Of a DNA stretch of 64,000 nt, positions 1-64,000 are shown piece after piece. The stretch's first letter is position 1, and each line of letters starts with the position of its first letter. A model generated the notes under the pieces. That model was not told where the DNA came from, made no database searches, and worked only from the letters and a program-made list of their open reading frames with translations. The stretch comes from Mactra quadrangularis (lineage: Eukaryota; Mollusca; Bivalvia; Venerida; Mactridae). The position numbers were made by a program, and so were the translations under genes. The stretch is taken from NCBI GenBank assembly GCA_025267735.1, contig CM046299.1:35416887-35480886 (forward strand), read 5' to 3'.

Positions 1-275
1 TAGTTGTTAGGCTGGTAGCATACTAATCTACTGATTTAGGGTTCAAGGAGCTTGGTTATGAAATATTTTCTACGACTATTCTCCCTCTCACCACTGATAT
101 AAAATCATAAAGAGAAGCTTTCAGTAACTGACCAAGTATGCACTTAGTAACTAGTGAACTGATAAATTCAAAGATTAGCCTTTCCAAAAACAATGAGTAT
201 GTTGACTTACAGCTGTAATATTAAACATAACATAAACAATGTGCTGCTACGGTGTTAAGCCCAATCAAATCTTTA
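1..275 (+). repeat. Degenerate tRNA-derived SINE, family 1
   Basis: A decayed copy of the SINE seen in full at 33524-33837, cut at its 5' side by the window edge. The order of conserved blocks is the same: a GCTGGTAGCA box-A remnant, the core ending in GACCAAGTATGC, the 'gcctttcc' block, and the tail AATGTGCTGCTACGGTGTTAA. Substitutions are many, so this is an old copy. Confidence 0.7.
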
Positions 276-537
276 AATTGATATAAGTAAATTTATTGGA
301 ATATCTTTTGGGATGTTATGATAATATACATAACAATTGAAAAACGTTATTATATTTCTATACAATTCCTTTTAAGGGACAACTAAATTACTATAAATTA
401 CTATGAATGGTACTAGTGAAAGGTGTTTCTAACATATGCATTGGAATCAATGCAATATTTCCATTAACATAAACAGATTTCTATAGCTTAAGTTTTATTT
501 GGATTACATACAAACTATATTAAAGATAGTATAACTT
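276..537. other. AT-rich DNA, nothing recognised
   Basis: No coding signal or repeat structure was recognised between the SINE and the palindrome cluster. Confidence 0.5.
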
Positions 538-858
538 GCTTCCTGATCGGGAAGCAATGTTTCCAGAACGGGAAACAATTTTTTTCTTTGAAGTCATATT
601 TTTTTCTGAATTTCAATATAGGATTATTTAAATTGTAGGCATTTTAAAAGAAAACGACTCGGTAGGATTTTAGATACATCTTTCCTGTATCAGATGGCGT
701 TTTTCATATTTTTGTAGGTTAAATATTGTTATGCAGCGGTCACTTTTAGTAAAGTACGTCAAAAAAGGCCAAAATCCTTCCCGATCGGGAAACATTTTGA
801 CATTTGCTGCCCGATCGGGAAGCACTGAAGGGGAATACCCTTGTTTCCCGAACGGGAA
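538..858. repeat. Cluster of five short GATCGGGAA palindromes
   Basis: Five copies of an interrupted or perfect palindrome lie at 538-555, 559-576, 778-791, 806-823 and 845-858. The core is TTCCCGATCGGGAA, perfect at 778-791; others vary in the middle (CCGAACGG, CAGAACGG). Two are spaced by 3 bp, the others by 14 and 21 bp. They could be repeated binding sites for a dimeric protein or subterminal repeats of an unknown transposon; the sequence does not decide. Confidence 0.6.
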
Positions 859-894
859 GTATTCCCTACTGAAGATTATATATACGACGGACAG

Positions 895-1057
895 CTCTTC
901 CTTCTATAGGTTTCCTGGACACTTCTATCACCAGTACTAACTTACCCTACCACGAGGCCGACAACTCATGTATAGGGTATGACATACCGCGACCAGGCTC
1001 GAATCCGCCATCTCCGGATTCGAAGTCAGACATGCTAACCACTACGCCAAGGCCGCG
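895..1057 (-). repeat. SINE, family-2-related, tRNA-like head on minus strand
   Basis: On the minus strand 1056-989 forms a tRNA-like head. GCGGCC pairs with GGTCGC as an acceptor stem, TGGCGTAGTGG fits the polymerase III A box, and GGATTCGAGCC is close to the B box. Downstream, GTACTGGTGATAGA and GTCCAGGAAA match the core of the SINE at 22424-22713. It is about 68 nt with an imperfect T arm, so I call it a SINE head rather than a functional tRNA gene. Confidence 0.65.
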
Positions 1058-1534
1058 GCAATAAATAAGTAAATATGTTTGAATATATGAACAAAAACAT
1101 AGCCATGCTTGTTGTTATGCAGGATCATGTATCAACGGTATGAAGTTCTCGGCAAAAATAACAACACAATATATTAACGAATTAAACCCATGGAAATACG
1201 AACAGATATACAATAGCTTGAATTATAAATGTCATAGAAAACACTAGACAATAAATGTCGGTCACAATAGAACGAGCACATTGGTTAGGTTCTACAGAAC
1301 ATGGTGGTGATATTTTTTGTTGGATACTGATCTGGTGGTACAATGTTTTATGTGACTCAAATGGGAGAATCTAATATAAAAGAAGCGTTCCTCAGTTAAG
1401 TACGAATTTGTGATTTATATACACTATCATAAAAAACTCTTCATTTTATGATAGCAAAAATAATACTGTTTCCCGCTAAACGGTCAAAACTCGCAATAAA
1501 CAGATTGGACTCGCCAACAAAACCTCTTAGTCAA
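1058..1534. other. Non-coding AT-rich DNA
   Basis: No gene, RNA or clear repeat was recognised in this stretch. Confidence 0.45.
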
Positions 1535-1925
1535 CGTTGTATATCTTATTTTATACATTTATTTCCTTTAAAAAGTTAAGTATCGCATATGATGGTATAG
1601 ACTCAAACAGTTCTTTAAGTGAGTTAACTTTAAAATGTTTGTCACGGATGTATTTAAGATCCTGGCAGTCAAGGAGAACGTGTTTACATTGAAATGCTCG
1701 TCACATGGTATACATTTAGGTGCTTCCATCTTTTGAGCCGTCAGTAAATAAATGTGTACAAGCTTTATATTTTTCTAAGATGTTAACGAATTCTGATTTG
1801 AAGGCTTCTGGGCTGGTAAAAGATTAACGAAAGTTTGATAAGTCAATATTAACGTCTGGTATGTTGTAGGTCCAATGAGGGATTTGTGGTTCTAATTGAA
1901 ACAAAGAGCTTGTACTTAATTATTA
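1535..1925 (-). pseudogene. LINE (RNase H-bearing, I-like) 3' fragment with internal deletion
   Basis: Read on the minus strand, about 1925-1735 encodes the start of an RNase H domain, with the segment LEKYKACTHLFTDGSK holding the first catalytic Asp of the family. It then jumps directly to the ORF2 C-terminal tail (EAPKCIPCDEHFNVK, then VNSLKELFE) and the 3' UTR. The same tail is encoded at 15519-15838 and on the minus strand at 20815-20970. The join falls in a short match, TCAAAAGA plus GGAAGCACC, present on both sides in the intact order. A dead fragment. Confidence 0.75.
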
Positions 1926-1974
1926 TTTTAAGATATTTTTATTTTGAAAATAAGAGAAAACATTGGTTACTATT

Positions 1975-2250
1975 CATACAAGAAAAAATGAAAATAATAT
2001 TGAAAAATAATTAGAAAAAAATTAAACAGCTCGAAGATCTTAACTCCTCTGACTTAACTATTTTAGAAGACAAGGAACATGCCTTAACCGACCTTAGAAA
2101 GAAAAAAATGTATGTGTTTTATACAGATCTAGGGCAAAGTGGTTTTTGCAGGGTGAAAAGCCAACTAAGTATATTGTTTTTTTTAATCTTTAAAAATCTA
2201 AATAAAAATCTTTTTAACAAAACTGTTAATAAATTATAGGAAAATGACAA
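1975..2250 (+). pseudogene. LINE (Tx1/L1-like) ORF2 linker fragment
   Basis: The plus strand encodes, with one frame change, a charged helical stretch followed by RSRAKWFLQGEKPTKYI and FFNL. This is the conserved linker between endonuclease and reverse transcriptase in Tx1/L1-type elements (RSR..W...GE..TKYFF). No endonuclease or polymerase motif is present nearby, so only a short relic remains. Confidence 0.6.
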
Positions 2251-2304
2251 AATATCTTAAGAAGGCGATTTAACTTCTTCTGATGCTCACTAGTTTAAAA
2301 ATTA

Positions 2305-2476
2305 TGTACTCATGTTCCAATTATCAATTCAGGTGGCAAAATATCGGAATTATTTAGGTATCGTAAACCGTACTTAGTATTCAACGTATAGGTCTCATGT
2401 TCCTATTGTCAATTCAAGTGGTAAAATATCAGAATTATTTAAGAATCGTCAAACGTACTTTTTAATCAACGTACAA
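2305..2476 (+). repeat. Two-copy tandem repeat, about 85 bp
   Basis: 2309-2389 and 2394-2474 are two diverged copies of the same roughly 81-bp unit (starts CTCATGTTCC, contains GGAATTATTTA or AGAATTATTTA). Read on the plus strand both give a similar peptide ending in ISELF and a basic segment, with most differences silent or conservative. Product not recognised. Confidence 0.6.
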
Positions 2477-2734
2477 GGTATAAACTCGTTAAAAGTTCTA
2501 AGTATACCCTTTCTACCATTGAGAAAAAAAATCTCATTGTAACTACGTGTTACCCAAACGTCAACTTAAGCCACTAATGTTTGAAAACTGTTTTAAAGTA
2601 AAAATCAATCAGAACTAAAATTATGGTTTTCACCATTTTCTCGTGCACGGAAAAAACGTGTTGGAGAAAAAAATCAAAATTTACACATAAGATCCAGAAA
2701 TTTGTAGAAAGTATAAGGCCATTTAAAAATTTAC

Positions 2735-3673
2735 AATTATGACACGAATGTCGCTAGAAGAGCGCGCATGCTTGACGCTGGCAAGTAAATAAGAGAGTGT
2801 TTGTTAAGTTTTGTTTAAGCAAATTTTGACAGAAGTATCTGAAAAATTGTTTCAAAATCATCGAGATCGAGTAGTAGAAAACGATAGTTTCCATGGGTGT
2901 GTTGCATAAATGCGTTTCGTAACACGTTCGTTTCGACAATCTTTCTAGCCCATCTCCAGTACCGGAAACTGAACGCAAGGGAAACTGCAAGAGTAACAGT
3001 CGGCATACACCAGGGGAGGATTCAGGACCAGACGGTACGTAATCGTTTACGTACAAATGGGTACGCTCCAGGCGTCCAAAGGTTGTACCTACTTACTCAA
3101 AGACAACGTGCACTAAGGTTGGTATAGGCGAGGCGACACTTTCGGTTCACTTAGGTGAATTGGGCAAACGTCATCTTCACCGAAGAGTCTAGGTTTACGA
3201 TGTCAAGCAATTACGCAAGACAGCGCTTTACCAGGGAAGGGAGAGGTTTGCTGAATGCTGCGTTATCGAGGGAATATACGGCAATGGCTTAGTTATGGTA
3301 TTGGGTCGTGTGACTTTACACAAGAACCCAACTGGTAGTCATTGATGACAACCTAAATGCTGCTTAGTTTCAGAAACAGGTTATCAGGCCACATATAATT
3401 CGTCATCTTCGCGTCAAAGAGATATAAGCTTTGCTTAAGACAACGGTCCCCCGCTGCCACGCAGCCAGGACAACGCACCGACTTCTACAAGAGGATAACG
3501 TGTGCACCTTGGATTGGCCGCCGTGCAGTCCGGATCTCAATCCTATCGAGCACGTCGGGGACGAGTTGTGTCGACGGGTTCGAATGCGACGAAGGCAAGT
3601 TTACATTAGAACTTTAAATGGACCTTTCCATGACCATAACCTATTAGCATACTTAGCAAAGGTTTACAGTTAG
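2735..3673 (+). pseudogene. Tc1/mariner transposase relic
   Basis: A decayed DDE transposase read in several frames. 2960-3127 matches the second helix-turn-helix region of Tc1 proteins (TVGIHQGRIQDQTVRNRLR, then LTQRQRALRL). 3310-3430 matches the middle of the catalytic domain (VIDDNLNAA, then VIRPHI). 3431-3673 holds the conserved end block WPPCSPDLNPIEHVGDELCR with the last catalytic Glu. Stops and frame changes are frequent. No terminal inverted repeats were found at its edges. Confidence 0.85.
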
Positions 3674-3784
3674 ATTTTGTCCCACAATCAAGGTGTTAAC
3701 AAAAGAGCACATAATTATATTTTAGGGTAAATGTGTTGTCATTCAAATAAAAAGGTCGCACTTGCAATGGTCAATTAGGGCGAC

Positions 3785-3905
3785 GTCGACCTGTCCGCGC
3801 ATGCGCACAGGTCGACTACTGAAACACTGTATTCAGCACATTTTGCCACTGACCTTACTTATAACGAGAACCATATGTGTCCGTCTATTTATTTGCGCCA
3901 TAATA
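3785..3905. repeat. Palindrome plus block shared with 9300-9395
   Basis: 3785-3816 is an inverted repeat: GTCGACCTGT and its complement flank a GCGCATGCGC core. It is followed at 3840-3905 by a block containing GAGAACCATATGTGTCCGTC and TATTTATTTGCGCCAT. A related palindrome-like stretch and the same block recur at 9300-9395. A repeat family whose type I cannot name. Confidence 0.5.
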
Positions 3906-4070
3906 CACTTTAACAGGTTAGTAGCCCTTTTGTATTGTGTTCTGTTGACATGTTTTATTTGTTATGAAAATTTTATTTTTCAAAGTTTCAAGTACAGTAT
4001 TATGGACCGGAGGCCTTGAAATATTCAATGAATAAATTATTGTATTGTAATTATTGTATTGTATTGTATT

Positions 4071-5040
4071 TAGTGCGGACATATTGACCCCGACCTGACC
4101 TTTATGCAAGAATATTCATTACATTGAATACGAAGGTAGTATTAATGCTCGAAAACAATCGGATTATACCGTCAAGGCTCGAATGTAATTATAACACAGG
4201 GATTAATTTTAAAGTACATTCAAAGTGTACAATGAGTGCCTATTACACATATGCCGGACCAGAATATTATACGATGAGGCTAGCTACCAATTCAAAGGTT
4301 GTAGGTTTTAGCCCCACAACCGCCATCCCCGCCCATTTTATTATTATTTGCATTTAAAAAGGTAAGAACACGAGTTTCACGTTTAAATGCACATATATAC
4401 TCTATACATGTCTTGTTAAACTTATAATGTAAGCCACAGCCGACATTACACCCTCAAAACCTTTGAATTCCAAGGATCCTATATAACATATCAATAAATA
4501 TAGAGCCCTTGGCTTGACTGACAGGACCATTGGAACGATGTTTTTATTGATTGCAATACTGTGTTGTATTATTATTGATATAATTTCCTAAAGTGAATTT
4601 CACTAAATCCAGTTAGAAATACCAATTTCAAAGCCCATGGCAGCCATTTTTAAGGGGATACAGACACATAAAAATGCAGGATTGAACATGCATTTTAATA
4701 GTTAATCTGTGCTATTATGCATGCAACAAAAACGGCCAAAAATGTACCAGAATGCACGATTTTAGACCTTCTTTTTAAGATTTCCGGGGGAGGCCCCCGA
4801 ACCCCCCTAAGGGAGGGGACACCCCTCCCATACCCACCGAAATTGGTTCTACCAGCCCCATGCAACCCTACTCTGTACCCGCCGATGCTATTTACAATCG
4901 ATGTAAATCGACTGCTTATTTTTAATACGTAACAAACCGAAGTGTAGATTAGGCGTGGTATTGATTTTCGCCGGGATATGTGTAGCTGATAATAAGATAC
5001 AAATGTGAAATGTAAGGTCGGGGTCAATATGTCCGCACTA
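4071..5040. mobile_element. 970-bp non-autonomous DNA transposon with perfect 26-bp TIRs
   Basis: The ends 4071-4096 and 5015-5040 are perfect inverted repeats starting TAGTGCGGACATATTGACCC. TATT flanks both sides (4067-4070, 5041-5044), giving a 4-bp duplication; a TA duplication one step inward is equally possible, so the superfamily is open. The interior has no transposase. At 4782-4830 there is a GC-rich fold-back, GGGGGAGGCCCCC followed by CCCTAAGGGAGGGG. A diverged copy of one end lies at 24124-24217 on the minus strand. Confidence 0.8.
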
Positions 5041-5157
5041 TATTACATGGTAAACTTATTACAATATATTTCTACATATAATTGAAACTAACTTGAAAAA
5101 CTTTTTTGTATATAAACAAGTCTATTCACTCATACACATCCTCTTGCACACACACAT

Positions 5158-5592
5158 TCACACATATACATATATATACATACAAACATATATATACATA
5201 TATACATACAAACATATATATACATATATACATACAAACATATATATACATATATACATACAAACATATATATACATATATACATACAAACATATATATA
5301 CATAAATACATACAAACATATATATACATATATACATACAAACATATATATATATATATACATACAAACATATATATACATATATACATACAAATATATA
5401 TATACATATATACATACAAATATATATATATACATACAAACATATATATACATATATACATACAAACATATATATACATATATACATACAAACAAATATA
5501 TACATACAAACATATATATACATACAAACATATGTATACATATATACATACAAACATATATATATACATACATATACATATATATACATACA
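5158..5592. repeat. Minisatellite, 26-bp unit
   Basis: Tandem copies of a unit built from CATACAAACATATATATA plus CATATATA, about 26 bp, with shortened variants towards the right end. The unit has no stop codons in several frames, which explains long Tyr/Ile/His-rich reading frames on both strands; these are not genes. Confidence 0.95.
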
Positions 5593-5704
5593 CATATTTA
5601 TGGCAAGATGGACATTGATTTTTTTGTTACATAGAAATCTAATAAAAAGTAGAAGTTTTTATTTCTTAAAAAATGACATGATGATGGAAACGGGTTCTCT
5701 CGCT

Positions 5705-6295
5705 CTAATTGCTGTTTGGAGTTAAAATTCTCCATTTTTGCTTATGTACTTGTGTTTTTCCTTTATATAAAGCTATCATTTCTTCCATATTTTCACGGTT
5801 ATATAAAAAGGATGTATAGTTATTTATAAGGGGTATTGTTTGATTACATTTGTTGATAAAAATGAATTTTTTTGCTAGAAGAAAAACAAAATTTATTATG
5901 TGTGCATTTGGGTGATTTGATAGATCACAAAACGTTGTAGTACTTATATTGAGTTGAAAACTTGAATTACATTTCTCATTTAAGAAGGTATTAATATCTC
6001 TCCAAAAACGATATTGCATTCCTTAAACATGTGTAGAATTAAATCAATTTGACTAAAACAAAAATCACATAAGCTGGTGGTTGTTAAATTGCATTCATGT
6101 AGGAATTCGTTTGTTGGAATTATTCTCATTAGATATTTGTATTGAAATTCTCGTAATTTTGTATCATTTGTTATTTTTACTGGTTGTAGAAATATGTTCT
6201 TGGAACTTTTATGTTGACTATATGTAGTATCTTTCCATTTTGTAATTTGTTTAGGTCCAGTGATGTGATGTTTCTGTATAGACATGATATATATA
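5705..6295 (-). pseudogene. LINE (Tx1/L1-like) ORF2 C-terminus, left half of a split copy
   Basis: On the minus strand 6300-5980 and then 5980-5705 (one frame change) encode the C-terminal region of a Tx1/L1-like ORF2. The segment KLREFQYKYLMRIIPTNEFL leads into a Cys/His cluster (CDFCF, then LHMFKECN) and FWRDINTFLN. This is the typical tail after the reverse transcriptase. The upstream part of the same element lies at 8622-9285, displaced by the Tc1-type insertion 6298-8619. Confidence 0.75.
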
Positions 6296-7042
6296 TACAC
6301 TTAACAAAACTTATAAATATACATATTTCAATTGCGTACAACTTTTTTATGAATAAATATTTTTTCATCTGCTATTGACTATATAACAAGTATTGCTGCG
6401 TAGTCACTTTTTCGAAATTAATATAACCGGTGCGTTGAATCGCGAGTCGATGAAATTCATTAAATGCCCGAGGAAATCGTGACTGACGCTAATCAAAATT
6501 GCACATAGTCGCTGTGGACAGTATTACGACCCACACATCCAAAGAACACAAAATGAGCCGGGTAACGATAGAACAGCTAGAACAAGCTATTATGTTGTTA
6601 AAATGGACTACCGGCCAGCCCACACAGCAAGAGCGACAAAAGAATTACTACATGACAGCCACATCACGCCGATGAGCACACCGCGGAAATCTCTAGTTAA
6701 ACATAAAACGTATGGGATAAATTGAACCGCCGTGTAAGCCGTGGTGTTGCAGCCCAACTCCTAGCTGAGCTATGCGGAAGGATTGTACGCGAGTGGGCAG
6801 GTATACATCAGAATCACTTTTATCAGTATGTGAGATTCATGAGAAAGCGATGCCAATCGGTTCTCAACAGCCATAGAGGTCACGCTTAGAGAGAGAATCG
6901 TAGACACATTTACCCAAATACCACTATCATTTTACAACTTTCACTTAGTCACGCAGATCGCAATCCTCATTTTGTTACTTTGACTTTTCACACACTGTGA
7001 TGTTTTTGCAATTGTTTGTTAAATACTTTGTTCTATACTAAT

Positions 7043-7509
7043 GGACAAAAGTCTTGTCCGGTCTACAAAAACCATAATATCTTTTTTGTTTGTTATTGCA
7101 CACTCATACATTTGGTATCGTTAGAAAGAGAATGTCATTATGCATTGAATAAAAATAATTGTGAAATTTGAGCCAGTTCTGTCGGTACAGTGGCGAGTTG
7201 AAAATTGACATTGAGGATTTGCAAGTTACAAATGATTGCGTTGAGTCAGTTTTAAATGAAACATTTTTTCAATAGTGTGTGTGACCCCAATTAACCCGAA
7301 TGAGTTCGGTGCTCCTTTTACGCATCGATGCTACAAGTTTGCGAAGGAATCAAGCTGGAAGACCAGAAAACTCATTCGGGTTAATGGGGGGGGGTCACAT
7401 TTTTTTATTCAACGCATTATAACATTCTCTTTCTAACGATACCAAATGTATGAGTGTGCAATGACAAACAAAAAAGATGGTTTTTGTAGACCGGACACGA
7501 CTTTTGTTC
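7043..7509. mobile_element. Hairpin MITE with roughly 110-bp inverted arms
   Basis: The arm 7043-7155 (GGACAAAAGTCTTGTCCGG...) is repeated inverted at 7397-7509 with a few differences. A second inner inverted repeat, 7278-7307 against 7368-7400, holds TTAACCCGAATGAGTT. TTTGTTCTAT occurs at 7027-7036 and 7503-7512. That could be a 10-bp target duplication, but it overlaps the right arm, so the true ends are uncertain. No coding capacity. Confidence 0.75.
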
Positions 7510-7620
7510 TATGTAATGAATTAAAAATTAGAAATGTTGTTCCATGTTAAGACTATATTTGTTGAAAATTTGACTTAAGTCGGACAAACATTTACTTATA
7601 TCTATTTTCTTTCCTTTACA

Positions 7621-8575
7621 GAAAAGGGAGCTATTTGACTAAACACACTAAACAACTTTTGGTTATGTCACTTATACAATGTCACTTTGACTATGCATGT
7701 AGTTTTTGGTTCACTGGTCTTAGCAAGAAGTGGAAACAAAAACTTCAAATTACACAGAACAAGCTGATCCGTTTTATTTTAAATCTTCATCATAGAACAC
7801 ATATCAGTAAAGAACACTTTGAACTCTTGAGTTGGCTTACTGTAACACAAAGGGTACACCAACTTATACTATGTCATGTGTACAAGATTCATAACAATTT
7901 AGCACCCTCATATTTACATGAACATGAACATTTTGTACAACAGAATACTGTTCATTCATATAGAACAAGATTTAGCAGTGATGGTTGTTATTGTATTCCT
8001 TCAATTAAGTCTGCTGGTGCCAAATCCTTTGTATACAATGGTTGTTCTCCGTGGAATCAACTTCCAGTTTCATTGAAAAATGTCACAACATTAAAACAGT
8101 TTAAATTATCTGTAAAGAATCATCTATTAGACTCCTGTGATTATAATAAAGTATACTGTCTGTGATTTGTTAAACAATAATATTCATTACTAGCACCATG
8201 TGATATGTTGTAGTACTATTATAACTACTGTGCAATCCTAGTCTTTCATATTTTAATTGTTTCTAAACGGTGTAACTAGTATCTGTGATAGTAATTATTG
8301 TTTTATCATTAACTAGTTTTAATTCATCATAAATATATTTCATTAACATTTCTTTTAATCATGCCTCTCTATGTCAGTCAGTCCATCAACAACATGGACC
8401 ACAATGGAAATAAAGAGTCCATTACTCTTTTTTGTGTTATCCTTGGTGTTGATGTACCCTGACATGGTTCGTTGTATTCATCATGTGTTTTATGTTTTAC
8501 TATGTTGATTGCAATGGTTTACATGCCATGTTTTGTGTATAATGATACCAAATAAAATCTATCTATCTATCTAGA
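7621..8575 (+). pseudogene. LINE (CR1/L2-like) ORF2 C-terminus with (ATCT)n tail
   Basis: 7635-8165 is an open frame of 176 codons matching the end of CR1/L2-type ORF2 proteins. It has HFDYACSFWF and KLQITQNKLIRFIL after the polymerase, and NQLPVSLKNVTTLKQFK near the C-terminus. The copy is 5'-truncated. The 3' UTR ends in AATAAA followed by ATCTATCTATCTATCT at about 8552-8572, the kind of microsatellite tail typical of this group. The frame is intact from 7621, so the insertion is fairly young. A TTTCCTTTACAG stretch just upstream resembles a splice acceptor and is probably chance. Confidence 0.85.
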
Positions 8576-8621
8576 TATGAGCCAAAATATACATGTATAC
8601 TTATAAGTTTTGTTAAGTGTA

Positions 8622-9285
8622 TAAATTGACACATATTTTGTTTATTTATAATGCTTGTAATGAGGAAAGATGGACGCAGTTGATTTATTTGTTCGTCGCA
8701 AAATATGTGTTTCCAGTTGTTCGAAAAAGTTTTATGAGTGTGTTGTATTTGAGTAAATCTCCATTTGGTAGCCTATATAGAAACTTCATTTCATCAAAAG
8801 TGTTGAATCGTTTTTCTCTGTAATTATATAAATGTTCAACAAATAAGATTCCTTTATTTAACCAAGTTTTATAAAAATAACATTTACCATTAAGTTGTTT
8901 TAAGTTTGAGTTATTCCAGATTATCTCCTTTGAAATTATGTTGTCATTCTAATTTACTCGTGCCCAGGCTGATAGAATATCTTATAAGAATTAGGATTTT
9001 ATGTTAAAGTTTGATAATTATTGAAATGTATATTACATTTAAAAAGTATCTTAACCTATTTTTGCTAATTCATGTTTATATATATTGCTTAAATTACAAG
9101 TTCGCTTCAAAATTCTCGGTAGCCAAGTTATTTGTAAAGAGTCTAAGAACTTGTTTATATTGAGCATTTTTAGTCCACCATTTTCGTAGGTTTGAGTTAT
9201 TTGTTCTTTTGATATTTTAGACTTGTATTCTATTTCCATGTTTGTTATACATGTTTTATTCATTTCATATTCGTTTGACATATTC
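8622..9285 (-). pseudogene. LINE (Tx1/L1-like) ORF2, upstream half of the split copy
   Basis: Minus-strand translation gives EQITQTYENGGLKMLNINKF and then LDSLQITWLPRILK, a block conserved after the polymerase of Tx1/L1-like elements (compare QNYENGGLRMIDIKKF at 38298-39455). About 8900-8640 continues with KCYFYKTWLNKGILFV and FLYRLPNGDLLKYN. The frame is broken near 9050-8950. The element continues beyond the Tc1 insertion at 6295-5705. Confidence 0.75.
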
Positions 9286-9395
9286 GCTAAATAAACTGAA
9301 CGTGCGACGTATGCCGCACGTGCGCATTTCGACAATCACATTACCTCTGGTGAGAACCATGGTGTTCGTGTGTTCGTCTATTTATTTACGCCATC

Positions 9396-9693
9396 ATGAA
9401 ATAATGAAAAAGAGTGGGAACCCTGATATTATTCGTTTTGTTATTCAAAATATAAATTGCATTCAAACCATTTCAGCCACATGTGACCACGACTTGGTTG
9501 TGACTAATGTTATTGTTAGATGGCCAGGTAGTACTCATGATGCCAGAAGTTTTGATAACAAAGTCAAATCAGAGAATAGTGACCTGCCAGGTGTTCTCCT
9601 TGGAGACAATGGCTATCCACTACGACCGTTTCTTCTCACTCATTTCTTTAATCCACAATCTGAAGCTCAAGGTCGCTTATACATGTGCACAAG
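9396..9693 (+). pseudogene. PIF/Harbinger transposase fragment (DDE core)
   Basis: The frame encodes ARWPGSTHD-type residues (VRWPGSTHDARSFDN) and LLGDNGYPLRPFLLTHFFNP, the diagnostic blocks of the Harbinger nuclease, including two catalytic Asp. Near 9670 the family's YN.AH block appears one frame away, so there is a frameshift. The protein is cut at 9693 by the hAT-like end that follows; the N-terminus and the final Glu region are missing. Confidence 0.85.
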
Positions 9694-11118
9694 TAGTGAT
9701 GTTCCGATTATCGCCGACGTCGCCGAAATCGGTTAGAAAAATTTGAGCTACGATTAATCGATTACGATTTCTCTGGACGGCGACGTCGCGAAAAACTAGC
9801 CCGTACCCAAGGGAGATAATTTATTTTCGTGTGCGCGCTATAACGGCGGATTCGGCAGAAAATGTGTTCAAGAACAACTTTTCTTCGACTTAACCCACGT
9901 GCCCGACGCCCAAGACGAGTGAAATCGTCGATGGGCGAGCGAAAACCACAGTCAGTAGCCCGATCGGGCGAGTCCTGTTTTCGTATCCGAATCATGTTTG
10001 TATCCGAAAAAGATGTGCTCGAACGCACTTTTACGTTAACTTGTATAACTTTTATCTAAGAGTTTTACGTAATCACTCTTTTACACATTTATGGTTTCGT
10101 TTTGCAATCAAATTAAAGGTGATTGTTAACAAAGCTTAACTTTTGGTCAAAGTCATTGCATTAACGAATTTCTCACGGACCGCGATTTTACCATTTTAAC
10201 AAAAACTAGCTGCCATAAAGCATAGAGAATGAAAGGTGTTCATTTCATGATGATTTCTTAATAATGATGTTAGGGTTGAGAACATACAACAGTAATTTGA
10301 AGTATTAAAAACGTCATAGTAAATGTGAAACATTCGTCCCCAATAATTTTCGTACACGGCACGTTATGGATTTTTTTCAAATATTTTTTTTCATTGTGGG
10401 AAAATAGGCATATTTAAACGAATTTATAAACATTGTGTAGTAAAAATATGTTATTTGATTAAATTGATCAGAACCTGAAATACTAGTATTCTCATTTGTG
10501 AATTATGTAATGCCCTATTAGTTGATTTCATTATATCATAAGTTGCTGATTACTTTGAACAGTGAACACAATTGCATAAAGCTATAGTAGATAATGTGAC
10601 TAAAATTTTGAATGACATTTCCCAGAAATATGAAAAAACAGATTAAATATATTGTTTGATGCCTTAGATGTACAAAAATAAGATACTAAGGACATTTCTC
10701 TTTTCAAAATCGAGCTAGTGAGAATTGCTACCTGGTAGCCTAACCGGGCTAGTGCTGTAAAGCAACTAAAGCAAAGATTGCATGATGATATCCTTCTGGG
10801 ACAATCCATTGACACAAATAAACTTAAAGACATGTAAAATACAGTTTATTTTGTTAGTTTTTTCACTCAGATGAGTGAACTGGTGCCATAATGTTTACAT
10901 AAAGCTAAGAAGCAAGGCAATTAAATATTAAATAATGATAGACAATATCAAATCATTGAAATAGATGTATATTTTGCATGGCTATGTAAGACAATGACCA
11001 GAATTTAGCTATATAGATTTTGGCATCCAACCGATTATAATCGGAAAGTCAGTCGGTTACGCCCAACCGATTTCTCCGATTAATCGATTGTGGATTTTCC
11101 AACCGATTGCCATCACTA
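9694..11118. mobile_element. hAT-like element with mismatched flanks
   Basis: Both ends start TAGTGATG (9694-9701, and reversed at 11111-11118) and carry subterminal ATCGATTAATCG and ATCGGTT copies, as hAT ends often do. The 8-mers outside differ: TGCACAAG on the left, inside a Harbinger fragment, and GTACTTCC on the right, inside a LINE. Beyond the first 8 bp the ends align poorly. The interior (about 1.4 kb) has no transposase; 9800-10030 is GC-richer, 10030-11000 AT-rich and featureless. Probably two hAT ends brought together by recombination or deletion. Confidence 0.6.
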
Positions 11119-11548
11119 GTACTTCCCCATATTGGATTATGCGCATTAAAATCGCCGAGTAAAAAGAATGGTTCTGGGAGTTGTTTAGTTAAATTTTCTA
11201 AGTCTTCAACAGTTATAGATAAATTGGGAGGGAGATATAATGAGCATATTGTAATAGGTCTGTGTAAAGTTATTTCAACGGCTACGGCTTGCAGATTAGT
11301 TCGTATCTGAATTTGTCGTTGAGGGATACAGTTTGCAACCGCAATTGTTGAGCCACCAGATGCTCTTATTGTGTCTGTGCAAATTTTATTATAAAGAGTT
11401 TAGTCCTTTATTGATGTTTATCATTTGTAGATAGGAATGTTTCTTGAAGACATACAACTTTCGGGGAGTATTTCGATAATAAAAGAAGTAGATCGTTGTA
11501 ATTTGATTTAAGACCACGACAATTCCATTAAAGTATAGCTTGACTCAT
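11119..11548 (-). pseudogene. LINE ORF2 N-terminus (APE endonuclease), truncated
   Basis: On the minus strand ATG at 11548 opens ORF2. It has WNCRGLKSNYNDLLLL, KVVCLQETF (catalytic Glu), SLYLPPNLSI and GDFNAHNPIWGS, all hallmarks of the APE-type endonuclease of I/Jockey-type LINEs. The seventh codon is TAA; the plus-strand copy at 13438 has CAA there, so this is a point mutation. A further small deletion lies near 11390. The hAT-like end at 11118 cuts the gene after GDFNAHNPIWGS. It starts 21 bp after the ORF1 stop. Confidence 0.85.
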
Positions 11549-11569
11549 GGTTCAACGAAAAGTAAAAAC

Positions 11570-12802
11570 TTACTTCGGAAACTTAACAGGACTTCGCGCC
11601 GAAGTCCGGGGAGGAGAGCTGTGGACACCCATGTCCTCGTCCTCCATCGACTCGATGTCGCTCATAAGAGCCTCGAATCGGTTGGAGGACGGGACAGGGT
11701 CCCTCTCCGCTTTTCTAACACGGTCGGTTAGGACGACCTTCTTTTTGGGTGATTGCCTTTGAATCACCCGCTCAGGAGACGGAGAAGCCTGTGAGACCCG
11801 CCTCTGAGGTACAGATGAGGTACTTGTAGAAGTTGTCTGTGAACTTGTACTTGCTTTGGACGTATTACGTGAAAGAATAGGAGACGGTTTTTGCACTGGA
11901 GTTATTTCAAGAGGAGAACATTTACATAAATTGACCTGCACAGCAGAATCAACCATCTTAACTGGTTTTGATACAACAGCTGAATATGAATTAGTTTTGG
12001 AACTTTCTACAAGCTTGCGTGCATCAGGAAAAGACAAACATTGTGTATATTTAACACGGAGAACTTCTTTTTCTGTCTTCCAGACTAAGCAAGAACGGGA
12101 GGTTGCAAAATGATTACCCCCACAGTTTGAACATTTGACTTCATTAGAACAGTTTTCAAGCGGACCTGCATGAGAAGTACTACATTTACGGCATATATTC
12201 TCTCTAGTGCATTTATTTTCATGATGTCCATATTTAAAGCATTTGTAACACTGCATCGGGTTTGGTATGTACATCTCAACGCGAACGTTGAGATACCCAA
12301 CTCGAAGAGTGGATGGAAGAATGGGGTAATCAAATGTTAAAATGTATTTGTGAGTGGGAACACGTTTACCGTCTCTGGTGGATAGAATACGTTTGGCATT
12401 TGAAACACATTGAGAGCTAAGCTCTTTTACTATGTCTGCCTCTGACATTTCTGCAAGGTCAGGGCAGCGAATGACTCTTTTGGATGAATTGAGGGTATTG
12501 TGTGCAGTGCAAAAGGATTTAATATTAAAAAAAGATCTTAATTTCAGCAAATTATCTGATTGTTGTTTTCTTTGGACTTCTATAAGGAGTTCTCCACCAC
12601 GGAGCTTCCTGACCGATTTTGGAGTTCCTATGAGTGCAGAAATTGACTTTTCAATGACAAATGGGTTCAACTGTGCTAATTTTTCATCTCCCAACGCTTC
12701 TACTACCAGAAAGCGTGGAAAAGATGATTGACTCGATTGTTCATTTGAAATGTTGGGAGATTCGTCAGACTTACGTTTTTTAGAAGAGGTTAAAGGATCC
12801 AT
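11570..12802 (-). CDS. LINE ORF1 protein with three zinc knuckles
   Basis: An intact 410-residue ORF1 (nucleic-acid chaperone, binds the element RNA) of an I/Jockey-type LINE. Residues about 30-95 look like an RRM-like fold. Three CCHC knuckles follow: Cys185, Cys188, His193, Cys198; then Cys204, Cys207, His211, Cys218; then Cys224, Cys227, His231, Cys238. The C-terminal third is Ser/Thr/Pro-rich and basic. The start MDPLTSSKKRK is preceded by the element's 5' UTR and followed by ORF2. The frame is unbroken, but the element is truncated in ORF2, so it is not autonomous. The same C-terminus is found at 13311-13413 on the other strand. Confidence 0.9.
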   Translation of the reverse strand: MDPLTSSKKRKSDESPNISNEQSSQSSFPRFLVVEALGDEKLAQLNPFVIEKSISALIGTPKSVRKLRGGELLIEVQRKQQSDNLLKLRSFFNIKSFCTAHNTLNSSKRVIRCPDLAEMSEADIVKELSSQCVSNAKRILSTRDGKRVPTHKYILTFDYPILPSTLRVGYLNVRVEMYIPNPMQCYKCFKYGHHENKCTRENICRKCSTSHAGPLENCSNEVKCSNCGGNHFATSRSCLVWKTEKEVLRVKYTQCLSFPDARKLVESSKTNSYSAVVSKPVKMVDSAVQVNLCKCSPLEITPVQKPSPILSRNTSKASTSSQTTSTSTSSVPQRRVSQASPSPERVIQRQSPKKKVVLTDRVRKAERDPVPSSNRFEALMSDIESMEDEDMGVHSSPPRTSARSPVKFPK

Positions 12803-13310
12803 GGTTGAGATAATAATGATTCATCTCTCAGGTTCCCCAGCCACCTCGGACTCCAACAAGGGGAAGTGCAATGGAGGCGGGTATCCAGCCTCCGCACCAC
12901 AAGGATACATGAGAGATATACTTGCATGTAATTGCAAATGATTACAATCAACACAATTGGCCCATGAGCCACCGCCTTCTTGAATAGGTGTTTTGAACGT
13001 TTACACTTAAAAGAGAGTACTTTAAATTCAGTAAGCCCACTCAGATCGTAATGGAGTACACATATGGTTTTTCAAATTAAGAGTATGCCTGTAATGTTAA
13101 TAATTTTGGGAACGTGCACATAAAAGAGTACATGAACTTACATGAATTAAATGGCTTTTGCAAGTAAGCAACTATTCAAGGGCAAGGCATGACCAGCCGA
13201 TTGACCAAGTCGGGCCTACTTGGACACCCGTCTACCCTGAATCAGAGGCCAAAGTAGTGTGTTGGGAAGACTGGAGATCCCTGGGTCTCCCTCAACTACC
13301 AGGATCCTCG
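12803..13310. other. LINE 5' UTR (minus) and head-to-head junction
   Basis: The part next to ORF1 (12803 to about 12970) is probably the 5' UTR of the minus-strand LINE; it contains a short Trp/Pro-rich frame without family resemblance. About 12970-13310 holds no recognised feature and separates it from the 5'-truncated plus-strand copy that begins at about 13311 inside ORF1. Confidence 0.5.
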
Positions 13311-15970
13311 AGGCTCTTATGAGTGACATCGAGTCGATGGAGGACGAGGACATGGGTGTCCACAGTTCTTCTCCCCGAGCTACGGCTCGAAGTCCTGTTA
13401 AGTTTCCTAAGTAGGTTTTTTACTTTTCGTTGAACCATGAGTCAAACTATACTTCAATTGAATGGTCGTGGTCTTAAATCGAATTACAACGATCTTCTTT
13501 TATTATCGAAATACTCCCCGAAAGTTGTCTGTCTTCAAGAAACATTCCTATCTACAAATGATAAAACATCAATTAAGGACTAGACTCTTTATGGTAAAAA
13601 TTGTACAGACACAATGAGAGCATCATAAGGCTCAACAATTGCGGTTGCCACCGGTATCCCTCAACGACAAATTCAGTTACGAACTAATTTGCAAGCCGTT
13701 GCTGTTGAAGTAACTTTGCACAGACCTATAACAGTGTGCTCCCTTTATCTCCCTCCTAATTTATCTATTACTGTTGAAGACTTAGAAAATGTAACTAAAG
13801 AACTCACAGAACCATTCTTTCTACTCGGCGATTAAGCGCATAATCCAATATGGGGAAGTACATCTACGAATAATAAAGGCAGCATTACAGAAAAGTTCAT
13901 TGATAATGTTCAACTATGCCTTTTAAATGACAAGTCACCAACTTACTTACATCCAGCCACTGGAAGCTTTTCTTGTATAGACCTCACATTATCACATCCA
14001 TCAATATACTTGGATTTTACTTGGTCAGTGCTAGACGAACAATATGGCAGTGACCACTTTCCATTGTTGTTAACTTCAAACGACTCTGTTCCAGTAAACA
14101 ACCGCTCTTATTACAAATTCTCTAAAGCGAACTGGGAACAATTTAACAAATTGTGTTCTGATAATTTAACAAGTCCGGTTTTTTCCAACTCTACGGATAA
14201 AGCTAATCTATTTGCGTCCACTCTATATCAAAGATAGCCGATGAGTGTATTCCAAAAACTTCAATTAAAGATGCAAGTAAAATTAAGAAACCATGGTTCA
14301 ACGATGAGTGCAGAAGATCATATCAAAAACGAAAAGCAGCACTTAAAAAATTGCAGGTTTGCCCTACAGCTGCAAATCTAGACAATTATAGAATCCTGCG
14401 AGCACAAGCTCGTAGAACATTTAAAGCCCCTATATCAAAAGTAAGTCTGTTTTTTTTACTGCAAAGAAAATAGACATTATTCTATTTCAATCACCTCTAA
14501 TGAACAAGATTTTTTAAATATATGCAAATATTGCTTAGATATGTTCATGTTATTTATTTATCTCAAAGTGAAAGAAGATCGAAACCGAAAGTAGAATTCG
14601 GTTTTCAATACTTTAAACAATAGTTTTGATCAGAGTATTTTAAAGATGAAGTCTTATTAGAGAAAAAAACTTACTCTGAATTACATAATTAAGCTTATAA
14701 ACTATTTTGGATCAGGTATATTAAACATCAGCGTATAAATGAATATAGTGTGCTCTTATAAAAGTACCCTACCTTTTTAAGAATTGGACACTTTGTCAGA
14801 CACAAATTAAGAAAGCAGAATGGTTTGAACTGTTAATTGTGTCTTTAATGCATGTTATATTTTGATAACTTCATGGTTGTAAAACAGTTTTCAAGTCTAC
14901 TGTTAATGAATAAATCTTCATATAGTGGCTTTAAGTTTTCTAAACGTAAATCATGGCAGTCATATGTTTCTAAAATTAACTCCAACACTCCAATTAAAAA
15001 AGTTTGGGAAGCAGTTCGTAAAATTAACGGTAAACACAAAAAAGTTCCTACTGCTCATCTGAAACGTAAAGATTCGAGCGTAGCAAAAACAACTAAAGAT
15101 ATAGCCAACACGCTGGCGGAAACTTTTGAACATAATTCTTCTTCAGCACACTACTCTGAAGAATTTAAAAAAGTCAAATCTAACTATGAAAAACAAAATA
15201 TTAATTTTCATTCTAACAACGAAGAAGAGTATAACACCCTCTTTACAATTGACGATTTAACCGATTCTATTAAGCATGCCAAAGATACAGCTGCTGGCCC
15301 TGATGAAATTTATTATCAATTTTTAAAACCCCTCCCATTAGTATCTCAACATGTATTGCTCGAAAATAGTACACCTCTGCTGGATACCGAGTCATGGAAA
15401 TGAAAAAGGAGACATTTTAGCTAAAGAATCTTTAAACCTTCAACCAGTAGATATCAAATTACCAAGCAGTGACTTCAAATGTTCAATAAACACGTTAATT
15501 AAGTAAAAATGGCAAACAGTGTGGAATCATGCTGTATTTAATAAGTTACATGACATAAAGCCAACCCTTGGTTCATCTTCGTCAACAATATTTTCTAATC
15601 GCCGAGATCAAATAGTCATTACGCGATGTAGAATTGGTCATACCAGATTAACACATTCATACCTTCTCAAAAGAGAGGAAGCACCTAAATGTTTACCATG
15701 TGACGAGCATTTCAATGTAAAACACGTTCTCCTTGACTGTCAGGATCTTAAATACATTCGTGACAAACATTTTAAAGTTAACTCACTAAAGAACTTTTTG
15801 AGTCTGCACCATCATACGCGATACTTAACTTTTTGAAAGAAATAAATGTTTATAATAAGATATAGAGCTTTACATCATTAATTTCGATTGAATTGATAGT
15901 ATCATTGATTGCTTTCGGCCCGATATGACCTTTTTGTGTTGGTGCGCCGTAAAACCCAAACAAACAAAAA
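13311..15970 (+). pseudogene. LINE (I-like, RNase H-bearing), 5'-truncated, deleted and interrupted
   Basis: The copy begins inside ORF1 (13311-13413 repeats the last 33 ORF1 residues). ORF2 opens at 13438 with the endonuclease: LQETFLSTND, SLYLPPNLSI, a damaged GD.AHNPIWGS at about 13832 with TAA in place of the Phe codon, and YGSDHFPLLL at about 14043. It is broken by several stops. After a MITE insertion (14425-14930) the frame resumes with SKRKSWQSYVSKIN and FTIDDLTDSIKHAKDTAAGP, the start of reverse transcriptase. At about 15385 the polymerase core and most of RNase H are deleted; the remaining C-terminus ends at 15838. The 3' UTR ends near 15970 in GCGCCGTAAAACCC plus (CAAA)n. Confidence 0.85.
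14425..14930. mobile_element. piggyBac-like MITE, TTAA target site
   Basis: A 506-bp insertion in the LINE ORF2 flanked by TTAA at 14421-14424 and 14931-14934. Its ends are inverted: AGCCCCTATAT on the left and the complement AGCCACTATAT on the right. Removing it with one TTAA restores the LINE frame across ARRTFKFSKRKSWQ. TTAA duplication is characteristic of piggyBac (also Kolobok). The subterminal 75 bp at the right end recurs on the plus strand from 35205, also after TTAA. Confidence 0.85.
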
Positions 15971-16094
15971 AATGGAGCTTGGTGTAAATTATGGAATTAA
16001 GTAATAAGTGTTTCAGTCCTTGAAATTTGCGAAAGTTTCCTTGAAAAGTCCTTGAATTTTGTTCTTAGAAAAGAATGGGAACCCTGCATGACAA

Positions 16095-16270
16095 TGTCCA
16101 TTTTCTTCCATTGATTAGATAATATGGAGAAGTTTCCGGCCTTATGGAAGGGTACGTGAGTACTGGTTATAGACAATGGTCCAGGAAAGCTAGGTTAGGT
16201 GCGCTGGACGCCGTAAAATGACCTAAATTGTGTTGACACGGCGTTAAATCCAATAACAAAAATAATAATA
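16095..16270 (+). repeat. SINE family 2, 3' part
   Basis: The 3' two-thirds of the SINE present in full at 22424-22713, including GGAGAAGTTTCCGGCC, AGTACTGGTTATAGACAA, GGTCCAGGAAAGCTAGG and the GACGCCGTAAAATGACC tail, ending in an (AAT)n tract. Confidence 0.9.
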
Positions 16271-16274
16271 ATAA

Positions 16275-16543
16275 TTGTTGGGTTGAACGCCGTAGCAACA
16301 CATTGTATAAGTCATATAACGGCGGTCAATCAACATTTTCACTCCTCCTGGAAAGACTAAGGGCATACTTTCGTCAGTGACTGACAACTGCCTAACATAA
16401 TTAAAGATCATTGGTAGGAGGGTAAATGGCCGTAGAAATAATTTCATGACCAATCTCCACGAAAGTATGCCTCGCCCGGGAATCGAACCTACGATCCCTC
16501 GATAAGTAAACTTGCGTGCTACCAACTGAGCTAGCCGGGCGGC
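16275..16543 (-). repeat. SINE family 1, full copy, minus strand
   Basis: A tRNA-derived SINE. The minus-strand head GCCCGGCTAGCTCAGTTGG holds a perfect A box (TAGCTCAGTTGG), and GGTTCGATTCC is a B box. The body ACTTTCGTGGAG, CTGACGAAAGTATGC and the tail CCGTTATATGAC match copies at 33524 and 35768. It lies 5 bp from an oppositely oriented family-2 fragment. The tRNA-like part was considered as a real tRNA gene and rejected because the attached body repeats elsewhere. Confidence 0.9.
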
Positions 16544-16921
16544 TTTTCTTTAAGTACTCAAACAATAACTAATAAGCTTATGCAAAAAAAACACATATAG
16601 CGACAAACTTTACAATTTATTCCAGTTGTAGCTGTATATCTTTTATATTTACTCTTAAAATTAATGTTTCTCTGCTGACAGTCGACACAGCATCATCAGA
16701 CAATGCATAATTCTCTTTATTTATTTTTTTTGAGTGGCAAAATATCTAAAATCAAGGTTGTCCAGAAATACAAAATTGATTTCTGTTATTTCTCATACCA
16801 TTGTAAAACTCAGTTGAAACAAAAAATAAGTCCTGTCTTGAAAAGTAATTCTTTACTGCTTGATTTTGTAGCATTTTTTATGATCATTTTTGTAAAATCT
16901 GGTTGGAGAATTTCATGATCT

Positions 16922-17245
16922 TCAATAAGAATGTTTTTTGTCTAGTTTAATCCAATCATCATTGGACTGTCTTTTGTGAAATATCTCAACTGATGCAGAG
17001 ACCCTTGTAATTTTTAAATGTAATTGCTTGGAAATTCTACTCAGTTCATTCAAATTTGGATACATCCACAACTTGACGTCAAATACACATTTCAACATAT
17101 CACAATTTTCTACAAGGTCAGTTAAGTCATTACTTGTACCAGTTGCTCTTAGTTTTCTACTAATGTTGCTGAATGCCGAGTCAACGTCTTCGTGTGTGTG
17201 ACCCACAATTAGAAAAAAATAGTTTAACCTTGAAGTAAAAAAAGT
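16922..17245 (-). pseudogene. DUF7869-like transposon/host protein fragment
   Basis: The minus-strand frame reads LNYFFLIVGHTHEDVDSAFSN, followed by a mostly charged stretch of about 85 residues to a stop at 16922. GHTHEDxD with a preceding hydrophobic strand is the signature of a domain annotated as DUF7869, often found in multi-copy proteins of invertebrates; its biochemical role is not established to my knowledge. No other part of such a gene was recognised nearby, so I treat it as a relic or isolated exon. Confidence 0.5.
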
Positions 17246-18950
17246 AATGATGTAACAGTTATTTCTATTTTACTACCATTTATAATAATAACTCGTACTA
17301 ACATTAAAGAACAACAGTTGTCAACAGACATCATGCTTGACTGGTTTGGGTGCTTAATATATAACAAATATAAAATCTGAAAAACCTACAGCAGAGCAAA
17401 TGTTAACTCGAGTGTGTGATTTATATGAATTTGACCAACAGAAAAAAAATCATAGAATTTGACTTAGTAGTTTGTATGTCAACCTTCAGCGGTTAACGTT
17501 CTAGAAAAAATCGAATGATAGCATAATGCCACAGTAGGTGCTTTCAAAATAAGGTAATGAATACGCAAACTCTTTGACATAAGTTTTAAGCCGCTGGCAA
17601 CTAACATGTAAATGAAATATCATGAACAAACATGTTCGAGTAGAAGACTAAAATTGATATTTATTAGCAATCATCGCTGACAACGTTTTGATTCATTATT
17701 GTTTTTTTTGTCTAGATCATATAAATTAATTCAAGCTCTCATTCAATGAATAAACTTAACCACAAGTATTTACATAATTCCGTAAGATAGTAAGTATGGC
17801 ATAGGATGAGTACATTCAATTTGATAAATAAAAAAGCAACGAAGAAATTACCTCTTTAAATATACTCTTCATGACCAGTATATTAAGAATACCCAGCATG
17901 TTTTTATTACGATTCTCTCTGAAGCGCCTGTTTGCATGTATGAAGGGTAATCCCCCCCCCCCTGAAAGACAAACTTGGATCATTCTTATCAACCTCAACA
18001 AGGTAAAGATGAAGCATAGTAAATCCTTCCAACTTTTTAATATCAAATTTTATGTAAAATTTCTTCATTATGAAATGTCCATAACAGTGAACAAGCAAAT
18101 ATATTGCCAAATATTTTGCCCATGATTCTGGTATGTACCATGAATACACTTTTAAAAAATAACCCAAAATTTATTGATCTATATGCAAATAACATCTGTA
18201 TATGGTTCTGTTTTTCTTTCATATGAGTGTGTTATTGCTGGTTAAGTAATAGTGAACTGGTGTATTGTAATAGTCCATCGATTAAAGTATAATTAGGAGA
18301 TTTCATATTCATGCTAAATTAAAAAAAATCCGAAAAGCCTAGAATTCTTCGAACTTCTATAGTCTATTGTAATAACCTACCAATGTTGTTTCATACATAC
18401 AACTGCATACACATGAATTCATATCTTATTGACAAACAAAAAGCTTAACTGATACATGGAATATAGTTTGCATTTGGCAAAATAATGATTTCCCATAACT
18501 AGTAAAAAACATTTTTCAAGTCAAAAGTAAATACCTGGATAAATCAAATAAAAATAACATAAGAAAAAATAACTCACATTACTATCGCTTGCTTTCTTCC
18601 ATGCTTATAGTAAAATATTGATTGTCAAGTTTGGGTCATGGGGATACTGGTTAAAATCAAGATAACTGTGGAAACCACCATGGCCATGATTAATAATTCC
18701 AGTTATGTGAGTTTTCAAAAGAACAGCATGGTTAATATTCTGCTAAATATCAGCTAAATGTGAGGCTCGGTTAAAAATGGCATACAAACCTAAACAATCT
18801 TTATCACTGGCATCAGTAACATTAAAATCTAAACAAGCTCTACCGGCATTTTGTTGGATGTTGTCTTATTTTCTATAATATTTTTTTCAATTTTGATATC
18901 CACAGTTTAGTTCGCTTATCTCCAGATATGTAATTAAACCCCTTTCCACA
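17246..18950. other. AT-rich DNA without recognised gene
   Basis: Only short unsupported frames are present. A run of eleven C (about 17951-17961) is the only notable sequence feature. Confidence 0.5.
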
Positions 18951-18956
18951 AGCGAC

Positions 18957-19520
18957 TTAGCGTCTGTCAAAAACATAGTTCTTTTTGGCTACATAAAGTT
19001 TAGATCTCCAAAAAAGTTCCATTGGGTTTAATTCACAAATATATGGTGGTAATCTAAGACCACTATGACCCTTAGAATTTAAATATGTGTCAAAATTATG
19101 TAATGGTCCCGGTTTATTTGATTTTATTAAATCATATAGTGTGACTTTGGTAATTTTTCCTGTCAAATTGAATTCCGTTTTTATTAAAGCATTTTTGCAT
19201 ATCGATTTTTTTGTTTGCTGACGTTTGTGGAGTTGACCTTTCAACTCTTACACTGTGGTAGCTGGCATTGTCCATTACTATGGTGGATATTTTTTCATGT
19301 ATATTTGGTACCAATTGTCTTTTCACCCAATGCTTAGCTATGTAAAACATACATCACTGTGTCATAGTCTCGCCCATCCACACTTTTTGATTTGAAGACA
19401 ACTCCACAATTCATTTAAAATCCAAGATTTTTACTTCCTCTTTGTAATATTACACGCCTGTGACCAATATTAAGTGGAACTTTTTGCATTTTCCTCCTAG
19501 TGTATGCAAGTGTTTCTTGG
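18957..19520 (-). pseudogene. IS630/mariner-like DDE transposase relic
   Basis: Minus-strand translation in two overlapping frames gives STIVMDNASYHSVRVE (catalytic Asp) and then LRLPPYICELNPMELFWR (last catalytic acid, in the ELNPME block). This matches the DDE_3-type transposase common in invertebrates. Upstream, 19520-19350 gives a diverged match to the preceding strand region. A frame change near 19250 and several stops show it is dead. No terminal repeats identified. Confidence 0.8.
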
Positions 19521-19937
19521 GGGCATTATGAGTATCTACACATGTTTTATACAAATAAGTGATCGAAGAACTTGCCTCCCGTCTACTCTGGAAATAAATG
19601 TAACAATAAAGTAATATCTGACATAAACTTTAGTCGAGTAAACGACCATAACGTGGCATGTTTGTGAGTATACAGCGTGGCACAAACTCGTACAATCAAC
19701 TTTATACAAAAATGTTAATTTTGATTTCATGGCCCTTTTTTTAAGTTACATTGATCGGGTCAACGAACCAGCATTCCAGAACTATTCTTTATATGTCGGT
19801 ATTTGCTTACCCATTTATGTTTGTTTGTTTGGGTTTTACGGCGCACCAACACAAAAAGGTCATATCGCGCCGAAAACATTCGACGACACTATTAATTCAA
19901 TCGATAGTAATGATTTAAAATCCTATATTTTATTATA

Positions 19938-20808
19938 TACCCAAACGAAAAAGAAACGCAGGGTAAAATGATATGGAATAACTTTTTATCGCCTTTGTGT
20001 AAGATGAAGAAAATTGGTCAGATTATTATCTTGGCATCTATTTACTCAACACATAATGAAAAGTTACTGAAGCATGAAACGTTCAGTGTCACGTAATGCA
20101 AGCGCAGAAATGCAAAAATTTCGTGCAGAATAAATTTGATAATTCCTTCAACACATCTTTTCATATCATCCAATACTCTAGACATTTATACACTGTTTTC
20201 CGTATTAAAACTCTGTTTTAACTTTCTACGTAAATGGCAAGGCTTACTGACGTTCAGCGGGGTCAGGCCATTACGTTGCTAATGCAAAGTCAAACGCAAC
20301 AGCAGGTGTCTATGCAGTTTGGCGTGAATATTTCGACGATAGTGCGACTTGTTCGTCGACTTAGGGAAACAGGAAGGCTTGCCGACCGGCCTCGGACAGG
20401 GCGTCTGCGCGTCACGACACGACGTCAGGACAGGGCTATACGTCTCGCACACCTGCGTATTCGTTACATTACTGCCACTGAAACTGCTAACAATACAGTA
20501 AGCAATCATAACCGTCGTATTCACTCCCAAACTGTATGGCCGATTACGTGAGGCGGGTCTGCGTTGTAGACGTCCATGCATTGGTTTGCCTCTTACTCCT
20601 CCACGTCGCGCGCGTCGAATGACTTGGTTAGCGGCACATTCCCCTCGGGAATAACACAAAAAGTAAAGGTCAAAATCCTACGAAATTTCCAAATTTAGTT
20701 CACGAAAGATAGTTCTTGATAAATCAATATCCCAATTTCAATGTCATTCTTATAATTCACCATAAATCACCACTGAAGTTTACCCTGCGTTTCTTTTTCG
20801 TTTGAGTA
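19938..20808 (+). mobile_element. Tc1/mariner element, internally deleted, 30-bp TIRs
   Basis: Near-perfect inverted ends (19938-19967 and 20779-20808; one mismatch) start TACCCAAACGAAAAAGAAAC, flanked by TA. They sit in the 3' UTR of the LINE, where both flanks match the uninterrupted plus copy near 15850. Inside, 20234-20551 encodes the paired-like helix-turn-helix start of a Tc1 transposase (MARLTDVQRGQAITLL, GRLADRPRTGRLRVTT). 20545-20655 continues it one frame away (LREAGLRCRRP, LTPPRRARRMTWL). The whole DDE domain is deleted. Confidence 0.9.
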
Positions 20809-20969
20809 TATATATTTATTTCCTTCAAAAAAGTTAAGTATTGCATATGATGGTACTGACTCAAAAAGTTCTTTAAGTGAGTTAACCTTAAAATGTTTGT
20901 CACGGATGTATTTAAGATCCTGACAGTCAATGAGAACGTGTTTTACATTGAAATGCTCGTCACATTGTC

Positions 20970-21912
20970 AATCTTCGCGAACAGATATCCTGTAGAGAAT
21001 TATCGTACAGGATCTCTACTGTCTCCGTGGAAGGTCACGTCGAGATGAGCTTTGTGTCGACCAATCAATGCGTGGCTTTCATCTAGACGAAACACTATTC
21101 ACTATAACATTTTGATTTCGTAATTTCTTTTTTTAGACCAAGTTTTGCTAGTTAATTAACAGCGGTATTATTCAGTCTACGATTGGACAGCTCATTTCAA
21201 ATTGCGTGACGTAGACGATGTAAACAAGTTACGTATCATAACAATGCATTCTATAAATAGAAGGTGAAGATATCACCTCTATACTAAGACGCACAACCGT
21301 CTCAAAATTCGGCGTTGGTACGCAACAGAATATAGTGCGGCGCATGAAGACAAAATCGTTGGATTTTTTCGTTTTTTGATAAAATCGTAGTTAAAATGTA
21401 AAATAAATGATCACCCATAGTTACAGGAATATAAATCTATATATACAAAGTACTTTTAAACCTCTATAGGTAAAGGTGCATAGTTAAACCGTGTGTTCTA
21501 CTTTCGATTTCAAATTACTGTGTATAGAATGACAGATGTAAACACGTTATGGTGAGGGTTTAACTACCGGTAAAGAGTTTAATTTAAAAAGGAAAGTTGG
21601 TTGGATAGTCAAATTTTATTGAGTAGACACAAAATTCATACGCTATTTTATTCAGTATACTTGATGGGGGAAATTGTTAGAATGTAAACATTGCCACGTG
21701 CTTTTAGGTAAATAAACAGTTTTCCCGTGATGCGCGGCGTCTCCGTACAGAGGTCAGTCAGACCGTTTGTGTACAGAATGATAACAATGTCGTCATTAAT
21801 ATTATGATGAGAAAAGGTCACCTGAACGTGACCTTCGTTTGGAAAAGGCCAGATCTAAATTAGCGAGTAGGCGAGCGGAAAAATTAAAATCGGGTTTTAA
21901 TCAGATTGGTCC
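20970..21912. mobile_element. Unclassified insertion of about 0.94 kb in the LINE
   Basis: The LINE sequence breaks at about 20970 and resumes at about 21913. The junctions show imperfect repeats of the target (GTCACATTG left, GTCCCATGA right). The insert ends are a short inverted pair (CAATCT at 20973, AGATTG near 21908). No frame inside resembles a transposase. The 7-9-bp duplication would suit a hAT-type or similar element, but the ends are too short to classify. Confidence 0.5.
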
Positions 21913-22423
21913 CATGATATACATTTAGGTGCTTCCTGTCTTTTGAGAAGGTATGAATGTGTTAATCTGGTATGACCAATTCTACATCGCGTAATTACTA
22001 TTTGATCTCGTCTACTAGCAAATATTATTGACAAAGATGAATCAAGGATTGGCTTTATGTCATGTAACTTATTAAAAATAGCACTGTTCCACATTGTTTG
22101 CCATTTTGACTTAATAAACGTGTTGATTGAACACTTGAAGTCACAGCTTGGTAATTTGATATCTACTGGTAGAAGGTTTAAAAATTCTTTAGCCAAATGT
22201 CTACTTTTTCATTTCCAGGTACACATTTCATAGTCGTTTTTAACGCGCAGACCAAATGGTTTAATTTCGTTTGGTTTGTTGTCAAATTTATCAATGTAAT
22301 TTGGCTTGAAAACTACTTTTCGCTTCGGGTTATTTTCATTTAAAATTTTGTAGCAGGGATAAAGAGTTAATGTTAAGCATTTACCCCAGGGTACTAAGAA
22401 ACATTGACACTGAAGTGTGACTT

Positions 22424-22713
22424 AACCCGGGTCGATAGCGCAGTTGGTAGCGCGCCGGGATTTGGATACTCGTGCCCGAGGGGGTGCGGGTTCGAATCCC
22501 ACCTGGGGAGGTTATACCCTTCCATGAAAATTTGACAAAAATGTCGAGTTTCCTCCATTGATTAGATAATATGGAGAAGTTTCCGGCCTTGTGGAAGGGT
22601 AGGTGAGTACTGGTTATAGACAAAGGTCCAGGAAAGCTAGGTTAGGTGCGCTGGACGCCGTAAAATGACCTAAATTGTGTTGACACGGCGTTAAATCCAA
22701 TAAACAAACAAAC
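22424..22713 (+). repeat. SINE family 2, full copy with 11-bp target duplication
   Basis: The tRNA-like head GGTCGATAGCGCAGTTGG (A box) and GGGTTCGAATCCC (perfect B box) is followed by the family body and a GACGCCGTAAAATGACC tail ending in (CAAA)n. AAGTGTGACTT flanks it at 22413-22423 and 22714-22724, a perfect target-primed duplication. It interrupts the minus-strand LINE. Confidence 0.95.
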
Positions 22714-22724
22714 AAGTGTGACTT

Positions 22725-23330
22725 GTCGGTATATGGGTATAAAATTACAAAAACTGATTAATTGTGCTACACACATGGTATATACAGTGAGATATAATTT
22801 TACTTATGTCAAATAATGTCAACAACGTTAGAATAGAATTTAATCCCTTCGATCATGTCGGCCAGATATCACGTGACCTATGATTTCTTTCATATCTTGT
22901 CTAAAGGTGATTGATATAAATACTCGCTATACTGAAGAACTTAGGTGAAAAAAGACGCCATGATAGTGTTTACGCATGATTTAAAACCTAACTTTTCTAG
23001 AAATTTGAATTAAAAGTATACCAAGAATGATCAAAGAACATGTTGAAATGTGTTTTTAAGAAATAAAAACGTTAAAATCATTTTTCTGAATGTATTAAGA
23101 ATCGATCTTCACGCCAGCAGATATCACAACTGCATCAAGAATCTTTTTATTTCGGCTTTGGATTAGCTCCTTTGATCAAGGACAATGGTTGATACTGGAC
23201 TTTAAACATGGTTCTATGCACATGCCTCCTTGTATGTTTCCTTCTATGTACAATGACAAACTGAATTGTCGGTGATAGTTTTAAAAAAAATGAGTAATTC
23301 ATCAGTAGCGATACATGACATAAAACCACA
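22725..23330. other. Non-coding; possibly LINE remnant at left edge
   Basis: Nothing firm. The first bases may continue the interrupted LINE, but I could not confirm motifs. Confidence 0.4.
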
Positions 23331-23418
23331 GGCGGCCGGCGCGGTCCAAAATCAAAAACACTATAATTACATGTATATACATGTATAGTGGTTTTGCTTT
23401 GGGACCGTGCCGGCCGCC
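23331..23418. mobile_element. 88-bp hairpin, GC-rich ends
   Basis: GGCGGCCGGCGCGGTCC at the left is inverted at the right (GGGACCGTGCCGGCCGCC). The loop side contains a second inverted pair around ATGTATATACAT. The structure fits a tiny MITE. No clear target duplication. Confidence 0.65.
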
Positions 23419-24123
23419 TATGTATAAAACAGAGTATTGTAAAAGATTTCCTGTAACACTATTACAAGTACACTGTTGCAATTAGATTGTAAACGTGTAC
23501 CTTGTAACTAACTGGTATCATGATAGTATAATGAAAGTTCAACCAATCTTTCCAACAGTTTATATATCTTATCTCATAACAAGCTTAAATTGTCAACTAT
23601 GGCGGATAAAAACAGGTACACGTAGAGCATAATTCTTGTGGATTTAACATCTATAAAATCAGTCTGAAGTATCAGCTTTATTTGTTGTTGTTCTTTTTGT
23701 TTGTTTGTCAGACCACTTCAATGTTTCAAAGCAGCATGGACTGGTTTCTTGACAGTTTAAATCAAACCTCATCAGTTCAATATTGTTATAATGACTTGAT
23801 CGGAAATAAGTGGGCACTGACTTAATGAAGGAAGGATGCTTTACACACATATATCGGGCAACATTTATTTCAATTTTCAATACTGTTACTCATTAAGACC
23901 ATATTGTGCTTTAAAAAAATGAATGTTCACGAAAAAGATTGATGTTTACTTGTTGTGGAATAAACATTACAAGTGTTACACTCTATATATAACTGTTCAA
24001 TTAAGGTTGCCACAGGTTGTCAGATTATGGTGTGATTATTTACTAAAATAAAGGGTTTCAAAACCTTAGGCGAACTTGGTGATATTTATGTGTTAAATTT
24101 CAACACATAATCCTCACGACCAC
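23419..24123. other. Non-coding DNA
   Basis: No gene or repeat recognised; the few short frames lack any family resemblance. Confidence 0.45.
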
Positions 24124-24217
24124 GGAGTAATCGTACATTAATACCACATTCGTATTCAATGTAAAGAATATTCTTGCATAAAGGTCAGGTCGGGATCAAT
24201 CTTTACGCACAATACTA
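24124..24217 (-). repeat. Diverged end of the 4071-5040 transposon family
   Basis: On the minus strand this reads GATCCCGACCTGACCTTTAT then GCAAGAATATTC and ATTGAATACGAA, in the same order as 4085-4135. Confidence 0.75.
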
Positions 24218-24282
24218 TTTATTTAATGATAAATTCACTAAAAAACATTCTTGTGCCTTGTAACGGCGTTTATAACACAACT

Positions 24283-24418
24283 TATACACCCGTGTCTGAT
24301 ATGATTATAATAGATACAGAAGGAATTCGTGTACATACTTCTAGTGTTTAAATACTACACTGATATTCTAGGTCCTTTAAAATGAGGACCCGAACATCAT
24401 ATCAGACACGGGTGTATA
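24283..24418. mobile_element. 136-bp MITE with perfect 23-bp TIRs
   Basis: 24283-24305 and 24396-24418 are perfect inverted repeats starting TATACACCCGTGTCTGATAT. The terminal TA may be the target duplication. It directly abuts the next TIR element at 24419. Confidence 0.8.
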
Positions 24419-25401
24419 GTCTAACAGAATTAACCTGAGCATGACCTTTATGCAAGAATATATTAAACTCAGTGGGTCCATTCCAATCATACACTCCGAG
24501 TGCTCGGAGTGGAGTAGCTGAATGGAACGTGTCTGCTCCAGAACGAGATCGGAATTAGAAAAACCAACATGGCGACCATCTGTCAACTATTCACACTATT
24601 GGAGACAGATAGCAGGACGAAGCCTCAGTTGATGATATAATGCCTTTGCAAGCTTCTATTGTATAGGTCTTGTATGTTAAATTATAGTGTTGATATTGAC
24701 GTTTTTCAAAATAATGTTTTGGCTTTTTGTACCATAGAGCGTTGACTGTTGCCATTCTAAAGGGTAAAACTGTTTAAGTATACACACCAAAATACTACAA
24801 AAAGTTTAATTAAAGTAACATATTACTGATTTGATTGACATTTAAGCTTAACCCTGTCAAAATTGCTCCATAACATTAAGAAAATATACAGCCTTATTTC
24901 ACAAACCGCCTCATGCCGCCATTACTACAACAACAACTACTCTCTCTGCACCACCTATATTTTTAGAGCGGATTGAGCACACTCGGAGCGCACTCTTTTG
25001 TCGTTCCTTTGCACATAGGAGTACTCCGAGCACTCCGAGCGCATGATTGGAATGGACCCAGTATTTACAGTCTATTTTTGTCTTCGTTTGTAAATCGCGC
25101 TTTATCGGAAGCTTTCGGGAAAAAAACACGTACTGAAAAACTAATGTTGTTTTTATAAAAATAAATACTTTGAACCTCTGCCATAATATTGCTGACTTAC
25201 TTGTTTCCTCAAAAACAAATGTGTCCAAAATTAAAAGTACAATAACATGCCACTTTTAATAAAGTGATTTATAGTCACATCGGTAGTTATAAACACGTGT
25301 ATAACTGTATAAACACAGGTACGGAATCTCACGTTTTAATGTAAGTGAAGTGTGTTATTATTATAATTAGGTAATTCAAACTCAGGTTAATTCTGTTGGA
25401 C
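24419..25401. mobile_element. 983-bp TIR element holding a nested MITE
   Basis: Ends GTCTAACAGAATTAACCTGA (24419) and its complement ending at 25401 are inverted with one mismatch over 21 bp. Just inside, ATGACCTTTATGCAAGAATA is shared with the 4071-5040 family. The middle is occupied by the element at 24474-25059. No transposase; flanking duplication unclear. Confidence 0.65.
24474..25059. mobile_element. 586-bp Harbinger-like MITE, AGT duplication
   Basis: TIRs start GGGTCCATTCCAATCAT and continue with CTCGGAGTGCTCGGAGT-type repeats at both ends. AGT flanks both sides (24471-24473, 25060-25062). A 3-bp duplication and GGG ends fit PIF/Harbinger, although the usual target is TWA. Nested in the element at 24419-25401. 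Confidence 0.7.
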
Positions 25402-25635
25402 TTTAACATAATTGAACTAGTCCATGGACATTTTACTACGTTTATCAATTTAACTATACATTTTACAAGCACCTAACACCAAGCCAGGTAGCATTCCCAC
25501 TCAGTTACATACTACTGAGTGTCCAAGGAATCGCTTTCCTGGCTGTTAAAACTATACTCTATCATATCTATACTGCCCTCTATCAAACTTGAATGTATGT
25601 ACAGTATTTGTGTTTTTGTTTCTTTTTTTCACTTG

Positions 25636-25758
25636 GTTTAACGCAGTGTCAACACAATTTAGGTCATTTTACGGCGTCCAGCGCACCTAACTTAGCTTTC
25701 CTGGACCATTGTCTATAACCAGTACTCACCTACCCTTTCACAAGGCCGGAAACTGTCG
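25636..25758 (-). repeat. SINE family 2, 3' part, minus strand
   Basis: Minus-strand match to the family tail: CCGGCCTTGTGAAAGGGTAG, GTACTGGTTATAGACAATGG and the ACGCCGTAAAATGACC block. Confidence 0.9.
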
Positions 25759-26059
25759 ACTGGAAGGTAGACAGACGACCTGCACCATAACATAATACGA
25801 CCGAAGGATCCTTCGGTGTATAAAAAGCATTATTATATTTGAAGATTTTGGTAGAGTCGTTTTCAAACGACTAAGTACTTTTTTTGCAGTACAAGGCAGT
25901 GTCATTGTGGATATAGGGGCTTAAACTAATGTCTAAAATGCCGTGTATACTTTCGTGTCTGTTATATTATATAATTATAGTTTCTTTGAGCATTGTTGTA
26001 TGTTAAGTATTTAAATATATGAGGATTCATTTAAGGCTTCAAATGGATGTTTTAACCGC

Positions 26060-26774
26060 TTTTAGTTGAGAAATAAGATGACGTTGCATACTGTTTGTGG
26101 TAAAATGGGGAATTGTTGAAGACTGGATATTATATGGTGACATGATAGTGTGAAGGATTATCAACCTTGTGATATATACAATATGTATGAGACAGGACTG
26201 TTTTATCGGGCTTCACCTAATAAAGCATTTCCTGTAAGTGACAATGGTTGGTAAGGAGGAAGAATTTCAAAGACGGGATAGCAGTGATGCTTGGTGTGAA
26301 GATGATTAGATATTGGTAAGGCTGTTAAGCCAATGTGATTTAGAAATTAAAGTGTAAATAAGCTACCATTTGGACATTTAATAAGAAGGGGTGGATGTAT
26401 ACAGATTATTCATAGATTGGATTAAATTATTTGATAATAAAATGAAGAAAGCTCCGAGTAAAAGTGTTTTACTATTAGATAATGCTCCATTCCATCTTTG
26501 TAATTTGATACATTGTAATGTGAAAGTTGTGTTCTTGCCTGCTGATACCACAACAGTTTTAAAGCCTCTTGATCAAGGAATAATTCAAGTCATGAAGCAG
26601 AAATTTAGGGAATTGTTATTAAGAAGTGTAATAACCAAAATTAACGATAATGAGAAAGGTACTGCAAAAACTGTTTCAAAGGGAATTGGTATACTAGACG
26701 CCATAAAGTGGCTAACGTCTGCAGTAAAAGATATTCAGCTAGAGTTGGTCAGAAAGAGTTTCATACCTCTTTAA
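26060..26774 (+). pseudogene. Tigger/pogo transposase relic, copy 1
   Basis: 26060-26390 encodes, with several stops, the start of the DDE_1 catalytic region (YNMYETGLFYRASPNKAF, GKAVKPMWF). 26391-26774 is open and encodes FIDWIKLFDNKMKK, SVLLLDNAPFHLC (second Asp), VVFLPADTTTVLKPLDQGII, MKQKFRELLLR. These are the diagnostic pogo/Tigger blocks. The CENP-B-like DNA-binding half is missing. The end runs straight into a second copy of its own start. Confidence 0.85.
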
Positions 26775-27286
26775 GTTGAGACGTAAGATAACATTAACTA
26801 CTGTTTGTGGTGAAAGTGGCAGTGTTGATCTGGGAACTGTTGATGACTGGATTAGTAAGTTACATGATAGTGTGAAGGATTATCAACCTTGTGATATATA
26901 CAACATGGATTAGACAGGACTGTTTTGTCGGGCTTCACCTGATGAAATATTATCTGTGAGTGGACAAGATTGTAAAAGGGGAAGAAATCTAAGAACAAGA
27001 TAACAGCGATGTTGTGTAAATATGACTGGTCAGTTTGAGAAATCATTATTGGTAAGGCTGCTAAGCCAATGTGCTTTAGAAATTTACATGTAAATAAGCT
27101 AGTAGTTGTTTGGACATAGAAAGAAAGCGTGGATTACAAGCAGAATATTCATGCATTGGATTAAATTATTTGATAAGGAAATCAAGTTACCTGACCGTAG
27201 AATCGTTTTATTGTTAGATAATGCTTCGTCCCATCCTAGTGAATTGAAACTTGGTCATGTGAAAGCTGTGTTCTTTCTTCCCCTTA
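26767..27286 (+). pseudogene. Tigger/pogo transposase relic, copy 2 (tandem)
   Basis: Repeats copy 1 with a period of about 707 bp: VDDWISKLHDSVKDYQPCDI, YNMD-stop-TGLFCRASPDE, and RIFMHWIKLFDKEIK with VLLLDNASSHPS. It carries more stops than copy 1, has lost the C-terminal part, and is joined at about 27286 to a LINE polymerase fragment. Confidence 0.8.
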
Positions 27287-28805
27287 ACATGGGCGGTCTC
27301 CAAGGATTTATCTTGGGATCCTTACTTATCAATATATTTATTAACAATATTTTTCCTTTTTTGCTGAAGATAGTAATTTATACAATTACGCAGATGATAA
27401 CTCTCTTTCCTTTTCTTACCATGATATTGATCATGTTAAATCTACTCTAGAAAATGGTAGTCTGTCTTTTATTCAATGGGCCTCCGACAATAAAATACAG
27501 GCTATTCTAACATAGGCACGTGCGTTTTCACTCTTTATTTGATGTGACGTCATCTATGCTTTATTATTCAACAAAATGTAGCTCGTGACGGCTGTTGAAA
27601 TTTTACTCCCCACGTTAAATGCGCAAAGCCGAAAATGGCGCACGAGTTTATAAGGGTTGACTTTTACAATTTGGTTTCTATTCTATAATTAAGATTTTAA
27701 TATTTTTTGTTCGGAATAAGAAACACCTATCCGTGAGAATTGTGTAAATAAATGCTATTTTCGGCCTTTGCACAGGGGTGGATTTCAACAGCATGACGTT
27801 TCTGACAGTTAAAAATAGTTCTATAAATATATCTTTTCTACGGATGTATTTTACGATGTTAGAATCGAAATAACTTACAGTTGTCTATATTTTGTTGTCT
27901 AATAAAATATAGGCACTCGTTTGATGCGCTTATTAAATCACTCGTGCTAAAGCACTCGTGATTTAATCATACGCGCATCACAACTCGTGCCTATATTTTA
28001 TTAGACAACAAAATATAGACAACTGTAAGTTATTTCTTAAATCCTGACTATAAGTTCAGTCATTATTAATAGTTAAGAAACCCTTAAATCAAACATTTCT
28101 TTCTCTGTTGGTGGTATTAATATCATTTTTGAAAAAGAAGTCAAACTACTTGATGTCACAAAATATTTAATGCTTAATTGTATATCTCATATATTGAATG
28201 TATGTAAAAAAGCTTCCAGACAATTAAATGAAAACGACTGGGTAAAAAACTTTGTAAATTAGTTAAACTCTCCATTTATTATTATTTATTCATTTGTCAT
28301 GTCCAACTTTATTTTTTGTCCCCTTACATGGCATTCTTGCGGTGAAACCAACGCCAAACAATAAAAGAAAAATCAAGAACGAGCTCTTCGTTGTATATAC
28401 AATGGTTACATTTCTTCATATTGCAATTTACTTAGTAAATCTAAACTTCCCCATTTCAAGGTTAGACGTTAAAAACCATGGCACTAGAAGCATACAAAGT
28501 CATAAATAACGATGAAAATACTCCTAATTTATCTAAATGACCTCCTACTTAAAAAGATTCTTCTCAATCTTTTAGGTACTCAAATACAGTTAGCCTGCCT
28601 ATGGTGAAAACATCAAGGTATGGCCTCAGTTCTCAAACATGGCGGTTGGTTTATATCCCGTTTCAAAATTTAAATTAAAACTAACATGAATAAAAATGGC
28701 GACTTGTACTGTATTTATTGATTTATATTGTTTTGCATTGTATTTGTATACACTTGTATTTATGTCATGTTTGCTCTGTTTTGTGTACCAAAGGCAAATA
28801 CTAAG
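27287..28805 (+). pseudogene. LINE (CR1/L2-like) polymerase to 3' end, interrupted
   Basis: 27290-27500 encodes GLQGFILGSLLINIFINNIF and, one frame on, LYNYADDNSLSF (polymerase catalytic YADD) and LSFIQWASDNKIQA. The element resumes at about 28042 with NPD, SVGGINI, EKEVKLLDVT, NVCKKASRQLNE, PLTWHSCGET, QERALRCIYN and SKLPHFKVRR, in broken frames, and its 3' UTR fades near 28805. The gap 27503-28041 is an insertion containing a perfect 50-bp-arm hairpin. Dead copy. Confidence 0.8.
27867..28036. repeat. 170-bp palindrome with perfect 50-bp arms
   Basis: 27867-27916 and 27987-28036 are exact reverse complements (outer end GAAATAACTTACAGTTGTCT). The middle adds a second near-palindrome around CACTCGTGCTAAAGCACTCGTG. 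It forms the right part of a 0.54-kb insertion in the LINE. Perfect arms suggest recent origin or gene conversion. Confidence 0.9.
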
Positions 28806-29941
28806 ACGATTTGTTAACCAATTTCTGTAAGTATCACTTACTACCTTCCTGTTAGAAGTACAGTATCTTAAAGTGGCACACATATTCTAAATGACTTGTT
28901 AACAAATAACGAGATACTTAACTTGTTTACTAATAGATGTAGATATATCACGTGATATATTTCATCATTTACAAAAGTAAATACATGTACTAGAAGATAG
29001 ACATTTTGTCCTTTTACATCCATTTAAACATAGTATATTCGCTTAGAAAAAAAGACAAGTTAGGCAAACTTTCTGTTAATCAGGATTTCAATGATGTACT
29101 CAAGTCTTGATTTATATCTGGTCTAATTATTCTTTATACATGTATATAAATTGGTTCCATTAAGAACACGACAGTCTAATTCATCATTCACTTTGTACTT
29201 CGTTTAAAGTAATGTAAGATTTTATATACTTAACAAATTAACAGCCACGAAAGGAACTATCCATTTAAAATACGTGGATAATATAGCTTTTTAGCCGAGA
29301 AATCCATACTCGTACATATTGTGAGACATATGTTTTTAAGATTAATCGTAAAGAAAGTTGTTTTTAGAAATCTAGAGGAAGATCATGAATATAATGACCT
29401 TGGACTGTTTTCATCTCACTGGACATTTTGTTCTTATTCAACGACAAATAACCCGAAAACAAAATGCCTTTAAACATTTTAGTGCAATTGCATAAGTTAA
29501 TAGGGTTTATGCAATTTGTTAAAATAGTTTGTAGGCACTATAACATCAGGTTCACGAAATTTCGAAATACTAAAACATTGAAGAAATTGTAAGAATTTAA
29601 AATTCTGTCGCTGCCTTCGTCTACAAGAATACAATTGCATGAGGTATTAATGGTGAACTATGGTTAGTGTAAAGTGAACGACAAAATTGTATTCAAGATT
29701 CTAGTACAATAATAAAACACAGCGCACGGGATTTTACTCACAAATCGTCAAAGATTTATACATTATTGTTGAAAGTTACACACCAGCGCTCTGTGTAGAA
29801 ATTTACAAAATGAAATAGACTATATCCGGAATTCAAATATTTGGGTTTTCCCCTCCGGTACAAACATTCACCGTTACAATGAAAAACATGTGTACAAAGA
29901 ACAATAGGGTTTAACCCATAGTTCGTGCTATTTAGTAAGTA
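28806..29941. other. Non-coding DNA
   Basis: No gene or classed repeat recognised. Confidence 0.45.
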
Positions 29942-30095
29942 AAGGATATTAACTGAGTGCGAGGGTTTTCTGAGTTACAACAACCTGGCCGCGGACTTCT
30001 CGTGAAAATCCGAAAACGCGAAGCGTTTGAGGATTTTGAGAAGTCCAAGGCCATGTTGTTTTAACACAGAAAATCCGTAGCACGAGGTTAATATC
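29942..30095. repeat. 154-bp imperfect palindrome
   Basis: GGATATTAAC at the left pairs with GTTAATATCC at the right. Inner pairs include TTTTCTG/CAGAAAA, CAACA/TGTTG, GGACTTCTC/GAGAAGTCC and AAAATCC/GGATTTT, with a loop of AAACGCGAAGCGTTT. A hairpin MITE-like structure. Confidence 0.8.
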
Positions 30096-30297
30096 CGACT
30101 TACACAACGATTCGAGTGATTATGTACATCGACTGGGCATGGACTTCATATTTGCAAACGAATTTGACTTGGGTGCATCCTTTTCTCTTACGAGCGATTA
30201 AGTGGATCTGAAACTTTTAATGAACAGATAACGAGCGAAATTTTGAATAAATGTTTTAGAATCTGCCACGGTAAATAATATTTGTTAATTATAATAA

Positions 30298-30390
30298 TAA
30301 TAAAGTTCAATAAATGAATCTAGAAACTTAATTAACAATAATTGCATAATAATAAGTTTCTGGATTCATTTATTGTTTAATTTTTTATTA
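30298..30390. repeat. Palindrome, AT-rich
   Basis: TTCAATAAATGAATCTAGAAACTT is reversed to AAGTTTCTGGATTCATTTATT with one mismatch around a short AT loop. Confidence 0.75.
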
Positions 30391-30810
30391 ATGCTAGTAT
30401 TTGTTCTTATTCAATGCCATTATCTCATTTTCGGTAAATTACGCAATTCTACGTCTTATATGGACAAAGTCATGAGCAGTGTTATTTTAATACTTATTCT
30501 CGATCATATCTAATTTGGTAGTATTATTGTAAGTCAATAAGCCAGAATTTGAAGTATCTCAGGTGGTTAACATCACTACTAACATCATTATACATGAATA
30601 AATACATCATATTCATATTTCATAACTTTTGAAGAAACCCTAAGTTCTGATTATATTTTCGAAATGATTTAAGTTTTGTAATAAACATTTCATGGAAATA
30701 CAAAAAGTTTTGTAATAAATATAATATATCAAAATTAAACAGTTCGTGTTTATTTTAAATTCTAAATTTTCACGTAGACTGCGTTCCATTTATTACACGA
30801 ATTGAAATTT

Positions 30811-30903
30811 CACGAGGGCAGGTCTTTCTTTTTCACGTGGCCGGGTTGATATCTAAATATCAACTCACCCACGTGAAAAAGAACAACTCGCTCAAGTGAA
30901 ATC
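30811..30903. repeat. 93-bp palindrome with CACGTGAAAAAG arms
   Basis: TTTCAC...CTTTTTCACGTGG pairs with CCACGTGAAAAAG...GTGAAA, with a GTTGATAT/ATATCAAC centre. Same general style (CTCG/CGAG plus GTGAAA) as neighbouring palindromes. Confidence 0.8.
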
Positions 30904-31128
30904 TTTTGTTTTACAAGGGGGTTCCGAAATATATCAACCCATGTTAAACAAAGGAAGCGGTGTGTAAATATGTGTAGAAAACTTTGTTTGTACCGGCTGT
31001 GCAAGGACGGAAAACTCCATAAATTTTAATTCCGGATTAGGTCTATCAACAAGCGTTTTAATAACTTACAACGCACTGCCTTCTCGTGCTAGAATTGACA
31101 CAAAATTAACCAGCTTTCCAATCAGTTA

Positions 31129-31738
31129 GGCTAGTAATCCATAGTTCCGTGCTCCGTCGTTTGTGTCCGTGTCCGTGTCCGCGATATTTCGTTCAACAAG
31201 AATATCGTTGGGTCTATTCCATACGTCCGGTTCGCTTCCGTGTCAGTATCCGTGCCGTTTCGCTCAGCAAGCGAAATTTTACGTACACGGAGGGTTCACG
31301 GATGCATACAGTATTGTACAGGAAACGCCACTCGAATACAAAAAAAAACCAATTTAATTGCCAAAGATACTTGAGAAAAAAGTAATTGAAACTGTAATTA
31401 AAACAATTTATGATTGCACTCATAGCGACAACAAATGAACGTCGATGAAATGGAATATATGGAATTCAGCGGCAAAATCACTGAAGATAGAAGGCATTGT
31501 ATATTTCGTTAAGCAATCACAGTAACCAACATTAGCCTGTGGTGAAATGTCTCACTTTCTACAGAAAAGGACTTTGTATGAATCTTCAACAACTGCAATT
31601 GACACTTAATTAGCTTTCACGCTTAATATACGGACGCCTTAAACGAAAATATGGAATACCCCTCACGGACGTGAACAATACGGACTCGGACGCGTACACG
31701 GCACGGACGACGGATCACGGAACAATGGAATACTAGCC
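31129..31738. mobile_element. 610-bp PIF/Harbinger-type MITE, TTA duplication
   Basis: TIRs start GGCTAGTAATCCATAGTTCC (left) and GGCTAGTATTCCATTGTTCC (right, reversed). TTA flanks both sides (31126-31128, 31739-31741), the TWA target typical of Harbinger. Subterminal GTCCGTGTCCG-type tandem motifs occur at both ends. No transposase. Confidence 0.9.
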
Positions 31739-31741
31739 TTA

Positions 31742-33512
31742 CAGTGCATGGGCCATCCGTGTGGAAATAAACGCATATTAACAAAGTGTCTCATTTGTGT
31801 AAAATGTCAGTAATTAGAAATCATGTCACAAAATGTAAGCCTTAAAGTGATATCATGTTTTTAAAAGAGTATGAGTGATTGTATGTTTAAGGGTATATAA
31901 CTTGTTGAAATTTTTAAAACACTATACAGTGGGTGGGGTAACCTAATTCATTAAAAATATCCGTTAATTTCTGATAATTTTTATATATTTCAAGTATAAG
32001 TTGTAAGAAATGCATCAAGTGTATAGACATGACTGTGGAAAATATAAAACACTGAACGAAAAAAGACATTTAATTTGAAATGAAAACATTTATTCTAATC
32101 TTGAAATAGCTTTCCTTGCGGTCAGTCCAAACACATGATCAAACTACGTTTTTATGAATCAAAACGTTGATATAAGATGTCTATGTAACATTGTCTTAGG
32201 GTGAGTCACACAAAAAATGCTTTAAAAAATTAACTATTACATTTTATCATAACTCTATAATCCGAAGTTTTTACTTTCAGTTTGTTCTACAGGTGCCCGA
32301 CGAAATATTTCCTTCTTATCGTATATATAGAGAATTGTTTAGTATTATGTAAAATAGCAGTAATTTACAATACATGTTTGTACTTTAATCTAAAACTTCA
32401 TTAACAATTGCAATTAGTTGAATTTTAATAATTGAATTATTAAGATTAATATTATTGTGTAATTGGTTTTTAGAGTACATTATGTTAAACATTCTAATAG
32501 TTTTGAATGAAGATAACCGATAAGCATTTGATAGGATCTACATATCTCTAAAAGATCATATTCCTGTGTTGGTAGTGAGTCATTGTAAAATGTGGGCTTC
32601 TAACAAAAATAGTAGGTGTTTATCACGTAAAATGTGTTACTATTATATTAAATAACTCATTTCAAGATTCCAATTAGTTTTGGTGCACGATAATCGTACA
32701 TTACAAGAGTGTAAAATTGCATTATTTAGTTCTATATTGCCTGTAATACTATGTCAATAGCCTTTATTTATTGTTCAAGCCTTGTTCATCATATAATGTT
32801 CAATGCATTTGCTATCAGTTTTCATGTTTACAAATGGGTTTGGGCCAACTTTAATTTTCGTTTTTATGATAGCTTGAAGGATTTATTGAAAATTGGTAAA
32901 TACGTGCTATAAACAACTAGATTGGAACCTGATTGGCCAGGGAAGAGGAAGACCCGTTACAACTTAGAAAATCGCGCTTAGACTAAAGTTAAGCATGTTG
33001 ATGAATCAGAACGCTATGATAAACTCAGGGCTATGTGGAAGTTAGAGAGTGAAGCTCTAACGCACAGATTTACTAAGAATATTAAACATTCAAGTATATT
33101 TCAGCCGACAAGCATCACCCAGAAATGTTAATGTCAGGAAAATGTTCGAATATCAATACTAATACATGTATATGTAAGTATTAATACAGGATTTTATCAA
33201 TGACAGCTTGTTGTTTGTATTGTTTCCACATGAATTCTATGTATCATAGATTAAATATATAATACCTTGTTAGATGATCTCATGTGTGACAATCCATGTG
33301 ACATATGGGAAATGATATTCTAATATATTGGTATTTTTATATCTTTGGATCAGTCTATCTTACACCATTAAACTGGGGTATATCAACTTTATTTGATGAA
33401 AACAAAAACTATTTCGAGACAATATTACATGAAGAAGTCTGTCGCCGACAATAACAATCACTCTTCAACATTCTTTATGTTATACTGTATGTGTATAAAC
33501 ATTGGCTGTAGC
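31742..33512. other. AT-rich DNA; one coding-like relic at about 32990-33095
   Basis: No element was recognised. At 32990-33095 the plus strand has an open charged stretch (VDESERYDKLRAMWKLESE, then ALTHRFTKNIKH) that looks like eroded protein code, family unknown. Confidence 0.4.
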
Positions 33513-33523
33513 AGACTTTAGAT

Positions 33524-33837
33524 AGCCGCCAGGCTAGCTCAGTTGGTAGCACGCAAGTCTACTAATCGAGGGGTCAAATGTTCGATTCCCGGGCGAGGCG
33601 TACTTTCGTGGAGTTTGGTCATGAAGTTATCTCTACGGCCATTCTCCCTCCTACCAATGATTTTTAGTTATGTAGGGAAGTTGTCGTTCACTGACGAAAG
33701 TATGCGCTTGATAGTTGGTTAACAGCTAAATCCTGAGATTTAGTCTTTCCAGGAGGACTGAGTAGGTTGACTGACCGCCGTTATATGACCTATACAATGT
33801 GTTGCTACAGCGTTAAACCCAACGGAAACAAAACAAA
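33524..33837 (+). repeat. SINE family 1, full copy with 11-bp target duplication
   Basis: Head with A box TAGCTCAGTTGG and B box GTTCGATTCCC, body ACTTTCGTGGAG to CTGACGAAAGTATGC, tail GACCGCCGTTATATGACC and CGTTAAACCCAAC. AGACTTTAGAT flanks at 33513-33523 and 33838-33848. Confidence 0.95.
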
Positions 33838-33848
33838 AGACTTTAGAT

Positions 33849-34500
33849 CTATTTTAAGTGGTTTGCAATTAGAGTCCCACGATTTGCAACACTCCAGTAA
33901 CAAACGACACTTTCCTACAAAACCCGCTTTACAAAATGTATCGTAATGATCAGCTTTTTTTGCAATTTTAGTAGCTCCGGTCTATCAGTTGTTTTTTTTT
34001 CAGTTGCCATATCAATGTTTAACTAATGTGAATCAATTTAATTATTATATTTATTTTCTTTAAATTGATTTAAATAAAACAAAGGTTTTATAAAATTCGT
34101 AAACATGCGAACTAAAACATATTTTATAAAAAAATATCTGAACGCTAAAAATTCTATTTTCAACTTGCATGGATGTTTATGATTTGCAATATCCAGTGTA
34201 TTTAATTCTGCATGAATCACATGTTGAAGATGTTGCAAGACAAGTGTTTCATCTATTAAATGTCATTCTTCAAAGGACCAAAATGTGTCGGCGATCTTCC
34301 ATATTTTATATCTCAAACACCATTTGCCTTACTTCAGTTTTCATAAAATTAAGCATATTTCTAGTGCCAAAAAGGGATTTTGTTGGTTGCACTAAAATAT
34401 ATCTCAATGCAAAAATAATGGTTTTTTTTTCTTTGCTTCCAGTTCTTTGATTTTTTTATGCATGCTGACACCCACTAACATGGGCGATGTCAATATGTAC
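33849..34500. other. Upstream region of the peptide gene
   Basis: No gene recognised. A 93-codon frame at 34169 shows no family resemblance and no coding bias. Confidence 0.4.
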
Positions 34501-34502
34501 AG

Positions 34503-34509
34503 TATATCT
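34503..34509 (+). promoter_or_regulatory. Possible TATA-like box
   Basis: GTATATC lies about 25-30 bp before the likely transcription start of exon 1 (near 34530). Short and in AT-rich DNA, so weak. Confidence 0.25.
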
Positions 34510-34529
34510 TACCAGCTACCATTCGTTGT

Positions 34530-34606
34530 TCATCGGTAGTCTATTGAAGTGAGATTCTCTGTCTGCAACGTAGTCTCTAAATATTACATAATCGGAACAC
34601 AAAAAG
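34530..34606 (+). other. Peptide gene, exon 1 (5' UTR)
   Basis: The exon has no ATG start and ends at AAAAAG before the donor GTAAGC at 34607. The 5' limit is a guess from the TATA-like motif. It would splice to the acceptor at 35464. Confidence 0.5.
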
Positions 34607-35204
34607 GTAAGCGTTTTAAATCCATGTAAAATCTAGATGTTTTGATGAAACTTTTTACAGATTTTTTAACATGAAAGATCGAAGTGCATTATAAGCTACT
34701 CATTAAATTTATTTACTAATTAGTTTAAAATTTGTTCAGCGATTTTAATTAGTTGAGTTATGTAAAGGGATTCTGCATACAGAAAACGTTCATTTAGCTA
34801 AACAGAGCATCAAGACTATTAAAATTTTCTAGACGTAACGACATTAATTCGAAAGGTATCATTTACTTGCTTGTTGTATAATTCTGACCTTAACAATATG
34901 TTTCTATTAACATCGTCCCGACGCTGTGAATAGTGTTCATTAGTTCCAGCCTAACTAAAAAAGAAAGTATCACGAGCTTATTAATCCGAGCCTGTTTTCC
35001 TTTATACAATTAAGTAAGTAGAAATACATTCATATTTTTTCTGCACTTAGTCTTACTTGAACACATTTCGAGTTCTTTTGAAAATTACAGGCCTTCTAAA
35101 ATAATCTAATTAGGAACATTTATACACGTAACAAGTATACTAAGTAATATATCACTATAACATGCCATGGTAATTTCAATAATTGGTTTCATCGTAATGA
35201 CATT

Positions 35205-35290
35205 ATGTTAAAACCACTATATAAAGCTATATTCATCAACAGTAGACTTGAAAACTGTTTTACAAAAATGAAGTTATCAGAATATAATAT
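35205..35290 (+). repeat. piggyBac-like MITE end in intron 1
   Basis: After TTAA the sequence AACCACTATATAAAG and the following 75 bp match the reversed right end of the 14425-14930 MITE (AGTAGACTTGAAAACTGTTT shared exactly). The other end was not found, so it is partial or too diverged. Confidence 0.7.
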
Positions 35291-35471
35291 GCATTGGACT
35301 TTTAAAACCCGTCTACTTTCTAAATTTGAATTTGACAATGTGGCCATTTCTTTAAAAAGTGTGGATACATTTATAAGAGCGCACTATATTCATTTATTCG
35401 CTAATGTTCAGTATAAAAATAATTGAGGTATATTCACTTGTCGTTAATTATTGTTTTGTTTCAGCAACAAT

Positions 35472-35654
35472 ATGATGAATCTTCGAGTAATGTTGATATT
35501 AACATTATACATGATAATGTTCATTCTATTCGTACAATGTAATCCTATGGACATGAACAACGTAGAAGTTGAGACAGTTCAACAACAAACTTTCCATGAG
35601 AGATTAAACTCTATCATTTGTCAGCTTACTTCATTCATGTGTCCTGCTAAATAA
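35472..35654 (+). CDS. Small secreted peptide precursor, 60 aa, exon 2
   Basis: The whole coding sequence lies in one exon preceded by a strong acceptor (TTGTTTTGTTTCAG ending at 35464) and followed by a donor (GTAAGC at 35658), three bases after the stop. Residues 1-23 are a clear signal peptide (MMNLR, then LILTLYMIMFILF), with cleavage likely after Gln22 or Cys23. The mature part is about 37 residues, acidic at first, ending SIICQLTSFMCPAK. It has two Cys (50 and 57) six residues apart, so one small disulfide ring is possible. No dibasic processing site; Arg45 could be a monobasic one. The C-X6-C spacing equals that of allatostatin-C peptides, but the ring residues differ, so I do not assign that family. 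Start: two consecutive ATGs; the first is taken. Confidence 0.7.
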   Translation: MMNLRVMLILTLYMIMFILFVQCNPMDMNNVEVETVQQQTFHERLNSIICQLTSFMCPAK

Positions 35655-35767
35655 ATGGTAAGCAATAATGGGTGAATTCATTTAGATTTATTTTCAACAA
35701 AAATTAAATGTGAAGAACATATAATAAAATTCGATAACGTAGCCGAGTATGAAGTTCAAATATCTTG

Positions 35768-36045
35768 GGTATGTAGGTGTAACGTCGTGGCAACACATTT
35801 CATAGGTCATATATCACACCGGTCAGTCAACCTACATACCGACCATTCATGGAAAGGCAAATCTCTAGATTAAGCTGTTTACCAGTTAATAGGCGCATAC
35901 TTTTGTCAGTGACTGACAACTGCCTTACATGATTAAGAATCAGTGGTAGAAAGGAAAGCGAGTATTTCATGACCAAACTCTACGAATGTATCACCTGCCC
36001 TGGAATCAAACCTACGACGCCTCGACTTGTGGTGCCTGATTTAAC
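35768..36045 (-). repeat. SINE family 1 in intron 2, minus strand
   Basis: Reversed tail (AACACATTTCATAGGTCATA), core (GCATACTTTTGTCAGTGACT) and a decayed head (GGAATCAAACCTACGA) of family 1. Confidence 0.85.
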
Positions 36046-36311
36046 CACGTATCAGTTCTAATCGAACTATATGTAGTATTTTGTCTAGATAATACAACTA
36101 CTACTAGTAACTTCATACTTTTATAACACTGGTAGCATTTGATATGTATTGATACTGTTTAACTGAACTTAACTTCAAACGGACTCGAATTTAACACTGA
36201 TCATGTCAATTTGACCAAACAGAATATTCTCGATGGTCAATCAAGTACATGACCATCATTATTAAAAAATGCAGACACTAAATACATACAACATTGTTAT
36301 TAACAAAACAA

Positions 36312-36607
36312 ACCAGGTCGATAGCGCAGTTGGAAGCGCGCCTGGATTTCGAATCTAGAGTCTCGAAGGGGTGCGAGTTCGAATCCCACCCGGGGAGGTT
36401 ATACCCTTCCATGAAGTTTGACAATAATGTCAATTTTCATCCATTGATAAGGTATATCGAGAAGTTTCCGGCCTTGTGGAAGAGTAGGTGAGTACTGGTT
36501 ATAGACAAGGGTCCTGGAAAGCTAGGTAAGGTGCGCTGGACGCCGTTATATGACCTATACAATGTGTAGCTACGGCGTTAAACCAAACAAGATAAATAAA
36601 TTATATA
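36312..36607 (+). repeat. Mosaic SINE: family-2 head and body, family-1 tail
   Basis: The head (GGTCGATAGCGCAGTTGG, GAGTTCGAATCCCACC) and body (GAAGTTTCCGGCC, GTACTGGTTATAGACAA) are family 2. The last 50 bp, GCCGTTATATGACCTATACA onward, match family 1 rather than the GCCGTAAAATGACC tail of the other family-2 copies. AACAAAACAA flanks at 36302-36311 and 36608-36617. Confidence 0.85.
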
Positions 36608-36806
36608 AACAAAACAATGCTGCAAATTTAACTTACACATAGCTTCATAATAAGTCTCAGAAATACGTTTATATTTGTATAATTTTGTCGTGTGTGTATA
36701 AGGGGGACTAAAGGCCCAAAATTTATGCTAAGAAAGTATAGTTTAGAACACTTAGTGTCTTGTATTTTTTCACTTTGTACAGATATTTTTTGTTTAATCA
36801 TTTCAG

Positions 36807-36915
36807 GTTAACATTAAACAAATACAGACTGTGGTATATTCTACATGATGGACAATTTCTGTTTATTATAAATGTAGAAGTAACAATAAAACTTACTGAA
36901 TAATCTTACATCACA
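36807..36915 (+). other. Peptide gene, exon 3 (3' UTR) with poly(A) signal
   Basis: The acceptor TTGTTTAATCATTTCAG ends at 36806. The exon carries AATAAA at 36895-36900, so cleavage is expected near 36915. With exons 1 and 2 it makes a complete small gene: non-coding exon, coding exon, 3' UTR exon. Confidence 0.55.
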
Positions 36916-36919
36916 GTTT

Positions 36920-37900
36920 GTTCATTTTGTTTCTTACTCGTACTGTCTCATATCTTTTTTTTGTAATTTTTTATACTCATTTTTTCATATACAAAGAATA
37001 ATACACAAATAACAATACAATATAATACATTTCGTAATAATAGAAAAAAAGAACTGTAAAAAAGGTGAATGGTTTACACTCATGGGTGACAGTTCAGAGT
37101 TTTATGCAAATTATAATAACACTACTTAACATTTGTTGTGGTATAATCGAGATGAAAAACCTAACAAGTGTTAAGATACATATGAATAATTGAATCCGTA
37201 TTAAGTAATGGAAGTAATCGTATTTTAAATGTTTAATGGTGAATAAATACCACACATAAATACAGTACTCAATAGTTTAAAAACACTTGCGGCTAAGTAA
37301 TTTCAGACAGTATTAAAGTTAACGAAGACTTCATACTTAACATGTAAACATATTTGCTACATTTGGTATCAGGTTACATTTTATAATTCACAGGGTTTGT
37401 TGAACTGTTGAGTATGTCAACATAAGAAATAAACATGTATTTATATAGCACTGTCAGGATTTAACCAGTAATGATTATGACCTAGTATATTAACTTACAC
37501 TGAACAATATGTTATAATATGTGTTAATATATAACTAAAAACTGCCACCAAGAGGTAATACTAAGTATTAAGTAGATTTTCTTGATGTATTTTGTAATAA
37601 CTATATATATCTTATATAAATTTAACAATTACAAAATATATGTTTACAGCTTTTGTCTTATTTTGTGTATTATCAACATTATTATTGAAAGGTAAATATA
37701 AATAATAAAATACAGTAGGTCATGCAATTGTCATTGGTGGTTCATGCTGGCACAAGATGTTAAATGTGCCATATTAGGTTGGGAGCCAGGCTTTGTAGAT
37801 AATTAAGAAAGACAAAGTAAAAGCATTAAATAAAACTAAGACGGTTGTGGGTTCCAGAGTTGTGAAAAATTGTGCCAGGTTTTATTAAAATGGGATATTT
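36920..37900. other. AT-rich DNA between peptide gene and LINE
   Basis: No gene or recognised repeat. Confidence 0.45.
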
Positions 37901-37929
37901 TTCCGGAGTTGATAGCATGGTATTTTTCA

Positions 37930-40900
37930 CTTAGTATATAAGACTGTAATTTTTTTTTAAATGCTCAAAGTTGATAAATGAATTTTTAGTTTTGCATCTA
38001 AAAATGTACTGTTTAGCTACTAGTTAAATAATATTTAAACCAACATTTCTATTGAGAATCCCAAATAAAATATCTATTTTTGACAGAGTGTAATGAACAT
38101 TACAGTTTTGATTTATCCATGTTCTAAAATTGTCCCAGAAAGTTTCAACATGAATACATTCATATAATAAATGATTGATGGTTTCCTGATTATGTTGACA
38201 GAAAGTACAACTAGGATGTGTTGATATACCCATTTTGAAAAGTAACTGGTTTGTGCCCAATATTCTGTGATTAATTCTGTATTGCAGCCAATGAAGTTTA
38301 GTCTTTGGTAACCTTAAAAGTATTTTTATAGAGGAAAGGCCATTTGAATCTATCAGGTAAATTAAGTTCTTCAGACCATTTGACCTGAGATTTCATTGGT
38401 GAAGATGGTGTTTGTAGAAGGGTATCATAAATTCTTCTACAGCCTTTCTTTGAGGCGTTAACAATTTGAATCAAAGAAAGTTGTAGAGGTTGGAAGGTTA
38501 GATCTAATGGAAGGTCAACATTATGTTTATTGAGAGCAGACATTATAGATCTCAATATACTATTATATTGTAGAAAATTAGTGTTTATAGTCAATTTGTT
38601 GAGAAAGGATTCATATGACATCAGTTGTCCATTATCATTAAGAAAATCGTTAAGAAAGACTACACCTTTTTCATAATATGTTCTGTAAAAAGCACTTTTG
38701 TTACCAATTTTAAACAAGTTATTATGCCAAACAGGTAGAGATGCACATGTTTTTGAATTTATTGACAAGGATTCATTTAAGCAAACTATACTTAGTAAAA
38801 AATCCTTCCAAAATACATTTGTAATTTGATTTAAATTTATTTTAATATACTCATTTCCAAAATGTGGAATCTTATCAATAAATGGGTATAATTTAGTTAT
38901 AAAGTCTACATATTTCGACTTGTTAAGTAATATTCTTCTTAGCCAAGTGCATTTAAGTGAGTACATAAATTTTTTTATGTCAATCATTCTAAGACCTCCA
39001 TTTTCATAATTTTGAGTGATATAATTTCTTTTAATTTTGTCTGGGCCATCATTCCAAAGAAATCTGAAGCAAATACTTTGTAAATTATTAAGAAAATGTT
39101 CGGAAGGGGAAGGTAAACGCATGAATAAGTGATTAATTTTTGGAAGAGCTAAAGTTTTGATAACAGTTATCTTTCCTATTGGGGTTAAAATTCTTTTAGA
39201 AAATTGCATAAAGACTTTTTTTATTTCTTCCAAAGTTTTGTCATAGTTTAATTTTACCATTTCACCAAGGTTAGTACAAAAGTTTACACCTAAAAGATTG
39301 AAAGTGCCTTGTTCCCAAATTAAGTCTAACTGTGGGCATAAGGTTGTTCTACTATTTTTCATGCTACCAATCAAGATAATTTTAGTCTTGTCAATATTAA
39401 GGCACAAACCAGATATCTTAGCATAGAATTTTAGTACTTGCATAGTGTTAATCAAAGCACTGGAGTGCTGGAGGAACGATGTCCTGAAATTATTTTTTGA
39501 TTAAAGAATATATTATTATGTATATTATCTATAAAATAATGTATTAAGTATAAATTAACAGAATTTAACAAAAGGATAGCGCTAGACTTCTCAAGTGGTT
39601 TGCTCATGGAAAGGTTTATCTTACTTTATCAAACAAAATAAACCAGTCAAAGAATTAATTTTCATCAACACATTTTAGGGTCATGTACAGCAGCGATCTC
39701 ACCAAACCAAAGATTATTCTGGGCTATTTTCTTTAACCAAAAGGAGCTGACAACTTCTCATTTTTGGTTATCAATGGGTATTTTTTAACGAGATCGTTAA
39801 TATTTTCGTTAAAATTTCAAAGATTTGGTGTGGAATGACAAGCTGAATTTTTTCACAAAAACATCGACTTTCTAACAATTCATTTAAGGTTATTTAAGGT
39901 TATTAAGGTCATTTAAGCTCTTTTGCATCAAGCTACATTCCCATTTTTGTTCACGAATTTTAAGTAAAATTAATGTTTTGCACATGCAATTTATTCACAA
40001 TTAAAATTACTCTAAGAATCGTCTATTTCCTATAAATATTTGTTTAAAATTCCGTACACACTTATACATAATCATTTCAGATTATAATCAAACTCAATAA
40101 CTTAAAATCGCTCAAGTAAACTTTTAATGTGGCACTTTGAAGACGACAACGTCATATCGCCGTATATTAAACATCCGGTAAGTGTATTAGTCATATCCAA
40201 AATGGCGGGTGTAATAACAATTGGATAAGTCACGTCGGTAAATATTTGTTTATTTCGAGTAATAATGAATTTAAACAAGTTTTTCGACGTTTAGAAGTTG
40301 AAACATACGCATGTTATTTGACTTCCGTAAATCTAGCCAACCCTGTCAGGGTTGTCTACAGTTACAGAACTTCCGTAACTCTAGAACCTTGGTCTAGAGT
40401 TACGGTACCGTAACTCAAGCCACTGCTTAATATAATACGATCATTTAATATTGTTTATTACTATCGAATGATGTAATTATGTTACGCATATAACAGTCAT
40501 TGTCAAAAACATCGTAGGCCCTTTTTACTCCAACAAGTAATCATTGCAGTTGTCACGGGTTGAGTTGTCTACGGGTTGAGTTGTCCCGTCTCCATTGCAA
40601 AATTTATATGTCCTGAGAGTAACCTCCCTTTTCCTGAAGAGTTTCAAGAACGACAACACAAGCCAGCGTTGTATTACATTTAAATGAGATGTTAATGAGT
40701 TTCACGCTTAAACTACGCCTCTTTGTCTATGTTGGAAATTGTTGAGGCGTGAAAAGAGTAATCTTATACTTTCTTGTTACCATTGGAACGTGATTGTTCA
40801 GAACCATCCAATAAAATAGAGGTATCATCAGCATATTGAGATAACAGGAACTCAACATTATTTATCTTGATACCCTTGATGTTAGAATTTTTTTAAATCA

Positions 40901-41310
40901 TTAACGCCATTATTTCGGCACAGATTATAAACAGATATGGAGATAAAGGGTCTCCTTGTCGGCATCCTCGACGTACAGGGAACCAATCTGACATGTGACC
41001 ATTAACAATTACACATGACTCAATATGTTTATAAAATAATTGTATCCAATTAATCAAATTTTCCCCAAAATTGAAAAATTTTAACATATTAAACATAAAA
41101 TGCCATGACACAGAATCAAACGCTGCAGCAAAATCGATTAACATTAACATGCCTGGGATATCATATTTTTCTTAATAGAACAAAACATCATAGATCAACC
41201 TTATATTATCCCCCATATATCGACGTGGAAGAAAACCAGTCTGATCGTCACTTATTATTGTGTTTTAAGACTTTTTTAAGTACTGTCTAATATCTTGATG
41301 CCGGGGTTCG
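37930..41310 (-). pseudogene. LINE (Tx1/L1-like) ORF2, interrupted
   Basis: Minus-strand order: 41250-41150 (SDDQTGFLPRRYMGDNIRL, with a stop), 41150-40893 (LIDFAAAFDSVSW; GCRQGDPLSPYLFIICAEIM), about 40880-40790 (SQYADDTSILLDGSEQS, polymerase catalytic YADD, frame-shifted). Then a 1.3-kb insertion (39478-40790). Then 39455-38298, an open stretch of 385 codons with LNIDKTKIILIG, LTPIGKITVIKTLALPKINH and QNYENGGLRMIDIKKF. Finally 38260-38024, one frame on, with the Cys/His end (CTFCQHNQETINHLLYEC). No endonuclease part remains. Long intact frames suggest moderate age. Confidence 0.9.
39478..40790. mobile_element. Unclassified 1.3-kb insertion in the LINE polymerase
   Basis: GGAACG plus a diverged ATG/TG follows both junctions (39472, 40786), consistent with a 6-8-bp target duplication. 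The interior has no coding frame. It has a hairpin at 40362-40419 (TAACTCTAGA against TCTAGAGTTA) and a doubled CGGGTTGAGTTGTC at about 40557-40587. Type unknown. Confidence 0.55.
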
Positions 41311-43060
41311 ATAATGATGATGTTGCTTAAAGTAGTGACACTACAGACTTCATTGTTTTTTCTTTGAATACGCAAGTAGTCTGTTTGTAAATAAGTAACT
41401 GACGACTAAATCGAGTAAAAGTGTTTTAACAGTGGATTGTTACATGAGAATGAGTCAAAGATATGGCTATACGTTAAATTACGATTTACATGTACATGAA
41501 AAATGTCAGACTTAAAACAGTTGACTCAGCTCGGCTGACTAGCTTAGAATGTACATATTTCATATCCCGCTGAATTTACATTGTGCGAACATAATGCGAG
41601 ATGATATTTTCTAGAAGCATATCAATTCCATTGTGAGACGGTATGACTGAAACACGCAATGGAGAATTTGGGCAAAATGAAGCAGACATGAGCGAAATGA
41701 AGATTAATTGTTTAAGTTTATAGGCTCTACAACCAACTAACAGCATCACTTAGTCGCATGTCTTTTCATCAATAGGCCGCCAATAATAATATTAAATACC
41801 GAATTGTAATTGAAGGGTATAACCTAAGGCTGCTAGGAATCAAACTCAGAAGACCATTTTCGAAATATTACAACCACAGCGTTATACGAGTTTATACGAG
41901 TAAATAAAATAATAACAATGTGGCGAAACAACACTAGTCTCATAAGATTAAGTTTCTTCCGATAAATAAAGTGTACCATGCAAGAAAATAAATAATTGAG
42001 TTATCTGTCTCAGTAACTATTTAGAACTGCCTTTCAAGAGGTAGGAAGAAAGAATGATCATACAAATGACTAATCTACATAAAGTTATGCTGCTCACGTC
42101 GGGTAATCGATCCCACGATCCCTAGAGCAGCTCACGTCGGATAATCGAACCAACGATTCCTAGATACAAATGTAGTCAGACGCTTCCGAATTCTATAATA
42201 AGAAAACTGTCGTAACTCGCAAATAAATCACATAAGTAGATACGTATAGTAACTGAAAGAATGTATGTTTCAGACAAATTGTGAAAACTTGAGTTATGAC
42301 AGTTTTCAGAGAAGTTCTCAGTAAGTATGTTATATAAATATATATAAATATAAATATGGTTTTCTGATATAAAGAATTACTTCTCAAAATTGACGATACC
42401 AGATAAGAAAGAAATCTTAATAATTTTACTGTTGTAGATCACGTGAACGTGTTACCGATAACCAAGGAGCCAATTGAGTACAATAGTCGTGTATTAGGAG
42501 TAAGCCAATTGCAATGCAACCATTTTGGTTAAGATAGAAATTTAAAGACATAGCAGTAACAACTGTCAAATGGCACATACTTCTCAAACAGACAAAAAAC
42601 AAGGAACAATTCCCAGATGTCCCCTCCAAACATTTGCATAGGAAACTGCTAAATTATTGTTAGTAGTGACAAGTGAGATCCTTACATGACTTGGTCCAAG
42701 CAATCCTCATCACAACCACTGACTTGAGTTGTCGTTCAAAATTTATACTCATGCTGATATCTCTTGAGTAAGACTCTCACAACTACAAGTTGTAATATTC
42801 AAACGAAATGTCTCTGATAGGAATATAATCATATTTTAAAGATAGTGAACGGTGAGGCTTGTACTACAAATAACTATACTCAAGGTCAGAGTCAAGCAAT
42901 GGGAACGTTCGGAAGAGCTAAGGTTGAGGACGCGTAGTTCTTTCAGTTTAAATATGGCCAGAGATGTTTTTGAGTCCATAAAACAGCGGCCAAAGCAATC
43001 AAATAATCCCTCGGGTTAAAACAGACATGAGTGTTTTGACATGAAGCTTATACTCGACGT
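41311..43060. other. Non-coding; decayed SINE head near 42080-42160
   Basis: 42090-42165 shows two direct copies of a reversed B-box-like block (GCTCACGTCGGGTAATCGAT and CTCACGTCGGATAATCGAAC), which looks like a damaged tRNA-derived SINE head. The rest shows nothing recognisable; a 67-codon Cys-rich minus frame at 42426 has no supporting signals. Confidence 0.4.
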
Positions 43061-43065
43061 AAGAT

Positions 43066-46000
43066 CAGAACAGAACAGAACAGAACAGTAATTTTATTTA
43101 GAAGAGTACAAAGTACATATTCATAAATACATAAAATATAATAACACATATAATCAATATAGTAATGCATACAGTACATTTGAATTTTGACAAGAAGATG
43201 AACATATTTTACTAGGAAATATAAATATAAACAGGTAGTATCTCACATAATCAAAATATAAATAAATATTTAGTATAATATCACACAATAATTAGTTGAG
43301 TTTTCATTTTAATAGCTTCTTTAACAAAAATTGAGACTTTGATTAACGTTGAAACATTTTGACAATTTAATAATTCAATAAATTTAAACATAGAAGGTTT
43401 TTTGTAAAAATATGGTTTTATATATTTTTTACGAATATCAGAATAAAAAGGGCACGTGCATATAATATGAAATTCGTCCTCAATTTCGTTCTTAGAACAA
43501 AATCTACAGAGTCTTAAATTATGAGGAGTGTTATTGTTAGAATATCGTCCGGAGTGAATACGAAATTGATGACCAGCAAGTCTTAGTCTACAAAAATAGA
43601 ATCTATACTTTCTGGGTAAAACGTTCAAATATTCTTCATAATGAAACAATGTTTTACAATAAAAATAATTCTTTAACAAATTACAATGTTCTAGCTTATT
43701 AAACCATTCTTGTTTAAATGAATCTATTATTCTAGACTTAAATATATATGGAAACATTTTTATATCTATGAAGGTGTCATTATTAAAAATATTACAAAAA
43801 CCATATTTATTCAGTAGTGTTTTTACATCAGATACCCAATTGGACATGCCATTATTGCAATCTTTTAAATTTTCATCGTACATAGATTTCAAAATAATAT
43901 TATCAGAATGTTTTACCTTTAACCAGTATTTTATTATTCTTACATAACGTTTAATATATAGTGGGTATCTCCCTAGCTCACCGTAGACAGCTATATTCGG
44001 TGTACTTTTAGGGACCTTCAAAATAGATTTACAAAACTTTAAATGAATACGTTCTATTTCATGTGATTTTGAATACCCCCAAATCTCAGACGAATAGCTT
44101 AAAATGGATCCTACAAAAGAATCAAACAATTGACATAAAATATAAGGCTTTAAATCAAATTTATTACAATAATGAGTAAAAGTATGTAATGCTTTTAAGG
44201 CTTTACCACATAAATGTTCTTTATTTAAGTTAAAATTACCAGTATAATTAAACACGGTACCTAAATAATTAAAACTGTCTACTACATCTAAAGTTTCCCC
44301 ATCATAGGTCCAAGATTCATCTTTTAATAATTTACCCCTTTTCCTAAAAACCATAACTTTCGTTTTGGATGTATTCACCTTAAGACCCCAAGTGTTGCAG
44401 TAAGTATTTAACATGTTCAAATGGTTTTGTAGTTCCAGTGGAGTTTTAGCTAAAAGAGCCATGTCGTCTGCAAATAAAAGAATAATAAGGGCAATATCAT
44501 TGAAATGTAACCCCGATTCACTATCATTTTGTAAAAATAACTCCAGATCATTGACAAACAATGAAAATAAGATAGGTGATAAAACTTCACCTTGGCGTAA
44601 ACCAACAGCATAATTAAAATAATCAGAAAAATCAGAACATGATTTAACACAGGATTTAACTTTTACATACATATCTTTCATAATACGCAATAATTTACCT
44701 TGGATGCCCTGTTTATACAGTTTCAACCAAAGTGCATTCCGATATATTGTATCAAAACATTTGGATAAGTCCACAAAAGCTACGTATAATCTTTTGTTAC
44801 GATTTAGATATGTTTGTACAATAGACGTAAGAATAAAAATTGCATCCACAGTTGAACAGTTTTTACGAAATCCAAATTGAGCATCCGATAAAACATGATA
44901 TTTTTCACAAAATGACTCTATTCGTTTATGTATAACCGTGGTAAATAACTTAGAAAAACAACTGACCAATGTGACCCCCCTATAACAATTTACGTCATCA
45001 GAATTCGATTTCTTAGGAATTGGTATAATAATAACCTCAGTCCATTTCTCAGGGAAAACTCCAGATTGTAAAATTGCGTTAAAAATATCACATATATGAG
45101 ACCCAATAATATCGAAACTATTGATAAAATATTCGTTTAGTAAGCAGTCAGCGCCGAACGCTTTGTTTGTTTTAAGAATGTTCACAGCTTTTTTAATTTC
45201 TAACAATGATATCGGCTCGTCTAGATCTTCAAATCTAGGATTAACAGTATCATTAAAATCATGCTCATGACAGAAAGACTCAGCTTCTTCATTATTGCAT
45301 TGTGTTATACCTTCACTTACATTAGCAAAGAAATCACGAAAACTATTCAAAGAAATATTATTGTTATTGTTTAATCTTTTATTTTTAAAGAATTTCCAAA
45401 ATTGTTTAGGGTTTGAATTTCTCAAATTTTCGATTTCTCTCATTTTTACGTTATAATATCGACGTTTCTTTTTACGAATTAATTGTTTATAAGATATTTT
45501 TGCGTCACAGAAAATACGTCTATTTTCAGGAGAGTTACATTGATTAAGTACACGTAATGACCGTAGGTACTCAAGTCGTGAATTAACGCATTCAAAATCA
45601 AACCATTCTTTGTGCTTAATACTTGATGAATCAATGAAACGTGACGAGTTCGAAAACTTTATTTCTTTGCTAAACAAAGGATCCGCAATATTTCGCATAA
45701 TATCAGTAAACCCGTTAAGAACATTATTTATCGAATCCCTACTCGAAATGTCGATACTAGTGACTAAAGAATTTAACTCGGGTAATCTGGCAAAAATTCC
45801 ATCTCGAAAATCACGTAAACGAGAATTGTCCCATTTATATGTAGTATCAATGTTTTCATGTGAATTATTTTCATAGTGATTACAATATAAAGATAGTATT
45901 AACGGACAATGGTCACTCCATTCATTCGGTGCACAGACCGTGAAATCTTTAATTAACGTGAAATAGTTCTCATGTGTTAATAAGTAATCTATGGTTGATG

Positions 46001-46682
46001 CCCCATTATTAGATATATATGTGTAAGAGTTAGAATCACCGATTCTACCGTTGGCGATACGTATACACGATGCCTTACATAATTCAATTAATTTTCTACC
46101 GTGAGTATTACATACTGTATCAATAGAGGCCCTGTCGAGGGTCAAATCTGGACAATAATCATCATCGTCTAAATGAACATTGGTAGAATCATTACATATA
46201 TAATCTTTTTTATTACCAATACGACTATTCCAGTCACCAATCAAAAATAGTGAGCCTTGGCTCTCAAAATCACAAATATCATTTTGTAGAACATCAAATA
46301 AATCAATATTTACAATATTATAAATAGGTGAATTCTCACACCAAATATATACACCACAAAAATATACATCATTATGAAAGTGAAAAAACTGTTTGTCTAA
46401 TTTTAACCAGATTATAGCGTCATGATGAGATCTTACAATTTTAACACCATCCGCAATCGACTCTTTAATATACACTACAATACCACCACTATTGCGTAAA
46501 GCACGTCTATTTTGATACTTCCGGTAAAAATTATAACTCCTATAACCAGATATATCAATTTTACTATGTTTATTGGTCCAACTTTCCGTTAAGAATATTA
46601 TGTCATTTGATGTTATAAGTTCAACAAATTCCGGCGAATCTTTCTTGGATCTCGCCACCTCTCTAGAATGTGTATACAGTTA
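43066..46682 (-). mobile_element. Nearly full-length APE-type LINE with (TGTTC)n tail
   Basis: The element runs on the minus strand from about 46682, where the endonuclease starts abruptly, to a 3' end of four or more TGTTC repeats (43066-43087). It carries one large frame (43281-46658) and a 3' UTR of about 195 bp. No ORF1 was found upstream, so the copy is 5'-truncated. A microsatellite tail and lack of RNase H fit the CR1/L2/Daphne group of LINEs. Confidence 0.85.
43281..46658 (-). CDS. LINE ORF2: APE endonuclease and reverse transcriptase, 1125 codons
   Basis: Unbroken frame. Endonuclease, residues 1 to about 255: TESW 24-27, GDWNSR 141-146 (catalytic Asp and Asn), STIDYLL 221-227, WSDHCPL 247-253 (catalytic Asp/His). 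Reverse transcriptase, about 480-760: NKAFGADCLLNEYF, PIPKK with CYRGVTLVS, FVDLSKCFD 628-636 (first catalytic Asp), GLRQGEVLSPILFSLF from 686, FADDM 729-733 (catalytic pair). The C-terminal Cys/His motif LCRFCSKNEIEDEFHIICTC lies near 1065. No RNase H. The first codon in the frame is GTG and the first 10 or so endonuclease residues (the WN.NG strand) are missing; a TAA lies upstream at about 46685. So the protein is 5'-truncated though otherwise complete, implying a recent insertion. Confidence 0.9.
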   Translation of the reverse strand: MARSKKDSPEFVELITSNDIIFLTESWTNKHSKIDISGYRSYNFYRKYQNRRALRNSGGIVVYIKESIADGVKIVRSHHDAIIWLKLDKQFFHFHNDVYFCGVYIWCENSPIYNIVNIDLFDVLQNDICDFESQGSLFLIGDWNSRIGNKKDYICNDSTNVHLDDDDYCPDLTLDRASIDTVCNTHGRKLIELCKASCIRIANGRIGDSNSYTYISNNGASTIDYLLTHENYFTLIKDFTVCAPNEWSDHCPLILSLYCNHYENNSHENIDTTYKWDNSRLRDFRDGIFARLPELNSLVTSIDISSRDSINNVLNGFTDIMRNIADPLFSKEIKFSNSSRFIDSSSIKHKEWFDFECVNSRLEYLRSLRVLNQCNSPENRRIFCDAKISYKQLIRKKKRRYYNVKMREIENLRNSNPKQFWKFFKNKRLNNNNNISLNSFRDFFANVSEGITQCNNEEAESFCHEHDFNDTVNPRFEDLDEPISLLEIKKAVNILKTNKAFGADCLLNEYFINSFDIIGSHICDIFNAILQSGVFPEKWTEVIIIPIPKKSNSDDVNCYRGVTLVSCFSKLFTTVIHKRIESFCEKYHVLSDAQFGFRKNCSTVDAIFILTSIVQTYLNRNKRLYVAFVDLSKCFDTIYRNALWLKLYKQGIQGKLLRIMKDMYVKVKSCVKSCSDFSDYFNYAVGLRQGEVLSPILFSLFVNDLELFLQNDSESGLHFNDIALIILLFADDMALLAKTPLELQNHLNMLNTYCNTWGLKVNTSKTKVMVFRKRGKLLKDESWTYDGETLDVVDSFNYLGTVFNYTGNFNLNKEHLCGKALKALHTFTHYCNKFDLKPYILCQLFDSFVGSILSYSSEIWGYSKSHEIERIHLKFCKSILKVPKSTPNIAVYGELGRYPLYIKRYVRIIKYWLKVKHSDNIILKSMYDENLKDCNNGMSNWVSDVKTLLNKYGFCNIFNNDTFIDIKMFPYIFKSRIIDSFKQEWFNKLEHCNLLKNYFYCKTLFHYEEYLNVLPRKYRFYFCRLRLAGHQFRIHSGRYSNNNTPHNLRLCRFCSKNEIEDEFHIICTCPFYSDIRKKYIKPYFYKKPSMFKFIELLNCQNVSTLIKVSIFVKEAIKMKTQLIIV

Positions 46683-46689
46683 CGTACGG

Positions 46690-47095
46690 ACAGGATATGT
46701 TCCCGACAAATATAATAGGCATCGTTATCACTTTGTATAAAGGTTTACGGTAGAAAACACAAGGACAATTCTAACAATAATTACATCATCGATTTTAACT
46801 GTCGCTATTGATCTTGATAAACTGTTAGTCAACCAGTTCCGGTCAACGATCTTAATTATTGTGCGAACTTAAGGGAAATGCATAAATCAAGGTTTATTTG
46901 TTGTCAGATTTTTAACAATCTAACCAAAACAAAGTCACAAAATTTAGGTTCAGGCTAAAACAAACACGTACAGTACATATTTCACACACGTCTCCGTTAA
47001 CAGATTTGCAACAGACTCGCGGTAAATAGCGAGTACTCGAGCTGAGATTAAGATGGGGGTTATCGTATACGAAGCGCTTAAAGCATGATGTAAAA
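46690..47095. other. Non-coding DNA
   Basis: Nothing recognised between the LINE and the repeat at 47096. Confidence 0.4.
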
Positions 47096-47375
47096 GTTAA
47101 TTATTTCACGGCGTTGAGACGCCGTGATATTGTGGTGGGTAGTTTTTGGTAGCAATGGGCAAAAGTCACGTGACAAAATCCTTTTGATTTCTACTTCCGA
47201 CATTTTATTGTTTTTAATGCAATCATTGTACAGCCAATTTCCATTAAAATTAAATAGAAAATTTAAGAGCATTTTTTTCAAAACCATATAAACAATATTT
47301 TAATCCACACACGAAATATCAGCGTTTTATATTAACACATTTCCGCAAATCCTTTCGACATACTTGAAAAGTTTA
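47096..47375 (+). repeat. Repeat shared with the transposon at 55377-58270
   Basis: ATTTCACGGCG, ATTGTACAGC, AACCATATAAACAATATTT and ACACATTTCCGCAAATC occur in the same order at 55428-55605. This copy has about 95 extra bp after the first block, including the palindrome CACGGCGTTGAGACGCCGTG at 47107-47126. Confidence 0.8.
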
Positions 47376-48655
47376 ACGGTTTTTAATTTGTTCGAATGGA
47401 TTTTGTTTTCTCGTGTCCGAGTAATACTTTTCACGCGTTAAAGTGTCATTTAGACCTTACATTTATAAGTTTTCTATGTTTGCTGTCATGTTATTTTCTT
47501 TCTTTTTATAAAATTATGATTTCTATTCCGATTAGTTAGCATTTTGTATTTAGGCGCATCTTTTCGGAATGGAGCTAAGTGTAAATTCCTTTCGAGTTTC
47601 CCACAACAAGTCTTACGTAACAAATGTACGTATCTCATTAATTTTATCATATATATGTTTTAGCTATTAAAATGTTTGTAGCATTATTCATAATATATGA
47701 GATAATACAAAAATAAATCAGGGTGCTGCTATGTCATTACTTTTTGCTTGGTGTTTTCAGTTTTCTTTGCGTGCCAATCTGAGAACGGACTAAGTAGTTG
47801 GGTTTTCGGATAGGCGAATCTGGACGCTTTTTTTGCGTTGTTAATGTCATGACGACATAAGGCTCGGTTTGAAATTAGAGGAACATAATTATATGTTAGC
47901 CCATTAGGAAAAAAGTTATAATTTAATAAGTTGTGTAAACAGGTATCAGATTTCATAGTAGCTCATTCCTTCAAGGATCACATAATAATTTGATAAATCA
48001 AAGTGCTGAAAAGCACTGAGCAAGACAGCATTGTAAGCTGTGAAACTTCATTAACCATCAGTTGCTCATGCATTGGTTTGGTCATACTTGGAGTTCATTG
48101 GCCTTGGATATAGACAGACATGTGGTCATTCATTTAAGTATAAATCAGGCTGAGAGACTGAGAGTTAAATGGCCTAGTAAAATAGTACATGGACAATGGA
48201 CATTTGTGCAGAATAAATTCTATTGTGAAGACTGATTGTCAAACTTATTTTGCCATGACGATATACAAGGTGAGTGACTCAACCATTGTATTGATATATT
48301 TAAGGATTGTGGTTTGTCTGTATTCCTAGTTTAATAGCTTAACAGTCTTGAAAAATAGAGGTAATTTTCAAAAATGAAACACTAAATAGTTGTTGAATCA
48401 GATACGCTCCTCTCCCAGCTCAGTGAATACATTCACCCGCTGCCCTAAAACGAGTCGATTTATGATATTGACCTTTATTATGAAGCTTTCTACATCTACA
48501 TCACTACGTTTAACTTTCAAAATTTGACACTTTTTAACGGTGCGCAAGAGAAATCAAGACAAAAGAGAAATAAATAGGACAGGCAAAAATAAAGACACGG
48601 ACATAGGGTTTGCAAAAAATAAGTTCAAAGAATGGAAGTAATAATAACAGTTTTA
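47376..48655. other. No supported gene
   Basis: A donor-like ACAAGGTGAGT occurs near 48266 on the plus strand, but no matching exon or acceptor was found. Otherwise featureless. Confidence 0.4.
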
Positions 48656-48689
48656 CAGTCATTTTTCTGGCCATCCAGGCAAGACCAAT

Positions 48690-48875
48690 CCGGCTTCCGT
48701 GGCGTTACCCGGGTTCAGAACCCTGCTGGCATAGCTCAAGCCCTTCAATTGACCATACCTTGTGACTGTGCTTGAAAGTCCCCCTAGAAGGTTAGGTTAG
48801 ACAGCCCATTCTCGAAGGATGCCAAAGAATGAGCCTCAGCAATAGATGCTGGCAGGTTGTTCCACAGTGGTATAG
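48690..48875 (-). pseudogene. Possible CR1/L2-like LINE C-terminal scrap
   Basis: Minus strand gives LWNNLPASIAEAHSLASFEN followed by a stop. This is the usual final block of CR1/L2 ORF2 (LWN.LP......SL..F). Too short for certainty. Confidence 0.45.
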
Positions 48876-49421
48876 TACAAGGAAATCAAAGCACTGAAAG
48901 TACTGATGGGGCGGGGCTCTTGAAAATTTTAAAACACTGATCATGACACTACTATGACGTTATGAGAAACTAGCCATAAAGTTGCCCTTTTCCAATTGGA
49001 CAGATGGATTTTCAACTTTTGTCATAATGATTGTGTCAGATAAATTGAATCATTGTTTTTCATCATGATGTTCTATTCAGTAGTGGATTCTATATCATGA
49101 AAGATTAATTTAAAACAAAAAAGGAAAGAGTTGTGAATAGTAGTCTATAGTGTCTGACTTTATTGCTGTTAAAAACTTCCCTCCTTGATGGTCATAGAAT
49201 TAATTTTTATCCTTTTTACAAGGACCAGTCTTGTAACTTTTAACTTGTTGCATAGACCTTAGTCCCTACAAAGCTGGAATCAATCCCAGTATCAGTCATA
49301 TATTTCTGCCGACTCATCCACTCCACCACTAACAAACAATGAGTATGCACTTGAGATACCGATATTAATGAATTCAGGAAACAACTTCATGCTCTTTTAC
49401 CCAGTGTTCTTCGTTGATATA

Positions 49422-49764
49422 CAGTGCCTACCAAAAGTTTGGAGACAACAGAAATTTATTATATCTTGATTCCAGTAATTGATTTTTTTTAATACAATCA
49501 TTTTTAATACATCACAGATTATCTATGATGAAATTAAAGCACATTTCATGAACGCACCACAATTAATAGGTTTAACATCTGATATTCCAAAGCCTCAAAA
49601 ATTAAGAGCAATGTAATTATTTTCTATCACATATTTTTAAGTAGAACTAAAATTAAAAAATAGGCAAAACTGACAAGTATTTAAAAGCAGTTTTGAAATA
49701 TTTTATAACAGCTATTCAATAGGCCTACAAAGTGAAAATGTCTCCAAACTTTTGGTGTGTACTG
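49422..49764. mobile_element. 343-bp Tc1/mariner MITE, TA duplication
   Basis: Inverted ends CAGTGCCTACCAAAAGTTTG (left) and CAGTACACACCAAAAGTTTG (right, reversed), each followed by GAGACA; TA at 49420-49421 and 49765-49766. This end sequence is typical of Tc1-type elements. No transposase. Confidence 0.9.
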
Positions 49765-49766
49765 TA

Positions 49767-51270
49767 TATCGGCTGGCCATATTTGAGGCCAGATGCATTT
49801 GTTAGCAGTGTTTGATGATACTCGGATGCAATGGCAAGTTTTGAGCACTAAGTCTGATCTCAAGATACATGAACTTTAACACAGTTCTTAGTGGGTTAGG
49901 CATAACCTTGACAAGCAATGTATGCTTAAGTATATTGACAGTACAGATTTGTTTGTAATTATTTATTACTATTAATTACAACACTTCAGTATGAAATGTA
50001 CAATATATACATACATTTTGAATGAACAATTTCAAGTTTATGTAATACCAGGTAATAACAGTAAATAGACAAAAAAGTTAACACTGCAGGGTGACAATTC
50101 ACAAAATCTTCTCAGTACACTTATTTTTAAATGATGACTTGTACACTTCCATGGAATAGGTATTTCAGCCGCGACATTAAAAAATAACATAAAGTGCCTA
50201 AATATAACCAGTTCTTCCTTAAATTCTAAAAGGTTTGATAGAATCTGAAGTAAATAATGATGCTTACTGTACATTTTACTAATAGAAAAGGCTGTTTCTA
50301 AATTAGTTCAATTACTATAATATTTAACCATTTATAATCCATCAGGGTTATGGAGAAACTTCTCATAGAAAAAAAATCCATGGTGTACTATAGATTGTTA
50401 CACATCATGTACATATATTAATGCAGTTCAAAATACATTTAAATGTTTATTTACACAAATACCAAACATATGCGAAGTAAAACATCTCAATGATACAATA
50501 TTTTGGAACAGATTAAACAAAAGCTTACTTAACATATTTCATGTTTTATATAGTTAACTATAGTTATATACAGCAAATCAAGGATGACTTCAATGCTAAT
50601 TGTTTTTGAGATACAGAGGTTTGAAGTTGGTAGGTATTGCACTATTTTTGAAGTAAGAAATTGGTCAGTTTTGAGCCATCTTTGAGGGCAACAGTTTTAA
50701 AGAAAGAGAGCTCTCAGAGTCCTTTATTTCCATATATGTACTAAAATTTAGGTAAATATTTGAATTTAATAATCATTTAGATTCTTATTTCTTCCTTTTT
50801 TGAGAAAAATTGATCGGAAAATGGCCCCGCGGCCAATTGTGCAAAAACTTAATTCAGAGCTGTAAAAGTCTTATTTATAAATTGCCGTATTTTCTTTATT
50901 TTTCAAGATAATACTTCAAAAATTTTCAGGGAATATTCTTATAATCATAATTGATATATATATGGTCTTAATTTATTGTAAATCAATAAAAGAAAAATAT
51001 TTTTGTATTTTATACAGGGTTATCCCCTCTTTTTTTAGGAAATTAATTTTTTCATAAGTTCATTGTGCTATATTTTTTTATTTTTTAAGATATTCTTATA
51101 GAAATGGGTATACATGTTCTTGATATTGCCCTTAAATCAATTATTCATACATCATTTATTGCTTGACCATTATTCTGATACAATGACTATCAAAAAAGTT
51201 TACATGAACATAATGTGAACATCATGTATATTATCTTATTATAAATCCTGTAAGCCTATCTTAATATACA
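49767..51270. other. AT-rich non-coding DNA
   Basis: No gene or repeat recognised; could be intronic or intergenic. Confidence 0.4.
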
Positions 51271-51274
51271 TACA

Positions 51275-51955
51275 GTAGCCTACATATTATCATAGGACAT
51301 TTCATATAAGTCATGCATAGCAAGTTCATATTGACCCGAGACAAAATCTGTAATTTAGATATCAGATGGTAATTAAGTTAAAAATGTTTTCATCTGTCAC
51401 TGGTCATTGAGAGCAATTTTTAACATTAATATTGACATGTATACATATTATCATTGGACATTAGGTATAAATCATGCATAGCATGTTCACATTGACCTGA
51501 GACAAAATGTATGATTTCCATAATTATACCAACAAGTCATTCAGTTGAAAATGTATTCATACTTCTCTGGCCAATTAGAGCTGGTTATAACACTAATATT
51601 GACTTGTATACATGTACATATTATCATAAGACACTTGATCATGATGTAAATCATGCATAGCATGTTCATGTTGAACTGAAACAAAATCTATTACTAAGAT
51701 TTCAGATATTGTAAAATGTATTCATATTTCTCTGAACAATTAGAGCAAGGTATTACATTAATATTGACATGAATACAAATAATCATAGGGTCATAAGAAC
51801 TGATATAAATCATGCATAGCATATTCACATTGACCTGAGACAAAATCTATAATTTAGATATCAGATAGTCATGGAGTTGAAAATGTATTCATATGTCTCT
51901 TGTCAGTGAGAACAAGTTGCATTATTGATATTGACATTTATACATATACATTTTT
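51275..51955. repeat. Tandem repeat, about 165-bp unit, four copies
   Basis: The block TTATCATAGGACATT, AAATCATGCATAGCATGTTC, CATTGACCTGAGACAAAATC, GAAAATGTATTCAT and ATTAATATTGACATG recurs in order four times, starting near 51275, 51442, 51613 and 51777. Copies differ by many substitutions. No reading frame is preserved. Confidence 0.9.
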
Positions 51956-51959
51956 CACA

Positions 51960-53600
51960 AAAACACAGGAAGTCACTTCAAATTCCTTGATCAAGTTGAG
52001 AAATCTAGCTTAATTTCTTTGTCTTTTTAACCACATGTAGATCTGATAGCAAGGCACACAAATTCTTTGAATTACACTTCCAAAATTTAGCCACTCAAAG
52101 ATCCTGTTACATTTTAAAATTTGACAAGTCAAAGATTCTGTTCTATTAGGTATTAGTTTCAGTTTTAAGAATGGTTATTTGTTTGCTAAAATATCCATTT
52201 TTGTGAAATTATACTTTAATTGGTTTTAATTAGATTTGAATTGGTCAACAGAAAAATCATTTAGAAATTGGTGTAAACTTGTTTGTCTTCAGATCTAGAG
52301 ATGGTAGAAAAGATCTATTATTTTAGTTAGATTGTAAGTCAAGAAGAATCTGCCTTAATTTTCATGAGTATTATAGTCATGAGTTTATTCACTATGTTGA
52401 TCCTGTTGTTGCAACTTGAATTCACAGTTGTTAAACAATTATCACTGGTCAATTGTTAGATGTATTATCAAAATCTTGACCCTGAAAATATACATAAATA
52501 CATGAGATAAGCTACAAAAATAAAAGATACACAGAGCTCTCTAAAAGTTCTCGGATGAATGAAATTTTGAAAAGATAGATCATGCACACCACAAAAATAT
52601 TTACAATAATTAAACCTATCTCATGACAAAGTATGGCCTGAATCCTAAGTAATATTGTATTGATAAATAAATGAATACTAAAAAACTAGAAATGTACTCG
52701 GATTACCTTTTAATTTTACATCATATTTTATAGTGGATCAATTTATCTCAAAATCAAGATTTCCCTAGGCCTATGAGAGGGTACTATACACAGAAAAATT
52801 TAATATCTCAGCGCCAGACAAAACATTCAATTTGTGTATGGGTCCTCAAATTATGATTTTGTACTACTATATAAGGTTTAAACATAAATTTGAGCCCTAA
52901 CAAAGTTATTCACCAAAACACTATACAGAGTATTTCAAATAAATAGTCGAAACTCAAAGAACTGGTGATGGCATATTTGGACACATAAATGTCATAGTTA
53001 TTTCAATCACAATTTTAATTACTCCTTAATATAGGCTGCTGCAATAAATTGACTACAACAAGTGTTTCTGTACATTCTAAAGATCAATTGACTTTACACC
53101 CCTGAATAAGCTATACAAGTAATAATACAACAAGAAAATGTAATTATAAGTAACAAATCAAGTATGTTGGCAAGGTACAATATATCTACATAGCGGGGAT
53201 ATTGCCAGCAAAAATACTGAGACAAAGTAGTCACATACAGGTCATGCATGATAAATGCTATTATTAGATCTATTTAATACATGTACATGTAATTAGTTCA
53301 TACATCATGTAAGATAACCCAATTATCAAATAACCTTTTACTACAGTACTTCTAGACTTCTGCAGATCCAAAATTCATGTGTATACATAGAGAGCTGTCT
53401 TGAAATGGCCCTAAGTACAAGCATATATCATTTTGCTAATTCATCATTACAATTCAAAGTCATTGTATTTTTTTCAACTGATACAGTTTAGTTATATTCA
53501 CTGAATTGTCATAACTTTCTATTGAACACAATAGACAACTAGGAATCATGATTTTAAAAGCAGTTCATCATCATAATGAATAATTGAGCAATAAAATGTG
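51960..53600. other. AT-rich non-coding DNA
   Basis: No gene or repeat recognised; may be intron of the candidate gene at 53633-54540 or intergenic. Confidence 0.4.
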
Positions 53601-53632
53601 TCCCTATCTTACATCATTACAAAACGGTTTAC

Positions 53633-53801
53633 CTGGAGAGGAAGGTCCTTGTTCAGAAGTTGTCGCTGTACTCTGAGACGGAAAGTGTCTGCTTCTGGAT
53701 GTTTTCAGTTTTGTGCTTAAATATTTTTGCTTTGGAGAGTTGGTGGATGGCTGGCTTATACCATTTTGATCACTGATTTGCTCCCACAATATTCCAGAAA
53801 G
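53633..53801 (-). CDS. Candidate internal exon, Ser/Thr-rich protein
   Basis: On the minus strand a 169-bp open segment is bounded by an acceptor (TTTCTCTCTGTCTTAG, AG at 53803-53802) and a donor (CTCCAG then GTAAAC, GT at 53632-53631). It encodes about 56 residues beginning LSGILWEQISDQNGISQPST, then a Lys/Ser/Thr-rich disordered tail (SRSRHFPSQSTATTSEQG). If the donor is not used, the frame ends at 53604. No ATG in the exon, so the start must be upstream. Family not recognised. Paired splice signals and an open frame are the only support. Confidence 0.4.
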
Positions 53802-54351
53802 CTAAGACAGAGAGAAATAGAATTTGTAACTTAAGCAGGGCATATTATTGGAGGAAATGCATAAATTCAATCATCAGAAAACCTACTAATGTTTATGTGT
53901 ATTAGTATTACACATCTGCTCAATCAATATGTGAACTATAAAACTAGTCACACAACTTACTTTATTTTACAGATTGAATAATAAGAAGTCAAATTCTTTG
54001 TTAACAAAATAATTCCCTGTGCTTACAACATGCAATGCTTGGAATATATTTACAATACGCAATGTTTTCACAAATTAAAGTAAATCTGACTGCATATATG
54101 CAGCGTTGATATGTTGTATTTGAATAAGGGCGAAGTAACGGGGGACGAAGCCCACATTTCCAATGGAACAAATCCATCATCACAACGTTAATTCTGTTTT
54201 GTCTTAAGGAAATGAATGATTTGCTTGGAATCATGAAATTCTTGAACAGTTTAGACAATCAATTCGCCAAATAATGTTTGATTAAATGAGTAAACTCAAG
54301 ACAAGAGATCGAGACCTACGTCGTCTAAAAATCGTTAGCTCTATGTCTTAC

Positions 54352-54540
54352 CTGACAAAAACGCTTATTTTAGCCGCAGTTTAATAAGTAAACGTCCTCA
54401 GTAACCTCTTTCCATCGCTCCACTTCATTTTCTTCGTTCACTAGGCGTCTTCTTTCAGGACTTATCGTCGTCTTCTAAGTCTTAAGAACCCATGACCATT
54501 TTGTAAACAATACGGTGTGTACGCATTGCCGCCACAGGGA
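54352..54540 (-). other. Candidate first exon of the same minus-strand gene
   Basis: The segment is CpG-richer than its surroundings and ends in TTTTGTCAG followed by GTAAGACA, a good donor (GT at 54351-54350). A frame reading SPERRRLVNEENEVERWKEV, then TEDVYLLNCG and a stop, looks protein-like but has no ATG after an upstream stop. So it is either 5' UTR or part of another transcript form. ACAAAATGGTC near 54499-54509 resembles a YY1-type start-site motif. Confidence 0.3.
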
Positions 54541-55368
54541 CAAAGTCAGAGATATACCGGTTGTACATGTAGCGATATGAGTCCAGGGAACCAGGTTAAT
54601 GGGAATCCCCGCAATGGTTTGTGGGTGAATGTCATCAAGGTCGAACTATTTTTAGAACTCATCCCGTCTGTTACGCAGTAGATTTTAGGGTTATAAAACC
54701 TTTATTTTCTACTAAACGGACATTTATATTGACCAAATGCATTGTTCAACAATCTTAGAACTATTATATACAAGCGTTCGTAAAAAATAGTTTATTTTTA
54801 TGGCGATTTAACAAAAAAATTGCAATTTCGTATTTGGATGAACGGGTGCTTTTAACCGAATTAGGTCGACTTGCCAATTCTCCATTGCGTGTTTTAGTCG
54901 TATCATGACTCATGTTGATCTATTGCCGGATGAAAAATCTAATCTATGGAAATAAGTCGCAGGCGATTATCATGATAACATATACTAACCGAAATATCCG
55001 AATCAATTTTTGCAGTAATGATATGCGGAGTGGATCGGGTTTTTTGCTTAAATTCAATGCTCGGAGCTGAAATTACGGTTTGTTAACTTTGGACGTGGCT
55101 AAAGCCCCGCCCAAAAAGCTTAACTTCATAACATCAGTGGTAGTTGAGAATGGCAGGAATCGTGTACTGTGAGGTTACATTGGTATGGGTTTAGTTGGTT
55201 TAAGGTTAAGGCCAGGCTTTAATCAACCAATGAAAGATTACCATATTTCAATTTACCCGAAAAACGTTATACTCATTTTCATTGGTTGTAACGATCACCT
55301 GACAAAGTAAACACCGCCTTATATGCTACATTTATGATCATACTACTATGAATTAAGTTAAATGAACA
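54541..55368. other. Non-coding; possible promoter region
   Basis: No repeat or frame recognised; lies upstream of the candidate minus-strand exon. Confidence 0.35.
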
Positions 55369-56442
55369 GAATATATCACAGGGAATTGTCAAGTTACCTC
55401 CCTTTGATTTTTCAAACATACCTTTTATTTCACGGCGTCTCTTTTTTTAATGCAGTTATTGTACAGCGCATTCCCGTTAAAAGTTACATAGAAAAGGCAT
55501 TTTGGTGGAAACCATATAAACAATATTTCTATCAACAGTGCAACAAACGAAAAATCAGCTTTTTACATCAACACATTTCCGCAAATCTTTTCGACTCACA
55601 TGAAAAGGTGTTGGTATAATTTGCGGACCAACCGGACCAGCGGACCAGTTTAGTATACGGATACAGTATGACAAATATGCGTATCATAATGTGTGTATAG
55701 TCGATATATAATTGAGATTTGCCAATATTTTTTTAAAAAAAAATAATATTGATAGAATTTTGGGAAATTACAATTAGTATTTATTCAAATGTAACTATAT
55801 TAATACTGATATAGAAATTATTTTTTTCTAAGAAATAAGTGGATAATAAATGTAGATTTCAACTATAAAAAAATCGTCGATTGCTTCATTACATATTGTT
55901 GTAAATATTATATATTTCAACTATTAGAGACTTAATCATTTGAAAACAATTTTGACAGGATTCAAATGTAATAATTTAATTATATACCTTTTTGTCCTTT
56001 TTAGCGGACTGTATAAATAAAGAAGCCTAATCGTGTAACATTGACTTTTAATTCTCACTTTAATTGAGTTAAATTGACGATCTTTTCAAACTATGATTAA
56101 GTGTAGCGGACCAGTTAATTTTAAGAGCGTAAGAGTTACAAACTAGGTTGTAGATCGAGCAGGTGTAAAGATAAACTATTTTGTATAGCAAATCTACATC
56201 CTACTGCTTCTGGACAGTTCGGTATGGGCTAATCTGTGGACGAACTTTCTAATGATAATTATGACGCACCTTTACATCGTCATGTTTTGTTCTTGGGAAG
56301 TAGCTGTTGCGGTTAAAATGCCTCTTTTTATGTACTTTGATTTTCATTTTGCCCCGAGACCAACGATCGTCCCTTATTATACAGATCACTTTTTGGGAAC
56401 CAATAGTCTCACGGATTGGTAAGGACAGATCCGCACTTGACT

Positions 56443-56764
56443 GAACAGAAGCGATAAGTCATATAAATAGTTCTGTTCTGAAAGACTACGTGTTCCCTTT
56501 TGACGATCTTTTTAAGCGTCATGAACAGAAGCGATGTCATATAAATAGCTTATGTTCTGAAAGACTACGTGTTCCCTTTTGACGATCTTTTTAAGCGTCA
56601 TGAACAGAAGCGATAAGTCATATAAATAGCTTATGTTCTGAAAGACTACGTGTTCCCTTTTGACGATCTTTTTAAGCGTCATGAACAGAAGCGATAAGTC
56701 ATATAAATAGCTTCTGTTCTGAAAGACTACGTGTTCCCTTTTGACGATCTTTTTAAGCGTCATG
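56443..56764. repeat. 80-bp tandem array, four copies
   Basis: Units start at 56443, 56523, 56602 and 56683, each with GAACAGAAGCGAT, TCATATAAATAG, GTTCTGAAAGACTACGTG and CGATCTTTTTAAGCGTCAT. Each unit folds (AACAGAAGC against GCTTCTGTT, best in the last copy). The array is open on the minus strand, giving a repetitive 93-codon frame that I do not regard as a gene. Confidence 0.95.
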
Positions 56765-57079
56765 CAAATATGAATTACTGGAAATAAATCCAACTGAAAT
56801 CAAACATACTGTCGGCATAAGATGGTGTCTAGATCCAGACCACTCTCGTACCCCAAGGTGATCAAGATTTTCGATCTAACTAGTATCGAGAATCTTACTA
56901 GGCTCTTGGAACGAAAATAATACATATGAACAGGAAAACGTTTTATCAGTAATCAAGTTTTTATTACTGAAAAACCGTAACATGACAATTAAATATAATG
57001 CTTTTTGACTTCCCTGTAGATTATACTTTATAATTCTTTTTTTGTTTGCCGTGACAATCACTTTGCTGCATTTCGCAGC

Positions 57080-58228
57080 AATTTTTTACTTGTATTCTTA
57101 TATACAAGGGGTACAACTGCATTTACTTGACCACTTCATTTAGATTTATTATTTTGTGACTCACAAAAAGTACTGATACCCTGGCGGCACTTTAACGAAA
57201 CGATTAAATCTATTAAACATAACTCTTTGAGCTGTGAATATTAAATGTTTCATAGCGCATACCATTAATACGATTAAATTATCAAAAACATAAAAAAACA
57301 GCACAAAAATCTCAACTCGGACAAGTTTGTGCACAGATGAAATCGACAAATCTCGAGGAAAATCGTTTCATTTTCATATTTCAAAATAACATATTTACCC
57401 CAATCAAAGAAAATATTTCAGAAAAACAATATTATTGAATAAAAATGTAATAAATATAACTCTCCACCTTGACAGAAACACTTGCGAGCCATAAAAAGCG
57501 AAGTTAACAAACTCTATTCGATAATCAATGTTGTAGCCGGTATGCCTAATTTATTTAAGATTCAAGAAACTTGTAAGAAACTTTTTGATTGGTTAATTTT
57601 GCAAACGAAAATCGCCAAGACTTCCGACTAATTCACTGTTTTAACTTTGGAAGATTTCGACGTTTTCGCAGTATTTTGGTTGTCCCGTTTGAAAGTAGGA
57701 AAACCCCCGTACGGTTAGTCGAATCAGAAATTGTTTAACTAATTAGATTATTATGTTTGTGACGTATTAGTGAAAATGGTTGTGAGAATGATTTTTTAAA
57801 GGTTAAATCAGATAAAAAGTGTACATACGTATATTCGTTTTGTTTCATGACAGGTTATAATTGGCACGATGTTTTGTATTTTTATAACTAGTGAAGCGAG
57901 AAACACAATCTAACACGGATTAAATCATGCTGAAATCGACGTAACACTGAAATTTTGTCAATTTACATTCTGTTCAACTGTGCACAAACTTGTCCGAGTT
58001 GAGATTTTTGCGCTGTTTTTTATGCTTTTGATAATTTAATCGTATTTATGGTCTGCGCTTTGAAACATTAAACATTCATAGCTGAAAGACTTATGTTTAA
58101 TCGATTAAATCGTGCGGTTAAAGTGCTACCAGGGTATCAGTATTTTTGTGAGTCACAAAATAATAAATCTAGATGAAATGGTCTAGTAAAGGCAGTTGTA
58201 CCCTTTGTATATATGTATATAAAAGGTA
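57080..58228. repeat. Long inverted repeat inside the transposon, arms about 250 bp
   Basis: 57095-57345 and 57970-58210 are inverted copies at roughly 85-90% by eye. Shared blocks include ATTTATTATTTTGTGACTCA, CAAAAATCTCAACTCGGACA and AGTTTGTGCACAG. The right arm adjoins the right terminal repeat, so the left arm is an extra, reversed copy of the right end. Confidence 0.85.
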
Positions 58229-58278
58229 TGTTTGAAAAATCAAAGGGAGGTAACTTGACAATTCCCTGTGGAATATAT

Positions 58279-59590
58279 GTGTTTCTCAAATCTCCTATTA
58301 GCATCATGGATCAGTTTTTCTGATCAATTTAATAAGATAATGTATATGAAAATTTACCGTATTAAGCAGCTCTTTGTCTTAACCACTATTTATTTTGAGT
58401 CAACTATAATTAAAGTTTCATTGTAGATCTAGTGCAAGCACAGGGGTTCTTCCCTTGTTCCAAACATATCATTTGCAGCAAATATGGCTTGACTCCTAAA
58501 TCTAGACAGATGTATTGGGAAATAAAAAACACACCATATCTGATTTAAGAACTACGCCAAGATTTCCATCCAACATAAACCAGCTAACTTCTAAATCAAT
58601 TATCAAGAAATTGAACATGTTGAAGAATCCAAAGAAAGTTTGTAAACAATAGACTTTTGAGTTGTCTCAACAACTCTTGTCAGTCCATTTCATTCACTCC
58701 CATTCAATAATGCAAATAAAATCCAGTCTGTATCCATTCGTAATACATTGATGTTTATTCTTGCTTAGAAAGAACGACTTCAGTAATAACATAAAGATAA
58801 TCCTTAAACAACACCTGTCAGAAAATCACTTCCGGTGAGAAACTGATAAAGATTAAATTATCATAGGTAAGGGAATTATAGTCTAACCTTCCACCGCCTA
58901 CTTGACTTGAGACCGCCCAACAATGAATCAATCCGCGCACTATTTGCACTAATATGGGTCGCGCGAGTTTTTGTCCTACAATGTTCAATTTTCAAAACAA
59001 TTGTTAGTTAATCATGAAATGGTTGCATTGTGATTGTTTTAAGAACATATAATAAGTAAAATATCGTTTTATATAATGTTGAATGGAACTATTTGTTGGG
59101 TGAGTATGTTTTATTGATGAGAAGAAAAATGGACGATAAACCTTCAGATCAAGTGCCGAAACTCGCTTACTATGCTCGACAGCGCATGCGCTGTCTTGCA
59201 AAAATGTTCACCATGATCAGGTGGTGTGTAGCACACAAAATTCAGCCCGTCGCTCAAAGGTCACAGTCACTTTTGGGGCGCAGTGCAAATCCTGTGTCCC
59301 GAGCGTTATTTCTACATGCATGGCAGGATTTGAATATAACTTTGGACAAATGTTCCCCATACAGTTTAGATTTAAATAAAGACAAGCGAGCTCGACATTC
59401 TGTTCTTTGCATATATTGTTACTTTTTTGATATTTTTTTAAATTATTCATTTGTCAACATTGGTGAGTAATTATTCCCTTAATTTATTTGTTTCTTGCAG
59501 AGCGATATTGATGTTAGACTAAATGTACAATTTTGCAGTTTTCTAAGGAGACAACAGTAAGTTACTTTTACATTCCATTAATACAATACT
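58279..59590. other. No supported gene
   Basis: A 125-codon plus frame at 59093 shows no family resemblance and no splice support. The rest is AT-rich and non-coding as far as I can see. Confidence 0.4.
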
Positions 59591-61920
59591 ATGGAACATT
59601 ATGTGCCCAACCACACTGTGCGAGGCAACATTCACCAAGGTGATTTAAGTTTTCAAGATTTAAGTTCAGCTAATGGAACACAATGTACAGCCATAGCTTT
59701 TGTCGCCATTGTGTTTGCTGCCTTCCATATGTAGCCTAGCTTGTGGCAGCCTCAACATTTAGATACAATAGTATTTGAAGGCGATTTTGTTTATCATGCA
59801 ATTGTTAATGATTTGTTTAATGGCAATGTGACTGTTATGCTTACCCATAATGATATACCACCACAGTCAACAATTCTCAATGAGCATTTTGCAACAAGTC
59901 TTACTACTACATTTTATGGAACTGTTGACATGCAGGCTGAAATGCAGATGCAGGGACACACAATTTGTATGATGGTCTAACCATGGCTTTTGCGCAGTCT
60001 CAATGGTTGATAGCCACTTTCCACAGTACCTCCAATGCCATCTTTTCTGATGAAAATCATATTTATGTTTTTGATTCTCATGCTCGTGACAGTCTTGGTA
60101 GAATTGATCCTAAAGGCTGGCGTCCACTAGGACGCCGAATGGACAAGGAAGCTTTACGGTAAAAATAAATCAATTTCGGCACACTTTCTGCGTCTGAAAT
60201 GTAACATCTGAACGCGAATTTATTTGTCCGTGGAATGTCTGTGAGCATACTTAAGAGTGTCCTAGTATTGTCCTCGTAGACATTTTGGCATGGTACCGAA
60301 TATTCAGGTGTATAAACGGTACGCTCAATGACAATACAAACACATTTGACTTACATCCGGAAGCGATAGAGACAGTCGTCTGCAATGCATGTCACTCTGC
60401 GGACATGATGCAGACAAACAGTTTATCTCTCATTCGAGAAAGTTCCGCCAAAGATTCGGATGTATTGCTTTATTGTTTCAAATAGAAGCTAAAAGCCATG
60501 TTTAGATAACTCAGGTACTTGGACACAGGAGAAGTCAGAGAAAGCACTGGTGGTGGTTGCGACCCTGGCTACAATGGAACTTCTCTTGCATTATTGTCAG
60601 TTCGAGATCTTAATGTAAGAATTAAGAGCTGAAGATGTAGCGTCTTTTAAAAGTACCTACGAATCACTCCGAACATGGTCGACGAAATACTTCAACGTGT
60701 GACACCTAGGATCCAGAAGAAGACAACCAGGTTTAGACATGCCATTTTTGCTGGACTTTCATTGGCTGTTTCTCTAAGGTACATGACCACCGGTGACACC
60801 TTCGCTTTCTCGAGGGCGACAAATTGTTTAAAAATGCGTTTGCTATATTATCATCTCAGTGGCAATGTTTGGCAAAGACAATGCTGCATACACCAAACGT
60901 GGTCAAGATTGTTATATCTGCTTGTATTTGTCTTCACAACCTTATTTGATTGAAATACGCTTGGATCGCGGTCAGATGGACGTTGAGGTTGTTGAACACA
61001 GCGTGATATAAGGGGCGTGGAGGAATTGTATGCATGGTATTGGATGAACTTAATCAGTCACTTGAGGCAATGCGAAAATGTGTCTGAAAACCATAAAAGG
61101 GAATATATGAGTATGTACTTTAGTAGTGAGGCTGGTTCAGTGCCTCGATAGGAAAGAATGCTATACGAGACATGATATGAATTTTGCGCTAAAATTCAGA
61201 TTCGTTCTCGATGGGATTCTCTGTAAATAAGTAATATTAAAACATTGTTCAATACTTGTACATTCATAAGCAGTATCCTATTCAATGATTCAATTCTTAG
61301 ATTTTTTTACGAAATACAGCTTCAGAAATCCTAAACGCTTCTGACGTGTATCGTAATTATGACGTAATTTGGTAATTTTGCATAGACAAAGAAGTCACGT
61401 GACATTTTCACCGTTGATCCTTGATCATACCGCAACCACTCTGGACGCTCATGAATGATTCTTTAAACCTTCCACATTTATTCCTTTAACCTTCCACACA
61501 TTGTCCTGATTGTCCGCGAATTGTCCGCGTCGTTGAAGCATTCAGGAATGCCTGCGGAATATTCAGGATGTCCTGATGATGTCCTGACGACAACCCGGAC
61601 AAGATGCCGAAGGTGTCCGAAAATTTATTTCCGCGTCTAAATTTTGCTCTCGATCAAAATTTTGACGCGGACAAATTTATCGATCCCGAAGGCGCCGAAA
61701 CGTGCGGAAGTGTTAAGGACATATTTAAGAAGCTAATAGGATCATGCGGAAGTCTTGCTGAATGTTAAATTATGATTCCGCGTGTTGTCGGCACCTTGTC
61801 CTGACCTAAGTGGACGCCAGGTCTAAAGGAACAAGTGTTCTTTTACAATTTACCAGCATTGAGCATTTACTTTTTTATTTACACCGAGTGTACTGTAATC
61901 AAATGTACAATCTTTCTCCC
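59591..61920 (+). pseudogene. Cysteine-protease-like gene (C76/OTU-like fold) cut by a Harbinger element
   Basis: From ATG at 59591 the frame holds RGNIHQGDLSF and NGTQCTAIAFVA, with a candidate catalytic Cys at residue 32, then WQPQHLDTIVFEGDFVYHA. A TAG lies at 59732-59734. A frame change near 59965 leads to FSDENHIYVFDSHARDSLGR and DPKG. This order (GTQCT, then a FDSHSRD.G block) is that of a peptidase family resembling the herpesvirus-tegument C76 type, found in many multi-copy invertebrate genes; the family call is by motif only. A 1.7-kb Harbinger element sits at the DPKG codons; the frame continues after it at 61827 with TSVLLQFTSIEHLLFYLHRV. The stop and frameshift make it a pseudogene or unspliced relic. 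Confidence 0.6.
60114..61823 (+). mobile_element. PIF/Harbinger element, internally deleted, TAA duplication
   Basis: Ends AGGCTGGCGTCCACTAGG (left) and GACCTGGCGTCCACTTAGG (right, reversed); TAA at 60111-60113 and 61824-61826. 60655-60800 encodes the N-terminus of a Harbinger nuclease (TPRIQKKTTRFRHAIFAGL, LAVSLRYMTTGDTF). It is joined directly to C-terminal code at 60805-60950 (SRGRQIV, ACICLHN-like, out of frame), so the DDE core is gone. 60290-60480 encodes another Harbinger C-terminus-like piece (FDLHPEAIETVVCNACH). A second copy follows at 62266. Confidence 0.85.
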
Positions 61921-62262
61921 CTTGTTTGTACTTGTCTGTGGTAAGTTTTGATACTGTCTCTGCATGCGGAACTTTTCGGCTGTTACTGCGCAATTACTGT
62001 CTAACTCACTATCTCATGGATGCCGCCATTAAGAGAAAATAAGTTTGATAATACATCTGGACATAAAGAATTAGACTACTGAATTGTTAAATTTGGCGTG
62101 TTTTTGTGTACAATTCATTTATTCTGTAAAGCATTTATATATCATGTTTAAAAGGAGTTTCTCCAAGAAAATGCTAATTATCTTCTCTTCTAAACCCTGG
62201 TTTTGACTAAAACGCGTAGACATGTGAGTACATTTTAAACACAAGCGGTTCATTAGTCTATT
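61921..62262. other. Spacer between the two Harbinger copies
   Basis: No feature recognised beyond the end of the protease-like gene. Confidence 0.4.
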
Positions 62263-62265
62263 TAA

Positions 62266-64000
62266 AGGCTGGCGTCCACTAGGATGCCGAACGGAAGAGG
62301 AAGCTTTACGGTAAAAATAAATCGATTTCGGCATACCTTCTGCGTCTAAAATGTAATATCTGAACGCGAATTCATTTGTCCGCGGAATGTCTGCGAGCAT
62401 ACTTATGAGTGTCCTCGTATTGTCCTCGTAAACATTTTGACATCGTACCGAATATTCAGGATTAAAAACGGTACGTTCAATGACAATACAAGCACATTTG
62501 ACTTACATCCGGAAGCGATTGAGACAGTCGTCTGCAATGCATGTCACATTGCGGACATGATGCTGAGAAACAATAGTGACATGTCATTTTATCTCTTATT
62601 CGAGCAAGTTTCACCATGGAGTTCGGATGTCTTGCTTTATTGCTTCAAATAGAAGCTGAATTCTATGTTCAGATGTCTCTGGTACTTGGATACAACAGAC
62701 GACAGAGAATGCGAAGGTGGTGGGTGCGAATCTGACTAAAAATGAAACGTCGCTTGCATCATCGTCAGTTCGAAACCTTCATATAAGAATTAAGAGCTGA
62801 AGATGTACATTGGCGTCTTTTAAAAAGTACCAACGAATCACTCCGGACATGGTCGACGAAATACTTCAACGTATGACACCTAGGCTCCAGAAGAAGACAA
62901 CCAGGTTTAGACAAGTCATTCTTGCTGGACTTAAATTGGCTGTTACTCTAAGGTACGTGACCACTGATGAAACCTACGCTTCCATTTCATAACCTTATCC
63001 ATCGGCAAAAGATAACTATCGTCTTTCTCGAGGGCGACGAATTGTTAAAAAGGAGTTTGGCATCGTATCATCTTGCTCGCTATGTTTGCCAAAGACAATG
63101 CTGAAAACACCAAACGTGGTCAAGATTGTCATATCTGCTTGTATTTGTCTTCACAACTATATTAGAGATACGCTAAATAGGATCGAGGTCAGATGGACTT
63201 TAAGGATGAAAAATACAACGTGATATTACGGGCGTGGAGGAATATGGTGGTTTTGGATGAACTTAATCAAGCAATCAGGGGAGGCAACGTCGAAAATGTG
63301 CCTGGAAAGCATCACAGGGAATATCTTAGTATGTACTTTAGTAGTGAGGCAGTGATTGGGTAGGAAAGAATGTTATTTTGTGACATGTTCACATGTGACT
63401 TATAGACTACAGTTGACATTAACAATAAATACTGTATTATGAACATTCTGAGATGACTATGCTTCTAGAGTAACATATAAAAGACAAAAATCAGATTGAA
63501 AAAATGTCATGAGACATTATTTGCACTTTGCGCTCTAAATTCAGATTCGTTCTCAATGGCTTTCTCTGTAAATAAGTAATATCAAAAAAATGTTCAAAAC
63601 TTAAACATTCATAAGCAGTATCCTATACCATGATTCAATTTTTAGTTTTAGATATTTACGAAATATAGCTTCTGAAATACAAATTGTTTCTGACGTTTAT
63701 CGTAATTATGAAGTAGTTTGGTCATTTTGCATAGACAAAGTAGTCACGTGACATTTTCAACGTTGATCCTTGATCATACCGCAATCATTCTGGACGCTCA
63801 TGAATGATTCTGCGAACCTTCCACATTTATTCCTTAAACCTTCCAAACACTGTCCTGATTGTCCGCAAACTGTCCGCGTCGTTGAAGTATTCAGGAAAGT
63901 CTGCGGAATAGTCAGGATGTCTTGATGATGTCCTGACGACAACCCGGACAAGATGCCGAAGGTGTCAAGAAATTTATTTCCTCGTCTAAATTTTGCTCTC
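62266..64000 (+). mobile_element. Second copy of the PIF/Harbinger element, runs off window
   Basis: Starts AGGCTGGCGTCCACTAGGAT after TAA at 62263-62265. Same order as 60114-61823: 62437-62652 (FDLHPEAIETVVCNACH frame), 62812-62992 (FKKYQRITPDMVDEILQRM, LKLAVTLRYVTT), then the C-terminal region (LSRGRRIV at about 63022, ISACICLHNYIRDT at about 63133), then the tail repeat with GATGTCCTGACGACAACCCG. It carries about 35 bp more around the N/C join (YLIHRQK-like code) and is a little less deleted than copy 1. The right end is not in the window. Confidence 0.85.

What the first reader, a model, noticed from the sequence alone, without database searches (positions are those of the whole stretch)
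34503..36915. A compact three-exon gene for an unknown 60-residue secreted peptide
Seen: donor GTAAGC at 34607, acceptor TTTCAG at 35464, a coding exon with a strong signal peptide, donor GTAAGC at 35658, acceptor TTTCAG at 36806, and AATAAA at 36895. Four good splice sites, a poly(A) signal and a signal peptide in the right order are unlikely by chance. The stop codon lies 3 nt before the last junction, so it would not be a nonsense-decay target. The mature peptide ends SIICQLTSFMCPAK; its C-X6-C ring has the spacing of allatostatin-C peptides but not their ring residues. It may be a lineage-specific neuropeptide, venom-like or immune peptide (inference).
Basis: partly seen in the sequence, partly recalled or inferred. 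Interest (0 to 1): 0.75.

Follow-up and report, generated by a model that had tools for sequence, protein, structure and literature searches.

The report
Probable orphan secreted-peptide gene, bivalve-like genome
A short stretch of what looks like a clam-type genome probably holds a real gene for a 60-residue secreted peptide with no relatives found so far; such private secreted peptides are common in shellfish, so it is plausible but ordinary until a transcript is found.

Summary
A 60-codon ORF (35472-35654) with a signal-peptide-like start lies in one exon between an acceptor and a donor, with an ATG-free non-coding exon upstream and a 3'UTR exon with AATAAA downstream. Signal ORF + acceptor + donor near the stop arose in 1 of 1200 Markov windows, in 1 of 60 under looser rules, and nowhere in 200 kb of the same chromosome; thresholds were set after the fact. 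Codon usage gives no support. No homologue was found, though these searches reach few molluscs. A protein search of the 979-Mb assembly finds only this copy. It is not allatostatin-C: ring residues and aromatic end are absent. The exon plan (5'UTR-only exon 1, intron just before the ATG, signal and mature peptide in exon 2, short exon 3) closely matches mussel myticalin genes (PMC5577615), but the peptide is not a myticalin. Best reading: an orphan bivalve-like secreted-peptide gene, expression unproven, role inferred only. Interest is low to modest.

The parts
34503..34508 (+). TATA-like element (TATATC); with TCATC at 34530-34534 (Inr-like) it fits a start near 34532
   Evidence: Read; function is inference
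34532..34606 (+). Exon 1, 5'UTR only (75 nt if the start is right), no ATG, stops in all three frames
   Evidence: a strong acceptor at 34443 leaves open that the exon begins further upstream
34607..35464 (+). Intron 1 (GTAAGC...TTTCAG), 858 nt, holds a repeat at 35208-35415
35465..35657 (+). Exon 2, carries the whole coding sequence
   Evidence: no other copy at E<=1e-4 in 264 kb of the same chromosome
35472..35654 (+). CDS, 60 aa; first ATG of the spliced model, in-frame stop upstream
35472..35540 (+). Predicted signal peptide, residues 1-23, cleavage V-Q-C|N
   Evidence: Hydropathy and -3/-1 rule; no dedicated predictor was available
35604..35651 (+). C-terminal 16 residues after Arg44 with Cys50 and Cys57 (C-x6-C) and a 3-residue tail
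   Evidence: cleavage and disulphide are inference
35658..36806 (+). Intron 2, in the 3'UTR, 1149 nt; holds a dispersed repeat 35776-36025 and a SINE-like repeat 36310-36600; alternative acceptor at 36783
36807..36915 (+). Exon 3, 3'UTR, AATAAA at 36885-36890, then CA and a GT/T-rich stretch

Best explanation
A real, apparently single-copy, fast-evolving or young gene of a bivalve-like animal that makes a small secreted peptide. Shown: the splice, start, stop and poly(A) signals are in order and one exon encodes signal-like residues 1-23 plus 37 more. Inferred: the transcript is spliced from three exons; the ribosome starts at the first AUG; signal peptidase cuts after Cys23; Cys50 and Cys57 pair into an 8-residue ring; and the acidic first part (24-44, charge about -3) may be removed at Arg44, freeing a 16-residue, slightly basic, looped peptide. 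The likeliest use is extracellular defence or mucosal secretion, a guess from the myticalin-like gene plan; a signalling peptide is second.
For: Signals in order. Core pattern rare by chance: 1 of 1200 Markov windows, 1 of 60 under looser rules, none in 200 kb of the same chromosome. Exons match nothing else in 264 kb while both introns hold repeats. No ATG in exon 1 and an in-frame upstream stop. One place in the 979-Mb assembly at E<=1e-3. Same exon plan as mussel myticalins (PMC5577615 passages). Charge split: 24-44 = -3.1, 45-60 = +0.7.
Against: Codon usage is no better than other ORFs of the window: 72nd of 94 with the window's LINE as coding proxy; synonymous-only test inconclusive. No homologue in the collections searched. 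No transcript data. Acceptors only fair. Cut-offs chosen after seeing the case. That three repeats all miss the exons is likely by chance too, since exons make up 377 of 2384 nt (my estimate, about 0.6).
Confidence: 0.62

Rival explanations
1. Not a protein gene: a spliced long non-coding RNA, or chance alignment of signals, with a chance 60-codon ORF whose AT-rich start reads as hydrophobic residues.
For: 94 ATG ORFs of 50-150 aa in the window, 3 of them signal-type; T-rich DNA encodes hydrophobic residues; codon usage gives no support; 1 of 60 simulated windows gave the core and the full pattern under looser rules.
Against: Core pattern in 1 of 1200 stricter simulated windows and the full pattern in 0 of 1200; core pattern absent from 200 kb of real sequence; start and stop fit the splice sites tightly.
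Confidence: 0.28
2. A diverged allatostatin-C/somatostatin-type hormone, acting through a somatostatin-type receptor.
For: C-x6-C ring near the C-terminus after a signal peptide, one looped peptide per precursor. A single Arg precedes the looped part, and monobasic sites are accepted for this family in the literature.
Against: AstC peptides have one Tyr or Phe after the second Cys; here the tail is PAK. The ring QLTSFM shares no residue, position by position, with the Aplysia and scallop rings printed.
Confidence: 0.03
3. A small membrane peptide: the hydrophobic stretch stays as an N-in/C-out anchor.
For: Uncharged stretch of about 16 residues (6-21), mean hydropathy 2.5 over 17 residues.
Against: Short for a membrane span, followed at once by a fair -3/-1 cleavage site.
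Confidence: 0.1

Closest known systems
Myticalins/modiocalins (mussel antimicrobial peptides, PMC5577615; passages read)
   Same: Three exons, two introns; exon 1 only 5'UTR; intron 1 just before the ATG at the 5' end of exon 2; exon 2 with signal and mature peptide; exon 3 with 3'UTR
   Different: Myticalins are cationic, linear, multigenic, restricted to Mytiloida, with a C-terminal acidic propeptide after a dibasic site and a phase-1 intron 2 inside the coding sequence; here one copy found, two Cys, acidic part first, intron 2 in the 3'UTR; taxonomic range not testable
Molluscan allatostatin-C (PMC8786951, PMC8514136, PMC5996578; passages read)
   Same: Signal peptide, one looped peptide, two Cys with six residues between
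   Different: No aromatic residue after the second Cys, no ring similarity; only a single Arg as possible processing site
Thanatin (insect; PMC7913509 passages)
   Same: Single C-x6-C ring with a three-residue tail (Cys11-Cys18 of 21)
   Different: Thanatin is strongly basic (pI 10.48, basic loop); here the ring has no charged residue; resemblance of geometry only

Membership tests
Allatostatin-C type | Two Cys separated by six residues | tested here: met
   Cys50 and Cys57
Allatostatin-C type | One aromatic residue (Tyr/Phe) after the second Cys at the peptide end | tested here: not met
   Ends CPAK; feature stated in PMC5996578, Aplysia example
Allatostatin-C type | Basic processing site before the looped peptide | tested here: inconclusive
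   No KR/RR/KK; a single Arg44 only; monobasic sites are accepted in PMC8514136
Myticalins | 5'UTR-only exon 1 and intron just before the ATG | tested here: met
   Exon 2 begins 7 nt before the ATG; paper passages; splicing itself not shown
Myticalins | Linear cationic mature peptide with dibasic site and acidic C-terminal extension | tested here: not met
   pI 4.83 if cut after Cys23, two Cys, no dibasic site
Thanatin type | Basic disulphide loop | tested here: not met
   Ring QLTSFM has no charge; thanatin described
Small secreted peptides in general | Cleaved N-terminal signal peptide | tested here: inconclusive
   Hydropathy and -3/-1 rule met; cleavage not measured, no trained predictor run
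Small secreted peptides in general | Spliced, polyadenylated, translated mRNA | not testable with these tools
   No RNA data for the animal

The most novel reading that the evidence does not exclude
A lineage-private secreted peptide born in a transposon-rich gene desert: an orphan with a single charge-free C-x6-C ring, released from an acidic propiece at a single Arg, used as a signal or defence molecule and belonging to no known peptide family.
Probability: 0.25. Interest if true: 0.45.

Novelty: new member of a known kind. Interest (0 to 1): 0.24.

Why it matters
If transcribed, it adds one more orphan to the lineage-restricted secreted peptides of molluscs, whose origin (new genes from non-coding DNA versus fast divergence) is an open question, and offers a small testable gene in a transposon-rich region. 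It is the kind of gene that protein-similarity searches tend to miss.

Tried and rejected
Homology: protein database (no candidate sharing three words), viral contigs (4 pattern matches, none confirmed), prokaryote genomes (38 pattern matches, none confirmed), PDB (9 sequences up to E 10, best E 0.76, by eye none meaningful), Pfam (DUF4972 E 0.0028, 18 bits against a cut-off of 28.8, and DUF4969 E 0.13; I take both for signal-sequence artefacts), NCBIfam (none), paper full text for two peptide strings (0 papers). The collections are viral and prokaryotic, so their nulls mean little. The protein database does hold some bivalve and other animal proteins, but needs three shared exact 5-residue words, so one search excludes only close relatives held there. 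Rfam at gathering scores: none in the window. tRNAs: none.

Local paralogues: tblastn in the window gave, besides the gene, a best E of 0.022 (16 hydrophobic residues at 24684-24731); with 200 kb more, the two other hits had E 0.74 and 0.82. The scripted chance tests used recalled, approximate splice matrices. The codon test used the intact LINE ORF as coding proxy, which may not represent host genes. Other looped molluscan neuropeptides seen in passages of PMC4200219 have other spacings: elevenin Cys at 5 and 14, conopressin four residues between. Literature searches seen as listings with abstract starts only; papers then opened by passages are PMC8786951, PMC8514136, PMC5996578, PMC4200219, PMC5577615 and PMC7913509; no paper was read whole. 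One search was a malformed paper search, not answered.

Full report
What is there. Exon 1 ends AAG|GTAAGC at 34607. Intron 1 ends TTTCAG at 35464. Exon 2 begins CAACAATATGATG. The ORF runs from 35472 to a TAA at 35652-35654. Exon 2 ends ATG|GTAAGC at 35658. Intron 2 ends TTTCAG at 36806. It is followed by a CA near 36915 and a GT/T-rich stretch. I add a TATATC at 34503 and an initiator-like TCATC at 34530, spaced as a TATA promoter would be; this is inference. In the spliced model the ORF begins at the first ATG, exon 1 is closed in all frames, and an in-frame stop precedes the ATG.

How good are the signals. By an approximate recalled matrix the donors are 3rd and 20th of 3708 GTs, and the acceptors 139th and 70th of 3261 AGs on the plus strand. 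Two stronger acceptors complicate the ends: 34443 (2nd of 3261) could put further exons upstream, and 36783 (18th) could start exon 3 24 nt earlier. Neither alters the 60-residue frame, but an exon from 34443 would bring in upstream ATGs.

Chance. A signal-type ORF of 50-150 aa with an acceptor within 60 nt and a GTRAG donor within 50 nt after the stop appeared in 1 of 1200 simulated 64-kb windows; with the upstream donor, the downstream acceptor and AATAAA, in 0 of 1200. A first run with any GT scoring at least 5, within 60 nt, gave 1 of 60, for the core and the full chain alike. In 20 x 10 kb of the same chromosome, with looser cut-offs and ORFs of 40-150 aa, 10 of 457 ORFs were signal-type, 1 had an acceptor and none had both; in the window 4 of 168 were signal-type and only this one had both. 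Four of the 20 stretches lie next to the window, within 20 kb of its ends. The cut-offs were set near the observed scores, so the figures flatter the case.

Results against. With the intact LINE frame as coding proxy the ORF ranks 72nd of 94 ORFs in codon score. The synonymous-only test lies between the models (15.7% of non-coding draws score as high, 5.3% of coding draws as low). Eight of 60 residues are Met, which may lower the codon score for reasons of composition. No homologue was found in the collections searched, and no tool here holds transcripts of the animal.

Surroundings. The window is C7:35416887-35480886 of a 979,026,929-base, 447-contig assembly. C7 is 53.8 Mb. Of nine window frames scanned with Pfam, one is an intact LINE protein, two are DDE transposase pieces, one a DUF7869 piece, one a zf-RVT match below its cut-off, and four gave nothing. 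Of the two stretches next to the window whose frames I listed, one (L003) has LINE-like frames that by eye resemble frames of the window, and the other (L004) shows nothing I recognise; no family scan was run on them. The LINE protein gave 50 hits; three carry an organism name, one of them the clam Ruditapes philippinarum (49% identity, 37% of the query), and unnamed contigs are closer. A bivalve is therefore likely but the species is not shown. Intron 1 holds a repeat (35208-35415, one other copy seen, in the window); intron 2 holds a dispersed repeat (35776-36025: 11 non-self matches in 7 of 21 records) and a SINE-like repeat (36310-36600: 23 matches in 14 of 21 records). Exons 1, 2 and 3 match nothing else in the 264 kb. 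In the whole assembly the protein finds only itself at E<=1e-3; the DNA searches meant to confirm this did not complete.

What the product looks like. Residues 1-23 form a short n-region with one Arg, a hydrophobic core and a V-Q-C|N cleavage site. If cut there, the remaining 37 residues are acidic (pI 4.83, charge -2.2). Residues 24-44 carry the acid (-3.1); residues 45-60, after the only internal Arg of the mature part, are slightly basic (+0.7), moderately amphipathic if helical (moment up to 0.49), with Cys50 and Cys57. There is no dibasic site and no C-terminal Gly. No structure prediction could be run.

Comparison. Allatostatin-C in molluscs has C-x6-C, but with one aromatic residue after the second Cys and MFNVVA (Aplysia) or LVNLVA (scallop) in the ring (PMC8786951, PMC5996578; passages; PMC8514136 passages). 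The present peptide fails that. Thanatin has the same ring size and tail length, but a basic loop (PMC7913509 passages): geometry only. The gene plan, though, is that of mussel myticalins, where exon 1 is 5'UTR only, intron 1 stops just before the ATG, exon 2 has signal and mature peptide, and exon 3 the end (PMC5577615 passages). The peptide itself is not a myticalin (acidic, two Cys, one copy found, intron 2 in the 3'UTR).

Verdict. The likeliest explanation is a real, orphan, secreted-peptide gene of a bivalve-like animal (0.62; the 0.03 for a diverged allatostatin-C is counted inside it), with a non-coding or chance pattern as the main rival (0.28) and a membrane peptide next (0.10). Its role is not shown; defence or mucosal secretion is my first guess because of the layout, signalling the second. 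Orphan secreted peptides are, to my knowledge, ordinary in this group, so interest is modest.

Noticed in passing
43284-46676 (-): Intact LINE open frame of 1131 aa with endonuclease and reverse transcriptase domains; possibly a recently active element.
   Followed up: partly
36310-36600, also 22424-22712, 16093-16265, 25620-25754: A SINE-like repeat, 23 non-self matches in 14 of 21 sampled records of this chromosome, the window included.
   Followed up: partly
56442-56764: 81-bp tandem repeat, four copies 97% alike, open as a 27-residue repeat on the minus strand.
   Followed up: no
60111-61651 and 62263-64000: Direct duplication, 80-88% identical, running to the window's edge.
   Followed up: no
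26055-27275: Tandem duplication (74% identity) with a DDE_1 transposase piece at 26385-26771.
   Followed up: no
16925-17269 (-): DUF7869 fragment, of unknown function.
   Followed up: no
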